From Halorubrum sp. PV6 (lineage in GTDB: Archaea; Halobacteriota; Halobacteria; Halobacteriales; Haloferacaceae): a stretch of 64,000 bases of DNA. Under the pieces are notes generated by a model that saw only the letters and a program-made list of their open reading frames with translations, had not been told where the DNA came from and did not search any database. Below are positions 1 to 64,000 of the stretch, piece after piece; within the stretch, counting starts at the first letter, position 1, and every line of letters begins with the position of its first letter. The DNA is taken from positions 1,178,001 through 1,242,000 of the forward strand of contig NZ_CP030064.1 in assembly GCF_003990725.2 (NCBI RefSeq), given 5' to 3'. The position numbers were made by a program, and so were the translations under genes.

Positions 1-405
1 GAGTACCGCCTGCAGTCCCGCAACGGGAAGGGGCTGATCGACATCAAGACCGGCGACCGAAACGGCCAGGCGGTCGCCATCGAGGCGGTGACCTACGGCG
101 ACCACCTGCTCGCGATGAGCGACGCCGGACAGATCATGCGGACCCGCGTCGAGGAGATTTCGACGGTGAGCCGGAACACGAAGGGCGTCATCGTGATGAA
201 TCTGGATCCGAACGACACGGTCGCCTCCGTCGACATCGTGCCCGAGGCGGTAAACACGGCGTCCGAGCAGGCGGCCGAGGAAACGGGTGACGCCGACGAA
301 GCGGACGGCGCGGGCGAAGCGGACGGCGCGGGCGAAGCGGACGGTGCCGACGAAGGTGGAGACGCCGACGAACCGGAAGACGACGAGAGCGTCCCCGCCG
401 AGTAG
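1..405 (+). CDS. gyrA: DNA gyrase subunit A, C-terminal part (5' end outside window)
   Basis: The frame is open from base 1 and ends at 403-405, giving the last 134 residues of GyrA. The visible part holds two blades of the DNA-wrapping beta-pinwheel: a repeat beginning [18 protein letters not shown] is followed by the typical blade motif [19 protein letters not shown] and [10 protein letters not shown]. Gyrase introduces negative supercoils, and this domain wraps the DNA. After the last blade comes an acidic low-complexity tail of about 50 residues, rich in E, A, D and G, including an 18-bp tandem repeat. Acidic tails are common in haloarchaeal proteins. The product call is firm; the N-terminal catalytic part is not visible. 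Confidence 0.93.
301..354 (+). repeat. 18-bp tandem repeat, 3 copies, in the gyrA acidic tail
   Basis: Units at 301-318 and 319-336 are identical (GCGGACGGCGCGGGCGAA). The third, 337-354, differs at two positions. Each unit encodes six residues (ADGAGE), so copy-number change keeps the reading frame. It is probably slippage in a disordered tail. Confidence 0.9.
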
Positions 406-524
406 TCGCGTCCGCCGACGGTATTACTTATAAGTAGACGAGTCGCAGCGGTCGGCGATCGCTCGTATTCTCACCCCGGTACAGTCACTGTTCCCCGCCC
501 GAGACGGGGACTCGCCGCCGGCGC

Positions 525-995
525 TTACTTCGATGCCTCGTCGACCGCCGTCGCCAGGGCGTCGTAGTCGGGTTCCTGTCCCGGATTGTCCGCGAGCCAG
601 CGGTGCGTCACGACGCCGTCGCCGTCGATCACGAAGACGGCGCGCTGTGCCACCGTGTCGACGCCGATGTGGTCGAACGAATCGACGACGTCGTACGCCG
701 TTATCCCACGGTGGGCCGGGTCGGCGACGAGCGCAAACGGGAGGTCGTACTGCACGCGGTAGGCGTCGAGCGCGTGCGGGAGGTCGGTACTCACGCCGAA
801 CAGCGTGCAGTCGTCACGGTCGAACCCGTCTCGGAGCGCCTCCATCTCGTCCGTGCAGGTGTTCGAGAAGGCCGCCGGGAAGAAGGCGAGGACGACCGGC
901 TCGTCGCCGAGGTGGTCGGACAGGTCGAACGGCTCCATGTCGTCGGTCACGAGCGAGGCGGTGAACGTCGGGGCGTCGTCGCCAACGTCGGTCAT
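525..995 (-). CDS. Peroxiredoxin (AhpC/TSA family)
   Basis: A 156-residue thioredoxin-fold protein. It starts MTDVGDDAPTFTASL and carries the peroxidatic-cysteine segment FFPAAFSNTCTDE with Cys47; a second cysteine (Cys63, DDCTLFGVSTD) is a possible resolving residue. The phrase VFVIDGDGVVTHRW is the usual late beta-strand of AhpC/BCP-type peroxiredoxins. It would reduce hydrogen peroxide and organic peroxides in the cytoplasm using a thiol donor. It stands alone, convergent with gyrA and divergent from tatA. The proline normally before the active cysteine (TPVC) is replaced by SNTC, as in the archaeal BCP-like subgroup. The subfamily is not certain. Confidence 0.88.
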   Translation of the reverse strand: MTDVGDDAPTFTASLVTDDMEPFDLSDHLGDEPVVLAFFPAAFSNTCTDEMEALRDGFDRDDCTLFGVSTDLPHALDAYRVQYDLPFALVADPAHRGITAYDVVDSFDHIGVDTVAQRAVFVIDGDGVVTHRWLADNPGQEPDYDALATAVDEASK

Positions 996-1157
996 ACCTT
1001 CCGGTCGGTGCGCCGCGGTATCATCGTTTCGACCTCGGGACCGACGCTCGGGTGGTAGCGTGGCGGTGCGGCGATTCGCTTTCGGTCGAAACGACCGTGA
1101 TCAGGAGAGTGTGGCCGGTCGCGCGGCGGTTGTGTCCCGTTCATCGAGGCAAAAAGA

Positions 1158-1164
1158 CTATAAT
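1158..1164 (+). promoter_or_regulatory. TATA box of tatA (near-leaderless promoter)
   Basis: ACTATAAT-like element centred about 30 nt before the tatA ATG at 1191. With the usual archaeal spacing, transcription would start only a few bases before the start codon. Confidence 0.55.
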
Positions 1165-1190
1165 CGCCAGAGAGTTACAGAAGTGTAGAG

Positions 1191-1484
1191 ATGGTAACTT
1201 CGATTCCACTGATCGGCGGCATTCCGGCGGGCCCGGAACTCCTCATCATCCTGCTCGTGCTGGTGCTGCTTTTCGGTGCCAACAAGATCCCGAAACTCGC
1301 TCGGTCGACCGGCCAGGCGATGGGCGAGTTCAAGAAGGGACGTGAGGAGGTTGAGGACGAACTGAAACAGATGAAAGACGGCGAGGAGGAAGAGGCCGTC
1401 GCGGCCGACTCGGTGATCGACGACGAGGACGCCGGAGTCGAGTCCGAGACCGAAACGGAAACCGAAAAAGAAACCAGCGCCTGA
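1191..1484 (+). CDS. tatA: Sec-independent protein translocase TatA
   Basis: 97 residues with the TatA/E architecture: a short N-terminus, one transmembrane helix at about residues 13-30, the FGANKIPKLARSTG hinge, an amphipathic helix (GQAMGEFKKGREEVEDELKQ) and a very acidic disordered tail ending in ETETETEKETSA. TatA forms the variable pore of the twin-arginine pathway, which moves folded proteins across the membrane. That pathway is the dominant export route in haloarchaea, and this window also encodes a Tat-type lipoprotein (44058) and a Tat-type HU protein (49466). No tatC is visible here. The start is fixed by the TATA box about 30 nt upstream. Confidence 0.93.
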   Translation: MVTSIPLIGGIPAGPELLIILLVLVLLFGANKIPKLARSTGQAMGEFKKGREEVEDELKQMKDGEEEEAVAADSVIDDEDAGVESETETETEKETSA

Positions 1485-1510
1485 TCGGCGCTCCGAGGCC
1501 GACCGATCCC

Positions 1511-1530
1511 CGTCGCGGCGTTTTTTGTAT
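1511..1530 (+). terminator. T-tract terminator after tatA
   Basis: GTCGCGGCG followed by six T's (1521-1526), between the tatA stop and tRNA-Arg. It resembles the U-rich intrinsic or FttA-assisted terminators of haloarchaea. Confidence 0.5.
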
Positions 1531-1537
1531 CGGATTT

Positions 1538-1610
1538 GGGCGCGTGGCCTAGCGGACAGGGCGAGAGGTTCCTAACCTCTCGATCGCGGGTTCGAATCCC
1601 GTCGCGCCCG
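1538..1610 (+). tRNA. tRNA-Arg, anticodon CCT
   Basis: A 73-nt cloverleaf. The acceptor stem GGGCGCG (1538-1544) pairs with CGCGCCC (1603-1609), with discriminator G at 1610. The anticodon stem AGAGG/CCTCT closes the loop TTCCTAA, so the anticodon is CCT (Arg, AGG codons). The T arm GCGGGTTCGAATCCCGT is perfect. There is no intron, and no CCA is encoded. It lies directly after the T-tract that ends tatA. Confidence 0.95.
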
Positions 1611-1717
1611 TTTCTTCGCTTCGCTCAGTCACGGGCACGACCGGCTCCACGCTCGCTCACTGCGTTCGCTTGCGGGGATCTCGCCGTGCCCGCCTCTCGT
1701 CGTCCTCCCACCAGCGC

Positions 1718-2422
1718 TCAGCGACCATCGTCGCCGAGCCGTCGGAACGACCGGCCGGCGAGCCACACCGACCCGAGGCCGATGGCGAGCGTCGCTCCGG
1801 CCAGCAGCGGTCCCGGCTCGTACAACAGCGGCGGGTGATACCCCAGCCCGTAATCGAGGCCGACGTTGCCGACGACGACCGCGACCGCGAGCGCCAACGC
1901 GCCGCGGGTGGTCCGGCCGAACGCCGGGAACAGCAGCGCGAGACCGACGAAACAGAGGTGCGTCCCGAGGACGCCCCAGTAGTAGATCCACGCGTCGGGG
2001 GCCGCGACGTACGACCCGAACGCGAGGTTCAGCGAGACGAGCGGCCAGAGGCCGAACTGGACCAACCAGACGAACGCGAGCGTCTGGAGGTACGCGCGAC
2101 CGCGGGAGACCGGGGCGTCGGTCACGCGCTCGCCGCGACGGACCGTCGACAGGACGTCGACGAGGACCAGTCCGCCGAGCGCGACCGCGACGGCCGAGTC
2201 CGCGTACAGCGGCCACAGCGGGACCGGCACCTCGCCGGCGGTCGGCGCGTAGTAGCCGATCCCGACCGCGAGCATGAACGCGGTGAACCCGAGGACGACG
2301 CCGAGACTCCGGACGGTGCCGAGCAGCTCGCCGGCGACCGCGTCGCGAACGCGTCGCCGGACGGGCGCGCGGCGGAGCCGACCGAGCGATCGGAGCCGGC
2401 CGGCGTCGTCGGAGCGTGTCAC
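1718..2422 (-). CDS. DUF1405 (YpjA-like) integral membrane protein
   Basis: 234 residues with about six hydrophobic helices (first near FTAFMLAVGIGYYAP, last near GPLLAGATLAIGLGSVWLAG). The conserved-looking central part contains LAFGSYVAAPDAWIYYWGVLGTHLCFVG and DYGLGYHPPLL. This pattern matches the DUF1405 family (YpjA of Bacillus), whose function is unknown. The N-terminus is basic (RRAPVRRRVRD), as expected for a cytoplasmic end. It is transcribed away from the pilus operon, and the 174 bp between them (2423-2596) holds the pilB promoter. Family recognition is from memory. Confidence 0.7.
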   Translation of the reverse strand: MTRSDDAGRLRSLGRLRRAPVRRRVRDAVAGELLGTVRSLGVVLGFTAFMLAVGIGYYAPTAGEVPVPLWPLYADSAVAVALGGLVLVDVLSTVRRGERVTDAPVSRGRAYLQTLAFVWLVQFGLWPLVSLNLAFGSYVAAPDAWIYYWGVLGTHLCFVGLALLFPAFGRTTRGALALAVAVVVGNVGLDYGLGYHPPLLYEPGPLLAGATLAIGLGSVWLAGRSFRRLGDDGR

Positions 2423-2566
2423 GGCGACCGCTTCGAGCGCGGCGACCTAAAGACCGCCGCCCTCGGGGACGATTTGTGGGTCTGATTCACCGAGTGAAAC
2501 AGAAACGCGATCGGGACCAAGCGACGCCTTCCGGGGATTATCAACTTCGGTTTTTTTCAGGACACC

Positions 2567-2574
2567 TTTTTAAA
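2567..2574 (+). promoter_or_regulatory. TATA box of the pilus operon
   Basis: TTTTTAAA lies 23-30 nt before the ATG at 2597, the spacing for a leaderless archaeal transcript. A T-rich stretch (2550-2558) lies just upstream. Confidence 0.65.
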
Positions 2575-2596
2575 CGGCTGCGCCGTTGTCCCACGC

Positions 2597-5500
2597 ATGG
2601 AATCTGACGACGCCGAGCGTCTGCCGCTCTCTCCCGAGGAGACGGCGGATTCGGCGGCGTCTGATCGCCCCGTGTCCGTGGGGCGATACTCGTGGCGGAC
2701 GTTCCTCCGCGATCAGGGACACGACGAGGCCGTCTCGACGCTGTATACGGACATCGGCGAGCAGGCGGTCGTTCCGTCGACAGCCGTCGAGGGGCACTTC
2801 GAGGACGGCGTCGACCGAGTGATCCGCGCGGCGGGCGTCGAGGAGCCGTACCTCGCCGACGGCGACACCGCCGTTCCGGGCCACGAGACGCCGGAAGCCG
2901 GCACGCTCGTGATCGGAACCGACCACGTCGTCCTCAGCGGCGCGGCCGTCGTTCCGGCCGGAACTAGCGTCGCAGCGGTGACGCCGCCCCCGGAGGCGGA
3001 GTCGGTCGACGACGAGAGCAACGACGGGATCAACGAGGAGGCGGCCGACGGCGACGAGGAAGACGGTGGAGACGAGAGCGACGAGGCTGACGAGGGCGAA
3101 CACGACGAAATCGAAGACAACGAAGACGGAGCCGACCAGGACGACGACGCACGCGACGATCCGGCCGACCGGGACGATCCGCCCGGAGACGACAGCCCGG
3201 AGCGGGCCGACCCCGAGCCGCGACCCGGAATCGACGTCGACGGGCCGGGCGTCCCCGGTGTCGTCGTCGCCGCCGGGAGCGCCGTCGAGATGGTCCCGCG
3301 GCGGACGCCGACGGCCGAGGAGTGGGAGCGATCGGGCGTCGACCCGAGCGAGTTTCTCGGGTTTCACCCCTCGGAGACGCGCGCTCGCGTCGAGGACGGC
3401 GGTGCGGTCGCCGACCTGCTGTGGGACCTGTGTTCTGCGCGGTACAACCTCTACGAGGTCCCGGTTCTCAAGGGGTACTACACGTGGGACGACTACCGCG
3501 ACGAGTTCTTCTTCGACGAGGAGGGGAACCCTCCGACCGACGAGGAGGACGAGCCCTTGGAGTTCACCCACGAGGACAAAGTCGAGGCGCTCGGCTTCGA
3601 CCCCGACCGGACCGAGGAGTTGCTCGGGGCGGGGGGAGGCGCCGCCGCCGACCTCGCGGACCTCGTCGACGAGCGCACGGTGAACGTGAATCCCGAGGTC
3701 GACGAGGACGCGTTCTTCTCGACGGACGAGGGGCACACGACCCTCGCGAACCGGTACGACCTAGAGAAGTCGGTCCCCATGCCGAAGAAGCTCCACTTCC
3801 GGGAGATAGAGCGCTACTGGGTGAACAAGCCGTACGCGTTCGTGATCGTCTTCCGCTCGACGAAGGAGAACGAGGTCAAGTACTACGCCGTCCAGCCGTA
3901 CCGGACGGAGATCGAGACCGATCTGGTCGAGTTCCTGACGGGGAAACTCCGGACCTCGATCAAGTACGCCGACGAGGCGATATCCGGGGGCGACGAGACG
4001 TTCCGCCAAGAGGTGATCGTCGACGAGACGCTCCGCCTGCTCGACCGGTACGACCTCTACGAGCGGACGACGGACCGGCCGAGCGCCATCGACGATGTCG
4101 TCGACTCCCTCGCCGGGCGCTTCGGCTTCGACCTCACGGAGGGTATTCTCGGCCGGATCAGCGAGTCGCTCGGCTACGAGCCGCCGACCGAGTCCGAGCC
4201 GCGGTCGTCGAAGATACTCGCCCGGCCCGAGCCGGCCATACTCGCGGAGGACCCGGACACCCTCTCCGAACACCAGGTCGAGCGGCTGCTCTACTACCTC
4301 AAGCGGGACTTCATCGGGTACGAGCGTATCGACCCGATCAAATACGACATCAACGTCGAGGACATCTCCTGTGACGGGTACAACTCGCCCGTCTTCGTCT
4401 ACCACTCCGACTACGAGCAGATCATCACCAACATCTACCACGGGACCGACGAACTCGACGACTTCGTGGTGAAGCTGGCGCAGCGCTCCGGAAAGGGTAT
4501 CTCGAAGCGGCGCCCCCAAGTCGACGCCACGCTCACGGACGGCTCCCGCGCGCAGCTCACGCTCGGCCGAGAGGTGTCGGACCACGGGACGAACTACACC
4601 ATCCGGCAGTTCAACGACGTCCCCTTCACGCCGATCGACCTGATAAACTGGAAGACGTTCTCGCTCGACCAGATGGCGTTCCTCTGGCTCTCCATCGAGA
4701 ACCACAAGAGCCTGATCTTCGCGGGCGGTACCGCCTCCGGGAAGACGACGAGCCTGAACGCGGTCTCCCTCTTTATCCCCTCGAACGCGAAGATCGTCTC
4801 CATCGAGGACACCCGCGAGGTCGAACTCCCCCAGCGCAACTGGATCGCCTCCGTCACCCGGCCCTCCTTCTCCGACGACGACAAGGGCGACATCGACGAG
4901 TTCAACCTGCTCGAAGCGGCGCTCCGACAGCGTCCGGACTACATCGTGATGGGCGAGATCCGCGGCGAGGAGGGCCGAACCGCCTTCCAGGTGATGTCGA
5001 CGGGTCACACCACGTACACGACGTTCCACGCCGACACGGTCGGCGAGGTCCTCAAGCGGTTCACCACCGAACCGATCAACGTCTCGAAGACGATGTTCAC
5101 GGCGCTCGATCTGGTCTCCGTCCAGACCTCCACGCGGGTCCAGGGGAAGAAGGTGCGCCGGAACAAGTCGCTGACCGAGATCAACCACTACGACGCCGAA
5201 AACGACGAGATCAACGTCCAAGACGTGTTCCAGTGGCAGGCGGAGACGGACGAGTACCTCCAGATGGGCGCGTCGAACACCCTCGAAGACATCATGTTCG
5301 ACCGCGGCTGGAGTCGGGCGGTGTTAAACGAGGAGCTCCAGAAACGCCGAGTCGTGTTGGCGTACCTCATCGACCGTGGACTCAACAGCTACGCGCAGGT
5401 CGCCGCGACGTTCATGGCCTTCATCAACGACCCCGACACGGTGCTCGCGCTGATGGCCAACGACCAGTTGGAGCGGTCGCTCGAGGACCTCCGCGAGATG

Positions 5501-6508
5501 GAGTCGGTGCTCATCAACGTCGACCGCGACAAAGAGGAGATGGTGCCGCGACCGGAGCCGGACGAGGACGGCCGCGAGGAGGTCGAACAGATCCTCGAAG
5601 AGGCCGAGGACCTGTTCGCGGAGTACCGCGGTCAGATCCCCGACTCCGTCGCCGACGCGCTGCTCGACATCGAGCCTGCGGAGGACGTGGAAGCGGAGCC
5701 CGGCACCGACCACGAGGCGCTCGCGGAGGCCGCCGAGGCGGCGGCCGACCTCGAAGCGGAACTCGAGGCGACTGTGGCGGGCGAGTCGGGAGCCGAACGC
5801 GAGAGCGCACAACCGTCTGACACCGACGAGCCCCCGCCGGAGTCGGCCGACGAGGCCGAGGCCGACGCGGTCGGGCCGGTCGATGCCCCCGACCAGAGCG
5901 GGACCTTCGGCGCGGTCGGTCCCGTCGGTGAGCACGGCGGAGTCGACGAGCGGGACGAACTCGCAGACACGGCTCGTAGCGCCGGCCAGCCGCCGTCGAA
6001 CGGCCAATTCGGCACGACACACGCGGCGGAGCCCGAAGGGACCGCGGACGACGGCGGCGGGGAAGACGGCACGAACGAAGCAGACGCCGAACGCGATGAT
6101 TCGCCGGGCGCCCGATCACCGCACGAAACCGGCGCAGGAGACGTCGAGACACCGAATGACGGCAGGGCGGACATCGACCTCGACGACGAGCAGTCGGATA
6201 GCGACGACGAGGGCATCGACTTCGAAGAGCCGTTCGACGAGGGTATCGACGTGCTCGACCCGGTAGCGAACGCTCCTGCCGACGAGAATCCGGGCGTCAG
6301 CGAAAACGCCGACGCCGACGAAGAGGCCGATGCGGACCTCGACGAGGACGCTGACAACGACCAAGAGGCCGCCACCGACGAAGCGGCCGATGCGGACCTC
6401 GACGAGGACTCGGAGGGTGACAGCGACGGAAACGGAGACGGCGACCCCGACCCCGAGGAGATCGACGACTGGGGCTTCGGGTCCGTCGAGTCGCCGGAGG
6501 ATCGATAG
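2597..6508 (+). CDS. pilB3: Type IV pilus assembly ATPase (PilB-type, haloarchaeal), unusually long
   Basis: 1303 residues. The core is a type II/IV secretion ATPase: Walker A GGTASGKT at 710-717 (K716), Walker B with DYIVMGEIRGEEGR from 781, and the His box HTTYTTFHAD at about 804-814. It would power assembly of type IV pili together with PilC from the next gene. Two disordered acidic regions flank the core: an insert at about 130-215 made almost only of D, E, S, G and P, and a C-terminal tail of about 270 residues after about 1030, in which ADADLDED occurs twice (6325-6351, 6382-6408). These make it much longer than a usual PilB (about 500-600 residues). The ATG follows a TATA box by 23 nt. 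The symbol pilB3 rests on the downstream pilC and pilin-like gene order, resembling the Haloferax pilB3-pilC3 locus. Confidence 0.9.
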   Translation: MESDDAERLPLSPEETADSAASDRPVSVGRYSWRTFLRDQGHDEAVSTLYTDIGEQAVVPSTAVEGHFEDGVDRVIRAAGVEEPYLADGDTAVPGHETPEAGTLVIGTDHVVLSGAAVVPAGTSVAAVTPPPEAESVDDESNDGINEEAADGDEEDGGDESDEADEGEHDEIEDNEDGADQDDDARDDPADRDDPPGDDSPERADPEPRPGIDVDGPGVPGVVVAAGSAVEMVPRRTPTAEEWERSGVDPSEFLGFHPSETRARVEDGGAVADLLWDLCSARYNLYEVPVLKGYYTWDDYRDEFFFDEEGNPPTDEEDEPLEFTHEDKVEALGFDPDRTEELLGAGGGAAADLADLVDERTVNVNPEVDEDAFFSTDEGHTTLANRYDLEKSVPMPKKLHFREIERYWVNKPYAFVIVFRSTKENEVKYYAVQPYRTEIETDLVEFLTGKLRTSIKYADEAISGGDETFRQEVIVDETLRLLDRYDLYERTTDRPSAIDDVVDSLAGRFGFDLTEGILGRISESLGYEPPTESEPRSSKILARPEPAILAEDPDTLSEHQVERLLYYLKRDFIGYERIDPIKYDINVEDISCDGYNSPVFVYHSDYEQIITNIYHGTDELDDFVVKLAQRSGKGISKRRPQVDATLTDGSRAQLTLGREVSDHGTNYTIRQFNDVPFTPIDLINWKTFSLDQMAFLWLSIENHKSLIFAGGTASGKTTSLNAVSLFIPSNAKIVSIEDTREVELPQRNWIASVTRPSFSDDDKGDIDEFNLLEAALRQRPDYIVMGEIRGEEGRTAFQVMSTGHTTYTTFHADTVGEVLKRFTTEPINVSKTMFTALDLVSVQTSTRVQGKKVRRNKSLTEINHYDAENDEINVQDVFQWQAETDEYLQMGASNTLEDIMFDRGWSRAVLNEELQKRRVVLAYLIDRGLNSYAQVAATFMAFINDPDTVLALMANDQLERSLEDLREMESVLINVDRDKEEMVPRPEPDEDGREEVEQILEEAEDLFAEYRGQIPDSVADALLDIEPAEDVEAEPGTDHEALAEAAEAAADLEAELEATVAGESGAERESAQPSDTDEPPPESADEAEADAVGPVDAPDQSGTFGAVGPVGEHGGVDERDELADTARSAGQPPSNGQFGTTHAAEPEGTADDGGGEDGTNEADAERDDSPGARSPHETGAGDVETPNDGRADIDLDDEQSDSDDEGIDFEEPFDEGIDVLDPVANAPADENPGVSENADADEEADADLDEDADNDQEAATDEAADADLDEDSEGDSDGNGDGDPDPEEIDDWGFGSVESPEDR

Positions 6509-6535
6509 TCCGATGACTCGCGCGAGGCGGCACCC

Positions 6536-8578
6536 ATGAGTCTCGACATCGGCGTCACGGACGGCACCGCCGAGGGGAACCTCCTCGCGGAGCTGTTTTA
6601 CCCCGTCTTCGAACTGCTGTTCGACCCCGACGGCGACTTCGTGGCCGACGTGGAGCGCAAACTCGCGGAGGCGCGCATGGCGGACCAAGTGGAGATGTTC
6701 ATCTCCAGGGCGCTCGGTGTCGGCCTGATCGTCGGCGGGGTGCTCTGGGCCGTCGGGACGCTGATTGGGTACGGCGCCTTTTCGCTCGGACTGGTCCAGC
6801 CGGAGTCGCTCTCGCTCGGCGTGCCCGTGTCGGGGCCGGAGATGCAGGCGTTCCTGCGCGCGCTCGTCGTGCCGACGGCGGTGCTCGTCAGCGGGCTCGT
6901 GTTCGGCTCTATCGGGTTCGCGACCGGGTTCGGCGGCATCGTCGCGATGCCGTACTCGCGGGCGTCGGCGCGGAAACGCGAGATAAACCTCCTCTTGGCC
7001 GACTCGGTGTCGTTCATGTACGCGCTGTCTGTCGGCGGGCTGAACCAGCTCGAAATCCTGCGCGCGATGGCGGCGGCGGAAGACACCTACGGCGAGGTGT
7101 CACGCGAGTTCCAGAGCATCGTCAACGAGACGGAGTACTTCGGGACCGACTACCGGAACGCGATCCGCCAGCAGTCGATGGAGACGCCCTCCGACGAGCT
7201 CTCGCAGTTCCTCGCCGACATGCTCTCTATCGTCAACTCCGGCGGCGACATGGAGGGGTTCTTAAAAGACAAAAAGGAGAAACACCTCCGCACGTCGAAA
7301 CAGGAGCGCGAGATGACACTGGAGACGCTGGAGCTGTTCGGCGAGATGTACATGACGCTGTCGCTGTTCCCGCTGCTTCTCATCATCATCCTCGTCATCA
7401 TGGGGATGATGGGCGAGTCCGACCCGCGCCTGCTCTACGCGACCGTGTACGCGCTCATTCCGCTGACGGGCGTCGGGTTCCTCGTGTTGGTCTCCACCGT
7501 CAAGCAGGACGAGCCGGGCGACGGCTACCTCCATCCAGACGGGGGGAGCGACCGGCTTCAACAGGCCAGCCAGGAAGGGCTGATCCACTTCGGGCTCATC
7601 GAGGGGTTCGTCGGGCAGTTCAGCGTCTTCGACCGAATTCGCGACAAGGAGGGGACGTACAAGACAAAACAGATCGTCTCCGAGCCGCACGTGTTCTTCC
7701 GAGACAACCCGCTGTACACGCTCGCGGTGTCGGTTCCGACCGCGCTCGTCCTCGTCGCCATCGCGGCCGCCTCGGGGACCGCACCCACGACCGTCGACGG
7801 GTGGGTCGGCCGGCCCGTGTGGTCGACGTTCATCTGGGTGTACGTCCCCGCCTACATCGTGATGGTCCCGCTCGCAGTGTTTCACGAGTGGAGCCGACGG
7901 TCACAGCGGGCGGTGACCGAGAACCTCTCCGAGAGCCTCCGAAAGCTCTCGTCTGCGAACGACACCGGACAGACGCTCCTCGAATCGGTGGCGGCGGTCT
8001 CCGAGACGTCGAGCGGTAAACTCGCAGAAGAGTTCGAAGTGATACACGCGAAGGTGAACTACGGTATGAGCCTGCGGGACGCCTTCGTCGAGTTCAACAA
8101 CACCTACGCGGTCCCCCGACTCGCCCGGACGGTGAAGCTCATCTCGGAGGCCCAAGAGGCTTCCTCGGAGATCACGGACGTGTTGACCACGGCCGCGCAG
8201 GCCTCGGAGAACCAGGACGACATCGAACGCGACCGGCGGTCTCGAACCCGGATGCAGGTGGCGATCATCGTGATGACGTACGTCACCCTCCTCGGCGTCA
8301 TGGCGATCCTCCAGACGCAGTTCATCGAGGTGATGGGCGGGTTGGCCTCGCAGGCCGACAGCGCCAGCACCGCCTCGGCGGGCGGCGGGCCGAGCTTCGG
8401 CGGCGGGGGCGTCGAGCCGGACGTGCTCTCGCTGCTGTTCTTCCACGCCGTGACGCTGCAGGCGATCCTCTCCGGCTTTATCAGCGGCTACATCCGTAAC
8501 GCCGACCTCGTCTCCGGCGTCAAGTTCTCCGTCGTCCTCATGACGCTCGCGCTGGGGGTGTGGATCTATGTCGGCTGA
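6536..8578 (+). CDS. pilC3: Type IV pilus platform protein PilC (T2SS F family)
   Basis: 680 residues, beginning 27 bp after pilB. It has two F-type halves: a first membrane block at about 65-130, a cytoplasmic helical bundle (DTYGEVSREFQSIVNETEYFG) and a membrane pair near LFPLLLIIILVIMGMMG; then a second block with VYVPAYIVMVPLAVFHEW and a second bundle, LSESLRKLSSANDTGQTL. The end is again membrane-embedded (FHAVTLQAILSGFISGYI). PilC is the inner-membrane platform that couples the ATPase to pilin insertion or extraction. Its last 11 bases overlap the next gene, so the operon is translationally coupled. The G/S-rich loop GGGPSFGGGG is a likely linker. Confidence 0.9.
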   Translation: MSLDIGVTDGTAEGNLLAELFYPVFELLFDPDGDFVADVERKLAEARMADQVEMFISRALGVGLIVGGVLWAVGTLIGYGAFSLGLVQPESLSLGVPVSGPEMQAFLRALVVPTAVLVSGLVFGSIGFATGFGGIVAMPYSRASARKREINLLLADSVSFMYALSVGGLNQLEILRAMAAAEDTYGEVSREFQSIVNETEYFGTDYRNAIRQQSMETPSDELSQFLADMLSIVNSGGDMEGFLKDKKEKHLRTSKQEREMTLETLELFGEMYMTLSLFPLLLIIILVIMGMMGESDPRLLYATVYALIPLTGVGFLVLVSTVKQDEPGDGYLHPDGGSDRLQQASQEGLIHFGLIEGFVGQFSVFDRIRDKEGTYKTKQIVSEPHVFFRDNPLYTLAVSVPTALVLVAIAAASGTAPTTVDGWVGRPVWSTFIWVYVPAYIVMVPLAVFHEWSRRSQRAVTENLSESLRKLSSANDTGQTLLESVAAVSETSSGKLAEEFEVIHAKVNYGMSLRDAFVEFNNTYAVPRLARTVKLISEAQEASSEITDVLTTAAQASENQDDIERDRRSRTRMQVAIIVMTYVTLLGVMAILQTQFIEVMGGLASQADSASTASAGGGPSFGGGGVEPDVLSLLFFHAVTLQAILSGFISGYIRNADLVSGVKFSVVLMTLALGVWIYVG

Positions 8579-9107
8579 CGGCGCCCGCGCGCAGACCCCG
8601 GTCGACTTCGCCGTCGGCGCGGGCGTGTTCGTGTTGACGCTCGCGTTCGTGGTCGCGTTCGTCCCGACGCTCTTCGACCCGTTCTCGGCGGCCGCGACCG
8701 CCTCGCCCGTCGTGAGCGACCGCGTCGCGTCCGGCGTCGCCGGCGATCTCCTCGCGGCGTCGCCGACGGAACCCGGCGTGTTGTCGCCGGCGTGTACCGT
8801 CGCGTTCCTGACCGCGAACGCGACGCTCGGGACCCAAGCGGGCTGTCACCCGGAGGTCGCCGCGAGCCTCGCGAGCCACTACGGAATCGACGGCGACGTA
8901 CAGGTGGTGATCCACGACCTCGACGAGCGAACTCCCAACCAGAACCCGTCGAACCTCTCTATCGCGACCCGGTACGGCGTGTTCGATGTCGAACAGAGTC
9001 GGTCGACCGGCGATCCGAACGACGTGGGACGCGGGGACGTGACCGTCTCACAGCGACTCGTCTCGCTCGGCGGGACGCAGTACCGGCTCACGGTACGGGT
9101 GTGGTGA
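8568..9107 (+). CDS. Pilin-like single-span protein, pilus operon
   Basis: 179 residues. A short N-terminus (MSADGARAQTPVDF) leads into a hydrophobic helix (AVGAGVFVLTLAFVVAFVPTLF), followed by an extracellular domain with two cysteines (SPACTVAFL, QAGCHPEV). This layout matches small haloarchaeal pilin-like proteins encoded after pilC3; I recall the family as DUF7287, but not with certainty. It overlaps pilC by 11 bp, so coordinated expression is nearly sure. It probably belongs to the pilus tip or base (minor pilin), which is inferred from position. Confidence 0.7.
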   Translation: MSADGARAQTPVDFAVGAGVFVLTLAFVVAFVPTLFDPFSAAATASPVVSDRVASGVAGDLLAASPTEPGVLSPACTVAFLTANATLGTQAGCHPEVAASLASHYGIDGDVQVVIHDLDERTPNQNPSNLSIATRYGVFDVEQSRSTGDPNDVGRGDVTVSQRLVSLGGTQYRLTVRVW

Positions 9108-9109
9108 TC

Positions 9110-9757
9110 ATGGGCTCGTCGAACGACCGGGGACAGGCGCACACGCTGGAGGCGTTCGCGGCGGCGATACTGCTCGTCGCCGGGCTCACCTTCGCGCTGC
9201 AGGCGACCGCCGTGACGCCGCTTTCGGCCAGCACGTCGAACCAGCACATCGAGAACCAGGAGCGGGCGGTCGCCACGGACTTCCTGACGACGAGCGCCGA
9301 GAACGGCGACCTCACGGCGGCGATACTGCGCTGGGACCCGGAAAACGAGACGTTCGTCGACAGCCCCCCCGACGTCGACGGCGAGGGATACACCCAAGCG
9401 AGGGGGCCGAACGGCTTCGACGCCGCGCTCGGGCCGTTCGGCGAGTCGCTGAACCGGACGTTCGTTGAGCGGTCGATCGCGGTCAACGTCGAACTCCGCC
9501 ACTACAACACGTCGGCGCGCACGGAGCGGAACGTGACCTCGCTCGTCGACATGGGCGAGCCGAGCAACAACGCGGTGACCGCGACCCGAACGGTCGCGCT
9601 CCCGGACGACGCGAACTTGACCGCGCCGAACTACACGGACACGACGCTGCGGGGACTGGCGGACGGGACCGATCCGGGCGCGTTCTACGCGACCGAGACG
9701 GCCTCCGGACCGCTTTTCACCCACGTGGAGGTGCGCATGATCGTATGGCGGATGTGA
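9110..9757 (+). CDS. Pilin-like single-span protein, pilus operon
   Basis: 215 residues with the ATG at 9110. A GTG at 9104 is possible but overlaps the previous stop. The N-terminus MGSSNDRGQAHTLEAFAAA runs into a hydrophobic helix ending LLVAGLTFALQ; a basic/polar head, glutamate and then a helix are the features of class III (prepilin-like) signal sequences. The rest is an extracellular domain rich in N-x-T sites (NETF, NRTF, NTSA, NVTS), so N-glycosylation is plausible. The family is probably DUF7288, from memory. It overlaps the next gene by 13 bp. Confidence 0.7.
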   Translation: MGSSNDRGQAHTLEAFAAAILLVAGLTFALQATAVTPLSASTSNQHIENQERAVATDFLTTSAENGDLTAAILRWDPENETFVDSPPDVDGEGYTQARGPNGFDAALGPFGESLNRTFVERSIAVNVELRHYNTSARTERNVTSLVDMGEPSNNAVTATRTVALPDDANLTAPNYTDTTLRGLADGTDPGAFYATETASGPLFTHVEVRMIVWRM

Positions 9758-10719
9758 GCTTCGACCTCCCGGACCGGGGGGGCCTGTTCGGCGACGGCGC
9801 CCGCGGCAGCGACCGCGGCCAGCTGCTGCTCGTCGCGGGGCTGGTGATGGCCGTGTCGCTCGTGGTGTTGGTGGTGCTTCTCAACTCGACTATCTACAGC
9901 GAGAACGTCGCGACCCGCGGGATCGAATCGGCCGACGGAGAGGCGATGGAGGTGCGCTCGACCGCGGTCGGCGGGACGGGCGAGCTCCTCGACTCGACCA
10001 ACCGCGCGGGACCGAGCGGACACGGCGACGCCGAGACGACCGTCCGGGCCGGGGTCGCGGACCTCGACGAGGCGATGGCGCGGTCCTACGCGGAGCGCGG
10101 TGGCGTCGCGCGCGTCGAACTGGTGGGGACCGAAAACGGGAGCCGCATCGCCGCCGCGCTGGCCGCGGCCGATCCGAGCGCGGCGACGCTCGCGGGCGAT
10201 GTCGACCGGACGCGGGGCTTCGTGTTCGCGGCCGACCCGACCGGACTTACCGACACGGACGCGGCGAACGCCGACACCGACGCGTTCCACGTCGACCTCA
10301 ACGCGTCGACGGGCGGGAGCCGACAAGTGTACGTGTACAACGGGACCGACGGCAACGTCACGGTCGCGGTCGGCGAGGACGGCGGCGAGCCGAGCGTCCG
10401 CTGTTCGGTCCCGCCGGACGACCGCGTCGTCGTCGACTTCACCGCCGAAAGGCTCGGAGACCGGCCGTGTCCGGGGATCTGGCCGCCGTCGCTCGTCGCC
10501 CCCGGCGACGCCTACGACATCGGCCTGATAAATGCGAGCGAGGCCGCCGGCGAGGTGACCGTGACCGCGCGGCCGCGCTCCGGTGACACCGTCACGACCG
10601 ACCTCACCGCGGCGCGACAGCCCGCCACCTACGAGGCGACGATCAACCTCTGGTACCGGACCGCGGACCTGCGGTTCGAGACCGCCGTACGGGTCGCACC
10701 CGGTGAGCCCGATGCGTGA
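9745..10719 (+). CDS. Pilin-like single-span protein, pilus operon
   Basis: 324 residues, the largest of the pilin-like set. The head GARGSDRGQLLLVAGL continues into a hydrophobic helix (MAVSLVVLVVLLN) and then an extracellular beta-rich domain with several N-x-S/T sequons (NAST, NGTD, NVTV) and two cysteines (VRCSVPP, RPCPGIW). I recall the family as DUF7261. It starts inside the previous gene (13 bp) and overlaps the next by 8 bp. Expected role: a minor pilin or pilus-associated surface protein. This is inferred, because no enzymatic motif is visible. Confidence 0.68.
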   Translation: MADVSFDLPDRGGLFGDGARGSDRGQLLLVAGLVMAVSLVVLVVLLNSTIYSENVATRGIESADGEAMEVRSTAVGGTGELLDSTNRAGPSGHGDAETTVRAGVADLDEAMARSYAERGGVARVELVGTENGSRIAAALAAADPSAATLAGDVDRTRGFVFAADPTGLTDTDAANADTDAFHVDLNASTGGSRQVYVYNGTDGNVTVAVGEDGGEPSVRCSVPPDDRVVVDFTAERLGDRPCPGIWPPSLVAPGDAYDIGLINASEAAGEVTVTARPRSGDTVTTDLTAARQPATYEATINLWYRTADLRFETAVRVAPGEPDA

Positions 10720-11221
10720 CCCGCGCGGCTCCGGCGGCGCTCGCTTCCGGGACGACGGGCGCGCCGTGAGCGTCACCGTCGGCTACGTCATGACGCTCGC
10801 CATCGGCGCCATCTTGCTCTCGGGGGTCGCCATCGGCGTCGGCGGCGTGGTCGAATCTCAGACGGAGCGCACGGTGGAAAGCGACCTCTCGGTCCTCGGC
10901 CAGACCGCGGCGGCGAACGTCGAGAGCGCCGACCGGCTGGCGCGCGCGTCGGAGGTCGACCGGTCGACCGACCCCGGAGCGACGGCCGCCAACGTCTCGG
11001 TCGTCGTTCGCCTCCCGAGCCGGGTCGCCGGGGTTCCCTACGAGATTACGGTCGACGACGACGCGGTGACGCTGCGCACCGAACGCCCCGAGACGACGCT
11101 CGTCATCGACCACGCGGCGCGGCTGAACGTCACCCCGGCGACGGTCCGCGGCGGGTCGATACGGCTCGCGTACAGTTCCACCGGCGCCGACGCCGGCAAC
11201 CTGACCGTGGTGGAGCGATGA
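10712..11221 (+). CDS. Pilin-like single-span protein, pilus operon
   Basis: 169 residues from the ATG at 10712 (MRDPRGSGGARFRDDGRAVS); the frame is open further upstream, but that is the previous gene's coding region. The head DDGRAVSVTVGYV continues into a hydrophobic helix (MTLAIGAILLSGVAIGVGG), very like an archaeal type IV pilin N-terminus. Then comes a small domain (VVVRLPSRVAGVPYEITVDD). I recall the family as DUF7266. It overlaps the next gene by 4 bp (ATGA). Confidence 0.68.
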   Translation: MRDPRGSGGARFRDDGRAVSVTVGYVMTLAIGAILLSGVAIGVGGVVESQTERTVESDLSVLGQTAAANVESADRLARASEVDRSTDPGATAANVSVVVRLPSRVAGVPYEITVDDDAVTLRTERPETTLVIDHAARLNVTPATVRGGSIRLAYSSTGADAGNLTVVER

Positions 11222-12030
11222 CGGACCGGCGATCGCCGACCGTCTCGATCGGGGACGGAGAGCGGACGGCCTTCGCGAGCGACGCGCGCGGCGTGAGCAA
11301 CGTCGTCGGCTACGTCCTGATCTTCTCGCTCGTGACGATAACGATCGGTACGGTGTTTGCGGTCGGGATCACGGGGCTCGAAGACCGACAGGCGGCCGAG
11401 CGCGTCGCGAACGTCGAGCGCGCCTTCGACGTGTTCGACGACAACGTGCGAGACGTGCAGCGATACGGCGACCCGAGCCGCTCCACGGAGATCCGGCTCA
11501 GTGGCGGAACGATCTCGCTCACGGAGCCGACCGCCGTGGAACTGCGGAACGCGTCCGGCGGCCTCGTCGGGCGGTCGCTCGACAGCCGCTCGCTCACGTA
11601 CACGAGCGGGGACACGACGATCGCGTACGAGAACGGAGCGTGGTTCCGCGGCGACGGCACGGGCGCCGTGATGCGCTCCGAGCCGCGGTTCGTCGCCGCG
11701 GACGGGCGGACGACGCTCCCGATCGTTCGATTGTACCCGCTCGGCGAAGAGACCGTCGAACAGGAGGGGACGGTCCAGATCGTCGTCGAACGGTCCTCTC
11801 GTCCCCAACTCGTGGAGACGGCGGACGCCAGCGCCGACGACGGTCCCTTCGACCTGTGGATCGAGTCGCCGTACGCCGAGGCGTGGGAACGGTACTTCGT
11901 TCGCACCGACGGGTTCTCCGTGAACACGGACGCGACTGACACCGCAAACGACACCGTCGTCGCACATCTCAACCACAGCGACACGGTGTTCGTCGCGGAC
12001 GACGCCGTCAACGTCCGCCTCCTTCGCTGA
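11218..12030 (+). CDS. Pilin-like single-span protein, last gene of pilus operon
   Basis: 270 residues. The N-terminus SDARGVSNVVGYVLIFSLV leads into a membrane helix (TITIGTVFAVGITGLED) with the archaeal pilin-type signal, then a large extracellular domain with sequons (NASG, NDTV, NHSD). I recall the family as DUF7289. It closes a seven-gene unit in which every junction from pilC onward overlaps or nearly so, pointing to one transcript for ATPase, platform and five surface components. No terminator hairpin is evident in the 58 bp before alaX. Confidence 0.7.
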   Translation: MTDRRSPTVSIGDGERTAFASDARGVSNVVGYVLIFSLVTITIGTVFAVGITGLEDRQAAERVANVERAFDVFDDNVRDVQRYGDPSRSTEIRLSGGTISLTEPTAVELRNASGGLVGRSLDSRSLTYTSGDTTIAYENGAWFRGDGTGAVMRSEPRFVAADGRTTLPIVRLYPLGEETVEQEGTVQIVVERSSRPQLVETADASADDGPFDLWIESPYAEAWERYFVRTDGFSVNTDATDTANDTVVAHLNHSDTVFVADDAVNVRLLR

Positions 12031-12088
12031 GGCGTTCGGTTGCGGCCCCGCCACATCACCTAAGCCCGCTGGGCCGCATCGTTCGCGT

Positions 12089-12925
12089 ATGACCGAGCAG
12101 TTGTACCTCGCGGACGACGCGGTGACGACGTTCGAGGCGACCGTCGAACGGGCGCTTGACGACCGCGTCGTCCTCGACCGGACGCATTTCTACCCAACCG
12201 GGGGCGGCCAACCGCACGACACCGGGACGCTCCGGGTCGCCGCGTCGGCGACGAACGACGGGGCCGACGGTCAGACGGCCGAGGCCGCCGACGCCGGCCG
12301 GCGGTGGCGGGTCGTCGACGTCCAGAAGACGGACACGATTTATCACACGCTCGAACCGGTCGAGGCGGCTTCGGCGGACGATCCGGTGCCCCTCCCGGAG
12401 CCCGGAACCGCGGTCATCGGCGAGATTGCGGTGGATCGCCGCCGCGCGCACTCGCGGTATCACACGGCACAGCATCTGCTCTCGGCGCTGCTCGTCGACG
12501 AGTTCGACGCGTCGACGACCGGAAATCAGCTCTACGACGACCACGCCCACCTCGACGCGGCGTACGACCGCTTCGAGGCGAGCGACCTCGACCGGATCGA
12601 AACGCGGCTCAACGAGCTCATCGACGAAGACCGTCCCGTCGAACGCTACACCATGGAGCGCGCGGCGGCCGAAGAGACGCTCGACACCGACCGCACGCGA
12701 ATCGACCTGCTTCCCGACTCGATCACGGAGCTACGGATCGTCGAGATCGGATCGCCCGGCGGTGCGGACGACGGCACCGAACCGTACGACCGGACCGCCT
12801 GTGCGGGGACGCACGTCGCGACCACCGCCGACATCGGCCGCGTCGTCGTCACGGGCCGCGAGACGAAGGGGAGCGACGAGGAGCGCGTCCGGTTCGCGCT
12901 CGCCGACCACCTCGGGGAGACGTGA
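12089..12925 (+). CDS. alaX: Alanyl-tRNA editing protein AlaX
   Basis: 278 residues. It carries the editing-domain signature HFYPTGGGQPHDTG near the N-terminus and the zinc-binding set H121/H125/H129 (HSRYHTAQH) plus C238 and H242 (CAGTH). AlaX hydrolyses Ser-tRNA(Ala) and Gly-tRNA(Ala) in trans, preventing serine-for-alanine errors. The presence of the N-terminal glycine motif and the length place it with the medium AlaX-M class. It stands alone between the pilus operon and tfs. Confidence 0.92.
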   Translation: MTEQLYLADDAVTTFEATVERALDDRVVLDRTHFYPTGGGQPHDTGTLRVAASATNDGADGQTAEAADAGRRWRVVDVQKTDTIYHTLEPVEAASADDPVPLPEPGTAVIGEIAVDRRRAHSRYHTAQHLLSALLVDEFDASTTGNQLYDDHAHLDAAYDRFEASDLDRIETRLNELIDEDRPVERYTMERAAAEETLDTDRTRIDLLPDSITELRIVEIGSPGGADDGTEPYDRTACAGTHVATTADIGRVVVTGRETKGSDEERVRFALADHLGET

Positions 12926-12965
12926 GGTCGCGCTGACGCGCCGCCCGTAGGGAGCGATCCCGCCG

Positions 12966-12973
12966 TTTAAATA
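12966..12973 (+). promoter_or_regulatory. TATA box of tfs
   Basis: TTTAAATA lies 22-29 nt before the tfs ATG (12995), consistent with a leaderless mRNA. Confidence 0.65.
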
Positions 12974-12994
12974 CGATCCGCGGTTGGTTCCGCC

Positions 12995-13315
12995 ATGAAG
13001 TTCTGCGACGAGTGCGGATCGATGATGAAGTCCGGCGAGGGCGAGGACCACTGGGTGTGTGACTCCTGTGGCTACGAGATCGGCCGCGAGTCAGACGACG
13101 ACGAGTGGACCACGGAGTCGCAGGTCGAGTCCGAAATTATCGACGTGAGCGACGCGGAAGACAAGGGGCTCCCGCAGACGAACGCACACTGTCCGGAGTG
13201 TGGCAACGGCCGCGCGTACTGGTACATGCAGCAGATCCGGTCGGCGGACGAGTCCGAGACCCGCTTTTTCGTCTGTACCGAGTGTGAACACAAGTGGCGA
13301 GAAGACGACCACTGA
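12995..13315 (+). CDS. tfs: Transcription factor S (TFS / RPB9-TFIIS-like)
   Basis: 106 residues with two zinc ribbons. The N-terminal one uses C4, C7, C22 and C25 (FCDECG, VCDSCG). The C-terminal one uses C66, C69, C94 and C97 (HCPECG, VCTECEHKW). Between the second pair lies RSADE (82-86), whose D85-E86 are the acidic residues that stimulate RNA cleavage by stalled RNA polymerase. TFS rescues backtracked archaeal RNA polymerase. Length and motif spacing are standard, so an active cleavage factor is expected. Confidence 0.95.
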   Translation: MKFCDECGSMMKSGEGEDHWVCDSCGYEIGRESDDDEWTTESQVESEIIDVSDAEDKGLPQTNAHCPECGNGRAYWYMQQIRSADESETRFFVCTECEHKWREDDH

Positions 13316-13374
13316 ACTCACCGACCCCCCGGCCGCCGCGTCTCTTTTAACTGTCTCGGTGCAGAACCGCCTCC

Positions 13375-13914
13375 ATGGACCCGCCCGTCGTTCCGCGCGA
13401 CCGCCTCGACGACTGGCGGCTCGTCGACGAGACCGCCGAGCAGGCGTTCGTCGCCGGCCCGGTCTCCGTCGACGCGAGCACGGTGCGGTACGAGCGGGCG
13501 TTGGCGGACCCGCCTCGCCCGTTCTGTTTCGCGAGCCGCCTCCGCATCCGGCCGCCGAGCGCGCCGAACCGGGCGCTCACCGCGCTCGTCGAGCGAAAGG
13601 CGCGAGCCGGGTTCCGCGACCGGCTCGCCGACCGCGCGATCGACGCCGTGGAGCACCGCGGCGACCGAGAGATATCGGTCGCCGACCCGAACGCGTCGCG
13701 AGCGACGCTGTCGACGTTCCGCGGCGTCGCGCGGGTCGGCGACAGGCGCGGCGTGCGCGTCGAGGCGCTGCTCGCGGTCTGGGTGGCCGGCGAGTACCTC
13801 CTCGGCGGGGGCGCGTATCCACTCGACGAGGACGCGTATCCGGACGGAACGGGCCCCGCGGACGCCCGAAGCGAGCTGATCGCGATCGTACGCGAGATCG
13901 AGTCACCGGCGTGA
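13375..13914 (+). CDS. Conserved-looking haloarchaeal protein of unknown function
   Basis: 179 residues, not recognised. It is soluble, starts MDPPVVPRDRLDDWRLVDE, and is rich in Arg and Asp/Glu with no membrane helix or metal motif. The pattern GRVSVDASTVRYERALADPP-type N-terminal half followed by a helical half (NRALTALVERKARAGFRDRL) looks like a single domain. Coding is supported by the ATG 25 nt after a possible TATA element (TTTTAA, about 13345) and by strong GC3 bias. It sits between tfs and an exported protein on the other strand; no function can be inferred. Confidence 0.65.
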   Translation: MDPPVVPRDRLDDWRLVDETAEQAFVAGPVSVDASTVRYERALADPPRPFCFASRLRIRPPSAPNRALTALVERKARAGFRDRLADRAIDAVEHRGDREISVADPNASRATLSTFRGVARVGDRRGVRVEALLAVWVAGEYLLGGGAYPLDEDAYPDGTGPADARSELIAIVREIESPA

Positions 13915-13948
13915 CGCGGCGAGCGGCCGTGTTGATCCCCGTGAGAGT

Positions 13949-14521
13949 CTAACAGGGCACCGGCGTCGCGCTCGAATCGATCGGCGAGCCGTCGTCGCGG
14001 TAGTCCGACTCGTCGATGGCGCCGGCGAACATCGGGAGGTGAAGCTCGTAGGCGTACAACACGTCGAACGCCGCGAAGGGGTCCAGGCCGTTCGCGATCG
14101 CGTCGCGCGCGGTCAACCGGACCCCCGCGCCGAGCGTCACGATCGGGTCTCCGGCGATGGTCCCCGCCGCCTCCAACCCGAACTCGTTGCCGGCGGCGGG
14201 GTCGGTCAGCACGGAGAGGTGAACGATCGTCGCGATCCTCGTCTGCCCGTCGCCGATACCGATCGGGTACCCCTTCCCCGAGAAGCACCGCGTGGGCGAC
14301 TCGGCTCGGTCATCGCCGGACATCTGACCGAGACTAGCGCCGGCGAACCCCTCGCCGTCGGTCGGTTCGTCCGCGTCGATGGCAGCCGTCTCGGCCGTGT
14401 CGCCGTCGACCGCCGCCGCGCCACCGACGAGGGCGCCGCTCGCGACGGTCGCCGTCACGACGAGCAGCGCGACGGCACACGCGGCGAACGCGGCGGTCGC
14501 GGGCTTGACGCGGCGTGTCAT
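13949..14521 (-). CDS. Exported protein of unknown function
   Basis: 190 residues. A Sec-like signal follows a basic start: MTRRVKPATAAFAAC, then AVALLVVTATVASGALVGGAAA. The mature part has three features: a low-complexity acidic linker (AIDADEPTDGEGFA), a cysteine pair far apart (RCFSGKGYP and the terminal VPC), and the region IGDGQTRIATIVHLSVLTDPAAGNEFGLEA. The two cysteines may form a disulfide outside the cell. The family is not recognised. It is in a divergent position to its upstream neighbour on the other side of a short gap. Confidence 0.65.
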   Translation of the reverse strand: MTRRVKPATAAFAACAVALLVVTATVASGALVGGAAAVDGDTAETAAIDADEPTDGEGFAGASLGQMSGDDRAESPTRCFSGKGYPIGIGDGQTRIATIVHLSVLTDPAAGNEFGLEAAGTIAGDPIVTLGAGVRLTARDAIANGLDPFAAFDVLYAYELHLPMFAGAIDESDYRDDGSPIDSSATPVPC

Positions 14522-14629
14522 CGAGTGGATATTTGTCAGGGCGGATAAAAACGGCGCGGGATCGGTTATCCGGTGTGATACTCAGAGAGACGCGTCGTCA
14601 GACCGCGTCACCGGAGGGTGTCGCCCCGG

Positions 14630-15001
14630 TCACGCCTCGTTTAAGAGTCCCCCGACGAGGAGCTCCGCGGAGGCGACGTTCGTCGCGAGCGGGACGTCTT
14701 TCACGTCACAGACGCGCAAGAGCGCGGAGATATCGGGCTCGTGAGCCTGCGCGGTAAGCGGGTCGCGGAGGAAGACGACGCCGTCGATCTTTTCGTCGGC
14801 GATCTCCGCGCCGATCTGGAGGTCGCCTCCGTAGGGGCCCGAGGCCTGGCGGTCCACGGTCAACCCCGTCGCGTCGGCGATGCGTTTCCCGGTCGTGCCG
14901 GTGGTGACGAGTTCGCACGCGCCGAGCGCGTCGGCGTGAGCGGTGACGAACTCGACCATCTCGTCTTTCAGTTCGTCGTGAGCGATAAGGGCGATGCGCA
15001 T
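14630..15001 (-). CDS. mgsA: Methylglyoxal synthase
   Basis: 123 residues covering the whole MGS-like domain: ALIAHDELK (H8), GTTGKR phosphate loop, [13 protein letters not shown] (D60) and [14 protein letters not shown] (D80, H87, D90). The enzyme turns dihydroxyacetone phosphate into methylglyoxal plus phosphate, a bypass used when phosphate is short. Length is slightly below the bacterial enzyme (about 150), typical of archaea. A TATA element (TTATAC, 15022-15028 on this strand) is about 25 nt before the ATG, so the transcript is probably leaderless. Confidence 0.92.
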
Positions 15002-15140
15002 ACGTTCCGTTCTCGCTTACGGTATAAGTGAGTACTGAAAACCAGTATTAGAACTGATATGTGGATCGGAACGTATAGGTCCGGAACGGGCCGTTGTACC
15101 GGTATGAGTCGCAGTCAGGTCGCCTGCGCCGGAGCGAGCG

Positions 15141-15890
15141 ATGGACCGTAGCCGCGACCGCGGCGTCACGAGTGTCGTCGCCACGATTCTCATGGTCGCC
15201 CTCGTCGTGATAATCGCGGCGACCATCGGCGTCGCCGTGTTCGACTTCGAGAGCGGGCTCGCGGAGCCGCAAGAGCTGCGCGGTTTCGGCGACGCCGAGG
15301 TGACGCTCGGGCCCGAAAACCGATCGTGGGGCGGATGGGACGGCAACGACAGCTACTCACCTCCGCCCCGCGGTGACATCGACATCGTTCGTGTGCCCTA
15401 CGTCGCGGGGCCGACCTTCCAGGGCGACGAGATCGGTTCGATACTGATCCGCTGGGAAGGCAGCGACGGCGAGAGCGGTCAGGTTCGGTTCCTGAATCCG
15501 AACCGCTTCGACGCTGACTCCAACCAGACGTTCCACGACGGCGATGTCGGGGAGTTCTGCACGGGCGATTTCGGCGTCGGCGACACGCTCACGATCCGGA
15601 TGGCTCACAACCGGTATCAAGGCGGAGGAGAAACTGATCCAGACAAGATCGGGGGAGAGCAATATGTCGAGTCGAACCAGAACGACATCGCTCGCGGCGG
15701 CGACGAGCCCTTCTTCCGGGTCGAAAACAGGTATCCGGTCGACTTCAGCGGCGACCGCCCGATGGAGCCGGGCGACTCCGTGGAGATATTGTTCATCGGC
15801 GTCAACGACAAACAGCCGATCGCCAGAACGACCGCAGTCGCGACCGCGGCGACCGACAAGCCGACAGCGCGGAGCAAGCCCGGTTGTTGA
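15141..15890 (+). CDS. Type IV pilin (archaeal Pilin_N family)
   Basis: 249 residues. The N-terminus MDRSRDRGVTSVVATILMVA followed by LVVIIAATIGVAVF is the classic archaeal type IV prepilin: a short charged leader, G8 at the processing site for the prepilin peptidase, and a hydrophobic assembly helix. The rest is an extracellular domain with two cysteines (EFCTGDFG and the final PGC) and sequons such as NRSW and NDSY. It could be a subunit of pili built by the pilB/pilC locus at 2597-8578, though it is not adjacent. It is divergent from mgsA. Confidence 0.85.
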   Translation: MDRSRDRGVTSVVATILMVALVVIIAATIGVAVFDFESGLAEPQELRGFGDAEVTLGPENRSWGGWDGNDSYSPPPRGDIDIVRVPYVAGPTFQGDEIGSILIRWEGSDGESGQVRFLNPNRFDADSNQTFHDGDVGEFCTGDFGVGDTLTIRMAHNRYQGGGETDPDKIGGEQYVESNQNDIARGGDEPFFRVENRYPVDFSGDRPMEPGDSVEILFIGVNDKQPIARTTAVATAATDKPTARSKPGC

Positions 15891-15926
15891 GGCCCGTCGA
15901 CGGTCACGGAGCCGCGGACGACTCGG

Positions 15927-17852
15927 TTACTTAAACCGGAACGTCTCCAGGTTCTTGGGCGCGAACGTCCGCATGTTGTAGTCGTGGTACAGCGCCGACG
16001 AGAGGTCCTGGACGGAGCGCTCGTCGCCGTGAACGCACAGCACCTTCTCCGGACGCGGGTTCATCGTCTTCACGAAGTTCTCTAACCCCTGCCGGTCGGC
16101 GTGGCCGGAGAAGCCGTCGACGACCTCGGTCCCCATCTCTAGGGTGAGAGTGTCGCCGCGACCGCCGCCGCCCCAGCCGTCGACGGGAATCTCGTCCCAG
16201 CCGTTCTGGATCCGGCGACCGAGCGTTCCCTGTGCCTGGTAGCCGACGAACACGAGGTTCGAATCGGGCTCGGGGCCGATGTGGCGCAGCCACGACATGA
16301 TGGGGCCGCCCTCGATCATCCCCGACGTGGAGATGATGATACACTCGTCGCCGTCGGCGACGTCCTGCCGCTCGTCTTCGCCGCCGTCGATGTGGTTGAA
16401 CTGGTCGGCGAGGAACGGGTTCTCGTCGTCGTGGAAGATGCGGTCGCGGAGGTCGTCGCGGAGGTACTCGGGGTAGGTGGTGTGGATCGCGGTCGCCTCC
16501 CAGATCATCCCGTCGAGGTGGACGGGCATCTCCGGGATATCGCCGTTCCGCATCGCCTCCTCTAAGACGAGCATGATCTCTTGGGACCGTCCCACGGCGA
16601 ACGCGGGGATGACGACCTTCCCGCCCGCCTCGTACGTCTCGTTGATGACCTCCTTTAACGCCTCCTCGGAGTCCGCCTGATCGGTCTGGTAGTCGTCGCG
16701 ACCGCCGTAGGTGGACTCCAAGACGAGCGTCTCGACCCGCGGGAAGTCGTTGACGGCGCCGTTGAACAGGCGCGTGTCCTCGTAGTGGATGTCGCCGGAG
16801 AACGCGACGTTGTAGAGCCCGTCTCCGATGTGGAAGTGAGTGACGGCGCTCCCGAGGATGTGGCCCGCGTTGTGGAAGGTGAGTTTCACGTCCGGCGCGA
16901 TGTCCGTCACGTCGCCGTACTCCAGCGGGATGGTGTGTTTGATCGCCTCGCGGACCTGTGCGGACTCGTAGGGCGGCGTCCGACCGTCCTTGGCGGCGAC
17001 ATCGAGGTAGTCGAGCGTGAGCAGACCCATCAGGTCGCGGGTCGGCTCCGTCGTGTATATCGGGCCGTCGTAGCCGTACTTAAATAAGAGCGGCATCAAC
17101 GCCGAGTGGTCGAGGTGGGCGTGCGTGAGGATGACCGCGTCGAGCGTCGCGGCGCCGGCCCCGAGCGCCTCGGGGACCTGGAGGTACGGGACCTCGCCCT
17201 CGGCGCCCGGCTTGTCGCCGCAGTCGATCAGGATCCGCGTCTCGGGCGTCGAGAGGATGAAGGCGGCGCGGCCGACCTCGCGACAGCAGCCGAGCGTCGT
17301 GATCCGGACCCACTCGTCGTCGGACATCTCCTCGCGGTGGATCTGTCGCCCGACGCGTTCGAGGATGTCGCGCCGCTCCTCGCGCTCGTTTTTCAGGAAT
17401 CCGCGGACGTTCGAAACGGTGGAGGATTCGATCGGTGGCGTCCGCACGACTTCCGGCGTCCAGCCGACCTCCTGGGTGATCTCCCGGAGCGTCGAACCGC
17501 GGCGGCCGATCACCATGCCGGGCTTTTCGGCCTCGATGACGACCTCGCCGGTGTCTTCGTGGAAGTCGAGGTCGGTCACGCCGGCCTCCTCGGGGATCAC
17601 CGAACGGACCTCCTCTTCGGCGCGCGCCGGCGGGGCGAGCGCGCTCGGGTCCGGACGGACGGTGATCCGCTTCCGGAGCTTTGAGGCGAGCCGACGAATG
17701 AGGTCGCCGTCACCGGCGAACCGCTTCGGATCGCGGGTGTACACGACCAGTTCCGGCCCCTCGTATTTGACGTCGGTGACCGTGATGTCGTTCGGAATCT
17801 CCTGTTCGATCTCTGATTTTATGGTATCGAGTTGCTTATCGACTTGACTCAT
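15927..17852 (-). CDS. fttA: aCPSF1 / FttA, beta-CASP ribonuclease and transcription terminator
   Basis: 641 residues. Two KH-type RNA-binding domains occupy about 1-140, the second with GMVIGRRGS (112-120). The metallo-beta-lactamase domain has HAHLDH (244-249) and the beta-CASP domain holds STSGMIEGGPIMSWLRHI. The C-terminus has the conserved CVHGDE and ends TFAPKNLETFRFK. In archaea this factor cleaves nascent RNA at U-rich sites and terminates transcription; it is ubiquitous and usually essential. All active-site motifs are present, so it should be functional. A possible small ORF lies immediately upstream (17856-18002). Confidence 0.96.
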   Translation of the reverse strand: MSQVDKQLDTIKSEIEQEIPNDITVTDVKYEGPELVVYTRDPKRFAGDGDLIRRLASKLRKRITVRPDPSALAPPARAEEEVRSVIPEEAGVTDLDFHEDTGEVVIEAEKPGMVIGRRGSTLREITQEVGWTPEVVRTPPIESSTVSNVRGFLKNEREERRDILERVGRQIHREEMSDDEWVRITTLGCCREVGRAAFILSTPETRILIDCGDKPGAEGEVPYLQVPEALGAGAATLDAVILTHAHLDHSALMPLLFKYGYDGPIYTTEPTRDLMGLLTLDYLDVAAKDGRTPPYESAQVREAIKHTIPLEYGDVTDIAPDVKLTFHNAGHILGSAVTHFHIGDGLYNVAFSGDIHYEDTRLFNGAVNDFPRVETLVLESTYGGRDDYQTDQADSEEALKEVINETYEAGGKVVIPAFAVGRSQEIMLVLEEAMRNGDIPEMPVHLDGMIWEATAIHTTYPEYLRDDLRDRIFHDDENPFLADQFNHIDGGEDERQDVADGDECIIISTSGMIEGGPIMSWLRHIGPEPDSNLVFVGYQAQGTLGRRIQNGWDEIPVDGWGGGGRGDTLTLEMGTEVVDGFSGHADRQGLENFVKTMNPRPEKVLCVHGDERSVQDLSSALYHDYNMRTFAPKNLETFRFK

Positions 17853-17855
17853 ATC

Positions 17856-18002
17856 TCACTGCGGGTCGTCGGGACCGCCGTCGTCGTCGAGCGGCAGGAC
17901 GCGCCTCGGCAACGAACGGTCGACCGTGACGGAGTAGGCATAGTGGTAGTACTGTCCGTAGACGGAACCGTGCGGGAACAGCCTGCGAAAACCCGCTTGC
18001 AA
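17856..18002 (-). CDS. Possible 48-residue small ORF upstream of aCPSF1 (TTG start)
   Basis: The reading frame immediately 5' of fttA is open and coding-like for at least 48 codons. It would start with TTG at 18002-18000, read LQAGFRRLFPHGSVYGQ and end LPLDDDGGPDDPQ, with the stop 3 bp before the fttA ATG. Third positions are almost all G or C, and the acidic end fits haloarchaeal coding sequence. No ATG or GTG is available in the plausible part. A TATA element at 18019-18028 (TTTTATAA on this strand) would place the transcript start at or just inside the TTG. If the start is a few bases later, the region is simply a 145-nt leader. No family is recognised. Confidence 0.3.
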   Translation of the reverse strand: MQAGFRRLFPHGSVYGQYYHYAYSVTVDRSLPRRVLPLDDDGGPDDPQ

Positions 18003-18018
18003 GAAGATTATCCCGGCC

Positions 18019-18028
18019 GTTATAAAAC
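18019..18028. promoter_or_regulatory. Shared TATA element between fttA and the 18070 gene
   Basis: GTTATAAAAC reads as TTTTATAAC on the minus strand. It could serve the minus transcript (fttA) and the plus transcript (18070) in this 217-bp divergent region. On the plus strand it would give a leader of about 20 nt. Confidence 0.45.
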
Positions 18029-18069
18029 CCTTCGCAAAGGGCAAACCCCCTTGTCGTGAAAAGAAGCGT

Positions 18070-18582
18070 ATGCGAATCACGCCCGAGACGGTCCGACGGG
18101 AACGCGCGTGGGTCCGCGAGCGAGCCCCGGTCGTCGTCCCGATTCTCAACGAGACCCGCGAGCGGCTGGGTCGGCTCTTCGAAACCGACGTGGACTCCGT
18201 GGCCCCCGAGACGTATCGCAGAGAGGTGAACGCGGTGTTCGCCGACGGCGAGGTGGCGGTCAACGTCGCCGCCTGCGTGGCGCTGCTCCGCGACCTCGAC
18301 GTGGCGGGCGACTATCCGGGCTTCGTGGTCGACGAGGTCCTCGGCCGCGAGCTGGCGGCGACCGTCGCCGGCGGACGCCCGCTCTCGCTGCTCGCGCAGG
18401 CGACCTTCCACCTCGTCGACGTGCGGGTGAGCGGAGACGAGACGGCGGACGGGGCGGGGGCCGCCGGCGCGGACGACCTCGACGCCGCGCTCGCGGCGGG
18501 GTTCCAGACGCGGCTCCCCGGCTGGGACTGGCGAGAGGAAGCGAGCCCGTTCGCGGTGTCGCCGTCGGACGAGGACGCTTAA
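18070..18582 (+). CDS. Haloarchaeal protein of unknown function
   Basis: 170 residues, soluble, mostly helical by eye. It starts MRITPETVRRERAWVRERAP, and has a central part VFADGEVAVNVAACVALLRDLDV and a short C-terminal tail with acidic residues. No catalytic motif, metal site or membrane helix is seen, and I do not recognise the family. It is divergent from fttA and its stop overlaps the stop of the convergent SDR gene by 3-4 bases. Confidence 0.65.
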   Translation: MRITPETVRRERAWVRERAPVVVPILNETRERLGRLFETDVDSVAPETYRREVNAVFADGEVAVNVAACVALLRDLDVAGDYPGFVVDEVLGRELAATVAGGRPLSLLAQATFHLVDVRVSGDETADGAGAAGADDLDAALAAGFQTRLPGWDWREEASPFAVSPSDEDA

Positions 18583-19451
18583 CTCGTGAACTTCCGGACG
18601 AAGTCGTACCCCGCGTCGAGGACCGAGTCGGGGAGGAACCGCGCGAGGACGCCGACGCGAGCGACGGTGCCGGGCTGGACGCGCGCCGGCGGCTGGGTCG
18701 CGCTCGCGGCGTTGACGATGGCGTCGGCGACGACCTCCGGCTCCACCGCGCCGGGGCCGTCGCCGCCGACCAACTGCGTCTCCTCGAAGAGCGCGTAGAA
18801 CGCCTCGTAAGCGCCCGTTCGGTCGAGGGCGCCGTCGTCCGCGTCGCCGTCGGCGTCGTCGGCCTCCGACCCGCTTCCGGGCGCCTCTCGCTCCGCTCGC
18901 TTCGAGAAGTTGGTTCGCACGGGGCCGGGTTCGACGACGACCACGTCGACGCCGAACTCCGCGACCTCGTTGCGGAGGGCGTCCGACAGCGCCTCCATGG
19001 CGAACTTCGAGCCGCTGTAGACGCCGCCGCCGGGGAACGAGATTCGTCCGGCGACCGACGACACGTTGACGATCGTTCCCTCGCGCTCGCGGCGCATACC
19101 GGGCAACACGGCCTTGATGAGCCGATGCGGGCCGTACACGTTCACGTCGAACTGCTCGTGAACCTTCGCGGTCGGCACGTCCTCGACCGGCCCGAACTGC
19201 CCGTAGCCGGCGTTGTTGATCAGCGCGTCGATCGCCCCCTCCTCGTCGAGGATGCGGTCGACGACGCGGTCGATATCGGACTGGTCCGTCACGTCGAGCG
19301 TGGCCAGTTCACAGCCCGCGTCGCCGAGCGTCTCGATATCTGCGGGATTGCGCGCGGTCGCGTACACGGTCCACCCCTCGTCAAGGAACGCCCGCGCCGC
19401 GGCGCGTCCGATACCCGAGGAACAGCCGGTGATGAGTACCGTCTTCTGCAC
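18579..19451 (-). CDS. SDR family oxidoreductase
   Basis: 290 residues from the GTG at 19451 (reads MQKTVLITGCSSGIG); an ATG 9 codons earlier (19478) gives an extra MPPGGDRQR, judged less likely because the Rossmann strand normally starts at the N-terminus. The cofactor motif TGCSSGIG is at 8-15, the NAG motif is LINNAGYGQFG, and the catalytic Ser-Tyr-Lys set is VNVSS and YSGSKFAMEAL. It probably reduces or oxidises a carbonyl or alcohol with NAD(P)H. The substrate cannot be told. A disordered acidic stretch (GSGSEADDADGDADDGA) is inserted late, a halophilic addition. Confidence 0.85.
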   Translation of the reverse strand: MQKTVLITGCSSGIGRAAARAFLDEGWTVYATARNPADIETLGDAGCELATLDVTDQSDIDRVVDRILDEEGAIDALINNAGYGQFGPVEDVPTAKVHEQFDVNVYGPHRLIKAVLPGMRREREGTIVNVSSVAGRISFPGGGVYSGSKFAMEALSDALRNEVAEFGVDVVVVEPGPVRTNFSKRAEREAPGSGSEADDADGDADDGALDRTGAYEAFYALFEETQLVGGDGPGAVEPEVVADAIVNAASATQPPARVQPGTVARVGVLARFLPDSVLDAGYDFVRKFTS

Positions 19452-19588
19452 GCGTTGTCGGTCGCCCCCCGGCGGCATAACTCTCCCGACCGGCGACTGA
19501 CAGGGTTCGACAAGCGACCGCGTCGAGCGAAACGCAATCGACCGGGAACAAAAGCGCGCGTGGCGCGAAGACGCGCCGAGAGGGGGAG

Positions 19589-20398
19589 TTACTCGTCCGA
19601 CGCGTCTTCGTCTGCGTCGTCGGCGTCGTTCTCCTCGTTCTCCTCGTCGTCTTCGTCCTCGTCGTCCTCACTCGCGACCAGATCGCGTTCTTCGAGGATC
19701 GACGCCACCTCGTCGGTCGGGAGTTCGGTGTAGCCGTCCTCGGGCGTGATCGTGGCCACGCCGACACCGTCGGGCGTCAGCTCGCCGTCGTTCGGCTGGG
19801 CGAGGGTGTCGAGCGCCAGCCCGACCGCCTCGTCGGTGGAGAGGTTCTCTTCGTATTCCGCTTCGAGGTAGTCCCGGAGATCGTTCCGGTTCGAACCGAT
19901 CGAGAGCGCCTGCCACTCGTAGGGCGTGCCGGACGGGTCGGTCTCGAACAGGCGCGGCTCGCCGTCTTCGATGCCGCCGACGATCAGCGCGACGCCGAAG
20001 GGGCGCGCGCCGCCGACCTGCGTGTACTGCTGGATGTGGTCGGTGATGTTCTTCGTGAGCGTCTCGATGCCGATGGCCTCGCCGTAGCGGAGGCGGTTGA
20101 TCTGCGCCTGCCGGCGGGCGAAGTCGATGAGTTGGCGGGCGTCGGCGACGTGGCCCGCGCTCGCGACGCCGGCGTGGTCGTCGGCCTTGTGGAGTTTCTC
20201 GATGCTCTCCGGTTCCATCAGCGGGGACCGGGCGCGCTTGTCCGCCGCGAGGACGACGCCGTCCTCGGCGCGGATACCGATGCTCGCGGTCCCGCGTTTC
20301 ACCGCCTCCCTGGCGTACTCGACCTGGTAGAGCCTGCCGTCGGGAGAGAAGATAGTAATTCCTCGGTCGTACGCCTGCTGTTGGGATTGTCCCTGCAT
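19589..20398 (-). CDS. psmA: Proteasome subunit alpha
   Basis: 269 residues starting MQGQSQQQAYDRGITIFSPD, the standard archaeal alpha N-terminus; the ATG is at 20398. The longer open frame upstream is the coding region of rnp2 read out of frame. The family core includes GRLYQVEYAREAVKRGT and ADKRARSPL. The last 26 residues are almost purely acidic (DEDEDDEENEEN). Alpha rings form the gate of the 20S proteasome and do not carry the catalytic threonine. Four bases separate it from the rnp2 stop, giving the common archaeal order rnp3-rnp2-psmA with a methyltransferase inserted. Confidence 0.95.
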   Translation of the reverse strand: MQGQSQQQAYDRGITIFSPDGRLYQVEYAREAVKRGTASIGIRAEDGVVLAADKRARSPLMEPESIEKLHKADDHAGVASAGHVADARQLIDFARRQAQINRLRYGEAIGIETLTKNITDHIQQYTQVGGARPFGVALIVGGIEDGEPRLFETDPSGTPYEWQALSIGSNRNDLRDYLEAEYEENLSTDEAVGLALDTLAQPNDGELTPDGVGVATITPEDGYTELPTDEVASILEERDLVASEDDEDEDDEENEENDADDADEDASDE

Positions 20399-20402
20399 GA
20401 TA

Positions 20403-20882
20403 TCACTCGGTGTCGAACGCCGTCGCGCCGACGTACTCCGACTCGACCCACACGTCGTACGCGTCTTCGCGCACCACGGCGGACCGCTCGGTGTCCTCGA
20501 ACGCGACGTCTCGCTGTGTCGAAGGTGGGCCCGCGCGACCCATATATCTTTCCTCACAGGCACGTACCGTCCCCGAAATCCCCCGAACCCGGATTCCGAC
20601 GGGGTCGCCGTCGACCTCGCTCACGCACGCGATGGCCGCGCGCGCCTCGTCGACGTGACCGTGGCGGGCCCGAACGATCGCCTCCCCCTCGCCGTCGTCG
20701 TGTGCGAAGGAGAGCAGCGTCAGGTCGGCGTCCGCGCTGCTGGCGTCGCCGAGGAGGTTGCCGGCGGCGTACCACAGCGCGCGCTGGAACGCTCGCCGCC
20801 CGAGTTCGGCGTCGGGCCACGTCTCGATGCCGACGGCGAGGTAGCGCCACCGCGGTCGGAGGTGTTTGGGGAGGTGTTTCAT
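20403..20882 (-). CDS. rnp2: Ribonuclease P protein component 2 (Pop5-like)
   Basis: 159 residues from the ATG at 20882: MKHLPKHLRPRWRYLAVGIE, then FQRALWYAAGNLLGD and ADLTLLSFAHDDGEGEAIVRARHG, which is the Pop5 fold. Rnp2 pairs with Rnp3 and the RNase P RNA to trim the 5' leader from tRNA precursors. Its partner Rnp3 is the gene at 21521-22246. The stop is 4 bp before the psmA ATG, so the two are cotranscribed. The C-terminal acidic stretch is a halophilic extension. Confidence 0.9.
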   Translation of the reverse strand: MKHLPKHLRPRWRYLAVGIETWPDAELGRRAFQRALWYAAGNLLGDASSADADLTLLSFAHDDGEGEAIVRARHGHVDEARAAIACVSEVDGDPVGIRVRGISGTVRACEERYMGRAGPPSTQRDVAFEDTERSAVVREDAYDVWVESEYVGATAFDTE

Positions 20883-20889
20883 ACGAGGC

Positions 20890-21537
20890 TCACTGCGGGG
20901 TGGTGGTTCCGTGGCCGCCGTCACTCTCACCGAGTCGCTCGGCGACGATCACGGCCACCTGATCGTGGACGCGCTCGACGGCGGTGACCGCGAACCCCTC
21001 GGCCGTGATCGCCGCGACGAGCGTGCCAACGGTGGCCGGATCGTCGACCGCCGGGCTGTAGAACGGCGCGTCCGGGTCCGGCGTCTCGAAGAACGCCACG
21101 TCGCCGAGGACGATCCGGCGGGCCCCCGTAGCGGCCATCTCGCGGATCGCCGCTCGCTTCTCGTCGTCCGCGAGGTGGTGGAGCGCGAAGTTCGAGGTGA
21201 CGACGTCGACCCGCTGGTCCGCGTCGACCTCGGGGCTTCGGAACTCGCCGTACGCGAAGGAGACGTTCGAGAGCCCCCGCTCGTCGGCCTTGCGACGCCC
21301 CTCCGCCATCATGCCCTCGCTGATGTCGCGGGCGAGGACCCGTTCGGCGTCGGGCGCGAGCGCGAGCGCGATGGCGCCGGTGCCGGCGCCCAGATCGAGG
21401 ACCACGTCGTCGGGACGGGGGGCGGCGTGTTCGATCACCAGATCCGCGCAGGCGCGGTACTCCTCGCTCTTCGAGTCGTCGTACTCGGCGGCCTTCTCGG
21501 AGAAGCGAGCGGCGTGTTCGTCAACCGTCTTCTTCAT
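20890..21537 (-). CDS. SAM-dependent class I methyltransferase
   Basis: 215 residues. Motif I is VVLDLGAGTGAIALALAP and the post-I and later strands are LARDISEGMM and VVTSNFALHHLADDEKRAAI, typical of small-molecule or RNA methyltransferases of class I. The substrate cannot be read from sequence. It sits between rnp3 (it starts 17 bp inside rnp3) and rnp2 (7 bp gap), so it is part of the RNase P/proteasome operon. A link to tRNA processing is possible but only inferred from position. Confidence 0.82.
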   Translation of the reverse strand: MKKTVDEHAARFSEKAAEYDDSKSEEYRACADLVIEHAAPRPDDVVLDLGAGTGAIALALAPDAERVLARDISEGMMAEGRRKADERGLSNVSFAYGEFRSPEVDADQRVDVVTSNFALHHLADDEKRAAIREMAATGARRIVLGDVAFFETPDPDAPFYSPAVDDPATVGTLVAAITAEGFAVTAVERVHDQVAVIVAERLGESDGGHGTTTPQ

Positions 21538-22246
21538 ACCGTCCCAGTCTGACCCCTGGCTCTATGAAGGCCTCGGAGGCACGCTCCCGGTTTCGAGCCA
21601 CGACATCGCCCCATGCCCGCAGCCCCGACCTGACCCACTCCGCCTCGAACCCGACGGCCGTGGCGGCGGCGACGACCTCTCGCGGCGCGCGGAGGTCGAG
21701 GTGCGACCGCGGGTTCGCGCTGACCACGTACGGCGCGTCGTAGTAGGAGACGATCTCGCGGAGCTTCCGGAGGTCGCTCAGCGCGCGGACCCGCTTCCCG
21801 CCCGTCGCGCGGAGCAGCGGCCCGAAGTCGAACTCGACGTGGACGCCGTTCTCGCTGGCGGCCTTCGCGAGCACGTGGTTGAAATCCCCCGACCCGCCCA
21901 TCGGCCGAACTAACACGTCGATCCGGGGCTCCTCGACCGCGAAGCGGTTGAGCGCGTCGTCGCCGCCGACGAGACAGACCACGGTGCGACTCGGTCGGTA
22001 GTTGCCGACCGCGCCGGACGCGCTCGTGGCGCTGTCGACGTCTATCTCCACCGCGTCGACCACGTCGATTCCGTGTTCCTCGCTCAAGGCGGCGGCGTCG
22101 GCCGACGGCGTGCCGTCGTCGCGCGGCGGTTCGAGCGCGTCGCGCGTCCGGACGACGACCCCCTCGTAGCCGTACCGCGCCGCCGTGGCCGCGTGGCGGG
22201 CGGCGGTCGACTCGCCGTCGGGGTGTGCGTGGACGGCCTCGTACAT
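21521..22246 (-). CDS. rnp3: Ribonuclease P protein component 3 (RPP30-like)
   Basis: 241 residues from the ATG at 22246: MYEAVHAHPDGESTAARHA, then YGYEGVVVRTRDAL. The TIM-barrel-like RPP30 fold is seen in FNHVLAKAASENGVHVEFDFGPLL, LRKLREIVSYYDAPYVVSAN and SHLDLRAPREVVAAA. Rnp3 pairs with Rnp2 in archaeal RNase P. The frame stays open upstream of the ATG but lacks homology, so the shorter start is preferred. It begins the operon, 171 bp from the divergent DUF357 gene. Confidence 0.9.
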   Translation of the reverse strand: MYEAVHAHPDGESTAARHAATAARYGYEGVVVRTRDALEPPRDDGTPSADAAALSEEHGIDVVDAVEIDVDSATSASGAVGNYRPSRTVVCLVGGDDALNRFAVEEPRIDVLVRPMGGSGDFNHVLAKAASENGVHVEFDFGPLLRATGGKRVRALSDLRKLREIVSYYDAPYVVSANPRSHLDLRAPREVVAAATAVGFEAEWVRSGLRAWGDVVARNRERASEAFIEPGVRLGRYEEDG

Positions 22247-22417
22247 GACGCGTCGTTTCGACTCGGAGCGTATCGACGTTGCGCTTTGCGGCCGGGCGAG
22301 TCCGAACACGTCGTGACCCCACGCGAGACGCGTCGACCGCCCTCCGGTCGCGACGCCGCCCCCGGACCACCCGTCGCCGACCCGGTCGCTTTTGTCCGCC
22401 GGCCGGAACACCTGCGT

Positions 22418-22702
22418 ATGCCCGCCGAGTTAGCAGAGAAGACGGACCGCTACGAGCAGATGCTCGCCGACGCCCTGGCGGTCGCGGAGCCGCGCCCGCC
22501 CGCCGAGACGCCGCTCGGCGAGGCCGCCGCCGACATCGCCGAGATGGCGGAGTCGTACCTCGAAGACGGCCGTCACTTCCGCGCGGACGGCGACCCGGTC
22601 AACGCGCTCGCGTCGTACTCGTACGGCTACGGGTGGCTCGACGCCGGCGTCCGGCTGGGGCTGTTCGCCGTCCCCGACGACACGGAACTGTTCACGACCT
22701 GA
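22418..22702 (+). CDS. DUF357 family protein
   Basis: 94 residues from the ATG at 22418. The sequence is an all-helical bundle: LAEKTDRYEQMLADAL, AAADIAEMAESYLEDGRHF and DPVNALASYSYGYGWLDAGV. This is the conserved DUF357 pattern of archaea, whose function is not established; a tetratricopeptide-like helical hairpin has been suggested for such proteins. It is divergent from rnp3. No leader TATA is obvious, but the coding frame and motif are clear. Confidence 0.82.
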   Translation: MPAELAEKTDRYEQMLADALAVAEPRPPAETPLGEAAADIAEMAESYLEDGRHFRADGDPVNALASYSYGYGWLDAGVRLGLFAVPDDTELFTT

Positions 22703-22767
22703 GCCGGACTGCGGTCGACCGCTTATAAACCCCGCGCCGCCCCTCGTTGCTTCCGGCCACGGGCGCG

Positions 22768-22774
22768 TTTTATA
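22768..22774 (+). promoter_or_regulatory. TATA box of the DJ-1/PfpI gene
   Basis: TTTTATA lies 26-32 nt before the ATG at 22800, the standard leaderless spacing. Confidence 0.6.
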
Positions 22775-22799
22775 CCTCGCCCGTCAACGGAGTTCACAG

Positions 22800-23477
22800 A
22801 TGAGCACCGCGCTGTTCGTCGTGAGCGAGGAGGGGTACTGGGCCGAAGAGTGCATCGAGCCGCTGACGACCCTCGAAGCCGAGGGCGTCGACGTGACCGT
22901 CGCGACCCCGTCCGGATCGCCGCCGGTCGTCGACGAGCGGTCGCTCGACCCGGAGGCCGCGGGCGGCGAAGAGCGGGTCGCAGAGCTACGAGCGGTCGAC
23001 GAGGAACACCCGAAGCTCAACGACCCCGAACCGGTCGCGACGGTCGCGGCCGACGACTACGACGCCGTCGTGTTCCCCGGGGGCCACGGGACGGTCTGGG
23101 ACGTGAACCAGGACCGACACGCGCGCCAGCTCCTGCTCGACGCGGTCGCGGGCGAGGCGGGCGTCGCGCTCGTCGTCTGCCACGCGGTCGGCATCCTCGG
23201 GTTCACCCGCGAGGCCGACGGGACGCCGCTCGTCGAGGGGCGCTCGGTGACCGGCTTCCCGAACGCGTGGGAGGAGGACATCGTCGACGACCACGACGTG
23301 ATGCCGGACGGCAGAAAACTCCCGTACTGGGTCGAAGACGAGGTCGTCCTCGCCGGCGCCGACTGGGACGCCGAACTCGACGCCGACACGAGCGTCACGG
23401 TCGACGGCGACCTGATCACCGCACGCGGGCCGGGGTCGTCCGCGGCCGCGGCGGCGACGCTGCTCGACGAGCTGTAA
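22800..23477 (+). CDS. DJ-1/PfpI family protein (class I glutamine amidotransferase-like)
   Basis: 225 residues. The nucleophile elbow is ALVVCHAVGIL with Cys127 followed by His128, and the early acidic pair near WAEECIEP fits the DJ-1/PfpI catalytic geometry. The sequence also has the VVFPGGHGTVWD strand-loop. Family members act as glyoxalase III, chaperone or protease-like proteins; a methylglyoxal detoxification role would fit the nearby mgsA (14630) but is only a guess. Length is longer than PfpI (about 166) because of an N-terminal insertion (SGSPPVVDERSLDPEAAGGEE). It has its own promoter. Confidence 0.85.
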   Translation: MSTALFVVSEEGYWAEECIEPLTTLEAEGVDVTVATPSGSPPVVDERSLDPEAAGGEERVAELRAVDEEHPKLNDPEPVATVAADDYDAVVFPGGHGTVWDVNQDRHARQLLLDAVAGEAGVALVVCHAVGILGFTREADGTPLVEGRSVTGFPNAWEEDIVDDHDVMPDGRKLPYWVEDEVVLAGADWDAELDADTSVTVDGDLITARGPGSSAAAAATLLDEL

Positions 23478-23568
23478 GGTCGCGGCTCCCTGGAAGCGTC
23501 CGAAACGCCGCTTTGCCGTTTTCGCTTTTAAGTGCCGCAGCCGCCCGCTGAGTTCGGCCGCCGAGCGC

Positions 23569-24738
23569 TCACGCCGACAAGCCGAGCGTCTCGGCCAGCC
23601 GGTCGGCGATCCGACCGGCTACGGCGTCCTTCGAGCCGACGGCCTCCTCCGGGTCGGTCCCGTCGTCGCCGACGAGGAGGACGCGCGTCTCGTCGGCGCC
23701 CATCACGCTCGCGTCGTTGGCGACGACGAAATCGAGGCCGACCCGGTCGCGGATGCGCTCCGCCTCCGCGACCATCGCGGCCTCGTCGCCGGACGTTTCG
23801 GCTTTAAATCCGACGATCGGGAGGTCGGGATACGCCTCTCGAACCGAGTCGATTAACTTCGGCGTCGGTTCGAGATTCACCGACAGCGGCGACCCGGACC
23901 GGATCTTCTCGTCGACCGCGTCGGCGGTGAAATCGGCGATGGCCGCCGCCGAGATCAGCGCGTCCGCGGTGGCCGCGGTCCGGCGGCACGCGTCCATCAT
24001 CTCCGCGGCGGTCTCGATCCGTACCACGTCGGCGTAGGGCACTTTGGGGCCGTCTTGGACCAGCGTCACGCTCGCCCCCCGGACGTAGAGCGCGCGGGCG
24101 ACCGCCCGCCCGGTCTTTCCCGACGCTCGGTTGGTCAGGATGCGGATCGGGTCGATCCGCTCTTTCGTCGCGCCCGCGGTGACGACCACGTGGGTCCCCG
24201 CGAGCGACTGCGGCGTCGTCGCGCGGGCGAGCTGCGTGATGATGTCTTCTTCGGTGGCGATCTTCGCTTTCCCCTCCTCGATCCGAGGGTCCGCGAACCG
24301 GACGCCCCACGCTTCGAGCCGATCGAGCGCGTCGAGGACGCCGGGGTGGTCGTACATCGGCTCGTGCATCGCCGGCGCCATCACGACCGGCACGTCAGCG
24401 CCGAGCGCCGTCGTCGCGCAGGTCGTGACCGGGGTGTCGTCGACCGCGGCCGCGATCTTCCCGGCGGTGTTCGCGGTCGCGGGCGCGAGCAGGAGCACGT
24501 CGGCCCACCCGTCTCGGCCGCAGAGTTCGACGTGTTCGACGGCCCCGGTGATCTCGGTGACCACGGGCTCGTCGGTCGCGAAGTCGACGGCCCACGGGTG
24601 AATGATGTTCGTCGCCGCCGGGGACATGACGGCCCGCACGCTCGCGCCGTGACGGCGCAGTTCGTGCGCGAGTTCGACGACCTTCACCGCCGCGATGCTC
24701 CCCGAGACGCCGAGCGCGACGTTGACCCCCTGTAGCAT
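23569..24738 (-). CDS. coaBC: Coenzyme A biosynthesis bifunctional protein CoaBC
   Basis: 389 residues. The N-terminal half is the flavin-dependent decarboxylase (CoaC): GVNVALGVSGSIAAVKVVEL, and NIIHPWAVDFA with the catalytic histidine region. The usual PAMN motif appears as PAMHEPMYDHPGV. The C-terminal half is the phosphopantothenate-cysteine ligase (CoaB): VTAGATKERIDPIRILTN and RASGKTGRAVARAL. Together they make 4'-phosphopantetheine from phosphopantothenate and cysteine. The HE in place of N in PAMN is a departure from the bacterial pattern; whether it is normal for haloarchaea would need an alignment. Confidence 0.92.
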   Translation of the reverse strand: MLQGVNVALGVSGSIAAVKVVELAHELRRHGASVRAVMSPAATNIIHPWAVDFATDEPVVTEITGAVEHVELCGRDGWADVLLLAPATANTAGKIAAAVDDTPVTTCATTALGADVPVVMAPAMHEPMYDHPGVLDALDRLEAWGVRFADPRIEEGKAKIATEEDIITQLARATTPQSLAGTHVVVTAGATKERIDPIRILTNRASGKTGRAVARALYVRGASVTLVQDGPKVPYADVVRIETAAEMMDACRRTAATADALISAAAIADFTADAVDEKIRSGSPLSVNLEPTPKLIDSVREAYPDLPIVGFKAETSGDEAAMVAEAERIRDRVGLDFVVANDASVMGADETRVLLVGDDGTDPEEAVGSKDAVAGRIADRLAETLGLSA

Positions 24739-24868
24739 TATTGAGAGGGTTCCGGGCGCGTCGGCTTATAAGATGTCGTTGTCCGACGTTCGCTTGCTGA
24801 AAAAACCGCGTCGACGCATCGAACCGGTGCGGTGGGGGTCGGCCGGCACTCCGGTGCGGTTCCGCCGA

Positions 24869-25375
24869 CTACTCCGCGATCTCGACGGTGATCTCGTCGC
24901 GCTCGACCGCCAACCGGAACGTCGGCACGGTCCGGTAGACGACCTCGACGACGTTCTTCCGTTCGAGGCTCCGGAGCGCGCGCCGCACCGCGTCGACCTC
25001 GGGGTCCAGATCGGACGCCTCGCGGACCGCGTTGAGCACGGCGACGACCGACTGCGAGCGCTCGTCGGGTCCCGCGACGACCGCGAACACCTGCGCCTCC
25101 AGTTCGGGGACGCGGATGGTCTCCGGCGCCCCGCCCTTCGCGACCGCGTCGGCCTCGATTCCCGGTTCGACATCGACGAGGTCGTTCGCCTCCGCGGTCG
25201 ACCGGATCAGGCTGTCGTCGTCGCGGTAGTAGTACTCTTTTAAATGCCCTTCGAGGTACTGGTGGACTTCGCTGCCGCTTTCGAGCCCCCACGCGTCCTG
25301 GAGCTCGCCGTTCTTCGTCGGCTGGAGGCGGACGATGTCGGCGAGGCGGCTCCGCTCTTCGTCGGTCAGGCTCAT
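24869..25375 (-). CDS. DUF5797-like haloarchaeal protein (winged-helix type)
   Basis: 168 residues from the ATG at 25375, which overlaps the gatA stop by 4 bp (ATGA). The sequence is MSLTDEERSRLADIVRLQPT and LQDAWGLESGSEVHQYLEGHL, then a second helical block ALRSLERKNVVEVVYRTVPT; the layout suggests a DNA-binding wing. I recall the family name DUF5797, not with certainty. It is the last gene of gatC-gatA-DUF5797, so it is cotranscribed with the tRNA-dependent amidotransferase; a regulatory role is conjecture. Confidence 0.68.
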   Translation of the reverse strand: MSLTDEERSRLADIVRLQPTKNGELQDAWGLESGSEVHQYLEGHLKEYYYRDDDSLIRSTAEANDLVDVEPGIEADAVAKGGAPETIRVPELEAQVFAVVAGPDERSQSVVAVLNAVREASDLDPEVDAVRRALRSLERKNVVEVVYRTVPTFRLAVERDEITVEIAE

Positions 25376-26670
25376 CTGTCCTCGACCGCGCTCGCCGCGC
25401 GGATCACCGTCTCCTCGCCGAACTTCGGCCCGACGAGCTGGAGCCCCACGGGGAGCCCGTCCGCCTCGCCGGCCGGCACCGAAATCGCCGGGAGGTTCGC
25501 GAGGTTCACCGGCGTCGTGTTCGCGTCCGCGAGGTACATCCGGAGCGGGTCGTCGAGGCTCTCGCCGAGTTCGAAGGGCACGACCGGCATCGTCGGCGAG
25601 GCGATCACGTCGACGTCGGCGAACGCCTCCTCGAAGTCGTCTCTGACCCACGCGCGGGCGTCCTGGGCCTTCTGGTAGTACTTGTCGTGGTAGCCCGCCG
25701 AGAGCGCGTACGTCCCCAGGAGGATCCGGCGTTTGACCTCCGCGCCGAACCCCTCGTCGCGGCTCTCGGCGAACGACTCGTTCCAGTTCCCGTCGGACTC
25801 GGCGCGGTTCCCGTACCGCACGCCGTCGAAGCGCGCGAGGTTCGAGGACGCCTCGGCCATCGCGATGACGTAGTAGGCCTGAACCGCGTGCTCGACAGAG
25901 GGCAGCGAGATGTCGGTCGTCTCCGCGCCCTGCGCTTCGAGCGCGTCGATCGCCGCCTCGACCGTCTCGACGACGCGCTCGTCGGCCCCCTCGAACAGCT
26001 CGGTGGGGACGCCGACCGTGAGCCCGTCGACGTCGCCGTCGGCGGCCGCCGCGTAGTTCGCGTCGGGGTCGGCCCCGTCGACCTCGGCGAGGTCGCGGGT
26101 GGTCCCGTCGTGCGGGTCCGGGCCGGCGATCGCGTCGAGCGCGGCCGCGGCCTCCTCGACGGTGCCGGCGATCGGGCCGATCTGCTCTAAGGAGTTCGCG
26201 TACGCGACGAGTCCGTACCGGGAGACGAGCCCGTAGGTCGGCTTGATGCCGACGACGCCGCAGAAGGCCGCCGGGCAGCGAACCGAGCCGCCGGTGTCGG
26301 AGCCGAGCGCGATGTCGGCCTCGCCCGCGGCGACCGCCGCCGCCGATCCGCCGGAGGAGCCGCCGGGGACGCGGTCCGGGTCGGCCGGGTTCCGCGTGGC
26401 GCCGAACGCCGAGGTCTCGGTCGTCGTTCCCATCCCGAACTCGTCCATGTTCGTCTTGCCGACCACCGTCGCGCCCGCGTCGGTCAGTCGGTCGACGACC
26501 GTCGCGGAGTACGGCGGGACGTAGTCGGCGAGCATCTCGGAGCCGCAGGTCGTCCTGATACCCTCGGTGGAGATGTTGTCTTTGACGGCGACTGTCTTCC
26601 CGGCGAGCGGGCCGTCGTCTGCGCCGTCGATCGTCGCCTCCGTGATGAAGGCGTTGTAGTCGGCCGCCAT
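25372..26670 (-). CDS. gatA: Aspartyl/glutamyl-tRNA amidotransferase subunit A
   Basis: 432 residues. The amidase signature gives the Ser-Ser-Lys triad: K30 (AVKDNISTEG), S105 (GGSSGGSAAA) and nucleophile S129 (SDTGGSVRCPAA). GatA makes ammonia from glutamine for converting Asp-tRNA(Asn) or Glu-tRNA(Gln). GatC is immediately upstream (1-bp overlap, TAATG). The partner GatB is not in this window. Length is a little short of bacterial GatA (about 485), normal for haloarchaea. Confidence 0.95.
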   Translation of the reverse strand: MAADYNAFITEATIDGADDGPLAGKTVAVKDNISTEGIRTTCGSEMLADYVPPYSATVVDRLTDAGATVVGKTNMDEFGMGTTTETSAFGATRNPADPDRVPGGSSGGSAAAVAAGEADIALGSDTGGSVRCPAAFCGVVGIKPTYGLVSRYGLVAYANSLEQIGPIAGTVEEAAAALDAIAGPDPHDGTTRDLAEVDGADPDANYAAAADGDVDGLTVGVPTELFEGADERVVETVEAAIDALEAQGAETTDISLPSVEHAVQAYYVIAMAEASSNLARFDGVRYGNRAESDGNWNESFAESRDEGFGAEVKRRILLGTYALSAGYHDKYYQKAQDARAWVRDDFEEAFADVDVIASPTMPVVPFELGESLDDPLRMYLADANTTPVNLANLPAISVPAGEADGLPVGLQLVGPKFGEETVIRAASAVEDR

Positions 26671-27002
26671 TACGACACCTTCGGGCCGACGAAGAAGCCG
26701 TCTTCCGTCTCCTCGGCGTTCGAGAGCGCCGCTTCTTGGGTGAGTCCCTCCTCGACTTCGTCGGGGCGCATCACGTTGACGAGCTCCTCGGTGCGCTCGG
26801 TTTCGGGCACCTCGTCGAGCGCCTCGAAGTACTCCAGGATGTCGCCGAACTGGTCGACGAACGTCTCGACCTCGTCGTCGTCGAGTCGGACACGGGCCAG
26901 GTCCGCGACGTGCCGGACCGCTTCGGCGTCGACGGCCGCGGCCGCGTCGCCCCCGTCGGGCGCCGCCCCCGCGTCATCCGCCGACTCAGGCGTTTCGCTC
27001 AT
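26670..27002 (-). CDS. gatC: Aspartyl/glutamyl-tRNA amidotransferase subunit C
   Basis: 110 residues from the ATG at 27002. After an Ala/Asp-rich N-terminal extension (SADDAGAAPDGGDAAAAV) comes the GatC core VRHVADLARVRLDDDEVE, FVDQFGDILEYFEALDEV and LVNVMRPDEVEEGLTQEAAL, which wraps around GatA. The stop shares one base with the gatA ATG. The longer upstream open frame is ignored because its residues do not fit GatC. Confidence 0.9.
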   Translation of the reverse strand: MSETPESADDAGAAPDGGDAAAAVDAEAVRHVADLARVRLDDDEVETFVDQFGDILEYFEALDEVPETERTEELVNVMRPDEVEEGLTQEAALSNAEETEDGFFVGPKVS

Positions 27003-27082
27003 ACGCGGAGGTGTTTCGCTCCGGGAGTAAGCGTTTCGGAACGTCGCATCGGCGCCGCCCGGAAAAATCGGCTGCGGGGGCG

Positions 27083-27592
27083 TCACTCGCTCTCGTCGGC
27101 CCGGACCGTCACCACCGGCGGGTCCGCGAGTCTGACCACCTTCTCCGTGACGCTGCCGAGGAGGTAGCGCTCGACGCCGGTCCGCCCGTGGGTGCCCATC
27201 ACCACGAGGTCAACCCCGTGCTCGTCGGCGTATTCGAGGATGGCGGAGTGGGGCGTCCCGTACTCGACGGCCGTCACGGACTCGACGCCCTCGAAGGCCG
27301 AGGCCGCCTCCTCGACGACCGCCTCGGCGCGCTCGGCGAGCGCCTCCCGGCGTTTTTCGCCGTCGCTTTGGTCGCCGACCATCCCCGACTCGCTCTCCTC
27401 ACCGCTGCCGCCGAACCACGAGCCCTCCTCCGCGAGGGGGTTGCCGGTCATCCCGCCGCCGGGATGCGTCGTGTCGACGACGTACAGCACGTGCACGGTC
27501 GCGTCGAACGCCGACGCGAGCTGTTTTACGTGCGCCGCCGCCGCTTTCGACCCGCTGCTCCCGTCCGTCGGATACAGTATCCGGTCGTACAT
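27083..27592 (-). CDS. Universal stress protein (UspA family)
   Basis: 169 residues from the ATG at 27592: MYDRILYPTDGSSGSKAAAA, the UspA N-terminus. The ATP-binding motif is MGTHGRTGVERYLLGSV (G-x2-G-x9-G-S type). A flexible insert (GGGMTGNPLAEEGSWFGGSGEESES) sits mid-protein. UspA proteins are stress-linked nucleotide-binding proteins of uncertain mechanism; haloarchaea have many copies. A second, shorter one is at 60926. Confidence 0.88.
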   Translation of the reverse strand: MYDRILYPTDGSSGSKAAAAHVKQLASAFDATVHVLYVVDTTHPGGGMTGNPLAEEGSWFGGSGEESESGMVGDQSDGEKRREALAERAEAVVEEAASAFEGVESVTAVEYGTPHSAILEYADEHGVDLVVMGTHGRTGVERYLLGSVTEKVVRLADPPVVTVRADESE

Positions 27593-27722
27593 CGTACCAC
27601 CAAAATGAAACTTCTCGCGCCGGCGATAAAAACGCACCGCAGGTTCTCGGGGCCTGTTGCGTTGGAAAATCGCCCGGCTCGACCCGTCGAGTGCGGTTCG
27701 GACAGCCGAGCGCGTCGCGCGC

Positions 27723-28877
27723 TTACAGCAGGTCGTTCGACACGAGCCGCTCGACCGCCTCTCGCAGGCGCTCTTCGCTCGCCGCGTAGGAGATCCGGGC
27801 GTAGCCGGGTGCGTTGAACGCGGCGCCGGGGACGCAGGCGACGGACGCCTGCTCGATGGCCGCCTCACACCACGCCTGGTCGTCGTCGTCGACCGGGATC
27901 ATCATGTAGAAGGCGCCGTCGCCGACGTCGACGTCGACGTCGTGTTCGTCGAACAGTTCGACGAGGAGGTCGCGGCGCTCGCGGAACGCGTCGCGCATCT
28001 CGGCGACCGCGTCGTCGGTGTTCTCCAGCGCCTCGACGCCCGCCCGCTGGACGAAGTTCGTCGCACAGGAGACGGAGTGGGAGTGCAGTTTGCCGGCCTG
28101 CCCGACGAACTCCTCGGTCGCGTGGAGGTAGCCGAGCCGCCAGCCCGTCATCGAGAACGCCTTCGAGAAGCCGTTGATCGTGATGGTGCGGTCGGCCATC
28201 CCGTCGAGGCTCGCGAGCGAGACGTGGTCCGCGTCGTAGGTGATCCGCTCGTAGATCTCGTCGGAGATGACGGCGATGTCGTGTTCGACGGCCAGGTCGC
28301 GGACGCCCTCCATCGCGGCCTCGGAGAAGACCGCGCCGGTCGGGTTCGACGGCGAGTTGACGACGAGCAGTTCGGTGTCGTCGGAGACCGTCTCGGCGAG
28401 GTCGTCGAGCGCGGGCTCAAGCTGGAACCCGTGCGGCGCCAGATCGACCCGCGAGAGGTCGCCGCCGGCGAGTTTCACCATCGCCTCGTAGGAGACCCAC
28501 GCCGGGTCGAGCAGGACGACCTCGTCGCCGTCGTCGATCAGCGTCTGGAACGTCTCGTACAGCGCCTGCTTGCCGCCGGGGGTGACGACCACCTCGTCGG
28601 CGTCGGCGTCGATGCCCGTGCCGCGGAGTTTCGCCGCGATGGCGTCTTTTAACTCCGGGACCCCGTTCGACGACGTGTACCCGGTGTGCCCCGCGTCGAG
28701 GGCCGCCTTGCCCGCCTCGACGATGTTCGCGGGCGTGTCGAAGTCCGGCTCGCCGACCGACAGGTCGACGATGTCGGCGCCTTCCGCTTCCTTCTCTGCC
28801 GCGAGGTTCGATATCGCCAGCGTGGCGCTGGGCTCTACGCGTCCGATCCGCTCTGAAAAGTCGTATGCGTCGCTCAT
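27723..28877 (-). CDS. Class I/II aminotransferase (aspartate aminotransferase-like)
   Basis: 384 residues. Fold type I PLP enzyme: FDTPANIVEAGKAALD, TPGGKQALYETFQTL, NSPSNPTGAVFSE and the PLP-lysine segment INGFSKAFSMTGWRLGYLH (lysine near residue 238), with VISDEIYERI before it. It moves an amino group between an amino acid and a 2-oxo acid; the closest well-known relatives are archaeal AspC-type enzymes, but the exact substrate (Asp, Ala or aromatic) cannot be told. It is followed by ribH 31 bp upstream on the same strand; no functional link is assumed. Confidence 0.88.
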   Translation of the reverse strand: MSDAYDFSERIGRVEPSATLAISNLAAEKEAEGADIVDLSVGEPDFDTPANIVEAGKAALDAGHTGYTSSNGVPELKDAIAAKLRGTGIDADADEVVVTPGGKQALYETFQTLIDDGDEVVLLDPAWVSYEAMVKLAGGDLSRVDLAPHGFQLEPALDDLAETVSDDTELLVVNSPSNPTGAVFSEAAMEGVRDLAVEHDIAVISDEIYERITYDADHVSLASLDGMADRTITINGFSKAFSMTGWRLGYLHATEEFVGQAGKLHSHSVSCATNFVQRAGVEALENTDDAVAEMRDAFRERRDLLVELFDEHDVDVDVGDGAFYMMIPVDDDDQAWCEAAIEQASVACVPGAAFNAPGYARISYAASEERLREAVERLVSNDLL

Positions 28878-28908
28878 TGTGGTGTCCTCCGGTCTGACCG
28901 CTGGGTCG

Positions 28909-29313
28909 TCATTCGAGTTCCTCCGCGAGGTCGATGGCGGCTTCCGCCGCGTCCGCGCCCTTGTCTATCCGCTCGCGCGCCTCCGCGCCGGACATCCCCG
29001 GTCCGCTCACGCCGAACGTGACGGGGGTGTCTCGGTCGAGACTCACCTGCGTGAGTTTCTCCGCGGTCGCGCTCGCGATGACGTGGTCGTGGTCGGTGTC
29101 GCCGGTGACGATGGCGCCGACGACCGCGACGGCGTCGACCTCGTCCCGCCGCGCGAGCCGGTCGGCGGCCAGCGGGCTGTCGTACGCGCCCGGAACCGAC
29201 AGTTCGTCGACGACGACGGCGTCGCGGTCGGCGGCCGCCTCTCTGGCGGCCTCGGCCATCGGCTCCGTCACGGAGCCGTTGAATCGTGCCACTACCAGTC
29301 CCAGCGAGACCAT
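28909..29313 (-). CDS. ribH: 6,7-dimethyl-8-ribityllumazine synthase
   Basis: 134 residues from the ATG at 29313 (MVSLGLVVARFNGSVTEPM). Landmarks are VPGAYDSPLAADRLARRDEVDAV (substrate loop), AVVGAIVTGDTDHDHVIA (catalytic His region) and PVTFGVSGPGMSGAEARERI. It joins 5-amino-6-ribitylaminouracil to 3,4-dihydroxy-2-butanone 4-phosphate, the penultimate step of riboflavin synthesis. Short length is normal for the archaeal enzyme. An upstream in-frame ATG adds only MSLR. Confidence 0.93.
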   Translation of the reverse strand: MVSLGLVVARFNGSVTEPMAEAAREAAADRDAVVVDELSVPGAYDSPLAADRLARRDEVDAVAVVGAIVTGDTDHDHVIASATAEKLTQVSLDRDTPVTFGVSGPGMSGAEARERIDKGADAAEAAIDLAEELE

Positions 29314-29464
29314 ACGAAGGCTCACACCGGCGGCGGCAAAGGTCTACCGTTCCGGTCGTCAGTTGCCGGGCGAACACGTTCGGGACGCGGGACGGATCGG
29401 CCGTGAGTTCGGGGTCGAGACGGCCGCACGCCTCCGGACGCCACACGCCTCCGGACGCCGCGCG

Positions 29465-30001
29465 CTACTCCGCGACCTTCGCCTCGAACTTCTCGCGGAC
29501 CTTCTCCATCTTCGGCTTGGCGTGGAACGTGCAGTAGGCGTCGTTCGGGTTCTTCGCGAAGTAGTCCTGGTGGTGCTCTTCGGCCCGGTAGAACGTCTCC
29601 AGCCGGTCGAGCTCCGTCACCACGTCGTCGTCGTACTCCTCGTCGAGCGCCTCGATGTAGGCGGCGGCGGCCTCGCGCTGCGCCTCGCCGTGATAGAGGA
29701 CGATGGACCGGTACTGGCTCCCCACGTCGGGGCCCTGTCGGTTGAGCTGCGTCGGGTCGTGGATCGCGAAGAACGCCTCCAGTACCTCGTCGTACGCGAT
29801 CACGTCGGAGTCGAACTCGACCTGCACGACCTCCGCGTGGCCGGTGTTGCCGGAACACACCTGCTTGTACGTCGGGTCGTCGACGGTGCCGCCCGCGTAG
29901 CCGGACGTGACCGACTCCACGCCGGCGAGCTGTTCGAGCGCAGCCTCGGTACACCAGAAGCAGCCGCCGCCGACGGTCGCGGTTTCGAGCTGATCGGACA
30001 T
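29465..30001 (-). CDS. msrA: Peptide-methionine (S)-S-oxide reductase MsrA
   Basis: 178 residues. The active site is GGGCFWCTEA (C14 nucleophile, C17 nearby), followed by GVESVTSGYAGGTVDDPTYK and the conserved GHAEVVQVEFD. MsrA repairs oxidised methionine in proteins. A TATA element (ATTAATA, about 30026-30032 on this strand) is about 25 nt before the ATG, suggesting a leaderless mRNA. It is divergent from the M20 gene. Downstream (29433-29465) the 15-base phrase ACGCCTCCGGACGCC-like occurs twice. Confidence 0.93.
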   Translation of the reverse strand: MSDQLETATVGGGCFWCTEAALEQLAGVESVTSGYAGGTVDDPTYKQVCSGNTGHAEVVQVEFDSDVIAYDEVLEAFFAIHDPTQLNRQGPDVGSQYRSIVLYHGEAQREAAAAYIEALDEEYDDDVVTELDRLETFYRAEEHHQDYFAKNPNDAYCTFHAKPKMEKVREKFEAKVAE

Positions 30002-30080
30002 ACGTTCTATAAGGGCTCGGAGACGTATTAATGGCGCGCGACGCGGCGGTCCGTTTATAAATCGCCTCCGCAGCCTCGGT

Positions 30081-30086
30081 GTTTAA
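30081..30086 (+). promoter_or_regulatory. TATA-like box of the M20 gene
   Basis: GTTTAAC lies 25-30 nt before the ATG at 30111. A second element, TTTATAAA (30053-30060), lies further upstream and could be an alternative start site. Confidence 0.45.
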
Positions 30087-30110
30087 CTCGCCGAGCGCCG
30101 ACCCGGCGGT

Positions 30111-31229
30111 ATGGACGAACTCGTGGAGTTAACCGAGACGTTGGTCGCGATTCCCTCACACGAGGACGAGACCGCGGCCGGGGACGCGATAGCGGAGTGG
30201 CTCCGCGCGGAGACCGACGCGCGCGTCGAGCGGGACGCCGTCGGCAACGTCATCGCTTATAAAGGCGCAACGGACGACGGCGACGCCGACACCCTCGCCT
30301 TCGTCGGCCACCACGACGTGGTTCCGCCCGCGGACCGGCAGACGACCGGTGAGGGAACCACGGGCGAGTACGTCGTCGAGCGCCGCGACGGGCGGATCCA
30401 CGGGCGCGGCACGGCCGACATGAAAGGCTCGGTGGCGGCCTGTCTGCTGGCGTTTCGCGACGCCGACCCGCCGGCGGACCGCGAGCTCGCGTTCGCTTCG
30501 TTCGTCGGCGAGGAGGTCGGGGGGACCGGCGCGCGCCACGCCATCGACGAGGGGTTCGCCCCGGACCGCGCGCTCGTCGCCGAGGGGTCGAACGACTACT
30601 CGAAGCCGGGCGTCACGGACGTGGCCGTGGCACACAAGGGGCGCCGCGCCTCGACGCTCGTCGCGAGCGGCGCCAGCGCGCACGCCTCCGAGCCGGAGGC
30701 CGGCGAGAACGCGGTCTACCGCGCGAGCGACGCGATAACCGCCCTCCGAGAGCTCGACGCGCCGGCCGCGACCGTCTTCGACGAGCCCGTGTCCGGGTCG
30801 CTCGCGGTGACGATGGTCCACGGCGGCGAGACGTGGAACGTGATCCCGGAGCGCTGCGAGGTGACGGTCGACGAGCGGACCGTCCCCGGCGACCGCGCCG
30901 ACATCGGTCGCGTGGTCGAGGCGGTCGAGGGCGTCGCGTGGGAGGTCGACCAGGACCTCCCGCCGATGGGCTGTGAAGACGACGCCTTCGCCGACGCCGC
31001 GCTCGCGGTCGTCCGCGAGGTACACAGCGAGTTGGGGCTCGACTCGCCCGAGCACGTGGTCAAGCCGCACGCGACCGACGCGGGCTGGCTCGCCGACGCC
31101 GGCACGGAGTGTCTCGTCTGCGGGGCCTCGGAGCCCGGCGAGGCACACACCGAGACGGAGAGCGTCGCGATCGACGTGTTAGAACGGTGCTACCGGATCT
31201 ATCGGGGCGTGGCGGAGCGCTCGGTGTGA
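30111..31229 (+). CDS. M20 family metallopeptidase (ArgE/DapE/LysK-like deacylase)
   Basis: 372 residues. Metal and catalytic motifs are FVGHHDVVPP, GRGTADMKGSVAACLLAF, FVGEEVGGTGARH (catalytic glutamate), and the late GEAHTETESV. The layout matches succinyl-diaminopimelate desuccinylase, acetylornithine deacetylase or LysK. Which one cannot be told from sequence alone. The ATG is fixed by the TATA-like box and family start LVELTETLVAIPSHE. Confidence 0.82.
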   Translation: MDELVELTETLVAIPSHEDETAAGDAIAEWLRAETDARVERDAVGNVIAYKGATDDGDADTLAFVGHHDVVPPADRQTTGEGTTGEYVVERRDGRIHGRGTADMKGSVAACLLAFRDADPPADRELAFASFVGEEVGGTGARHAIDEGFAPDRALVAEGSNDYSKPGVTDVAVAHKGRRASTLVASGASAHASEPEAGENAVYRASDAITALRELDAPAATVFDEPVSGSLAVTMVHGGETWNVIPERCEVTVDERTVPGDRADIGRVVEAVEGVAWEVDQDLPPMGCEDDAFADAALAVVREVHSELGLDSPEHVVKPHATDAGWLADAGTECLVCGASEPGEAHTETESVAIDVLERCYRIYRGVAERSV

Positions 31230-31302
31230 CCGTTCGAAACGCGTCGCAGCCGGAGTTCTCGTGGCCGGTCCGACTCGCGGCTCCGACGCGGTATGGAAGG
31301 GG

Positions 31303-31309
31303 TTTTATG
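31303..31309 (+). promoter_or_regulatory. TATA box of rpl39e
   Basis: TTTTATG lies 26-32 nt before the rpl39e ATG at 31335, placing the transcript start at the initiation codon. Confidence 0.6.
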
Positions 31310-31334
31310 CGACCCGTGGAAAGTGTGCGCCACT

Positions 31335-31487
31335 ATGGGAGACAAATCGAAGGCTCAAAAGAAGCGTCTGGCGAAGGCGGAGCGCCAGAACACCCGCGTC
31401 CCCGCGTGGGTCATGATGAAGACGGACATGAACGTCACGCGAAACCCCAAGCGGCGCAACTGGCGCCGGAACGACCTAGACGAATAA
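31335..31487 (+). CDS. rpl39e: Large ribosomal subunit protein eL39
   Basis: 50 residues: [20 protein letters not shown], then [20 protein letters not shown] and [10 protein letters not shown], the whole eL39 sequence (Trp-Arg-Arg near the C-terminus). It lines the peptide exit tunnel. The start at 31335 is chosen because the family begins at this Met and a TATA box precedes it. The next gene starts on the base after the stop. Confidence 0.95.
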
Positions 31488-31766
31488 ATGTCGACGAGTG
31501 ATTTCGAAGAGCGCGTCGTCACCGTCCCGCTCCGCGACGCCAACGACAAGCCGGTCCAGGAACGCGCCGACTTCGCGATGAAGATCGTCCGCGACCACCT
31601 CGCACAGCACTTCTCCGTCGACGAGGCGGACGTCGTCATCGACACCTCGGTCAACGAGGCGGTCTGGGCGAACGGCCGCCAGAACCCGCCGAGCAAGGTC
31701 CGCGTCCGCGCGGCCAGGTTCGTCGAAGACGGCGAGCCGGTCGTCGAAGCCGAGTACGCCGAGTAA
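31488..31766 (+). CDS. rpl31e: Large ribosomal subunit protein eL31
   Basis: 92 residues covering the eL31 fold: [33 protein letters not shown] and [20 protein letters not shown], which contains the conserved NEAVWxxG. It begins right after the eL39 stop and is followed after 1 bp by aif6: the classic archaeal cluster eL39-eL31-aIF6. Confidence 0.95.
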
Positions 31767-31767
31767 C

Positions 31768-32433
31768 GTGTTACGGGCGACATTTACCGGCTCGTCGTAC
31801 GTTGGCGTGTTCGCCCGTGCGATCGACGACCTCCTGTTGGTTCGACCGGACGTCGACGAGGAACTCGCCGACGCGCTCGGCGAGGAACTCGACGCCGACC
31901 CGCTTCTCACGACTGTCGGCGGCTCGAACACCGTCGGCTCTCTCGCGACAGGGAACGAGAACGGCGTCCTCGTCTCCTCGCGAGCCACCGAACGGGAGCA
32001 GTCGCGGATCGCGGAGGCCGCCGACCGCGAGGTCGGCGAGCTCCCCGGCGAAATCAACGCGGCCGGGAACGTCGTCCTCGCGAACGACTACGGCGCGTAC
32101 GTCCACCCGGACCTCCCGCGCGAGTCGATCGTACGGATCAAAGAGACGCTCGACGTCCCCGTGGCTCGCGGCGACATCGGCGGCGTGCGAACGGCCGGGA
32201 CCGCCGCGGTTGCCAACAACACGGGCGTGCTCTGTCACCCGCAAGCGACCGAGTCGGAGCTACAGGCCGTCGAGGAGGCGCTCGACGTGCGCGCCGACCT
32301 CGGGACGATAAACTACGGCGCGCCGCTCGTCGGCTCGGGTCTCGTCGCCACCGACGAGGGATACGTCGTCGGCGAGGACACGACCGGCCCCGAGCTCGGG
32401 CGGATCGAAGAGACGCTCGGGTTCATCGACTGA
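31768..32433 (+). CDS. eif6: Translation initiation factor aIF6
   Basis: 221 residues from a GTG at 31768 ([20 protein letters not shown]). The five-fold pentein repeats are visible: [63 protein letters not shown] and [19 protein letters not shown]. aIF6 binds the large subunit and prevents premature joining. GTG is the only sensible start because the stop of rpl31e is 1 bp upstream. Confidence 0.94.
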
Positions 32434-32669
32434 CCGCCTCGCGACGGCTTTCTCACGGCTCGGCGGTCGCCCCGTCTCACCGCCGGCCACGACGACCGTG
32501 CGCGCGGTCGCTCCTCCTGCTATCGCTGATCTCGATGCGACCGATACATCGACCGAAAGCGGACGCGCCGTCTGAGGGCTTCCCGCCCTCGTTTCCGCCG
32601 GTCTCGGCGTCGTCGGCCGCGTCTCGCCTTTTAGGAAGATACTTCCCTGTCCCTGCCAGATCGGAGAAC

Positions 32670-32846
32670 ATGAGTACCTACACGGTGAGTGGACGGTTCC
32701 AGAGTCGAGACGGCTTCCAGCCGTTCACCAAAGACGTCGAAGCGGAGAACGAAGACCTCGCCCGCGAGCGAATCTACACCACGGTCGGGAGCCAGCACAG
32801 CCGGAAGCGTACCCAGATCGAGATCGAGGAGGTGTCCGCGGCATGA
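32670..32846 (+). CDS. rplX: Ribosomal protein eL20-like (LX)
   Basis: 58 residues from ATG 32670: MSTYTVSGRFQSRDGFQPFT, then KDVEAENEDLARERIYTTVG and SQHSRKRTQIEIEEV. This is archaeal LX. It overlaps pfdA by 4 bp and belongs to rplX-pfdA-ftsY. The 236-bp gap before it (32434-32669) has a TTTTAGG element about 40 nt upstream and no other gene. Confidence 0.93.
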   Translation: MSTYTVSGRFQSRDGFQPFTKDVEAENEDLARERIYTTVGSQHSRKRTQIEIEEVSAA

Positions 32847-33301
32847 TGGGCGGCGGACAACAGCAGCTCCAGCAGCTCTCCCAGGAGCTGCAGGCGCTCG
32901 ACGAGGAGATCGAGGCCCTCGAAGCCGAGATCGCCGATTACCGCGAAGAGCAGTCCGACATCGACGACGCGGTCGAAGCCATCGAGACCCTCGACACGGG
33001 CTCGACGGTGCAGGTCCCGCTCGGCGGCGGCGCCTACGTCCGCGCCGAAGTGCAGGACATCGACGAGATCATCGTCTCGCTCGGCGGCAACTACTCGGCC
33101 GAGCAGAGCGAGGGCGACGCCATCGACGTGCTCCGCCGGAAGCAGGACGCGCTCAACGACCGCATCGAGGAGACGGAAGCGGAAGTCGAGGAACTGGAGT
33201 CCGAGAGCCAGGAGCTCGAACAGCAGGCCCAGCAGATGCAACAGCAGATGCAGCAACAGCAGATGCAGCAGATGCAGCAACAGCAGGGCGACGAGGAGTA
33301 A
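32843..33301 (+). CDS. pfdA: Prefoldin subunit alpha
   Basis: 152 residues: two long coiled-coil helices (LQQLSQELQALDEEIEALEA and DALNDRIEETEAEVEELESE) joined by a beta-hairpin domain with VQVPLGGGAYVRAEVQD. The C-terminus is glutamine/methionine-rich (QQMQQQMQQQQMQQMQQQQG), a common haloarchaeal tail. Prefoldin alpha forms a hexamer with beta subunits and passes unfolded proteins to the thermosome. The start overlaps rplX (ATGA), coupling the two. Confidence 0.94.
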   Translation: MMGGGQQQLQQLSQELQALDEEIEALEAEIADYREEQSDIDDAVEAIETLDTGSTVQVPLGGGAYVRAEVQDIDEIIVSLGGNYSAEQSEGDAIDVLRRKQDALNDRIEETEAEVEELESESQELEQQAQQMQQQMQQQQMQQMQQQQGDEE

Positions 33302-33309
33302 GGTAGACC

Positions 33310-34437
33310 GTGTTCGACGGACTGAAAGACAAGCTCTCCGGGTTCCGCAAAGACGTCGAGGAGAACGCCGACGTTGAGGAAGACGAACGCCAAGAGGAGC
33401 CCGCGGAGGAAGACGACTCAGCGGGCGCCGAGAGCCCCGCCGCCGAGTCCGACGACGACCAGCCCGCCGCGAGCGACGCCGGGGCAGTCGAAGCGGACGC
33501 TCCGCGCGACGCGGCTGACGAGTCCGGCGACTCCGACGACGACAACGAACCGAGCACCTTCCAGCGCGCGAAGGCGTTCGCGACGGGCCGGATCATCATC
33601 GAGGAGGAGGACTTAGAACAGCCCCTCTGGGACCTCGAGATGGCGCTGTTAGAGAGCGACGTGGAGATGAGCGTCGCCGAGCGCATCCTCGATACCGTCC
33701 GAGAGAAGATGCTCGGCGAGTCCCGCAAACAGGTCGAGACGACCGGCGAACTCGTCGAGTCGGCGCTCCACGACGCGCTCCTCGACGTGATCGCCGTCGG
33801 GCAGTTCGACTTCGAAGAGCGGATCGCCGAGGCCGACAAACCCGTCACGATCGTCTTCACCGGCGTCAACGGCGTCGGGAAGACGACGAGCATCGCGAAG
33901 CTCTCGGAGTGGCTCGCCGACCGCGGCTACTCGTCGGTGATGGCCAACGGCGACACGTACCGGGCCGGCGCGAACGAACAGATCCAAGAGCACGCCGACC
34001 GCCTCGACCGAGAGCTCATCTCTCACGATCAGGGCGGCGACCCGGCGGCCGTGATCTACGACGGCGTCGAGTACGCCGCGGCGAACGACGTCGACGTGGT
34101 CCTCGGCGACACCGCCGGACGGCTGCACACGAGCGACGACCTGATGGCGCAACTCGAGAAGATCGACCGCGTCGTCGAGCCGGACATGACCCTGTTCGTC
34201 GACGAGGCGGTCGCGGGGCAGGACGCGGTGAACCGCGCGAAGGAGTTCAACGACGCCGCCGAGATCGACGGCGCCGTGCTGACGAAAGCCGACGCCGACT
34301 CCTCCGGCGGGGCCGCCATCTCCGTCGCGTACGTCACCGGGAAGCCGATCCTCTTTCTCGGGACGGGACAGGGGTACGACGACCTGACGCTGTTCGACCC
34401 CGAGGAGCTCGTCGAGAGCCTGCTCGGCAAAGAGTGA
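33310..34437 (+). CDS. ftsY: Signal recognition particle receptor FtsY
   Basis: 375 residues from a GTG at 33310. An acidic N-terminal A domain of about 95 residues precedes the N domain (EDLEQPLWDLEMALLESDVE) and the GTPase G domain. G1 is GVNGVGKTT (185-192, K191); LGDTAGRLHTSDDLM is G3; TKADADSSGGAAIS is G4/G5-like; the end is LFLGTGQGYDDLTLFDPEEL. It docks SRP-ribosome complexes at the membrane. It sits 8 bp after pfdA, and this rplX-pfdA-ftsY order is common in haloarchaea. Confidence 0.96.
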   Translation: MFDGLKDKLSGFRKDVEENADVEEDERQEEPAEEDDSAGAESPAAESDDDQPAASDAGAVEADAPRDAADESGDSDDDNEPSTFQRAKAFATGRIIIEEEDLEQPLWDLEMALLESDVEMSVAERILDTVREKMLGESRKQVETTGELVESALHDALLDVIAVGQFDFEERIAEADKPVTIVFTGVNGVGKTTSIAKLSEWLADRGYSSVMANGDTYRAGANEQIQEHADRLDRELISHDQGGDPAAVIYDGVEYAAANDVDVVLGDTAGRLHTSDDLMAQLEKIDRVVEPDMTLFVDEAVAGQDAVNRAKEFNDAAEIDGAVLTKADADSSGGAAISVAYVTGKPILFLGTGQGYDDLTLFDPEELVESLLGKE

Positions 34438-34476
34438 CGTTCGGGCGCCGGTACTGACGACCCGGTTCGCTTTCGG

Positions 34477-36093
34477 CTACCCTTCTCCGACCATCCGGTC
34501 TTCGTCGTCCCACTCGCGCTCGCGCAGCTCGTACTTCTGGATCTTGCCGGTCGCCGTGGTCGGCAGTTCGTTCACGAACTCCACCTCACCGGGCGTCTTG
34601 TAGGTCGCGACGCGCTCGCGGACGAACGCCTTGATCTCTTCCGGCGTTGCGCCCGCGTTGTCGGCGTCGCCGCTCTCCGGGACGACGAACGCCTTCGGTG
34701 TCTCGCCCCACCGCTCGTCGGGCGCCGGGATGACCGCGACCTCGGAGACGACGTCGTGTTCGAAGAGCGTGTCTTCCAACTCGATAGAGGAGATGTTCTC
34801 GCCGCCGGAGATGATGATGTCCTTCTTCCGGTCCTGGATCGAGACGAAGCCGTCCTCGTCGACGACGGCCAGGTCGCCCATGTGGTAGTAGCCGTCGACG
34901 CGCTCCGAGAACGCCGCCTCGGTCTCCTCGGGCTTCTCCCAGTAGCGGTCCATCACCTGGTTCCCGCGGACGATGATCTCGCCGATCGTCTCCCCGTCCG
35001 CGGTGACGTCGTTGCCGTCGTCGTCCACGACGCGCACGTCGGTGCCGAGGAAGCCGATCCCCTGCGTCTTCTTGACCGCGAACCGGTCGTCGGAGTCGGC
35101 GTCGTAGTGTCGCTTCGCGTCCGAGGTCGTCACGAGCGGCCCCGTCTCGGTCGCCCCGTAGACGTGTTTGAGGTCCCACCCGAACTCCTCTTCCACGGTG
35201 CGGATCGTCGTCTCGGGGGGAGCCGCGCCGGCGGTGGCGGCGCGCACGTCGTTCGCGCCGCTCGTCTCGCCGCCGTGTTCGGCGTAGTGGTCGCCGAGCA
35301 TGTTGAGCACGGTCGGCGCCGCACAGAAGTACGACACGTCCTCGTTCCGGATGCGATCGAAGACGGACTCGACGTCGACGCCGCGGGTACAGACGTGTCG
35401 GGCCCCCATCCCGGTGATCGCGTAGATGTGTCCCCAGCCGTTGACGTGGAACATCGGCAGCGTCCAGAGGTACACGTCGTCGTCGGTGATCTCCAGGTGC
35501 ATCGCGATGAGGTACGCGTGGAGCGTCTCGGCGCGATGGGTCCGACAGACCCCCTTCGGATCTCCCGTCGTGCCCGAGGTGTAGTTGATGGTGATGACGT
35601 CGTCTTCGTCCATCTCCGGGCGCTCGTAGGCGTCCGGGTCCGCCTCGTCGAGCGCGTCGTCGAAGGACTCCCAGTCACCCTCGACGGCGTCGACGTCGTT
35701 CGTGAGGAAGGTCTCGGTCGGCACCTCGTCGCGGATCGCCTCGACGTTCTCGGCGTACTCGGCGTCGGCGTAAATCACGTCCACGCCGGCGTCAGAGAGC
35801 ATATACGAGAAGTCGTTCGGCGTGAGTCGGTAGTTAAGCGGGGTGTGGATCGCGCCGACCTGCATGGTCCCGTAGGCCGCCTCCAGATGATAGTGGGTGT
35901 TCGGGTCCAACACCGCGACGCGGTCGCCCTTCTCGACGCCGCGCGCCTGCAGCGCGGCGGAGAACCGGTCGGCGCGCTCGCCGAGTTCGGCGTAGGTGTA
36001 CCGCGTCCCGTCCGTGGCGAGGACGGCCTCCTCGTCGGCGTAGTGCCGTCGAGCCCGGTCTAAGAAATCTGTCGTCAGTAGTGGCTTTCGCAT
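34477..36093 (-). CDS. AMP-binding acyl-CoA synthetase (fatty acid-CoA ligase type)
   Basis: 538 residues. ANL-superfamily motifs: INYTSGTTGDPKGV (ATP phosphate loop), YHMGDLAVVDEDGFVSIQDR (A7/A8, hinge D), DIIISGGENISSIELE, and PTTATGKIQKYELRE with the catalytic lysine. It activates a carboxylic acid to acyl-AMP and then CoA thioester; probably medium- or long-chain fatty acids. The ATG is 25 nt after a TATA box (36115-36123), so the message should be leaderless. Confidence 0.9.
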   Translation of the reverse strand: MRKPLLTTDFLDRARRHYADEEAVLATDGTRYTYAELGERADRFSAALQARGVEKGDRVAVLDPNTHYHLEAAYGTMQVGAIHTPLNYRLTPNDFSYMLSDAGVDVIYADAEYAENVEAIRDEVPTETFLTNDVDAVEGDWESFDDALDEADPDAYERPEMDEDDVITINYTSGTTGDPKGVCRTHRAETLHAYLIAMHLEITDDDVYLWTLPMFHVNGWGHIYAITGMGARHVCTRGVDVESVFDRIRNEDVSYFCAAPTVLNMLGDHYAEHGGETSGANDVRAATAGAAPPETTIRTVEEEFGWDLKHVYGATETGPLVTTSDAKRHYDADSDDRFAVKKTQGIGFLGTDVRVVDDDGNDVTADGETIGEIIVRGNQVMDRYWEKPEETEAAFSERVDGYYHMGDLAVVDEDGFVSIQDRKKDIIISGGENISSIELEDTLFEHDVVSEVAVIPAPDERWGETPKAFVVPESGDADNAGATPEEIKAFVRERVATYKTPGEVEFVNELPTTATGKIQKYELREREWDDEDRMVGEG

Positions 36094-36114
36094 CGTTTTA
36101 TCACTATTTATGAT

Positions 36115-36123
36115 CTATAAAAG
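36115..36123 (-). promoter_or_regulatory. TATA box of the acyl-CoA synthetase gene
   Basis: CTTTTATAG on the minus strand, centred 25 nt before the ATG at 36093. Apart from it and the IR at 36301-36320, I see nothing in the 36094-36386 spacer. Confidence 0.6.
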
Positions 36124-36300
36124 CGTTTGCGGCCGGCGCAAAGTGGACGCCGTCGCCGGGCTCCCGTCTCTGCGCGTCGGTCTCGCGAGCGGTCCCCTCG
36201 CAATCCGTGGGATACGACCGCGGTGCGTGACGGCGAGCAACGGATCGGCCGGGGGCGTCTCGGCCGTCGAGCCGCCCTGACGCCCGGCAGATCGCCCGCC

Positions 36301-36320
36301 GATGCGTATATAAACGCATC
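36301..36320. promoter_or_regulatory. Perfect 7-bp inverted repeat around a TATA box, before tRNA-iMet
   Basis: GATGCGT (36301-36307) and its exact reverse complement ACGCATC (36314-36320) flank ATATAA. The AT-rich centre is the likely TATA box of tRNA-iMet, giving a leader of about 50 nt. The symmetry could be a binding site for a dimeric regulator that blocks or helps TBP. Confidence 0.5.
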
Positions 36321-36386
36321 GTGGACGAATCGCATACGGGCGACGGGATCAGAACCCTTAACAGTTCCACGCGGTTTTGCTATGAT

Positions 36387-36461
36387 AGCGGGATGGGATA
36401 GCCAGGAGATTCCGCCGGGCTCATAACCCGGAGATCGGTAGTTCAAATCTACCTCCCGCTA
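36387..36461 (+). tRNA. Initiator tRNA-Met (CAT)
   Basis: 75 nt. The acceptor stem AGCGGGA (36387-36393) pairs with TCCCGCT (36454-36460); discriminator A at 36461. The weak first pair A1-U72 is the initiator mark. The anticodon stem-loop is CCGGG-CTCATAA-CCCGG with anticodon CAT and the three G-C pairs that direct initiator tRNA to the P site. The T arm reads GGTAGTTCAAATCTACC. No intron, no encoded CCA. Confidence 0.96.
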
Positions 36462-36585
36462 CTTCTGGACGAACGCCACACTCGAAGCCGTGCGGCCGGC
36501 GTTTCCCATCGCCTCTCTCGTTATCCGTCGCCGTCCCGATTCGAAACCCGGAAGCGATTTCCGTCGCGCCGTCGTTCCCTTCGGC

Positions 36586-37197
36586 ATGGATTACGAATCG
36601 AGCCTCGACCGTGCGATGGAGGAGGTCCCTGACCTCGGTGGCTCCGACGAACGGCTGTCGGTTCCCGACCCGGAAGCGCAGAAAGACGGCGCGTTCACTC
36701 GGCTGACGAACCTCTCGGCGGTCGCCGACGCCCTGAGTCGCGACCCCGAACACGTCCACTCGAAGATCCAGCAGGAGCTCGGTACCGCCGGCCAGTACGA
36801 GGACGGCCGCGCCCGATACAGCGGGAACTTCCGCGAGCGCGACTTCCAAGCCGCCATCGACTCGTATATCGAGTCGTTCGTCACCTGTTCCGAGTGTGGG
36901 CTCCCCGACACGCGGCTCGAAACCGAGAACCGCACGCCGATGCTCCGCTGTGAGGCCTGTGGTGCCTTCCGACCGGTCGCAAAGCAGAACACCTCGAACA
37001 CCCAGCGCCAAGAGGAGGCCGTCGAGTCGGGGACCACGTACGAACTCGAGATCGTCGGCACCGGGCGCAAAGGCGACGGCGTCGCCGAGCGCGGCGAGTA
37101 CACCATCTTCGTTCCGGGCGCACAGGAGGGCGAGACGGTGAAAGCCTACATCAAGAACGTGTCCGGAAATCTCGCGTTCGCTCGTCGCGAAGACTAA
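36586..37197 (+). CDS. eif2b: Translation initiation factor aIF2 subunit beta, with TRAM domain
   Basis: 203 residues from the ATG at 36586 (MDYESSLDRAMEEVPDLGGS). Core aIF2-beta is followed by a zinc ribbon with C101, C104, C122 and C125 (CSECG, CEACG). From about residue 145 a TRAM domain (YELEIVGTGRKGDGVAERGE, AYIKNVSGNLAFA) is appended, as in haloarchaeal homologues. aIF2-beta is part of the trimer that carries Met-tRNAi; it lies 124 bp after the initiator tRNA gene. Confidence 0.92.
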   Translation: MDYESSLDRAMEEVPDLGGSDERLSVPDPEAQKDGAFTRLTNLSAVADALSRDPEHVHSKIQQELGTAGQYEDGRARYSGNFRERDFQAAIDSYIESFVTCSECGLPDTRLETENRTPMLRCEACGAFRPVAKQNTSNTQRQEEAVESGTTYELEIVGTGRKGDGVAERGEYTIFVPGAQEGETVKAYIKNVSGNLAFARRED

Positions 37198-37306
37198 CCC
37201 GGTCGTCACGTACTCCGACCCCAGTCTCTCTTCCCGCGTCGTGCCGTCTCTCGGTCCTTTTGTGCACGTGAGCGACAGCGCTCTGCGCTCGACCCCGCCG
37301 CCGATT

Positions 37307-37330
37307 TTGATATAGCGGAATATAGTTTAT
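37307..37330 (+). repeat. 24-bp AT-rich element, copy 1 (copy 2 at 43153-43176, inverted)
   Basis: Starts TTGATATAGCG, and continues GAATATAGTTTAT. It matches the reverse complement of 43153-43176 at 21 of 24 positions. It lies in the 206-bp convergent gap between aIF2-beta and the recombinase gene; the copy at 43153 is in a promoter region. No other gene is seen in 37198-37403. Confidence 0.55.
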
Positions 37331-37403
37331 TTGTGCGGCGTCGATCGGGTTTCCGTCGTTATCAAAGCCACAGAAATCACGCCGATCCCGGGAATTGTCC
37401 GAG

Positions 37404-38438
37404 TTATTCCAACAGGCGGTACACGTTCGCCTCGTACGTCTCGCGGACCTGATCGCCCCAGTTGTGCGTGTACGTGTCGATCACGTCGTCGGCGACGTCG
37501 CCGCGGAGGTACTTGACGACCCCGCGGTCGCCCGTCCGGTCGCGGAGATGTGTCGTGAAGAAGTGCCGAAAGTAGTGTGGCGTGACGTTTTCGGCGGCGC
37601 CGCCGCCCGTCCGATACCACCCCGCGTCGCGGGCGTATCGCTCGACGACGTGTCTGACCGCTTGCGGGTCGAGCCGCTCACCCCACCCTTCCGCGGTCCC
37701 GACGAAGAGCGGCTCCGCAGGTGACGGGCTGTCCGGTCGCACGGCGAGCCATCGCTTGAGTGTCCGCGCCAGCTCGTCGTCTATCGGTATCACGGTAGCC
37801 CGTTTCCGCTTGTTCGATGCGGTCCGGACCTCCCCGTGTAACTCGGCGCCGACCGTCGCGTCGGGCGTCACGTACAGCGAATTCGGGCGTTCGACGAGCG
37901 CTGGTCGCGTCCCCAGATCGAAGGTCGCCCTCGCCTCCTCGTCGTCGATGGCGAGGTCTCTGAGATCGAGGTTACACAACTCGCCGACCCGCATCCCGGT
38001 TTTTAAAAGCGTCACGACGAGCGCCCGATGGAGCGGATGCCGGATGCCGGCGACGAACTCGCGCATCGCCGGGATCGACACGTCTCGGCGGGCCGGGTCC
38101 TTGTCGATGGTCTCGTCCATCTCCTCCATGACGAGGGTCATGGGATTGCCCTCGAAGACGCCGACCTCGGTCATGTAGCCGTAAAACCGGTGGAGATACG
38201 CCGCGTAGGTCGCCACCGTGCTCTCGGCCACGTCGCCGCGGAGCGAGTGGACGAACGCCATGCAGTCGCGGTGCGTGGCCGCTCGGGGCTCCGTCTCTCC
38301 GTCCAGAAACGACTCGAACTGCCGGAGGACTCGCTGGTAGGAGCCGCGCGTCCGCTCGGTCTTCCCGTGGTAGGTGAGGTCTTCGAGGAAGTACGCGATC
38401 GAGTCGTCGACGTCTGCGGGAGCGCGCGTGCTACTCAT
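37404..38438 (-). CDS. Tyrosine recombinase / XerC-D-like integrase
   Basis: 344 residues from the ATG at 38438. An N-terminal SAM-like core-binding domain (about 1-110, SYQRVLRQFESFLDGE, YAAYLHRFYGYMT) precedes the catalytic domain: R150 (LKTGMRVGELCNL), H288 and R291 (TPHYFRHFF), and nucleophile Y323 (DTYTHNW). The usual second His/Trp, which should precede the tyrosine by nine residues, is Asp314 (LRGDVADDVI). The start overlaps the stop of a small RHH gene by 8 bp. It may resolve dimers or act on a mobile site; no flanking att duplication was found. Confidence 0.87.
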   Translation of the reverse strand: MSSTRAPADVDDSIAYFLEDLTYHGKTERTRGSYQRVLRQFESFLDGETEPRAATHRDCMAFVHSLRGDVAESTVATYAAYLHRFYGYMTEVGVFEGNPMTLVMEEMDETIDKDPARRDVSIPAMREFVAGIRHPLHRALVVTLLKTGMRVGELCNLDLRDLAIDDEEARATFDLGTRPALVERPNSLYVTPDATVGAELHGEVRTASNKRKRATVIPIDDELARTLKRWLAVRPDSPSPAEPLFVGTAEGWGERLDPQAVRHVVERYARDAGWYRTGGGAAENVTPHYFRHFFTTHLRDRTGDRGVVKYLRGDVADDVIDTYTHNWGDQVRETYEANVYRLLE

Positions 38439-38811
38439 CGACCAGCGTGTACCCCCCTTCTCGGCCGTTGTACCTGACGCGGTTCTGATCCTGGAGCGAA
38501 TCGAGCGTGTCCTCCAACTGCCCCTCGAAATCGTCGAACACCGCATCGACGAGCGCGTCCCACGACAACACCCCGTCAGCGAGTGCCGCTTCGACCCGTC
38601 GTTCGATGTCGTTACCCCTGGGGTCAGACCCCGAAGGATCGGGTTCGACGGGGTTACTGTCTCCCTCGATGGAGAACCCCCGTCTCCCGGCCTGTACCAT
38701 CGTTCTGACGAACTCGCTCTGTGACATCCCCAACTCGTCTGCGTGGTCTTGCCAGATAGCCTTTTGATCGGCCGGGACGTACGTCTTCACTGAACGGCGG
38801 TCGTCGCTCAT
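38431..38811 (-). CDS. DUF5805-like ribbon-helix-helix protein, paired with the recombinase
   Basis: 126 residues from the ATG at 38811 (MSDDRRSVKTYVPADQKAIW). The N-terminus reads as a ribbon (RRSVKTYVP) followed by two helices (QKAIWQDHADELGMSQSEF, VRTMVQAGRRGF), typical RHH DNA-binding. The rest (RRVEAALADGVLSWDALVDA, LQDQNRVRYNGREGGYTLVD) may be a second winged unit. I recall the family as DUF5805. It overlaps the recombinase start by 8 bp, so the two are translationally coupled. A 10-bp inverted repeat is upstream. An ATG further upstream (38874) is possible. Confidence 0.75.
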   Translation of the reverse strand: MSDDRRSVKTYVPADQKAIWQDHADELGMSQSEFVRTMVQAGRRGFSIEGDSNPVEPDPSGSDPRGNDIERRVEAALADGVLSWDALVDAVFDDFEGQLEDTLDSLQDQNRVRYNGREGGYTLVDE

Positions 38812-39390
38812 CTCTCGAATCTGTGTTCTCCGGGCCACCACTTCAATTTGACCCATATTTCGGGATAAGGTCACTTATACTGGTCTGTGGGACTGTTATT
38901 CGACCGGTGTAATACGCATATCTGTTTTTATAGCACTATATTTTCTCGCTGTTAGTGCTATATTTCTGGATATACTATTGTTCCCCGTTTGCCGGCTCCC
39001 GCTCTTACTGACTGGTCACGTTGGCGACGGCCGGCCGGGTTCGCGAGGAGCGAGGATATCGTAGTCGTCGTCTGGCGGGGTGCCCGCTACCTGGCTACGT
39101 GCGGGACACGCCAAGCGGCTGTGTCCGGGTACCGACTGAGCGTTCGGACGCCCTCGACGTCTAGACGTTGTCTCTCACCATGGAGGGACTCACCCGCCGT
39201 CTTCGACGCCTGAGTGCGAGTTCTCGGCGTGTTGACGGCGTTGTGACGAGCGTTTGTCTCTTGAGAGACGAATACCGTTAGACGCGGACAGCGCTGCACA
39301 CGTCGTTTGAGCCGACTCGGCGCCACAGGGGAGCAAAGTATCGGTCGAACGCGATCAAATAAACCATATGCCGCGATAGAAACTGCGGAC
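38812..39390. other. 579-bp intergenic region, unusually AT-rich in part
   Basis: This gap lies between the start of the RHH gene and the 3' end of the HisG-like gene. The part near 38860-38990 is AT-rich and holds the RHH promoter (TATAAG on the minus strand, about 38872-38878) and an inverted repeat at 38929-38962. The rest, 38990-39390, has average GC, a short palindrome CGTCTAGACG (about 39158-39167) and GTCTCTTGAGAGAC (39256-39269). No ORF has coding-like bias; no tRNA, SRP RNA or RNase P RNA motif was found. Confidence 0.6.
38929..38962. repeat. Perfect 10-bp inverted repeat, 14-nt spacer, upstream of the recombinase pair
   Basis: TATAGCACTA (38929-38938) and TAGTGCTATA (38953-38962) are exact reverse complements separated by 14 nt. 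Located about 120 bp upstream of the RHH start. It may be a binding site for the RHH protein, or a recombination site. Confidence 0.7.
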
Positions 39391-40296
39391 TCAGACGCGG
39401 ATCTCCGAGGAGGACGTGTCGACCGCGAGCGCGTCGAGCGCCTGCGTTACGGCCGTGCCGCGCTCGGCGGCGTTACACATGAGGACGGTCTCGCTGGGAA
39501 AGAGGTGTTCGCCGACGGAGAGGCCGTGTTCGCGGGCCGTCGACCCGGTGACGGTGAGGTAGACGCCCAGTCCGGTGCGGGCGATGGCGGCCTCCTCTTC
39601 CTCGTCGGCGTTCGGATACACGAACTCGACGCCCGCGAGCGCGTCCGTTCCCAACACGGCGGTGACGAGTCGCTCGTAGCGCGGCGAGATGCACAGCGGC
39701 CCCTCGTACCCCTCGACGTAGCCCCTGTCGAGGGTGGTGCCGGGGTCGGTTCCCTCCAGTCGACCCATCAGCGTGTGATAGACGGTGTCTCCGAGCCCGT
39801 CGACCACGCGAACGTCGGTGTCGACCGGGTCGATTCGCTCGTTGATGTCGGCGATCTGCCCGAGGCCGCCCGGTCGGATCCCGACGACTTCCTCTAACAC
39901 GAGGTCCGCGGAGTCGAATCCGAGCGCGAACTCGTGGGTTCGAAGCGCCCGGAACGGCTCTTCGCGCCCGACGAGTTTCAGCGTGACCGCGCCGAGGTCG
40001 ACCGTCGCCGCGTCGAAGACGATCCGGCGGGGCTTCCCGTCCCGGTCGTCACGCAGGAGGGTGAACTCGGGCTCGCGCGGGTCCTCGGGGTCGGAGTACT
40101 CGATCAGCCGCTCGTAGGGACCGTCTTCGTTGTCGACGCGCCCCTTCGTGACGGCCTTCTCGTACCGAAGGGTGTTGCTCACGTGGTCCGCGAGCTCGCT
40201 GAGCCGGTCGTCCGGCGCGACGGTGGCGATCCGTTCGAGGACCGCTTCGAGCGGGCGACCTTTCCGCGGAACGGCGACCGGAACCGGTTCGCTCAT
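39391..40296 (-). CDS. Unknown protein with a HisG-like N-terminus
   Basis: 301 residues, not recognised as a known enzyme. The opening PVPVAVPRKGRPLEAVLERI resembles the HisG start (IAVPNKGRL), and later GFDSADLVLEEVVGIRPGGLG, RVVDGLGDTVYHTL and FVYPNADEEEEAAIARTGLGV fit a two-lobed periplasmic-binding-like fold. HisG itself is not claimed, because the catalytic phosphoribosyl motif is not clear. It is followed on the same strand by the coiled-coil gene, 79 bp away. Confidence 0.5.
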   Translation of the reverse strand: MSEPVPVAVPRKGRPLEAVLERIATVAPDDRLSELADHVSNTLRYEKAVTKGRVDNEDGPYERLIEYSDPEDPREPEFTLLRDDRDGKPRRIVFDAATVDLGAVTLKLVGREEPFRALRTHEFALGFDSADLVLEEVVGIRPGGLGQIADINERIDPVDTDVRVVDGLGDTVYHTLMGRLEGTDPGTTLDRGYVEGYEGPLCISPRYERLVTAVLGTDALAGVEFVYPNADEEEEAAIARTGLGVYLTVTGSTAREHGLSVGEHLFPSETVLMCNAAERGTAVTQALDALAVDTSSSEIRV

Positions 40297-40375
40297 TATC
40301 GGGACTGCGCCGCCGCGGGTAAAACGGGTTGCGCTTTTCGGCCGATACGAACCGGCCGTGCGGTCCGTGTCGAAG

Positions 40376-42118
40376 TTACGGGCCGAAGGCCTCGTTGAGC
40401 CGGTTTCTGAACGCTTCGAGCTCTTCGAGGTGGTCGTTGATGGCCTCCAGTTCCGCCTCGACGTCGTCTAAGTCGCCACCGAGGCGGTCCTCGATATCCG
40501 TCAGACGGGTGTCGACCTCGGCGAGATCGTTCCACAGGTCGTCGAACTCCTCGTCGAACCGGCCGAGCCGATCCTCGACATCGTCGACCCGGTTCTCGGT
40601 CGCCTCCAAGTCGGCGGCGGTGTCGTCGACCGACTCGTACAGCGTCTCGACGTCTTCGCCGAGGTCGTCGACCGCCTCTCCGAGCGACGCCGACTCGTCG
40701 TCGAGCCGCGACACGTCGTCGGTGACGCGTTCGACCGATTCCTCCACGCTCGTGACGGACTCGTTTACGCTCGAAACGTCGGCGGCGACGGTGTCGACCC
40801 GGTCGTCGACCTCCTCGACGCGGCCCGTGACGGTCTCCACCTCGTCGGTGACCGACGACACCGACTCGTCGACGCGAGAAACCTCCTCGCGGATGTCCTC
40901 GCGGTCCGTGTCGGCCGACGCGACGCGCTCGTCTAACGCGGTCATCTCGGCTTCGACCGCCGCGAGCTGTTCGTCGAGGTCGTCGAGAATCTCGCGGGCG
41001 GTCCCCTCCCCGTCGATGAACTCCGCGAGCGCGTCGGCGTACGCTTCGATGTCGGCGACGCTCGACTGTAATCGCCCGATTCGCACGTCTACGCTGCGTG
41101 GAACGCCCATGTCGAGCTCCGAGCGCAGCGTTTCGAGGTCCTCGTCGTCGACCTCGCCGGCCCGGATTTCGGCCGCGAGCGCGGCGGCGAGTCCCGACTC
41201 CGGAGCCGCGGTTCGGGGCGGTTCGGTGTCGGCGTCGCTCGGCTCCGGCTCCGAGTCGTCGTCGTCGACGACCGCCGGCGCCGCGTCGTCCTCTGTCGTT
41301 TCGACCTCTTCGTCGTCGGCGTCTTCGTCCTCCTCGGCGTCCGCCTCCTCTACGCGTTCAGTGACGGCGGCGGTCCCCGCGGTGACCGCGCGCGGCGCGG
41401 GGTCGTCCGCCTCGGGCGCCTCGTCCGCCTCTTCGAGTTCCTCGTCGGCCTCGGAACCGTCGCCCTCGTCGTCCGTTTCCGCCTCTGGCGCGTCCTCTGT
41501 CGCCTCTTCGGCGTCGGCCGGGGGTTCGTCGTCGAGTTCGTCCTCGTCGACCGCGGGTTCATCGACCGCGGGTTCGTCGGCCTCAGGTTCGTCGGCGGCG
41601 TGGTCCGCGAGATCGCCTGCCGCCTCCTCGCCCGCTTCGAGGTCGGCGTCGGGGGCGAGCGGCTCTTCCATGCCGGGAAGGGTGGCGCGGTCGCCCGAGA
41701 GCACCTCTCTGACGGCGTCCGTGTCGCCGGCGCCGAGCACGTCTTCGATCTCTTCGCCGACCGGGACGTGTTCGATGACCGGGCTCCCGAGGAACCCGTC
41801 GAGGTCCGGGTCGTCGTCGCGGATCCCGAAGACCGTCTCGACCGTGTCGCCGGGGTCGATCACGCGCTCGAACTCGACGCGGTGGTCTTTATACGCCGTC
41901 CAGCTGTCGCTCTCGTACTCCGGGTGGAACCCGATTCGGTCCATCGGGAACGACTCGGGGATGCGGTCGACGATGCGCACGCGCACCGGGTCCTCGCGGG
42001 TCGAAGAGAGTTCGTACATCACCGCAGGCACGGGGAACGCGTCGTCGGTGAAGGATTTCTCGACGCGAATACCGTCCTCGTCGACGGTCGTGGTTGTCTC
42101 TGCCGTCCGTTCGCTCAT
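40376..42118 (-). CDS. Long coiled-coil protein with an acidic linker
   Basis: 580 residues. The first 110 look like a small beta domain (VPAVMYELSSTREDPVRVRI, RVIDPGDTVETVFGI). Residues about 130-330 are acidic and repetitive (DEPAVDEPAVDEDELDDEPP). From about 340 to the end is an almost unbroken heptad coiled coil (VDDRVDTVAADVSSVNESVT, VEESVERVTDDVSRLDDES), about 240 residues. No transmembrane segment or ATPase motif. It could be a structural, scaffold or chromosome/cell-division-associated protein; this is open. A TTTAAG element and GGAGG lie before the start. Confidence 0.75.
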   Translation of the reverse strand: MSERTAETTTTVDEDGIRVEKSFTDDAFPVPAVMYELSSTREDPVRVRIVDRIPESFPMDRIGFHPEYESDSWTAYKDHRVEFERVIDPGDTVETVFGIRDDDPDLDGFLGSPVIEHVPVGEEIEDVLGAGDTDAVREVLSGDRATLPGMEEPLAPDADLEAGEEAAGDLADHAADEPEADEPAVDEPAVDEDELDDEPPADAEEATEDAPEAETDDEGDGSEADEELEEADEAPEADDPAPRAVTAGTAAVTERVEEADAEEDEDADDEEVETTEDDAAPAVVDDDDSEPEPSDADTEPPRTAAPESGLAAALAAEIRAGEVDDEDLETLRSELDMGVPRSVDVRIGRLQSSVADIEAYADALAEFIDGEGTAREILDDLDEQLAAVEAEMTALDERVASADTDREDIREEVSRVDESVSSVTDEVETVTGRVEEVDDRVDTVAADVSSVNESVTSVEESVERVTDDVSRLDDESASLGEAVDDLGEDVETLYESVDDTAADLEATENRVDDVEDRLGRFDEEFDDLWNDLAEVDTRLTDIEDRLGGDLDDVEAELEAINDHLEELEAFRNRLNEAFGP

Positions 42119-42223
42119 AGGATGTCCTCCCGGAGCAGAGGCTTAAATTCCACGGGCCGCGTTTCGGCCCTGATAACCACCCCACGGAGCGGCGGCGATT
42201 ACACCGCCGAGCGGCCCCGAACG

Positions 42224-43057
42224 CTACAGGTCGATCCGGTCGCCGATCTCCACTATCTCCAACTGGTTCGGGTGCGACCGGCTCCGGACGTGCTCGTGGA
42301 GCGCGGTCGGGTCCGCGGTCATCCCCTTCCACATGTCCCAATGGGTCGGCACCAAGCGATCGAGCGCGAGCGACTCGGCGGCCGCGGCGATCTCGTTTTC
42401 GTCGCTGTACCACTTCGTCTCGATGGGTTCCCCGGTCTCTTTGTCGGGAATCCGCCCCACGGACCCGAACGCGAGGATGCCGAGGTCGATGTCGAACTCG
42501 TCCGCGAGCGCCGAAAACGACGCCGACGGCTTGCTGTCGCCCGCGTGGAACAGCGTGCCCGACTCGTGTTCGATCACGTAGCCGACCGGGTGGGTGGCGT
42601 CTGCGTCCTGCGTTTCGACGACGTGAACGGTGAACTCGCCGATCTTCAACTCGTCGCCCTCGGTGACTTCGAGGAACGCCTCCTCGTCGACATCCCAATT
42701 GTCGGTCCAGCGTTCCTCGTCGCGCGCGACCGCCAGCGAGTCGTCTGGCGCGACCAGGTCGGCGTCGGTGTTCGCGAGGATCGGCGCCTGCGAGGGGCCG
42801 TGGACGTGATCCGTGTGTTCGTGGGTCGCCAAGACGGCGTCGGCCTCGTCGACGTCTTCGGGGTCGAACGGGATCGGGACCATCCGAACCGTCCGCGGCG
42901 GGTCGCCGGTGCCGACGTACGGGTCGATCCAGAGGACGGTGCCCTCGCTGCCCTTGACCGCGAAACCGTTACAGCCGAGATACCACAGCGCCACCGTGTC
43001 GGGGTCGGCGTCCGCGACCGCACGCGGCAGCCAGTTCCCCCAATCAGAGTCCGTCAT
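42224..43057 (-). CDS. MBL-fold metallo-hydrolase, UlaG-like
   Basis: 277 residues from the ATG at 43057. The zinc motif ATHEHTDHVHGP contains H79, H81, D83 and H84; other landmarks are VALWYLGCNGFAVKGSEG and GYVIEHESGTLFHAGDSKPS. It resembles UlaG/L-ascorbate-6-phosphate lactonase-like hydrolases, but the substrate is not inferable. Its 180-bp upstream region carries a 16-bp palindrome and the 24-bp element described at 43125 and 43153. The strand agrees with kdgA upstream, but the gap suggests separate promoters. Confidence 0.85.
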   Translation of the reverse strand: MTDSDWGNWLPRAVADADPDTVALWYLGCNGFAVKGSEGTVLWIDPYVGTGDPPRTVRMVPIPFDPEDVDEADAVLATHEHTDHVHGPSQAPILANTDADLVAPDDSLAVARDEERWTDNWDVDEEAFLEVTEGDELKIGEFTVHVVETQDADATHPVGYVIEHESGTLFHAGDSKPSASFSALADEFDIDLGILAFGSVGRIPDKETGEPIETKWYSDENEIAAAAESLALDRLVPTHWDMWKGMTADPTALHEHVRSRSHPNQLEIVEIGDRIDL

Positions 43058-43124
43058 GAGCGACTGTGTGCGGGCGTGCGGGGTAATCGTTCCGGAGTCC
43101 ACCACAGTTGTGCCGTTTATTAGA

Positions 43125-43140
43125 CGACAGAATTCTGTCG
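43125..43140. promoter_or_regulatory. 16-bp perfect palindrome upstream of the MBL gene
   Basis: CGACAGAATTCTGTCG reads identically on both strands. On the minus strand it overlaps the start site predicted from a TATA-like CTTTATGC (43151-43158), or lies upstream of the alternative TAATAAAC box (43116-43123). It is a likely operator. Confidence 0.65.
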
Positions 43141-43152
43141 GAAGTCGCCCGC

Positions 43153-43176
43153 ATAAAGTGTATTTCGCTATATCAA
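43153..43176 (-). repeat. 24-bp AT-rich element, copy 2 (copy 1 at 37307-37330)
   Basis: On the minus strand reads TTGATATAGCGAAATACACT and then TTAT. It has the same 11-base start as copy 1 and 21/24 identity overall. It includes the TATA-like segment of the MBL gene promoter. Confidence 0.55.
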
Positions 43177-43237
43177 GTCCACCCGATAGCCCCCACGCTC
43201 GGAGGGTGGTGAAATGCGGTGATAATCCAGCGGTCGG

Positions 43238-43879
43238 CTACTGGTCTCTCGCCGCGTTGACCGCCTCGACGGTTCGTTTGGCGTTGTCGGCGACGGTCTC
43301 GTACTGCTCGTTCGCGACGGCCTCGTCGTCGACGATGGCGCTGCCGACGCCGACCGCGGCGGCGCCCGCCTCGATGTACGCGCCGGCGTTCGCGGGGCCG
43401 ACGCCGCCCGTCGGAACCAGCGGAATCTGTGAGAGCGGGCCGCCGAGCGCGGACACGTGGTCCGGGCCGCCGGTCGCGGCCGGGAACACCTTCACGAAGT
43501 CGGCGCCGGCCTCGTACGCGCGGACGGCCTCGGTCGGGGTGAACGCGCCCGCCGCGACCGGCGTGCCGTAGCGGTTCCCGGCTTCGATGACACCGCGGTC
43601 GACCGTCGGCGTGACGATGAACTCGGCGCCGGCGAGCTGTACGGCGCGCGCCGTCTCGCTGTCTAACACCGTCCCCGCACCGACGAGGACGTCGTCGAAT
43701 CTCGCGGTGAGCGACTCAATCGTCTCCGCGACGCGGGGCGTGTCCGCGGTCACTTCGAGCGCCGTCACGCCGCCGTCGACGATGGCGGCCGCCACGTCGC
43801 CCGCCGCCTCCGGAGCGACGCCGCGCAGTATCGCGACGACGCCCCCGTCACGAATCCGATCGACCGTGTTCGCGTGCAT
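43238..43879 (-). CDS. 2-dehydro-3-deoxy-(phospho)gluconate aldolase (KDPG/KHG aldolase)
   Basis: 213 residues. Class I aldolase motifs: GGVTALEVTADTPR (E42 acid/base), VLVGAGTVLDSETAR, EFIVTPTVDR and GADFVKVFPAATGGPD with the Schiff-base lysine K130. It splits KDPG or 4-hydroxy-2-oxoglutarate into pyruvate plus glyceraldehyde 3-phosphate or glyoxylate. Haloarchaea use the semi-phosphorylative Entner-Doudoroff route, so KDPG is likely. The last residues VNAARDQ are normal for the family. Confidence 0.9.
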   Translation of the reverse strand: MHANTVDRIRDGGVVAILRGVAPEAAGDVAAAIVDGGVTALEVTADTPRVAETIESLTARFDDVLVGAGTVLDSETARAVQLAGAEFIVTPTVDRGVIEAGNRYGTPVAAGAFTPTEAVRAYEAGADFVKVFPAATGGPDHVSALGGPLSQIPLVPTGGVGPANAGAYIEAGAAAVGVGSAIVDDEAVANEQYETVADNAKRTVEAVNAARDQ

Positions 43880-44057
43880 GGTACCTACTCCGAGTGGCGG
43901 TCCGGATAAGTACGCCGACGTGACGGTCGCCCGCGAACGACGGTCGCTCGTTGAGCGGACGACGCGCGTGAGGCGGTGAGCGAAACCATATTCAATTTCT
44001 TTTCTGAACTTTGTAACGAGAGAAGGTTATATCCGGCCGTACCCTGTACCGGCGTCC

Positions 44058-44993
44058 ATGCACTCGCGGTCCCGACGGTCGGTCCTCGCGGCGCTTTCCG
44101 CCGGGGGCGGCCTCGGGGTCGCCGGCTGTCTCGGTGGCGGCGACGCCGTCTCGGTCCTCGCCGCCGGGAGCCTCGCGAGCGTCCTCGGCGACCGCCTCGG
44201 CCCCCGGTTCGAAGCCGATACCGGGATCACCTTCCACGGGGCGTACTACGGCACGAACGCGGTGATGCGGATGGTCACCGACGGGCGGAAGTACCCCGAC
44301 GTCGTCGTGAGCGCCGACGCCGGCCTCCTGCGCGACCGCCTGTACGAGACGCACACGACGTGGGACGTCGCCTTCGCGTCTAACGCCGTCGGCATCGCGT
44401 ACGCTCCCGACACGCGGTTCGGAGAGCGACTCGGGGCGGGAACCCCCTGGTACGCGGTCGTCCGCGACGCGGACGCCGGCGACCTCGCGATAAGCGACCC
44501 CGACTTGGACCCGCTGGGCTACCGGGCCGTCCACGCCTTCCGGCTGGCCGAGCGCGCGCACGGGCTCGACGGGTTCGCCGACGCCGCCGTCGACGCCGCC
44601 TACCGGGAGCCGCACGAGCCGCAACTGCTCGCCGGCGTCGAGTCGGGCAAGCGCGCCGCGGCCGTCGTCTATCGGAACATGGCCGCCGATCACGGACTCC
44701 CGTTCCGCCCGTTTCCCGAGGCGTACGACTTCTCGAACCCGGCCTACGCCGACCGATACCGCGAGGTCTCGTACACGACGGACGAGGGGTACACCGCGAC
44801 CGGCGCGCCCATCGTCTACAACGCGACGGTCCTCGGAACGGCGGACTCGCCGGCGGCGGGGCGGCGGTTCGTCAGGGCGCTCGCGAACGCGGGCGACGCG
44901 CTCCGGGCGAACGGGTTCGAGACGGAACGGTTCCCGCGGACTCGAGGCGCCGTTCCGCCCGCGGCGCGGCCCACCGAGAGGGGAGACGCGTGA
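44058..44993 (+). CDS. Molybdate/tungstate-type ABC transporter substrate-binding protein (Tat lipoprotein)
   Basis: 311 residues. The leader MHSRSRRSVLAALSAGGGLG contains R6-R7 of a twin-arginine motif and the lipobox VAGC (C24), so the protein is probably exported folded and lipid-anchored. Mature part: VSVLAAGSLASVLGDRLGPR, YGTNAVMRMVTDGRKYPDVV, KRAAAVVYRNM and VSYTTDEGYTATGAPIVYNA, the ModA/WtpA-like fold. The TTATAT box (44027-44032) is 26-31 nt before the ATG. The permease overlaps by 4 bp. Confidence 0.87.
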   Translation: MHSRSRRSVLAALSAGGGLGVAGCLGGGDAVSVLAAGSLASVLGDRLGPRFEADTGITFHGAYYGTNAVMRMVTDGRKYPDVVVSADAGLLRDRLYETHTTWDVAFASNAVGIAYAPDTRFGERLGAGTPWYAVVRDADAGDLAISDPDLDPLGYRAVHAFRLAERAHGLDGFADAAVDAAYREPHEPQLLAGVESGKRAAAVVYRNMAADHGLPFRPFPEAYDFSNPAYADRYREVSYTTDEGYTATGAPIVYNATVLGTADSPAAGRRFVRALANAGDALRANGFETERFPRTRGAVPPAARPTERGDA

Positions 44994-45799
44994 GTGCCGA
45001 CGGCTCAGACCGGGCGCTCGGGCCCTCGCAGCCGCTGGTCTTCTGGGTTCTCGGCGGCATCCTGCTCGTCTACTTCGCGGTCCCGTTCGCGGTGTTCCTC
45101 GCGCGAACCGGCTCGGTCCCCGTCGTCGAGACGCTGCTCGAACCGGGAACCCGGACCGCCGTCCGCAACTCGCTTCTCACCGCCCCCGTCGCCACCGCGA
45201 TAGCGACCGGGTTCGGCGTCCCGCTCGCGTACCTCCTCGCCCGCGAACGCTTCCGCGGAAAGCGGCTGGTCGAGGCCTTCGTCGTGCTCCCGCTCGTCGT
45301 CCCGCCGGTCGTCGGCGGCGCGCTGCTGCTCAGCGTCGTCGGGCGGTTCACGCCGGTCGGCGCCCTCGCCGCGCGCGCCGGCGTCCCCCTGACCGACAGT
45401 TTGGTCGGCGTCGTGCTCGCACAGACGTTCGTCGCCGCGCCGTTCGTCGTCGTCACCGCTCGCGCCGGGTTCGAGGCGGTCGACGAACGGCTCGAACAGG
45501 CGGCACGGACGCTCGGTCACGGCCGGGCGGCCACGTTCCGGCGCGTCTCGCTGCCGCTCGCGCGTCGGTCCATCGCGGCCGGCGTCGTGCTCACGTTCGC
45601 GCGGGCCGTCGGCGAGTTCGGGGCCACGCTGATGGTCGCGTACAACCCCCGGACGATGCCCACGCGGATCTGGGTCGAGTTCATCGCCGGCGGCATCGAC
45701 GACATCGTCCCCGTCGCGCTGGTGCTGCTTTTCGTCACGCTCGTCGTCGTCGCGGCGGTACAGCGCTTTGCGGGGGTCCCGACGCGAGGCGCGCGCTAA
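44990..45799 (+). CDS. Molybdate/tungstate-type ABC transporter permease
   Basis: 269 residues from a GTG at 44990 that overlaps the previous stop (GTGA). At least five membrane helices are visible (FWVLGGILLVYFAVPFAVF, VEAFVVLPLVVPPVVGGALL, VLAQTFVAAPFVVVTA, VLTFARAVGEFGATLM, VLLFVTLVVVAAV). The EAA loop reads EQAARTLGHGRAATFRRVSL, and the pattern matches ModB/WtpB. The ATP-binding subunit is not encoded next to it: the next gene is a convergent glycosyltransferase. Confidence 0.88.
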   Translation: MSADGSDRALGPSQPLVFWVLGGILLVYFAVPFAVFLARTGSVPVVETLLEPGTRTAVRNSLLTAPVATAIATGFGVPLAYLLARERFRGKRLVEAFVVLPLVVPPVVGGALLLSVVGRFTPVGALAARAGVPLTDSLVGVVLAQTFVAAPFVVVTARAGFEAVDERLEQAARTLGHGRAATFRRVSLPLARRSIAAGVVLTFARAVGEFGATLMVAYNPRTMPTRIWVEFIAGGIDDIVPVALVLLFVTLVVVAAVQRFAGVPTRGAR

Positions 45800-45866
45800 G
45801 GAGAGAGTTCGGCAACCCCGACGCGTGTGAAGGCTCCGGGCGGGCGGCGTCTCGGAAGCCGTCGGC

Positions 45867-46859
45867 TCAAAGCGATTCGTACAGCGAGCGATAGCGCTCG
45901 GCGATGGCGTCGAGCGAGAACGACTCGCTGCGCGCGGCCGCGTTCGCCCCGAGTCGGTCCCGAAGCGCGGGGTCGGACAGGCGTCGGATCGCGTCGGCGA
46001 ACGCCGCCGTCTCGTCGGCCGCGGCGGCGGGGTCCACTTTTAAACAGTCGTCGCCGTCGTCGAGCCACGAGAACGTCTCGATGTCGCGGACGACGACCGC
46101 TTTCCCGGCGGTCATCGCTTCGAGCAGCGCGATCCCCTCGTTCTCCTCGTGGGTGGGGAACAGGAACACGTCGCCGGCGGCGAAGGCGCCCCGCACGTCG
46201 TCGACGAACCCGGTGAACGTGCAGTTGTCCGGCGACTCCTCGATGAGCCGCGTGGTCTCGCGGCCTTTTAAAGACAGATCGAGCGGGCCGAACCACGCGA
46301 AGTCGATGTCCGGCAGTTCGCGGGCCAAGTCGACGAACGTCTCCAACCCCTTCCGCTTGATGACGTGGCCGACGAGGAAGACGGTCGGCGGGTTGAGGTC
46401 GTAGCGCTCGCGGTACTCGGCCTCCAGCGACTCGAAGCCGTCGAGCTTCTCGCGGTCGACGCCGTTCGAGATGACCGTCGTCGGCACGTCGGCGTACGCC
46501 TCGATCACGCCGCGGTTGTACTCGGAGGGACAGACCAGCGCGTCGGCCAGCCCGTACGCCCGGCCGAGGTAGGGTTTGAGCGGCTTCGCGAGCGCGTTGG
46601 TGAACCGGAAGCTGTCGCCGAAGTCCTCCGCGGTGACGTGGGTGTGCGCGACCACGGGGACGCCGCGGTCGCTCGCTCGCTTCGCGTACCATATCGAGCG
46701 CGGCCCCATCAGGTTACAGTGGAACACGTCGGCGTCGAGCGTCGGCTCGGTGGTGTACGCGATACCCTCCCGGTCGAGCATCTTCCGCTGGTGGACGACC
46801 GACTCGCGGATCCCGCCGGTCACGTGGTCCTCGAACTCGAAGTAGTGGCTGACTCTCAT
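45867..46859 (-). CDS. Glycosyltransferase family 4 (GT-B fold)
   Basis: 330 residues. The N-terminus is MRVSHYFEFEDHVTGGIRES, and the donor-binding lobe includes PTTVISNGVDREKLDGF, FLVGHVIKRKGLETFVDL and FLFPTHEENEGIALLEAMTA (the EX7E-type acidic pair). It transfers a sugar from a nucleotide- or dolichol-activated donor; acceptor unknown. Adjacent genes (sulfatase-like, UPF0104) suggest a surface glycan or lipid pathway. Its end is 67 bp from the convergent permease stop. Confidence 0.87.
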   Translation of the reverse strand: MRVSHYFEFEDHVTGGIRESVVHQRKMLDREGIAYTTEPTLDADVFHCNLMGPRSIWYAKRASDRGVPVVAHTHVTAEDFGDSFRFTNALAKPLKPYLGRAYGLADALVCPSEYNRGVIEAYADVPTTVISNGVDREKLDGFESLEAEYRERYDLNPPTVFLVGHVIKRKGLETFVDLARELPDIDFAWFGPLDLSLKGRETTRLIEESPDNCTFTGFVDDVRGAFAAGDVFLFPTHEENEGIALLEAMTAGKAVVVRDIETFSWLDDGDDCLKVDPAAAADETAAFADAIRRLSDPALRDRLGANAAARSESFSLDAIAERYRSLYESL

Positions 46860-46899
46860 CGTGGGGTCGCCTCGGGGGAACCGGTCGGCGCGAGGCTGC

Positions 46900-47760
46900 T
46901 CACTCCACTTCCAGCCACGGGACCTCCATCAGCGGCGGGATGTGGGTCTCGATGTGGTGTTCCCACACGCCCTCCTCGCCGAACGCCTCGCCGTGGTCGG
47001 CGGTGACGACGACCGTGCCGTCCAACTCGTCGACGAGTTCGGCGACGGACTCCAAGGCGATCCGGAGGTTCTCCTCGTAGAGTTTGAGCGCCGTCACGCG
47101 GGTGCCGTCCATCACGAGGTCCTTGGGGTCGAGCTCCAGCCAGAGCCCCGCCTTCTGCGCGAACTCGCTGTCGTCGAGCCGGCTCTCGATTTTCGGGCGA
47201 ACGGAGTCGCTGAGCGACGAGAGCAGGCCGCCGTCGTCGTCGTCCGACTCTGCTTCCTCTTCCTGCCGTTTGATCCCCTTCTGGATCTGTTTGAGTTTCT
47301 GGCCCTTCCCGCGTGAGAGGTACGGCGCGTGCGGCTGCATGTAGTGGAGCACGGTTCGGTCGGCGCGCTCGACGGCGTCGAGATTGTCGTGGTACGCCTC
47401 CGCGAGCGCGTCCGGCGGAACGGTGCCCAAGTCGTCGTCCCAGCCGCTCTTCCAGACGTCGTGGATGTCGCTGATGTGGTCCGAGGCGGTCCACTCGTAG
47501 TCGCAGCTCGCTCCCCACTTGAGTTCGTTCAGCGGAATTTCCAGGTCGTTGATAAAGGGGTTCCCGGAGAAGTACGCGATGTCGTGGTCGCCCGTGAACG
47601 TCCGGTAGGCCCACTCCGGCGTCGACGATCCGACGCTCCACCGCTTTTCGAGGTCGCCGTCGAGGTACTCGTCGTACACGTCCTCGAACACGTCGTAGCG
47701 ACACGCGTCTAAGACGAGACAGTAGTCCCACTCCGATTCGAGGAAGCGCTGATCGTCCAT
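46900..47760 (-). CDS. Sulfatase-like (alkaline phosphatase superfamily) protein
   Basis: 286 residues from the ATG at 47760 (MDDQRFLESEWDYCLVLDAC). The metal-site motifs are LVLDACRYDVFE, VLHYMQPHAPY and VVVTADHGEAFGEEGVWEHH, with the acidic/His metal ligands of the superfamily. The N-terminal half is that of short haloarchaeal sulfatase-like proteins found among glycan genes. It likely modifies a surface saccharide or lipid, but the reaction is unknown. It is followed 40 bp later by the glycosyltransferase gene, so they may be cotranscribed. Confidence 0.83.
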   Translation of the reverse strand: MDDQRFLESEWDYCLVLDACRYDVFEDVYDEYLDGDLEKRWSVGSSTPEWAYRTFTGDHDIAYFSGNPFINDLEIPLNELKWGASCDYEWTASDHISDIHDVWKSGWDDDLGTVPPDALAEAYHDNLDAVERADRTVLHYMQPHAPYLSRGKGQKLKQIQKGIKRQEEEAESDDDDGGLLSSLSDSVRPKIESRLDDSEFAQKAGLWLELDPKDLVMDGTRVTALKLYEENLRIALESVAELVDELDGTVVVTADHGEAFGEEGVWEHHIETHIPPLMEVPWLEVE

Positions 47761-47914
47761 CGTTACGCCCTCGTTCCCGGTCAACGGTTGTATTCTTGTT
47801 GATGCCGGCCGTCCGACGCGCCTCGCCGGGCGTCGGCGTCGCTCCGCGGCGACGGTTCCCCCGCCCTCGGCCCGTCCGCGACCCGATCAGACGTTTAAAG
47901 TCGTCCAGCGCGCC

Positions 47915-48937
47915 ATGCTCTCCATGGACTGGGGTCAGCGGCGGGGGCTGCTCGTCGGCGGGGCCGCGGCGCTCGCGGTCCTCGCCGTCCTCTTCGTCGT
48001 CGTCGGGACGGACCGCGTGGTCGAGAGCCTGCTCTCGGCGGACCCCGCGCTCGTCGCGGCGACGTTCGGCCTCGCGCTCTGCTGGCTCGTCACGTGGAGC
48101 CTGATGCTCAGGACCGTGCTCGGCTCGCTCGACATCTCGCTCGGAGTCACCACCGCCTTCCTCGTGTACGCCGGCGCCGTCTTCGCCAACAACGTCACGC
48201 CCTTCGGTCAGGCGGGCGGCGAGCCGGTGGCCGCGGCGCTCATCTCCCGCGTCTCCGGCTCCCGCTACGAGTCGAGCCTCGTCGGCATCGCCAGCGTCGA
48301 CGTGTTGAACGTCGTCCCCTCCCTCTCTCTGGTGCTGCTCGGCGTCGGCTACTACGCGACGACGGCCGCCGTCGGCGAGCGCCTCGAAGTCGCCGTCACG
48401 GTTGCGGTGGCGCTCATCGCGGCCATCGTCACCGTTATCGGCCTCGTGTGGCGGTTCCGGCGCACCGTCGTCGAGCGCCTCCCGGCGGCGGTCGGTCGGC
48501 TGGTCGGGCGGTTCGACCGGTTCGACGCCGAGCGCGTCACGGAGGGGATCGGCCGTCGACTCCGGAACTTCTTCGAGGACATCGAGCGCGTCGGGACGAG
48601 CCCCGGTCGACTCGCCGCGGCGGTCGGGCTCTCGCTCACCGGCTGGCTGTTCCAGTCGGCCGCGCTCGTGGTCGCGTTCGCCGCCGTGGGCGCGTCCATC
48701 CCGCCGGCGGTCGCGCTGTTCGCCGTCCCGCTCGCGTACGTGGCGGGCGCGACCCCCCTTCCCGGCGGCCTCGGGGGTATCGAGGCGGCGTTCGTCGCGC
48801 TCTTAGTCCCGACGACGGGCGTTCCGGCCTCCGCGGTCACGGCCGCCGTCCTCGTCTTCCGCGGCGGCGTCTACTGGATGCCGGTCGCCGTCGGCGGCGT
48901 GTCGGCGTCGGTCCTCGGGGTTCGGACGGTTCGGTAG
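47915..48937 (+). CDS. UPF0104 / LPG synthase TM-domain membrane protein
   Basis: 340 residues with about eight membrane helices. Signature parts are FANNVTPFGQAGGEPVAAAL, a middle amphipathic block (RLRNFFEDIERVGTSPGRL) and PLAYVAGATPLPGGLGGIEA. The family includes the flippase half of MprF and the archaeal AglD C-terminal domain. A role in moving a lipid or glycolipid across the membrane is likely. It is divergent from the sulfatase-like gene (154-bp gap). Confidence 0.82.
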   Translation: MLSMDWGQRRGLLVGGAAALAVLAVLFVVVGTDRVVESLLSADPALVAATFGLALCWLVTWSLMLRTVLGSLDISLGVTTAFLVYAGAVFANNVTPFGQAGGEPVAAALISRVSGSRYESSLVGIASVDVLNVVPSLSLVLLGVGYYATTAAVGERLEVAVTVAVALIAAIVTVIGLVWRFRRTVVERLPAAVGRLVGRFDRFDAERVTEGIGRRLRNFFEDIERVGTSPGRLAAAVGLSLTGWLFQSAALVVAFAAVGASIPPAVALFAVPLAYVAGATPLPGGLGGIEAAFVALLVPTTGVPASAVTAAVLVFRGGVYWMPVAVGGVSASVLGVRTVR

Positions 48938-48957
48938 TCGGCTCGCGCCGTCCCTTT

Positions 48958-49347
48958 TTAAGCGTCGTACGCGTGCGCTTCCAGCGTCTCGCGGTCGACC
49001 GCGTCCAACACCGCCTCGTTCGTCGCGTCGAGGACGACGGGGGGCACGGTCGTCTCGGGGAGCTGCCGGTCGCGGGTCGCTTCGAGCGCCTCGATCCACC
49101 GCCCGAGACAGAGACACCAGCGGTCGCCGGGCGCGAGTCCGGGGAAGTCGAACTCCGGTCGCGGCGTCACCAGGTCGTTCCCCCGCTCGGCGCTGAAAGA
49201 CAGGAACTCGTCGGTCATCACCGCACACAGCTCGTGTCGCCCGCGATCGCCGGGATGGGTGCCACAGCAGCCGTCGCGCTCGAAGCCGGTCCGCGGGTCG
49301 TCGCTACAGGTGGCCAACTCCTCGCCGAGAACGTTCCGTTCGGTCAT
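48958..49347 (-). CDS. DUF2237 family protein
   Basis: 129 residues from the ATG at 49347: MTERNVLGEELATCSDDPRT, then GFERDGCCGTHPGDRGRHEL, CAVMTDEFLSFSAERGNDL and PGLAPGDRWCLCLGRWIEAL. This is the whole DUF2237 pattern, with five conserved cysteines. The function is unknown; the family is found in bacteria and eukaryotic algae as well, and the cysteines suggest metal or redox chemistry. The gene is convergent with the UPF0104 gene. Confidence 0.88.
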   Translation of the reverse strand: MTERNVLGEELATCSDDPRTGFERDGCCGTHPGDRGRHELCAVMTDEFLSFSAERGNDLVTPRPEFDFPGLAPGDRWCLCLGRWIEALEATRDRQLPETTVPPVVLDATNEAVLDAVDRETLEAHAYDA

Positions 49348-49465
49348 GTATCGATCGCAGGCCTCGGCGACGAAAGGCGCTTCGCGTGGGTCTTGCGGAG
49401 TTTCGCCCGAAATACACACTACAGTTATGCTCTGAGCGCGTGTAAGGTGGGTGAGGATATCAGGC

Positions 49466-50188
49466 ATGACACAACACACACTCTCGCGGCGGACGGTCCT
49501 ACGACGAGGCGCGCTCGCCTCGACGGCCTTCGGACTGGCCCTCGCGACGACCGGCGGGGCCGCGGCGTCGAAGAAGCCCGAACTCGTCGAGGCGATGGCG
49601 AGCGAGGCCGGCCTCTCGAAGGCGGACGCGAAGCGGGCGCTCGACGCGATCACCGGCGGGACGACGGAGGCCCTGAAAAAGGGCGACAGCGCCGTCTTGG
49701 TCGGCTTCGGATCGTTCAGCATCTCGAAGCGCAGCGCGCGGACGGGGCGGAACCCGCAGACCGGGCGCCGGCCCAAAGACGATTCGGCGGTGACGTTCGG
49801 CGCGTGCCCCGAGTTCGCGGCCGCCCTCGCATTGAATCCCGGAAAGGGAGACGAGGCGAGCGCCAAGTGCCGGGACGCCGACGTGGTGATCGACGCGGCG
49901 TACGTCGCGAGCGCGACGAGGCACGGCTCGCGCGCTGGGCTCTCGAAGGCGGACTCGAAGAAGGCCATCGACGCGCTCGTCAGCGTGACGACGGAGGCGC
50001 TGAAGAAGGGCGATCGGCTGTCGATCCCCGCTCCGGACGGCTCCGACGACTCGTTCGGGTCGTTCAGCATCTCGAAGCGCAGCGCGCGGACGGGCCGGAA
50101 CCCGCAGACGGGCAAAAGGGCTCAGAGCGCGGCGAAAAACGTCGTGAAGTTCAAGGCGGGCGCCGAACTTTCGAAGGCTGTCAACTGA
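49466..50188 (+). CDS. Exported protein with two tandem HU domains and a Tat signal
   Basis: 240 residues from ATG 49466. A twin-arginine signal SRRTVLRRGALASTAFGLAL (R8, R9) ends in ATTGGAAASKK. HU domain 1 (about 37-121) has LVEAMASEAGLSKADAKRAL, EALKKGDSAVLVGFGSFS and the DNA-intercalating arm SARTGRNPQTGRR. HU domain 2 (about 141-239) repeats this, with a short insertion before FGSFS (LSIPAPDGSDDS) and KFKAGAELSKAVN at the end. Two cysteines, C114 and C135, lie near the junction of domain 1 and the linker. HU proteins bend and compact DNA inside cells; the signal implies export of this one. A 35-nt block is identical in both domains (49712-49746, 50060-50094). The ATG follows GGTGAGG. Confidence 0.88.
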   Translation: MTQHTLSRRTVLRRGALASTAFGLALATTGGAAASKKPELVEAMASEAGLSKADAKRALDAITGGTTEALKKGDSAVLVGFGSFSISKRSARTGRNPQTGRRPKDDSAVTFGACPEFAAALALNPGKGDEASAKCRDADVVIDAAYVASATRHGSRAGLSKADSKKAIDALVSVTTEALKKGDRLSIPAPDGSDDSFGSFSISKRSARTGRNPQTGKRAQSAAKNVVKFKAGAELSKAVN

Positions 50189-50227
50189 GCGTCGCCCGCG
50201 ACGACGGCTGCGGACCGGGAGCGGCGC

Positions 50228-51901
50228 TCAGAAGAACAGCCACAACACGAGCAGCACGTACAGCCCCGCCAGCGCGATGACCGTCAGCCGGATGAGGATG
50301 TTGACGCTGAACACGAGCCCGTTGTAGTCGTTTTTAAGCAGTTTCACCGGCTCCGTGCGGCGGCTCGCGAGGCCGACGCTCGCCGGCGCCACGTCGTCGG
50401 CCGCTCGCTCGACCGCGCGCTCGATGGCGTCGGTGTCGGACTCGCGCATGTTCGCGAGTTCGTGGATCGAGGCGTGGGTGTCGGTCGAGAAGGGGATCAC
50501 CTCGTCGAACGCGTCGCGGTAGCGGTCGGCGGTCTCCCGCACGTCGGGGGTGAGCCCGTTCGTGTCGACGCCGATCCACAACACCTCTTCGCCGCCGACC
50601 GACTCGACGAACGCCAGCGCGTGCTGGTCCGACTCCGCCAGGGCGAATCCCGCGGCGTAATCATCTAATGGCGCCTCGGCGAGACGCGCTCGGAAGTCGT
50701 CGAACGCGCGTTTCAGGCGGTCGGCCTCGGCCGAGCCGTACTGGATCTCGACGTCTGGGCCGTTCTGAATGTCGTGTTTGTGCTGGTCTATCAACAGCAC
50801 CTCGTCGTGGTCGACGTCGCCCATGAACACGCCCGTGTCGTAGTCGTCTATCCCCTCGCCGTGTAAGACGATCACCTCCCGGTCGCCGATCTTCCGCCCG
50901 TGGAACCGTACGTCCGCGTACCCCTCGCGCTTGCCGTACGACTCGGTGACGAGCCGCGACGCGCGGGCGGTCATCTCGGGCGCCGTGACCGCATCGAGAA
51001 CGCGCTCCGCGTCCGCCGGGTTCGACAGGTCCTCCTTGTGGGTACAGGGGACGTGCAGGAAGAACCCGGTCTCGTCGTCCGAGCCGTCGTTCAGCGCGTC
51101 GATCACGTTGGCGCTCAGTTGGCCGCCGCCGAACCCGCCGAGGGGACCGGGGTGGATCCACGGCGCCGCGAGCGTGAGTCGCTCGCCGTTGTCGACGGCG
51201 AGCGTCTCGACGGCCGGGCGGGCCTCGACGCCCAGGTCCAGCGAGGCGCGGTCGTTCTGGAGGATGCCGGAGGTGAGTTTGAACGCGGAGACGTCGGTGT
51301 TGCTCCGGATGAGGTAGTCGACGATGGCGAGGACCAAGACGAGGAACGCCGCGGCGATCAAAAGCGACGCGAACGCGAACACGTGGCGGTACGTCGAGAA
51401 CCCCAGGTTCCCGCCGGCGAACGCGTAAAACGCCACGATGAGCGCCGCCGGCTCCGCGAGCGCGACGACCAGCAGTCGCTTGTAGTGGTCGATCCCCGTC
51501 GAGAGGACGAGAACGAAGATGTTGATCAGGTACAGCGTGATAAAGAGGAGCCAGACGATACTCCAGGCGTTCCCCACGTCGTTGGCCCCCGACAGGACCA
51601 GCGCGTACACGAAGGTGACGAACTGATTCGTCAGCGCCAGAAAGAAGCTCCAGGTCCGCGGATACCGCGGGAGCGCGCGGTGGAACAGCTCGCCGGCGAA
51701 CAGGAACGGGAGGATAAAGAGCAGGACCGCGATCGGGAGCAGCGTCGGGGGGTCGAGCGCCAGCGGCGTGAACTCGGAGAAGGCGACGAACGTGACGACG
51801 CTGTAGAGGACCCCGAGCGCGACCATCGCCGGCAGCTGCTTCGAGAGCGGCGGGACACTGAACACCAGTCGCTGGAAGACGTCGACGTTGTCTGCGCCCA
51901 T
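50228..51901 (-). CDS. DUF2070 family membrane protein
   Basis: 557 residues. The N-terminal part has about seven membrane helices (MVALGVLYSVVTFVAFSEF, LPIAVLLFILPFLFAGELF, VALAEPAALIVAFYAFAG), a large soluble domain with TLAAPWIHPGPLGGFGGGQL and VFMGDVDHDEVLLIDQHKHD, and a last membrane helix LTVIALAGLYVLLVLWLFF. It is a conserved archaeal membrane protein without known function. The glycosyltransferase stop codon directly abuts its start, with no gap, so the two are cotranscribed. Confidence 0.88.
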   Translation of the reverse strand: MGADNVDVFQRLVFSVPPLSKQLPAMVALGVLYSVVTFVAFSEFTPLALDPPTLLPIAVLLFILPFLFAGELFHRALPRYPRTWSFFLALTNQFVTFVYALVLSGANDVGNAWSIVWLLFITLYLINIFVLVLSTGIDHYKRLLVVALAEPAALIVAFYAFAGGNLGFSTYRHVFAFASLLIAAAFLVLVLAIVDYLIRSNTDVSAFKLTSGILQNDRASLDLGVEARPAVETLAVDNGERLTLAAPWIHPGPLGGFGGGQLSANVIDALNDGSDDETGFFLHVPCTHKEDLSNPADAERVLDAVTAPEMTARASRLVTESYGKREGYADVRFHGRKIGDREVIVLHGEGIDDYDTGVFMGDVDHDEVLLIDQHKHDIQNGPDVEIQYGSAEADRLKRAFDDFRARLAEAPLDDYAAGFALAESDQHALAFVESVGGEEVLWIGVDTNGLTPDVRETADRYRDAFDEVIPFSTDTHASIHELANMRESDTDAIERAVERAADDVAPASVGLASRRTEPVKLLKNDYNGLVFSVNILIRLTVIALAGLYVLLVLWLFF

Positions 51902-52933
51902 CTAGCTCACCCCGTATATCTCCTCTAGCTCGTCTATCGTCCGTTCGACGGAGAACTCCTCGACCGCCGCGCGAGTCGGCCTGTCGCGGTCGAGACAGTC
52001 GACGACGGCCCGCTCCATCGCCGCGATGTCGCCGTGTTCGAACCGCGCGCCGTTGTCCTCGCCGATGGTACGGTCGAACGGGGGCACGTCGGCGGCCGCG
52101 ACCGGGGTGCCACAGGCGTTCGCTTCGAGCGTCGAGAGCCCGAGGGTGTCGCAGGTGGAGGCGGTGACGAAGGCGTCGAGCCCGGAGTAAAAGGCCGGGA
52201 GGTCCTCGCGCGGGAGGAAGTCCCTGAATCGCACGTTCTCCGAGGCGTCGGCCTCGAGATCGTCGCGGACCGGCCCGTCGCCGACCAACTCGAACCGGAG
52301 ATCCGGCCGCCGGTCGGCCAGTCGGAGGATCTCGTCGACGTGTTTCTTTCGGGTCATCCGGCCGCTATACCCCACCGTCGGCTCGTCGTGTACGAACCGC
52401 TCGTCCGTCACCGGCCGGAACAGCTCCGTCTCGATGCCGACGGGGAGCGTTCGCGGCGTCACGTCGCGCCGGATCCGCGACGTGGACGCGGTAACGCAGT
52501 CGAACGAGTCGAGAAACCGGTTCTCGTAGGCCACGTACGCCCGGCCGACGACGCCGGCCAGCGCCTCGACTTTCAGCCCCTGGACGAAGTAGTCCTCCAC
52601 GGGCGTGTGATGCGTGTACACGGAGGGAACGCCGCGTCGTTTCGCGTATCGCCGGCCCATCAGCCCGGTCGAGGCCGGGCCGTGACAGTGGACGACGTCG
52701 AAGTCCGGCAGCGTCGAGAGCCGTCGGTAGGTCGGCACGCGATACTGGCGGTAGAAGGGGTTCGGCAGCGACGGCACCGGAAGCTCCCGCTCGTCGGGCT
52801 CGTGGCTGCTCGCCGGGTAGACGACGTACACGTCGTGGCCGCGCTGTTCGAGCCGGTCCCGCCACGCGTGGATCGTGTACGTCACGCCGTCGACGCCGGG
52901 AAAGTAGCTGTCGGTGAAGAATCCGATGTTCAT
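51902..52933 (-). CDS. Glycosyltransferase family 4 (GT-B fold)
   Basis: 343 residues: MNIGFFTDSYFPGVDGVTYT, DVVHCHGPASTGLMGRRYA, SVYTHHTPVEDYFVQGLKV, TEPTVGYSGRMTRKKHVDEI and ASTCDTLGLSTLEANACGTP (acidic pair of the active site). It resembles GT4 enzymes of phospholipid or glycan mannosylation. The abutting DUF2070 gene on the same strand suggests a shared membrane function. The 346-bp region upstream (52934-53279) has no convincing gene. Confidence 0.88.
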   Translation of the reverse strand: MNIGFFTDSYFPGVDGVTYTIHAWRDRLEQRGHDVYVVYPASSHEPDERELPVPSLPNPFYRQYRVPTYRRLSTLPDFDVVHCHGPASTGLMGRRYAKRRGVPSVYTHHTPVEDYFVQGLKVEALAGVVGRAYVAYENRFLDSFDCVTASTSRIRRDVTPRTLPVGIETELFRPVTDERFVHDEPTVGYSGRMTRKKHVDEILRLADRRPDLRFELVGDGPVRDDLEADASENVRFRDFLPREDLPAFYSGLDAFVTASTCDTLGLSTLEANACGTPVAAADVPPFDRTIGEDNGARFEHGDIAAMERAVVDCLDRDRPTRAAVEEFSVERTIDELEEIYGVS

Positions 52934-53279
52934 GTGAGGGCTTGCCGTGTCGTCTGTCGAGCGCCGCCGAACCGGTTCCGAGACACGGACGACCGCGCGG
53001 ATCGGTCGGGGACCGGACCCGTCGCCGCGGGCCGCACAGCGCCCGCCTCACCGCAGTCGGTGTGGGGTCGTCCCGCAGCGCCGCCGTCGTGTCCAGGCTG
53101 TGCCACAGTTGGTGTCTGGCGAGTTTCCCTCCGACGGCTATCAACATTTTCATTTCGCGACTCTCCCGGTTCGCCGAGCGAGCGGTCGGTTCGGGTCGGC
53201 TCGTCCGGAACCACTGGCCCACATCCTTCCGGAACCGCCGGCCCACATCATTAATCACCCGGCGCGCCAACGCCAGCCC
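52934..53279. other. 346-bp intergenic region between divergent genes, with a 24-bp repeat unit
   Basis: Separates the minus glycosyltransferase from the plus nnr gene. 53204-53225 and 53228-53249 are near-identical (CCGGAACC..., GGCCCACATC) with a 24-bp period. ATTAATCA (53249-53256) may be the nnr TATA box, 24-31 nt before the ATG. No ORF in it looks convincingly coding. Confidence 0.55.
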
Positions 53280-54728
53280 ATGATCACCACCGATCGGATG
53301 GCCGCGGTCGACGCCAACGCCGCCGCCCTCGGCGTCCCGCGGAAACAGCTGATGGAGTCGTCGGGCAACGCCGTCGCCCGCGAGGTCCGGTCGCTCGCCG
53401 ACCCCGGCGCGAGCGTCGCACTACTCTGCGGCCGGGGGAACAACGGCGGCGACGCGTTCGTCGCGGCCCGGTTCCTCTCGGCGTACGACGTGACGGTCCG
53501 GCTACTCGGTCGCCCCGACTCGATCCGGACCGACATCGCCCGCGAGAACTGGACCGCCCTCGAAACCGCCGAGATTCCGACCGAGTCGGTCACCGACGCC
53601 GCCGACCTCTCGCTCGACGACCCGGACGTCGTGGTCGACGCGATGCTCGGGTCCGGGGTCGCCGGCGCGCTCCGCCAGCCGGAACGGACCGCGGCCCGAC
53701 TGATAAACGAGAGCGACGCGGCGGTCGTCGCCGTCGACGTTCCCTCGGGGATTGACGCCGACACCGGCACGCCGACCGGTGGCGCCGACCGCGCCGCGGT
53801 CGCCGTCGACGCCGACCGCGTCGTGACGTTCCACGACGAGAAGCCGGGGCTGGAGGCGCTCGATGCCGAGGTGACCGTCGCCGACATCGGAATTCCCGCC
53901 GCGGCCGAGCGGTTCACCGGCCCCGGCGACCTGCGTGCCATCGGTCGCGAGTCGGACTCGCACAAAGGCGAGAACGGCGAGGTGCTGGTGATCGGCGGCG
54001 GGCCGTACACCGGCGCGCCAGCGCTCGCGGCTCGGTCGGCCCTCCGCGCCGGCGCCGATCTGGTCCGCGTCGCCTGCCCGGAGACGGTCGCGGAGACGGT
54101 CCGCGGGTACGCCGCCGACCTGATCGTCCGCGACCTGCCGGGCGACCGCCTCGGTCCGGCCCACGTCGACCGGGCGCTGGATCTGGCCGCCGGCAACGAC
54201 GTCGTCGTCCTCGGACCGGGGCTCGGCGACGGCGACGGCACGGGCGAGTTCGTGCGGGAGTTCCTCTCCGCGTACGACGGGCGCGCGGTCGTCGACGCCG
54301 ACGCGCTGCGGGCGGTCCCGGACGCCGACACCGACGCCGAACTGATCTGTACGCCGCACCAGGGCGAGCTGGTCGAGATGGGCGGCGAGACGGCGACAGA
54401 CCCCGACGAGCGCGCGGCGCTGGTCCGGGCGTTCGCCGAGGAGACGGGGCACACCCTGCTCGTGAAAGGCGCCCGCGACGTCATCACCGACGGCGACGCC
54501 GTGCGACTGAATCGCACGGGGAATCCGGGGATGACGGTGGGCGGCACGGGCGACGTGCTCGCCGGCGCGGTCGGCGCGCTCGCGGCGGTTACCAACCCGT
54601 TCCGCGCGGCTGCGGTCGGCGCGTACGTCAACGGGCGCGCGGGCGACTCGGCGGCCGCCGACCTTGGGGACGGGCTCGTGGCGACGGACTTACCCGACCG
54701 GCTGCCGGAGGCGATGCGTGATGCGTGA
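53280..54728 (+). CDS. nnr: Bifunctional NAD(P)H-hydrate epimerase/dehydratase
   Basis: 482 residues from the ATG at 53280 (MITTDRMAAVDANAAALGVP). The N-terminal half is NnrE (YjeF_N): SVALLCGRGNNGGDAFVAAR, VVDAMLGSGVAGAL, VVAVDVPSGIDADTG. The C-terminal half is the ATP/ADP-dependent dehydratase NnrD: LVIGGGPYTGAPALAARSAL, VVVLGPGLGDGDG and NPGMTVGGTGDVLAGAVGAL. It repairs hydrated NAD(P)H. The last 8 bp overlap moaC. Confidence 0.93.
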   Translation: MITTDRMAAVDANAAALGVPRKQLMESSGNAVAREVRSLADPGASVALLCGRGNNGGDAFVAARFLSAYDVTVRLLGRPDSIRTDIARENWTALETAEIPTESVTDAADLSLDDPDVVVDAMLGSGVAGALRQPERTAARLINESDAAVVAVDVPSGIDADTGTPTGGADRAAVAVDADRVVTFHDEKPGLEALDAEVTVADIGIPAAAERFTGPGDLRAIGRESDSHKGENGEVLVIGGGPYTGAPALAARSALRAGADLVRVACPETVAETVRGYAADLIVRDLPGDRLGPAHVDRALDLAAGNDVVVLGPGLGDGDGTGEFVREFLSAYDGRAVVDADALRAVPDADTDAELICTPHQGELVEMGGETATDPDERAALVRAFAEETGHTLLVKGARDVITDGDAVRLNRTGNPGMTVGGTGDVLAGAVGALAAVTNPFRAAAVGAYVNGRAGDSAAADLGDGLVATDLPDRLPEAMRDA

Positions 54729-55248
54729 CGAGCAGCCGGCCGGCGGGGACGACTCATCCGGCGACCCCACCGACGACCTGACCCACACCGACGCCTCCGG
54801 CGAGGTCCGGATGGTCGACGTGGGCGACAAGCCCGACACGAGCCGCCGCGCCGTCGCGCGCGGCGAGATCCGACTGACGGAATCGACGATCGCGGCGGTC
54901 GAGGCCGACGAGATAGGGAAAGGCGACGTGCTCGCGACCGCCCGCGTCGGGGCGGTCCAGGCCGTCAAACACACCTGGGAGACGATCCCGATGTGCCATC
55001 AGATCCCGATCACGAACGTCGACACCGACTTCGCGGTCGAGCGCGACCGCATCGAGCTCACCGTCGCGGTCGAGACGACCGGCAAGACCGGCTGCGAGAT
55101 GGAGGCGTTAGAGGGCGTGACGACCGGCCTCAACGTCGTCTGGGACATGGTGAAAGCCGCGGAGAAGGACGCGGACGGCGGCTATCCGGATACACAGATT
55201 GCGAACGTCGAGGTCGTCGCGAAAGAGAAGCGCGCGCTCGACGGGTAG
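54721..55248 (+). CDS. moaC: Cyclic pyranopterin monophosphate synthase MoaC
   Basis: 175 residues from the ATG at 54721 (a GTG at 54718 is a possible alternative). The family core is VRMVDVGDKPDTSRRAVARG, GAVQAVKHTWETIPMCHQIP and CEMEALEGVTTGLNVVWDMV; the active-site KxxxKxD-like segment and MCHQIPI are present. MoaC makes cyclic pyranopterin, an early molybdenum-cofactor step. It couples with nnr by 8 bp, and a molybdoenzyme gene (formate dehydrogenase) lies just downstream on the other strand. Confidence 0.93.
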   Translation: MRDEQPAGGDDSSGDPTDDLTHTDASGEVRMVDVGDKPDTSRRAVARGEIRLTESTIAAVEADEIGKGDVLATARVGAVQAVKHTWETIPMCHQIPITNVDTDFAVERDRIELTVAVETTGKTGCEMEALEGVTTGLNVVWDMVKAAEKDADGGYPDTQIANVEVVAKEKRALDG

Positions 55249-55255
55249 CCGGGCC

Positions 55256-55316
55256 GGCAGGCGGGCCAGTCGTCGGCAGGCGGGTCAGTCGTCGGCCAGC
55301 AGGCGGGTCAGTCGTC
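55256..55316. repeat. Three imperfect tandem copies of the fdh 3' end
   Basis: Units at 55256-55274, 55275-55293 and 55294-55316 share GGCAGGCGGGTCAGTCGTC (the first has GGGCCAG; the third has a 4-base insertion, CCAG). The third copy contains the real stop of the formate dehydrogenase gene (55308-55310). It lies between two convergent genes. Confidence 0.8.
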
Positions 55317-57452
55317 GGCCGGCTCCGGATCGTCTTGGTCGCCCCCGTCTGAGACGGTGACCGCGATGTCGGCGGCCGCGGCCTTGTACTCGGGAATCTT
55401 CGCGCGGTCGTCCAACACGTCGTTCGTGAGCCGGTTCGCGGAGGCGGCGGCGAAGTGCGGCGTCGTCCAGACGACGCCCTCCTTGATGTCCTCGGTCACC
55501 TGCGCTTGCACCTCGATCTCGCCGCGCCGAGAGCGGAGCGTGACCGTCTCTCCGTCCTCGATGCCGTACCGCTCGGCGTCGTTCGGGTGGACGTCGACGA
55601 AGTTCTCCGGGCGCTGCCGCGAGAGCGTCGGCGACCGCCGGCTCATCGTCCCCGTGTTGTAGTGCTCCTCGATTCGCGCGGTGGTGAGGATGAGGGGATA
55701 CTCCTCGTCGGGGACCTCCGCCGGCGGCTGGTGGCGGACGCCCTCGATCTTCCCGAGGCCGTTCTCGGTGTCGAACGAGTCCGCGTAGAGGTACTGGTCG
55801 CCCTCGTCGCCCGGCTCGTAGCAGGGCCACTGGATCCCGGACTCGCCGAGCGCGTCGTAACTCATCCCGTGGTAGATCGGACACACCTCGCGCAACTCCT
55901 CGAAGACGGCCTCCACGTCGGCGAATCGGAACGCGTCGTCGCCGAACAGGCGGCTCCCGATATCCATCAGGATGTCGAGGTCGTGTCTCGTGTTCTCGTG
56001 GACCTTCCTCACCCCGCGCATGCGCTGGACGCGGCGGTCGGTGTTGGTGACGGTGCCGCCGCGCTCGGCCCACGTCGTCGCGGGGAGGACCACGTCGGCG
56101 AGTTCTGCAGTCTCGGTCATGAAGATGTCTTGGGCGACCATGAAATCCAGCGACCCCAACCGCGCTTCGACGGCGTTGCCGTCGGGCTCGCTCATCACGG
56201 GGTTTTCGCCCATCACGTACAGCCCCTTGATCGATGATCCCGCCTCGTGGGAGATCTCCACGTTCGTGAGGCCGGGTTCGTCGGGCACGTCGAACCCCCA
56301 GACCGCCTCGACGCTTTCGCGGGCCGCGTCGTCGTCGACGAGTTGGTAGCCGGGGAGGACGTTCGGCATCGCGCCGACGTCGCTCGTCCCCTGGACGTTG
56401 TTCTGCCCGCGCAGCGGGTTGACGCCGGTCCCCGGCTTCCCGAGGTTCCCGGTGATCAGCGCGAGGTTGATCTCGTTTTGGACGTTGTCGACCCCACAGG
56501 CGTGCTGGCTCATCCCCATCCCGGTGAAGATGGCGGCGTTGTTCGCCATCGCGTACTTCTCGGCGGCGAGTTCGATGTCTTCGAGGGGGACACCCGCTTC
56601 CTCGGCGGCGGCTTCCTTGTCGAAGTCGGCGAGCGTCTGTTTTAAGTGGTCGAACCCCTCCGTGCGCGCTTCGACGAACTCCTCGTCGATCCACCCCGCG
56701 TCGGGGTCCGCCTCGTGGCGGTCGAGGATCGTCTTCAACACGACGTTGAGCAGCGGGATGTCGGCGCCGGGGTTCACCTGCAGGTGCATGTGCCGGTCGG
56801 TCTCGTCGATTTCGAACGACCGGGTGGTCTTGTTTGCGTGCGGGTCGACCTGAATGACGGTCGCGCCCTCCAGGACGGCCTGCCGGAAGTACTGACTGTT
56901 GGCGATCGGGTGTTGCTCGCCGGGGTTCGCGCCCTGGATCCAGAACACGTCCGCCGACGCCTCCAGGTCGGCCATGCTGTTCGTCATCGCGCCCGCGCCG
57001 AGGCTCGTCCGGAGCGCCCACACCGTCGACGCGTGGCACATCCGCGTGCAGTTGTCGACGTTGTTCGTGCCGTACCGACGCGCGATCTTCTGGAGGAGGT
57101 AGTTCTCCTCGTTCATCGTCTTCGAGGAGCCGAAAAAGCCCATCGCGTCGGGGCCGTGCTCCGCTCGGATGCGCTCCATCTCCGAGACGATCCGCGAATA
57201 GGCTTCCTCCCACGTCGCCTCGCGGAACGCACCGTCTTCCTTTATTAATGGCTCCGTGAGCCGGTCCTCGTGGTCGACGACCTGCGTCGCGGCGCCGCCT
57301 TTGATACAGACGCGCCCCTCGTTGACCGGCGCCTCGCCCCACGGCATGAAGTTCACGTCGCCGGGCTCCGCGCCCTGTTTCACCTTGATGCCGCATCCGA
57401 CGCCGCAGTACGGGCAGATGGTGTTGACCCCCTCGTCGCCGTCAGTCGACAT
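55308..57452 (-). CDS. Formate dehydrogenase alpha subunit, Cys-type (molybdopterin oxidoreductase)
   Basis: 714 residues from the ATG at 57452, which has a good ribosome site (GAGGTGA) 7 nt upstream; a GTG three codons earlier is possible. Iron-sulfur ligands C13, C16, C20 and C49 (CPYCGVGC, RVCIKGG). The molybdenum ligand segment is NVDNCTRMCHASTV with C139 and H140: cysteine rather than selenocysteine, and the Cys-His pair is the formate dehydrogenase mark, not that of assimilatory nitrate reductase. Other parts are WIQGANPGEQHPI, YVMGENPVMSEPDGN and TWAERGGTVTNTDRR. It oxidises formate to carbon dioxide. No beta or gamma subunit is adjacent. Confidence 0.88.
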   Translation of the reverse strand: MSTDGDEGVNTICPYCGVGCGIKVKQGAEPGDVNFMPWGEAPVNEGRVCIKGGAATQVVDHEDRLTEPLIKEDGAFREATWEEAYSRIVSEMERIRAEHGPDAMGFFGSSKTMNEENYLLQKIARRYGTNNVDNCTRMCHASTVWALRTSLGAGAMTNSMADLEASADVFWIQGANPGEQHPIANSQYFRQAVLEGATVIQVDPHANKTTRSFEIDETDRHMHLQVNPGADIPLLNVVLKTILDRHEADPDAGWIDEEFVEARTEGFDHLKQTLADFDKEAAAEEAGVPLEDIELAAEKYAMANNAAIFTGMGMSQHACGVDNVQNEINLALITGNLGKPGTGVNPLRGQNNVQGTSDVGAMPNVLPGYQLVDDDAARESVEAVWGFDVPDEPGLTNVEISHEAGSSIKGLYVMGENPVMSEPDGNAVEARLGSLDFMVAQDIFMTETAELADVVLPATTWAERGGTVTNTDRRVQRMRGVRKVHENTRHDLDILMDIGSRLFGDDAFRFADVEAVFEELREVCPIYHGMSYDALGESGIQWPCYEPGDEGDQYLYADSFDTENGLGKIEGVRHQPPAEVPDEEYPLILTTARIEEHYNTGTMSRRSPTLSRQRPENFVDVHPNDAERYGIEDGETVTLRSRRGEIEVQAQVTEDIKEGVVWTTPHFAAASANRLTNDVLDDRAKIPEYKAAAADIAVTVSDGGDQDDPEPADD

Positions 57453-57642
57453 GACGCTCACCTCGTTCGATCATGCCAGAACAATTGTGATCGCGTCCGC
57501 ATGAGTGTGTCGGTGGTTCCCACGACGAGGTGCCACGGGCGGCTACGGCGGCGCCGCGTCACGCCCGCCGTCACGGCGTCACTCCCACTGTCACCGCATC
57601 CACCCGGCGAACCGTTTTGTCGCCCCCGGTCGTTCGGCGGGT

Positions 57643-58320
57643 ATGGATGTCTCGCTCGCCGACGTAGCAGGGCGCGTCGACGACCACGTCGAGACGTACC
57701 GCGAGTCGGCCCCGTTCTATCCGGTCGAGTCGGAGGCGATAGCCTCGCTTCCCGCCGCGTTCCGGGCCGGCGAGTACGGGAACCGGGACGTCGAGTGGGT
57801 CGTCCGCTGGTACTTCCGGCGGGCCGTCACGGACGTCGACCACGCCGAGCGCCGCGCGGTCGAGGACGCCGTCGCCGACACGGAGCCCCGAGAACTGCGC
57901 GGCGCGATGTGGGACGCCGTCGACGCGCTCGACGGCGAGGGCGGCGAGGGCGGCGAGGCCGACGAGGACGGACCGCCGGCAGAGCCAGATGGAAATCGAC
58001 CCCACCATCGCGCACTCGACGCGCTCTCGCAGATCCCCGGCGTCGACGTCGGGGTCGCCTCGGCGCTGTTGTGGTTCCTCGCCCCCCAGGAGTACATCGT
58101 GGTCGGCGAGCGCGAGTGGGCGGTCGTCGCCGCGCTGACCGCGGGCGCCCAGTTCGAGGCCCGCCTCGACGACGCCTACCCGGAGCCGATGACGGTCGAG
58201 GCGTACGACCGCTACCTCGACGCGGTGGCCGGGCTCACCGACCGACTCGGCGTCGACCCCTGGCGGCTCTACATGGTCATTCGAAGCGTGGACGCGACCG
58301 CCACCGGCCGGTCGCTGTGA
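57643..58320 (+). CDS. Haloarchaeal protein of unknown function, HhH-like segment
   Basis: 225 residues from the ATG at 57643 (MDVSLADVAGRVDDHVETYR). A helical N-terminal half (YGNRDVEWVVRWYFRRAVT) is followed by an acidic linker (GEGGEGGEADEDG) and a part that looks like a helix-hairpin-helix motif, LSQIPGVDVGVASALLWFLA, then APQEYIVVGEREWAVVAALT, as in DNA glycosylase-like folds. No catalytic residue can be assigned. It is divergent from the formate dehydrogenase gene and convergent with gcvT. Confidence 0.6.
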   Translation: MDVSLADVAGRVDDHVETYRESAPFYPVESEAIASLPAAFRAGEYGNRDVEWVVRWYFRRAVTDVDHAERRAVEDAVADTEPRELRGAMWDAVDALDGEGGEGGEADEDGPPAEPDGNRPHHRALDALSQIPGVDVGVASALLWFLAPQEYIVVGEREWAVVAALTAGAQFEARLDDAYPEPMTVEAYDRYLDAVAGLTDRLGVDPWRLYMVIRSVDATATGRSL

Positions 58321-58344
58321 CCGGCGACCGGTGACGGCGCGGGC

Positions 58345-59505
58345 TTAGCGGTCGAGGAAGGGCGGTATCACGACCTCTCCGCGCTTTTCCCCGCCGTGGA
58401 CGACGACGCTCACCTTGGTACCGGGGTCCGCGTAGTGTTCGTGGAGGTAGCCGAGCCCGATCGGTTCGTCGAGCGTGGGGCTCATCGTGCCGGAGGTGAG
58501 CTGTCCGACCCGCGTGAGGTCGCCGTCGGTGACCGCGTACCCGTTCCGGGGGACGCCCCGTTCGAGCAGGCGGACCCCGACGAACCGCTCGTCGAACCCC
58601 TCCTCCTTCTGGGCTTCGAGCGCGTCGCGACCGACGAACTCCGTGTCGAGTTTGACTACGAAGCCGATCCGCGCCTCGTAGGGAGTCCGGGGCTCGCTCT
58701 CCGGATCGAAGTCCTGCCCGGAGAGGAGGTACCCCATCTCGGTCCGGAGGGTGTCTCGCGCGCCGAGCCCGCAGGGCTGTGCGTCGCCGATGGCTTCCCA
58801 GACGGTCACCGCGTCGGCGGCCGGGCACAGGACCTCGAAGCCGTCCTCGCCGGTGTAGCCGGTCCGCGCGACCCACGCGTCGACTCCCTCGACCGCGGCG
58901 ACGGTCGCCTGGAACTTCGAGAGGTCGACGACGCGGTCGGCCGGGGTCACGGCGTCGAGGGCGGCGGCAGCGTCCGGTCCCTGTACCGCGATCATGGCCC
59001 AGTCGTCGGTCGCGTTCGCGACGGCGGCGTCGAGCCCGTTCGCGTCGCGGTAGTCGACCCACCGGTCGTACATCTGCTCGTCGTGGCCGGCGTTGGGGAC
59101 GAAGAGGTACGCGGGGTCGCCGTCGCCGGCGTCCAGATCGCGGTCCAGGCCGTCGACCGCGTCGCTCCCGGAGCCGGCCTCGATCCCGTCCGGGAGCCGG
59201 TAGACGACCGCGTCGTCGAGCATGATCCCGTCGTCGTCGGTGATCGCGGCGTACTGGGAGTCGCCCGGCGCGAGCGCCGTCACGTCGTTGGTCGTGAGGC
59301 GGTTCATCAGGGTCGTCGCGTCCGGTCCCGACACCTCGATCTCCGCCATGTGCGACACGTCGAAGCGCCCGAGCGAGTCGCGGACCGCGGCGTGTTCCTC
59401 GCTGATCGAGTCGAACTCGACCGGCATCTGCCAGCCGCCGAAGTCGGTGAACTTCGCGCCGCGTTCCTCGTGGATATCGTGGAGGGGAGTGCGTCGGTCA
59501 GACAT
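58345..59505 (-). CDS. gcvT: Glycine cleavage system T protein (aminomethyltransferase)
   Basis: 386 residues. Motifs: HDIHEERGAKFTDFGGWQMP, GRFDVSHMAEIEVSGPDATT, VVDLSKFQATVAA, ARTGYTGEDGFEVLC and SGTMSPTLDEPIGLGYLHE. T protein transfers the methylene group to tetrahydrofolate, releasing ammonia. A disordered insert (GIEAGSGSDAVDGLDRDLDAGDGD) sits inside the first half, a haloarchaeal feature. gcvH and gcvP are not in this window. Confidence 0.93.
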   Translation of the reverse strand: MSDRRTPLHDIHEERGAKFTDFGGWQMPVEFDSISEEHAAVRDSLGRFDVSHMAEIEVSGPDATTLMNRLTTNDVTALAPGDSQYAAITDDDGIMLDDAVVYRLPDGIEAGSGSDAVDGLDRDLDAGDGDPAYLFVPNAGHDEQMYDRWVDYRDANGLDAAVANATDDWAMIAVQGPDAAAALDAVTPADRVVDLSKFQATVAAVEGVDAWVARTGYTGEDGFEVLCPAADAVTVWEAIGDAQPCGLGARDTLRTEMGYLLSGQDFDPESEPRTPYEARIGFVVKLDTEFVGRDALEAQKEEGFDERFVGVRLLERGVPRNGYAVTDGDLTRVGQLTSGTMSPTLDEPIGLGYLHEHYADPGTKVSVVVHGGEKRGEVVIPPFLDR

Positions 59506-59649
59506 GCGAAAACGGTCGCTCGGCCGGACCTAAGGTCTTGCCATCGGGGAACCAGTCGCCGACTGCGGGGACTGGTGACCGCTCGCGTGCCGGCTGTTTC
59601 GACCACCGGCGACAGCCTCAAGCCGGTCCCACTCCCGATACGGCACGTA

Positions 59650-60318
59650 ATGCGGAACCCCTCCGGCCTCCTCGCGCCCGCCGTCGCGGTCGTGCTGGTC
59701 GCGGTCGTGGTCGCCGCCGTGGCGGGCGCGTGGCCGCCGTTCGTGGCCGTCGAGAGCGGGAGCATGGCCCCGGAGATCGAGCGCGGCGACCTCGTCGTGG
59801 TCACGTCGACCGACCGGTTCCCGTGGGGCGGCCTCACCGGCGCGGCGGCGCCCGACGCGCCGACCGCGTTCGGCGCCCCCGGCGACGTGGTCGTGTTCGA
59901 CGCGCCCGCGGACGGCAACCCGCCGATCTTACATCGCCTCGCGTTTCCCGTGACCGCCGGCGAAGACTGGACCGAGCGGGCGGACCCCGACCTGCTCGAC
60001 GGCGACTGCGCGAGCATCGCCGCGTGTCCCGCGCCCCACGACGGCTACCTCACGTACGGCGACGCCAACGGCCAGTACGACCAGAGCGCCGGCATCACGC
60101 CCGTCGTCCGCGAGGAGTGGATCACCGCCAAGGCGCTGGTCGCCGTCCCGAACCTCGGCTGGTTCCGGGTCGGCGTCGACGCCGCCGTCGCGCGCGTCGG
60201 CCTCCTCCCGACGGTGCTCGGCGTCGGGGGCGCCGCGGGCGTCGCCGGCGGGTTCGGCGCGCTGTTTTTAAACAGGCTCGGACGAAGTCACCGGGGGCGC
60301 GCTCGGCGCGACCGGTGA
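59650..60318 (+). CDS. Signal peptidase I (S26B, archaeal type)
   Basis: 222 residues from the ATG at 59650. An N-terminal membrane anchor (LLAPAVAVVLVAVVVAAVAG) is followed by the catalytic serine segment VESGSMAPEIERGDLVVV (S38) and histidine PPILHRLAF (H95); the acidic partner is in YLTYGDANGQYDQ (D138). The Ser-His-Asp set replaces the bacterial Ser-Lys dyad. A C-terminal hydrophobic helix (LLPTVLGVGGAAGVAGGFG) and basic tail (RGRARRDR) complete it. It removes Sec signal peptides outside the membrane. Confidence 0.9.
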   Translation: MRNPSGLLAPAVAVVLVAVVVAAVAGAWPPFVAVESGSMAPEIERGDLVVVTSTDRFPWGGLTGAAAPDAPTAFGAPGDVVVFDAPADGNPPILHRLAFPVTAGEDWTERADPDLLDGDCASIAACPAPHDGYLTYGDANGQYDQSAGITPVVREEWITAKALVAVPNLGWFRVGVDAAVARVGLLPTVLGVGGAAGVAGGFGALFLNRLGRSHRGRARRDR

Positions 60319-60352
60319 GTTCGTCCGCGACCGATGCGTTCGTCCGCGGTCG

Positions 60353-60805
60353 TTACTCGCTCTCGTCGCCGTCGAGCGTCACCGAGTCGTTCGTGGCGTT
60401 GCGGAGCGCGTCTGACCGTCCGAACTCGCCGGGCGCGATTGCGAGCGTCCTGATGCCGTAGCTGTTCGCGGTCTCGACGACCGGTTTAAAGTCGGTGTCC
60501 CGCGAGGCGATGGCGAGCGTCGACATCCGGCCTTCGGCCGCGAAGCGGGCGGCGTCGACGGCGAGTTTCACGTCGACGTCGCCGCTCGTGACGACGACCT
60601 CGAACCCGCGGGCCTCTGCCGCCTGGATGAGTCCCGGCGTCGCGTGTTCGTCGAGGTAGAGCCGCGTCGTCACGAGCTGTCCCTCCGCTTCCGCCGCCAC
60701 CCGCACGTCGTCGAGGTCGACGTCGAACTCCTCGCGTAACACGTTCGGCCCGTCGACGAACAGCGCCACGCCGACTGGGTCGTCGTCCGACCGGCTAGAT
60801 TCCAT
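60353..60805 (-). CDS. NYN domain protein (LabA/PIN-like)
   Basis: 150 residues from the ATG at 60805. The acidic sites ALFVDGPNVLREE, TSGDVDVKLAVDAARFAAEG and IASRDTDFKPVVETANSYGI are the NYN/PIN-like nuclease pattern, with four or five conserved acidic residues that can bind Mg. It would cut or bind RNA, but the target is unknown. It is divergent from the universal stress gene at 60926. Confidence 0.85.
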   Translation of the reverse strand: MESSRSDDDPVGVALFVDGPNVLREEFDVDLDDVRVAAEAEGQLVTTRLYLDEHATPGLIQAAEARGFEVVVTSGDVDVKLAVDAARFAAEGRMSTLAIASRDTDFKPVVETANSYGIRTLAIAPGEFGRSDALRNATNDSVTLDGDESE

Positions 60806-60893
60806 GCCTCTGTGTGTGCGATCCGCGGAGATATGCGTGCTGGTCTGACGCCGAGGCCGCGCGTGGCTCGACGGGTTGCGCTGTGTGAACACA

Positions 60894-60901
60894 TTACTTA
60901 T
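60894..60901 (+). promoter_or_regulatory. TATA box of the second universal stress gene
   Basis: TTACTTAT lies 25-32 nt before the ATG at 60926, leaderless spacing. Confidence 0.5.
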
Positions 60902-60925
60902 CACCGCACCGACCGTACTCGTCGC

Positions 60926-61345
60926 ATGGTATCTCGCGTGCTGGTGCCGATAGACGAGTCGGAGATGGCCGAGCGCGCGCTGCGCTTCGCGCTCGATGCG
61001 CACCCGGACGCCGAGTTCGTCGTGCTCCACGTCGTGGGCGAGCCCTCCTCGATGATGGGCAGCGCGGCGGGGCTCGCGCTCGCGGACGACTGGCGGTCGG
61101 CGGCGGAAGAACAGGCGCGCGGCCTGTTCGACCACGCCCGCGAGATCGCCGCCGAGCGCGGCGTGGAGATCGGCACCGAGGTGGTCGCCGGCCACCCGGC
61201 GCGGGCGGTCGTCCAGATGAGCGACGAGTTCGACGTCGTCGTCGTCGGGAGCCACAGCGGGACGCTCGCGGACCGCCTGCTCGTGGGCAACGTCGCCGAG
61301 AAGATCGTTCGCGGCTCCGCGGCGCCCGTGACCGTCGTTCGCTGA
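60926..61345 (+). CDS. Universal stress protein (UspA family)
   Basis: 139 residues from the ATG at 60926 (MVSRVLVPIDESEMAERALR). The core includes FVVLHVVGEPSSMMGSAAGL, VAGHPARAVVQMSDEFDVVV and the nucleotide loop VGSHSGTLADRLLVGNVAE; SGT replaces the HGR of classic UspA. The C-terminus SAAPVTVVR is standard. It is a single-domain form, shorter than the copy at 27083. Role in stress survival is by family only. Confidence 0.88.
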   Translation: MVSRVLVPIDESEMAERALRFALDAHPDAEFVVLHVVGEPSSMMGSAAGLALADDWRSAAEEQARGLFDHAREIAAERGVEIGTEVVAGHPARAVVQMSDEFDVVVVGSHSGTLADRLLVGNVAEKIVRGSAAPVTVVR

Positions 61346-61471
61346 CGCGGCACAGCGGACCTCAGCGCGGCTTCGTGAGCGGCGCGGCGGCGTCTCGCCG
61401 CGAGTTGACGACTGATCACTCGGTGCGCGAATACTCGCCGTATCCGAGTACTAAACACCTTATATTCGTAT

Positions 61472-61520
61472 TACTACTTGATCGACGACCGTAGTGAATA
61501 TACGAAGTGTTCAAGTAGTA
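61472..61520. promoter_or_regulatory. Perfect 10-bp inverted repeat in a promoter/leader region
   Basis: TACTACTTGA (61472-61481) and TCAAGTAGTA (61511-61520) are exact reverse complements with a 29-nt spacer. A TATA box (CCTTATATTC, about 61459-61467) lies just upstream, so the left arm is near the start site and the right arm 23 nt before the gene start at 61543. A regulator site or RNA hairpin is possible. Confidence 0.6.
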
Positions 61521-61542
61521 TGTCCAAGAATAACGGAGTATG

Positions 61543-61797
61543 ATGTCCGGAACCAACGCGTACACGGTAATTTCCGAGCAGAACGATCACGATTGCACCA
61601 CGGTACGTGCACATCCACGCAACGAGACCTTCCACGTCGTCGAGTACGCGGACGAGGACGCGCGCGAGCGCGTCGCGGACCTCCCGGTCGGATCGGTCGT
61701 CAAGATGGAACTGTCGCGCGCGGGTCGCCGGAGCAACGTCTGGCGCGCCGAGTCGGTCCGGACGGCCCACACCGACGGCGGCACGACGGGGGAGTAG
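61543..61797 (+). CDS. Small haloarchaeal protein of unknown function
   Basis: 84 residues from the ATG at 61543 (MSGTNAYTVISEQNDHDCTT; a second ATG is 3 bp upstream). The remainder is VRAHPRNETFHVVEYADEDA, then RERVADLPVGSVVKMELSRA and GRRSNVWRAESVRTAHTDGG, which reads as a small beta-barrel (OB or SH3-like). No motif allows a function. A 10-bp inverted repeat sits before it. It is probably expressed alone, because the flanking genes are UspA (198 bp upstream) and the convergent ilvD. Confidence 0.7.
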   Translation: MSGTNAYTVISEQNDHDCTTVRAHPRNETFHVVEYADEDARERVADLPVGSVVKMELSRAGRRSNVWRAESVRTAHTDGGTTGE

Positions 61798-61825
61798 AGG
61801 GGAGGAACCGCGCCGCGGCGACCGC

Positions 61826-61871
61826 CGACTACTTATAAACGAAAGTTGGTACGCGTTCGACTACTTATAAA
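61826..61871. repeat. 14-bp direct repeat at the ilvD 3' end, period 32 bp
   Basis: CGACTACTTATAAA occurs at 61826-61839 and 61858-61871. The second copy contains the ilvD stop codon (minus strand). It looks like a partial duplication of the gene's end. Confidence 0.6.
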
Positions 61872-63652
61872 TCGCGGGTCAGCCGCGGGTTCGTCACGGC
61901 GCCGTCGGACGCGCCGGCGAAGTCGCGGGCGTACTTCGCGAGGACGCCGCCCGCGTACTGCGGTTCCGGCGCCTCCCACGCCTCGCGCCGCTCGGCGAGT
62001 TCGTCTTCGGTGAGGTCGACGGTCAGGTCGCGCTCGGGGATGTCGACCGTGACGTGGTCGCCGTCCTCGATGAGCCCGATCGGGCCGCCGTCTGCGGCCT
62101 CCGGCGCGACGTGGCCGATCATCGGGCCGCGCGTGCCGCCCGAGAACCGACCGTCGGTGAGCAGCGCCACGTCCTCCTCGTGGCCCGCGCCGACGACGGC
62201 GGCGGTGACGCCGAGCATCTCGCGCATGCCGGGGCCGCCGGTCGGTCCCTCGTTGCGGATCACGATCACGTCGCCGGAGTCGATGGCGCCCGACTGGACG
62301 TACTCCATCGCGTCCTCCTCGTTTTCGAACACGCGCGCCGGCCCCTCGTGGTAGAAGGCGTCGTCGCCGGTCACCTTCAGCACGGCGCCCTCGGGCGCGA
62401 GATTGCCTTTGAGAATCTTGATCGCGCCCTCCGCCTCCTTCGGGTCCTCGACGGGGTAGAGGAAGTCCGCCTCGGTCTCCGATTCCGGCGGGAGCGTGCC
62501 GTTCGCTTCCAGTTCCGCCACCTCATCGGCGAGGGTACGACCGGTGACGGTCATCGCGTCGCCGTGGAGCAGGTCGGCCTCCAAGAGCCGTCGGAGGACC
62601 ACCGGAACCCCGCCGAGTTCGTGGAGGTCGTTCATGACGCGGGTGCCGCCGGGCTGGAGGTTCGCGATCTTCGGGGTGCGCCGCGAAATCTCGTCGAAGT
62701 CCTCGATCGCAAGATCCACGTCGGCCTCGGCGGCCAGCGCGAGCAGGTGGAGGACCGCGTTCGTGGAGCCGCCGATGGCGGTCTGCAGTGCGATCGCGTT
62801 CTCGAACGACTTCCGCGAGAGGATATCCGAGGGACGGCGGTCGTTCTCGATGCAGTCCATGGCGAGTTCGCCGGCGCGCTCGGCGACCTCGTAGCGCTCC
62901 GGGTCCTCGGCGGGCGCGGAGGCGGAGCCGAGCGGGGCCATCCCGAGCGCCTCGGCGATGGAGGCCATCGTGTTCGCCGTGAACATCCCGCCACAGGAGC
63001 CCGCGCCGGGGCAGGCGTGGCGCTCCAACTCGTCGAGCTCCTCGCCGCTCATGTCGCCCTCGGCGTAGGCGCCGACGCCCTCGAACACCTGCACGATGGT
63101 CACGTCGCGACCGTCGTGCTGGCCGGGCATGATCGAACCGCCGTAGAGGAACACCGAGGGGAGGTCGGTGCGGATCGCGGCCATCAGCATACCGGGGAGG
63201 TTCTTATCGCAGCCCGCGACCGTCACCAGCGCGTCCATCCGCTCGCCGAAGGAGACGAGCTCGACGCTGTCGGCGATCACTTCACGGGAGATGAGGCTCG
63301 CTTTCATCCCCTCGGTCCCCATCGAGATGGCGTCGGAGATGGTGATCGTGCCGAACTCGATCGGCATCCCGCCCGCGCCGTCGACGCCCTCGATGGCGGC
63401 GTCCGCCACGTCGTCGAGGTGGACGTTACACGGCGTGATGTCGGCCGCCGGGTTCGGGACGCCGATGATGGGCGAAGACAGGTCCTCGTCGTCGAACCCC
63501 ATCGCTCGGAACATCGCGCGGTGCGGGGCCTTGTCCGCCCCCTCCGTCACGTCTCTGCTCCGCAGGCTCTCGTCTTTCTCGCCCGCGAACCGGTCCGCGT
63601 CGTCGCGGCGTCGGGAGCCGTCTCCCTCCGACCGCGGCTGCTGGTCGCTCAT
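61865..63652 (-). CDS. ilvD: Dihydroxy-acid dehydratase
   Basis: 595 residues. The Fe-S cluster ligands are in [14 protein letters not shown] (C75), [11 protein letters not shown] and [18 protein letters not shown]; the C-terminal domain has [20 protein letters not shown]. It converts 2,3-dihydroxy-acids into 2-oxoacids, the third step of valine/isoleucine synthesis. The longer N-terminus with [20 protein letters not shown] and the acid tail LTRDL are haloarchaeal features. No other ilv gene is adjacent here. Confidence 0.95.
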
Positions 63653-63735
63653 ACCTCACCGTGTCGCTCGGGGGTATTAAACGACCGCAACGAAACAAGG
63701 GTTGCTTGGCGAGGCGAACCGGTTCGGGGCGGGAG

Positions 63736-64000
63736 TCAGGCTCCCGCCTTGATCTCAACCCGGTACCCGAACGGGTCCCGAACGTACACCGCCGGCGACT
63801 CCCCCGTCGCGCCGAGCGGTTCGTCGAGCGACTTCTCGATTTCCACGCCGGCGGCCGCCAACTCGGCCTCGATTTCGTCGGCCGACTCCTCGACGCCGAC
63901 GGCGACGTGGTCGTAGTTCGTCGCCGTCGGCGGTTCGAAATCCGCGGTCGGCCAGCAGTGGATCACGGCGGTCGGCGACAGCCGCACGTCGAAAAAGGGC
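63736..64000 (-). CDS. VOC family (glyoxalase-like) protein, partial at window end
   Basis: The open frame runs to the window edge, so the N-terminus is missing. About 88 residues remain: FFDVRLSPTAVIHCWPTADF, TNYDHVAVGVEESADEIEAE, LAAAGVEIEKSLDEPL and SPAVYVRDPFGYRVEIKAGA. DHVAVGV with the ending RDPFGYRVEI is the VOC metal-binding pattern (His and Glu ligands). It could be a dioxygenase, glyoxalase or resistance protein; too little is visible to choose. Confidence 0.72.
   Translation of the reverse strand, partial: PFFDVRLSPTAVIHCWPTADFEPPTATNYDHVAVGVEESADEIEAELAAAGVEIEKSLDEPLGATGESPAVYVRDPFGYRVEIKAGA

Follow-up and report, generated by a model that had tools for sequence, protein, structure and literature searches.

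The archaeal XerA/dif systems of Pyrococcus abyssi, Thermoplasma, and Sulfolobales serve here as the main comparison systems. In archaeal XerA/dif, the dif site is present in a single copy, and in Sulfolobales it is also found near the gene (PMC2958812). The dif site of P. abyssi reads ATTGGATATAA TCGGCC TTATATCTAAA, and the inverted repeats that flank it may bind a partner; the same paper foresaw that archaea lacking xerA may have recruited another recombinase (PMC2958812). For the haloarchaea, a survey has described Arch1, a group of simple tyrosine recombinases of Halobacteria that is class-specific, Xer-like, and marked by a short insertion, and its authors suggest that Arch1-type enzymes may compensate for Xer (PMC8138268, Smyshlyaev et al. 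2021). A review of Haloferax volcanii lists 12 XerC/D-like genes, the role of which it leaves undetermined, and reports that four of the 12 have been deleted with viability kept (PMC7776575). No archaeal equivalent of FtsK is known, according to the accessible text of a further paper (PMC8371274). Our search of the open-access literature turned up nothing on a dif site in haloarchaea or on the ribbon-helix-helix (RHH) partner, and DUF5805 is unmentioned in the open-access papers found on DUF5805 or on haloarchaea. This suggests that the dif-like site and the RHH partner described below are new, the use of Arch1 as a replacement for Xer having been suggested already. We put at roughly 60% the probability that a haloarchaeal gene pair and the site in front of it act as the counterpart of Xer in these archaea, a Xer/dif module that carries its own partner.

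The window, that is, the whole stretch of 64,000 nucleotides analyzed, covers positions 1178001-1242000 of contig C1 of a haloarchaeal genome of 3.04 Mb (G000), and the named loci nearest to it are from Halorubrum. All features described here lie on its minus strand and are numbered from its first letter. A tyrosine recombinase of 344 residues with a core-binding SAM-like domain and a catalytic domain is encoded at 37404-38438, and upstream of it, at 38431-38811, lies the gene of an RHH protein of 126 residues with a C-terminal winged-helix-like domain (DUF5805, PF19121). The two frames share 8 bp at 38431-38438, ATGAGTAG, in agreement with the overlap that had been predicted, and the overlap would couple the two genes translationally.

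The recombinase contains the Pfam Phage_integrase and SAM-like N-terminal domains, and its score of 68.3 bits against PF00589 (cut-off 27.1) places it inside the tyrosine recombinase superfamily. Its AlphaFold model (mean pLDDT 83.5) has its best structure match in P. abyssi XerA (4a8e; VIA-align Z 20.2, rmsd 12.8, 256 residues aligned), and it scores 114.2 bits, below the curated cut-off of 220, against the profile of canonical archaeal XerA (NF040815). R150, the catalytic lysine K210, H288, R291, and Y323 are invariant in all 129 aligned rows (128 distinct loci and the query), and R150, H288, R291, and Y323 stand at the positions claimed for them in the original prediction. That prediction also placed Asp314 (codon at 37497-37499) at the HIII position, where His or Trp is usual. 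HMMER alignments with solved XerA (4a8e, 5hxy) and XerD (1a0p) do place D314 opposite the His of the LGH motif, which we take to be the HIII residue. The Asp is fixed in the haloarchaeal orthologues: all 129 aligned rows have it, as do 217 of 220 orthologue rows, with gaps in the other three. The HIII column of other haloarchaeal tyrosine recombinases holds Asp in 15 and His in three of 18 distinct sequences, a small sample chosen by similarity to the query or to XerA, with partial rows and gaps dropped. Since other haloarchaeal recombinases also have it, Asp314 is not specific to the query enzyme and was discarded as a special feature; it looks like a habit of haloarchaeal enzymes, as judged from these sequences, and any role for it is putative. 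By its match to the description of the family, the query is probably a member of Arch1.

The RHH gene is conserved at its place throughout the class. An RHH frame lies immediately 5' of the recombinase in 153/153 loci with a recombinase match above 250 bits, a set that comprises 128 distinct loci, many of the entries being one genome fetched twice, and from which six fragment or duplicate loci had been excluded beforehand. Twenty of the 153 loci had been picked by their DUF5805 match, two of them (L172, L173) being paralogues, so that linkage in these 20 holds partly by construction. The question of whether the RHH gene is always upstream is thereby answered for the loci sampled, and even the deep-branching loci L138 and L140-L142 keep the partner in diverged form (30-44 bits). 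A single ORF of Halolamina pelagica CDK2 (L110:5593-7032) comprises both the RHH and the recombinase sequence, which form separate frames in a second strain (L115); the single ORF is either a natural fusion or a sequencing error. On the RHH side of the pair, three genes recur in 52, 42, and 41 of 99 related loci. On the 3' side of the recombinase, the acyl-CoA ligase and aIF2-beta-like neighbors of the window (34477-37197) recur in none of the 99. A break in synteny thus adjoins the recombinase on this side, the opposite flank being often conserved, and a conserved context on both sides is accordingly not claimed.

The partner itself is assigned to DUF5805 by a score of 93.4 bits (cut-off 28.5, E 1.1e-26) over residues 57-121. 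Its N-terminus shows an RHH-like pattern, with a NikA-like match below threshold, and its structural model, of modest confidence (mean pLDDT 71.2), has helices at residues 14-27 and 31-43 followed by a C-terminal H-H-H-E-E arrangement. A structure search with this model gave no match at E <= 0.001. The RHH and winged-helix labels of the small protein are therefore predicted ones, drawn from sequence pattern and model, and that it steers the recombinase, as originally proposed, is likewise something we infer.

A conserved element just 5' of the RHH gene was first seen when 15 upstream regions of the Halorubrum group were aligned. In the window, it is a dif-like dyad at 38853-38890, with half-sites that conform to the class consensus CTTATCCnGAAnTnTRG on both sides of its center. 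Its core, ATAA-GTGACC-TTAT at 38865-38878, has the spacer at 38869-38874; counted upstream from the start codon of the RHH gene, the core covers nt 54-67. The gene pair stood as it had been described; the dyad, which is the stronger finding, lies outside the region 37404-38811 to which that description was confined. A second, wider inverted repeat, ATATCCnG...TAG ... CTA...GATAT, was recognized by eye at 38918-38973 in the alignment of the 15 loci and the window, and it possibly provides accessory sites.

Across genera, the element takes the form GATAA-N6-TTATC. A best score of 9 or 10 out of 10 was obtained in 91 of 126 distinct loci, compared with 0.56% of mononucleotide shuffles; the best match could come from any position in 220 nt, and loci differ in their anchor residue, so that the distances are spread. 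A looser criterion, in which symmetry adds to the score, is passed by 133 of 151 loci across genera (two further loci lacked an anchor and lie outside this count), and 131 of the 133 dyads lie 159-195 nt upstream of a fixed RHH motif, a range of 37 nt. The 18 failing loci include the four deepest-branching ones (L138, L140-L142), three with a dyad farther upstream (L102, L136, L137), one with a dyad that was mis-anchored (L078), and three with CTTA-N6-TAAG-like arms by eye (L081, L122, L134). After removal of duplicates, 108 sites were kept for information content, which amounts to 1.6-2.0 bits per base in ATAA and TTAT, 1.0-1.1 at the outer positions of the spacer, and 0.3-0.5 at its four inner positions, the arm values being inflated by the choice of sites by their arms and the spacer values being free of this. 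The arms are thus near-invariant or symmetrically changed, as in GATTA..TAATC (Halolamina, Saliphagus, and others) and AATAA..TTATT (several other genera), and the spacer varies. The half-sites extend outward to a TxTRG box on both sides, by an excess of left-right matches that ignores relatedness, and symmetry across the full 11-bp arms is weak class-wide. Asymmetry at the center of the spacer was dropped as evidence, shared ancestry of one spacer being sufficient to explain it. With its inverted arms and 6-bp central region, the dyad has the layout of a Xer/dif site.

The spacer occurs in both orientations. Among 955 locus pairs with at least 70% protein identity, which are not independent of one another, 240 have the same spacer and 219 its exact reverse complement, and none has the plain reverse or the plain complement. 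Four spacer types flip in this way: GTGACC/GGTCAC, GTGACT/AGTCAC, GAGTCC/GGACTC, and GTGCCC/GGGCAC. A tree was built from 45 genes of the Halorubrum group, all but one of them labelled, and only 12 of its 42 inner branches have strong support. It requires a minimum of 12 changes of orientation among the 44 sites, a figure close to the mean of 14.6 given by shuffled labels; 52 of 500 shuffles reached 12 or fewer. Two successive exchanges between antiparallel sites, combined with heteroduplex repair, would turn the spacer and leave the arms in place. In one pair of very close sister genomes (L064 and L036), the spacers between the ATAA/TTAT arms are unrelated, AGTCAC and GAATCC, which is a wholesale spacer replacement.

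These observations bear on the strongest alternative, in which the dyad is an operator through which the RHH protein represses its own operon and the recombinase acts at another chromosomal site or substrate. Autorepression is common among RHH proteins, the core of the dyad sits at the distance upstream of the RHH start codon given above, and its arms change symmetrically, as they do in protein operators. An operator, however, would not call for the inner arms and 6-bp spacing of dif, and it leaves unexplained the 219 pairs with exact reverse-complement spacers and the lack of any plain reverse or complement. We consider this explanation doubtful as a full account, although a serious one, and operator and recombination roles of the dyad could coexist.

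A second alternative ascribes the flips to replication accidents, namely template switching at a short hairpin with no part for a recombinase. A loop flip elsewhere in the same loci gives it a precedent: near position 3530 of L041, the loop of a GC-rich hairpin, CGCC/GGCG, is inverted relative to its relatives, which is likely a natural loop inversion outside the site. As a control, hairpins with five-base stems were compared within the same loci. Among those with four-base loops, 71 flipped pairs were found, 63 at stems of the ATAAG/GATAA type and eight elsewhere, of which five trace to L041 and three look like doubtful pairings; for six-base loops, the figures were 11 at site-type stems and two elsewhere, both at that same locus. 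At least 12 changes at one 5-bp stem thus lie far above the hairpin background, which may be underestimated since the control hairpins probably lie mostly in coding DNA. Template switching is therefore an improbable source of the two orientations.

The site occupies essentially a single place in each Halorubrum genome. The exact pattern ATAAGNNNNCTTATCC occurs in 37 of 52 of them with one clear match away from the operon, and the reversed pattern, used as a control, matched twice in the same 52 genomes. The off-operon match (G064 C2:1027350) differs from the site in its spacer, shows no outer boxes, and was judged to be due to chance. A 60-position sequence model recovers the site in 49 of the 52 genomes and in all 46 near-complete ones, the three genomes that miss it being 79-82% complete. 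Its best match lies beside the recombinase gene in 46/46 genomes in which the place of the gene is known, G632, G633, and G637 having been outside the gene-location search. Most genomes also give a second match, at this place but on the opposite strand, because the site is a dyad. Beyond these, the model gave two off-locus matches (E 0.08-0.1) and, no more than about 130 bases from the site, two weak ones, under strict filters that may lose weak copies. In Halorubrum, the genus to which this count applies, the site is thus present once per chromosome. The site of the window has no match in plasmid or phage records. A search of viral contigs with one 16-mer of the site gave six matches, and the surrounding DNA examined held neither a recombinase nor an RHH homologue; the matches lie in stretches of 39-57% G+C and were set aside as chance matches rather than mobile carriers of the site.

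The recombinase is a core gene and is not mobile. Orthologues (E <= 1e-20) are present in 387 of 391 Halobacteria genomes, in 376 of 377 near-complete ones, and in all 86 genera, and a minority of the genomes hold additional, mostly weaker, matches. The gene is lacking in four genomes (G315, G316, G366, G381). One of these, G316, is a single contig (C1) and 98% complete, and lacks the recombinase, DUF5805, and a canonical XerA; its 16 XerA-like matches are all below the cut-off. In the phylum, a profile search (1e-25) of 246 genomes matched 43, all in the order of the window, and the 20 genomes listed among the 203 without a match include none of that order. DUF5805 exceeds its cut-off in 144 of 145 Halobacteria genomes and in 52 of 294 phylum genomes, all of the window's order, with three weak matches outside it. 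XerA exceeds its cut-off in one of 145 Halobacteria genomes and in 47 of 196 phylum genomes, all outside that order. No relative of the recombinase was found in 50,697 phage records at the limits used, or in viral contigs in a scan for close relatives only. Two of 72,556 plasmid records hold one. Both are replicons about 1 Mb in size that are recorded as plasmids, one from Natrinema thermotolerans (CP031304.1:777564-778583, L260) and one from Halomarina (NZ_CP119993.1:694118-695122).

SNJ2-type integrases use tRNA-Met, and a tRNA-Met gene lies near the pair. Integration there was rejected, since the 3' end of this tRNA gene has no second copy within the window. Together with the distribution, this bears out the earlier remark that no mobile element surrounds the pair. 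Diverged second-copy pairs of DUF5805 and recombinase genes occur at L172, L173, L234, and L235, the last on a 21.6-kb contig (G034:C4); L172 and L173 are among the loci that fail the dyad criterion, and the DNA in front of the L234 and L235 copies showed no GATAA-type site. That the query is a domesticated integrase of an old mobile element with a role other than dimer resolution, such as regulating the operon that encodes it or integrating unknown elements, is in keeping with these paralogue pairs and with the small operon partners of SNJ2-type integrases (PMC8371274), but we regard it as unlikely given the near-universal presence of the gene in the class, its absence from the phage and viral collections searched, and the lack of a convincing second site in the Halorubrum genomes.

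In the Xer/dif module that we favor, the recombinase would bind both ATAA/TTAT arms of the linked site, cleave at the borders of the 6-bp spacer, and exchange strands between two copies of the site. Such exchange would resolve chromosome dimers, which are expected to arise from homologous recombination among the many chromosome copies of a cell. The RHH/winged-helix protein would be the dedicated partner, helping in assembly or direction and probably also binding the outer dyad (TGGGA boxes). As the site sits in the promoter region of the operon, the RHH protein may at the same time autoregulate it. The orthologue may be among the four dispensable XerC/D-like genes of H. volcanii, which would count against a Xer role.

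A bolder extension, which we hold only tentatively as possible, is that XerA has been replaced by a self-contained module of three parts: an Asp-type Xer, a single dif site ahead of the operon that encodes this Xer, and a conserved RHH/winged-helix protein, which would bind the outer boxes of the site and take the role of bacterial FtsK. Strand exchange would then tolerate sites that pair in antiparallel fashion among many chromosome copies, and this would leave the 6-bp spacer in either orientation. For dimer resolution in haloarchaea, with their many circular chromosome copies, the analysis points to one gene pair and a short site, which are open to direct testing as a candidate for the so far missing system by which joined chromosomes are parted, with the RHH protein as the suggested partner in a system for which no archaeal FtsK equivalent is known.

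Of the described systems, the Arch1 survey covers what is probably the family of the query enzyme, and its accessible text gives neither a partner nor a target site (PMC8138268). The SNJ2-type operon, in which IntSNJ2 is accompanied by Orf2 and Orf3, also joins a haloarchaeal tyrosine recombinase to small proteins (PMC8371274). Its partners are coiled-coil and MarR-like proteins (PMC8371274), whereas the partner of the query is an RHH/DUF5805 protein encoded upstream. SNJ2-type integrases are carried on mobile elements, while the query is a core gene and is not encoded by an integrated mobile element, a distinction drawn without sequence comparison with IntSNJ2.

XerS/difSL and XerH/difH likewise combine one recombinase with a dif-like site beside its gene, in most species in the case of XerH (PMC2731167). 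The difSL and difH sites lie near the replication terminus (PMC2731167), whereas no GC-skew switch was seen at the query site over 400 kb in three genomes, haloarchaea having several origins and weak skew. Both XerS and XerH are bacterial, and to our knowledge neither has an RHH partner.

The closest parallel is XerA/dif, which also relies on a two-domain tyrosine recombinase, XerA being the nearest solved fold to the query. The P. abyssi dif and the haloarchaeal site share the same ATAA/TTAT inner arms and a 6-bp spacer (PMC2958812). In a comparison made after the site had been discovered, P. abyssi dif agreed at 15-16 of 28 bases with the site in each of three Halorubrum genomes, a degree of match equalled by 21-93 of the 799,946 28-mers within 400 kb, the best elsewhere reaching 17-18; among the 1-4 occurrences of ATAA-N6-TTAT per 400-kb region, the site alone attains it. 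The query enzyme differs from XerA in having about 43 residues before the catalytic Lys, compared with eight in P. abyssi XerA, and the haloarchaeal system as a whole is set apart from XerA/dif by the Asp at the HIII position, the conserved RHH partner, the location of the site ahead of the recombinase operon, and a spacer that is found either way around.
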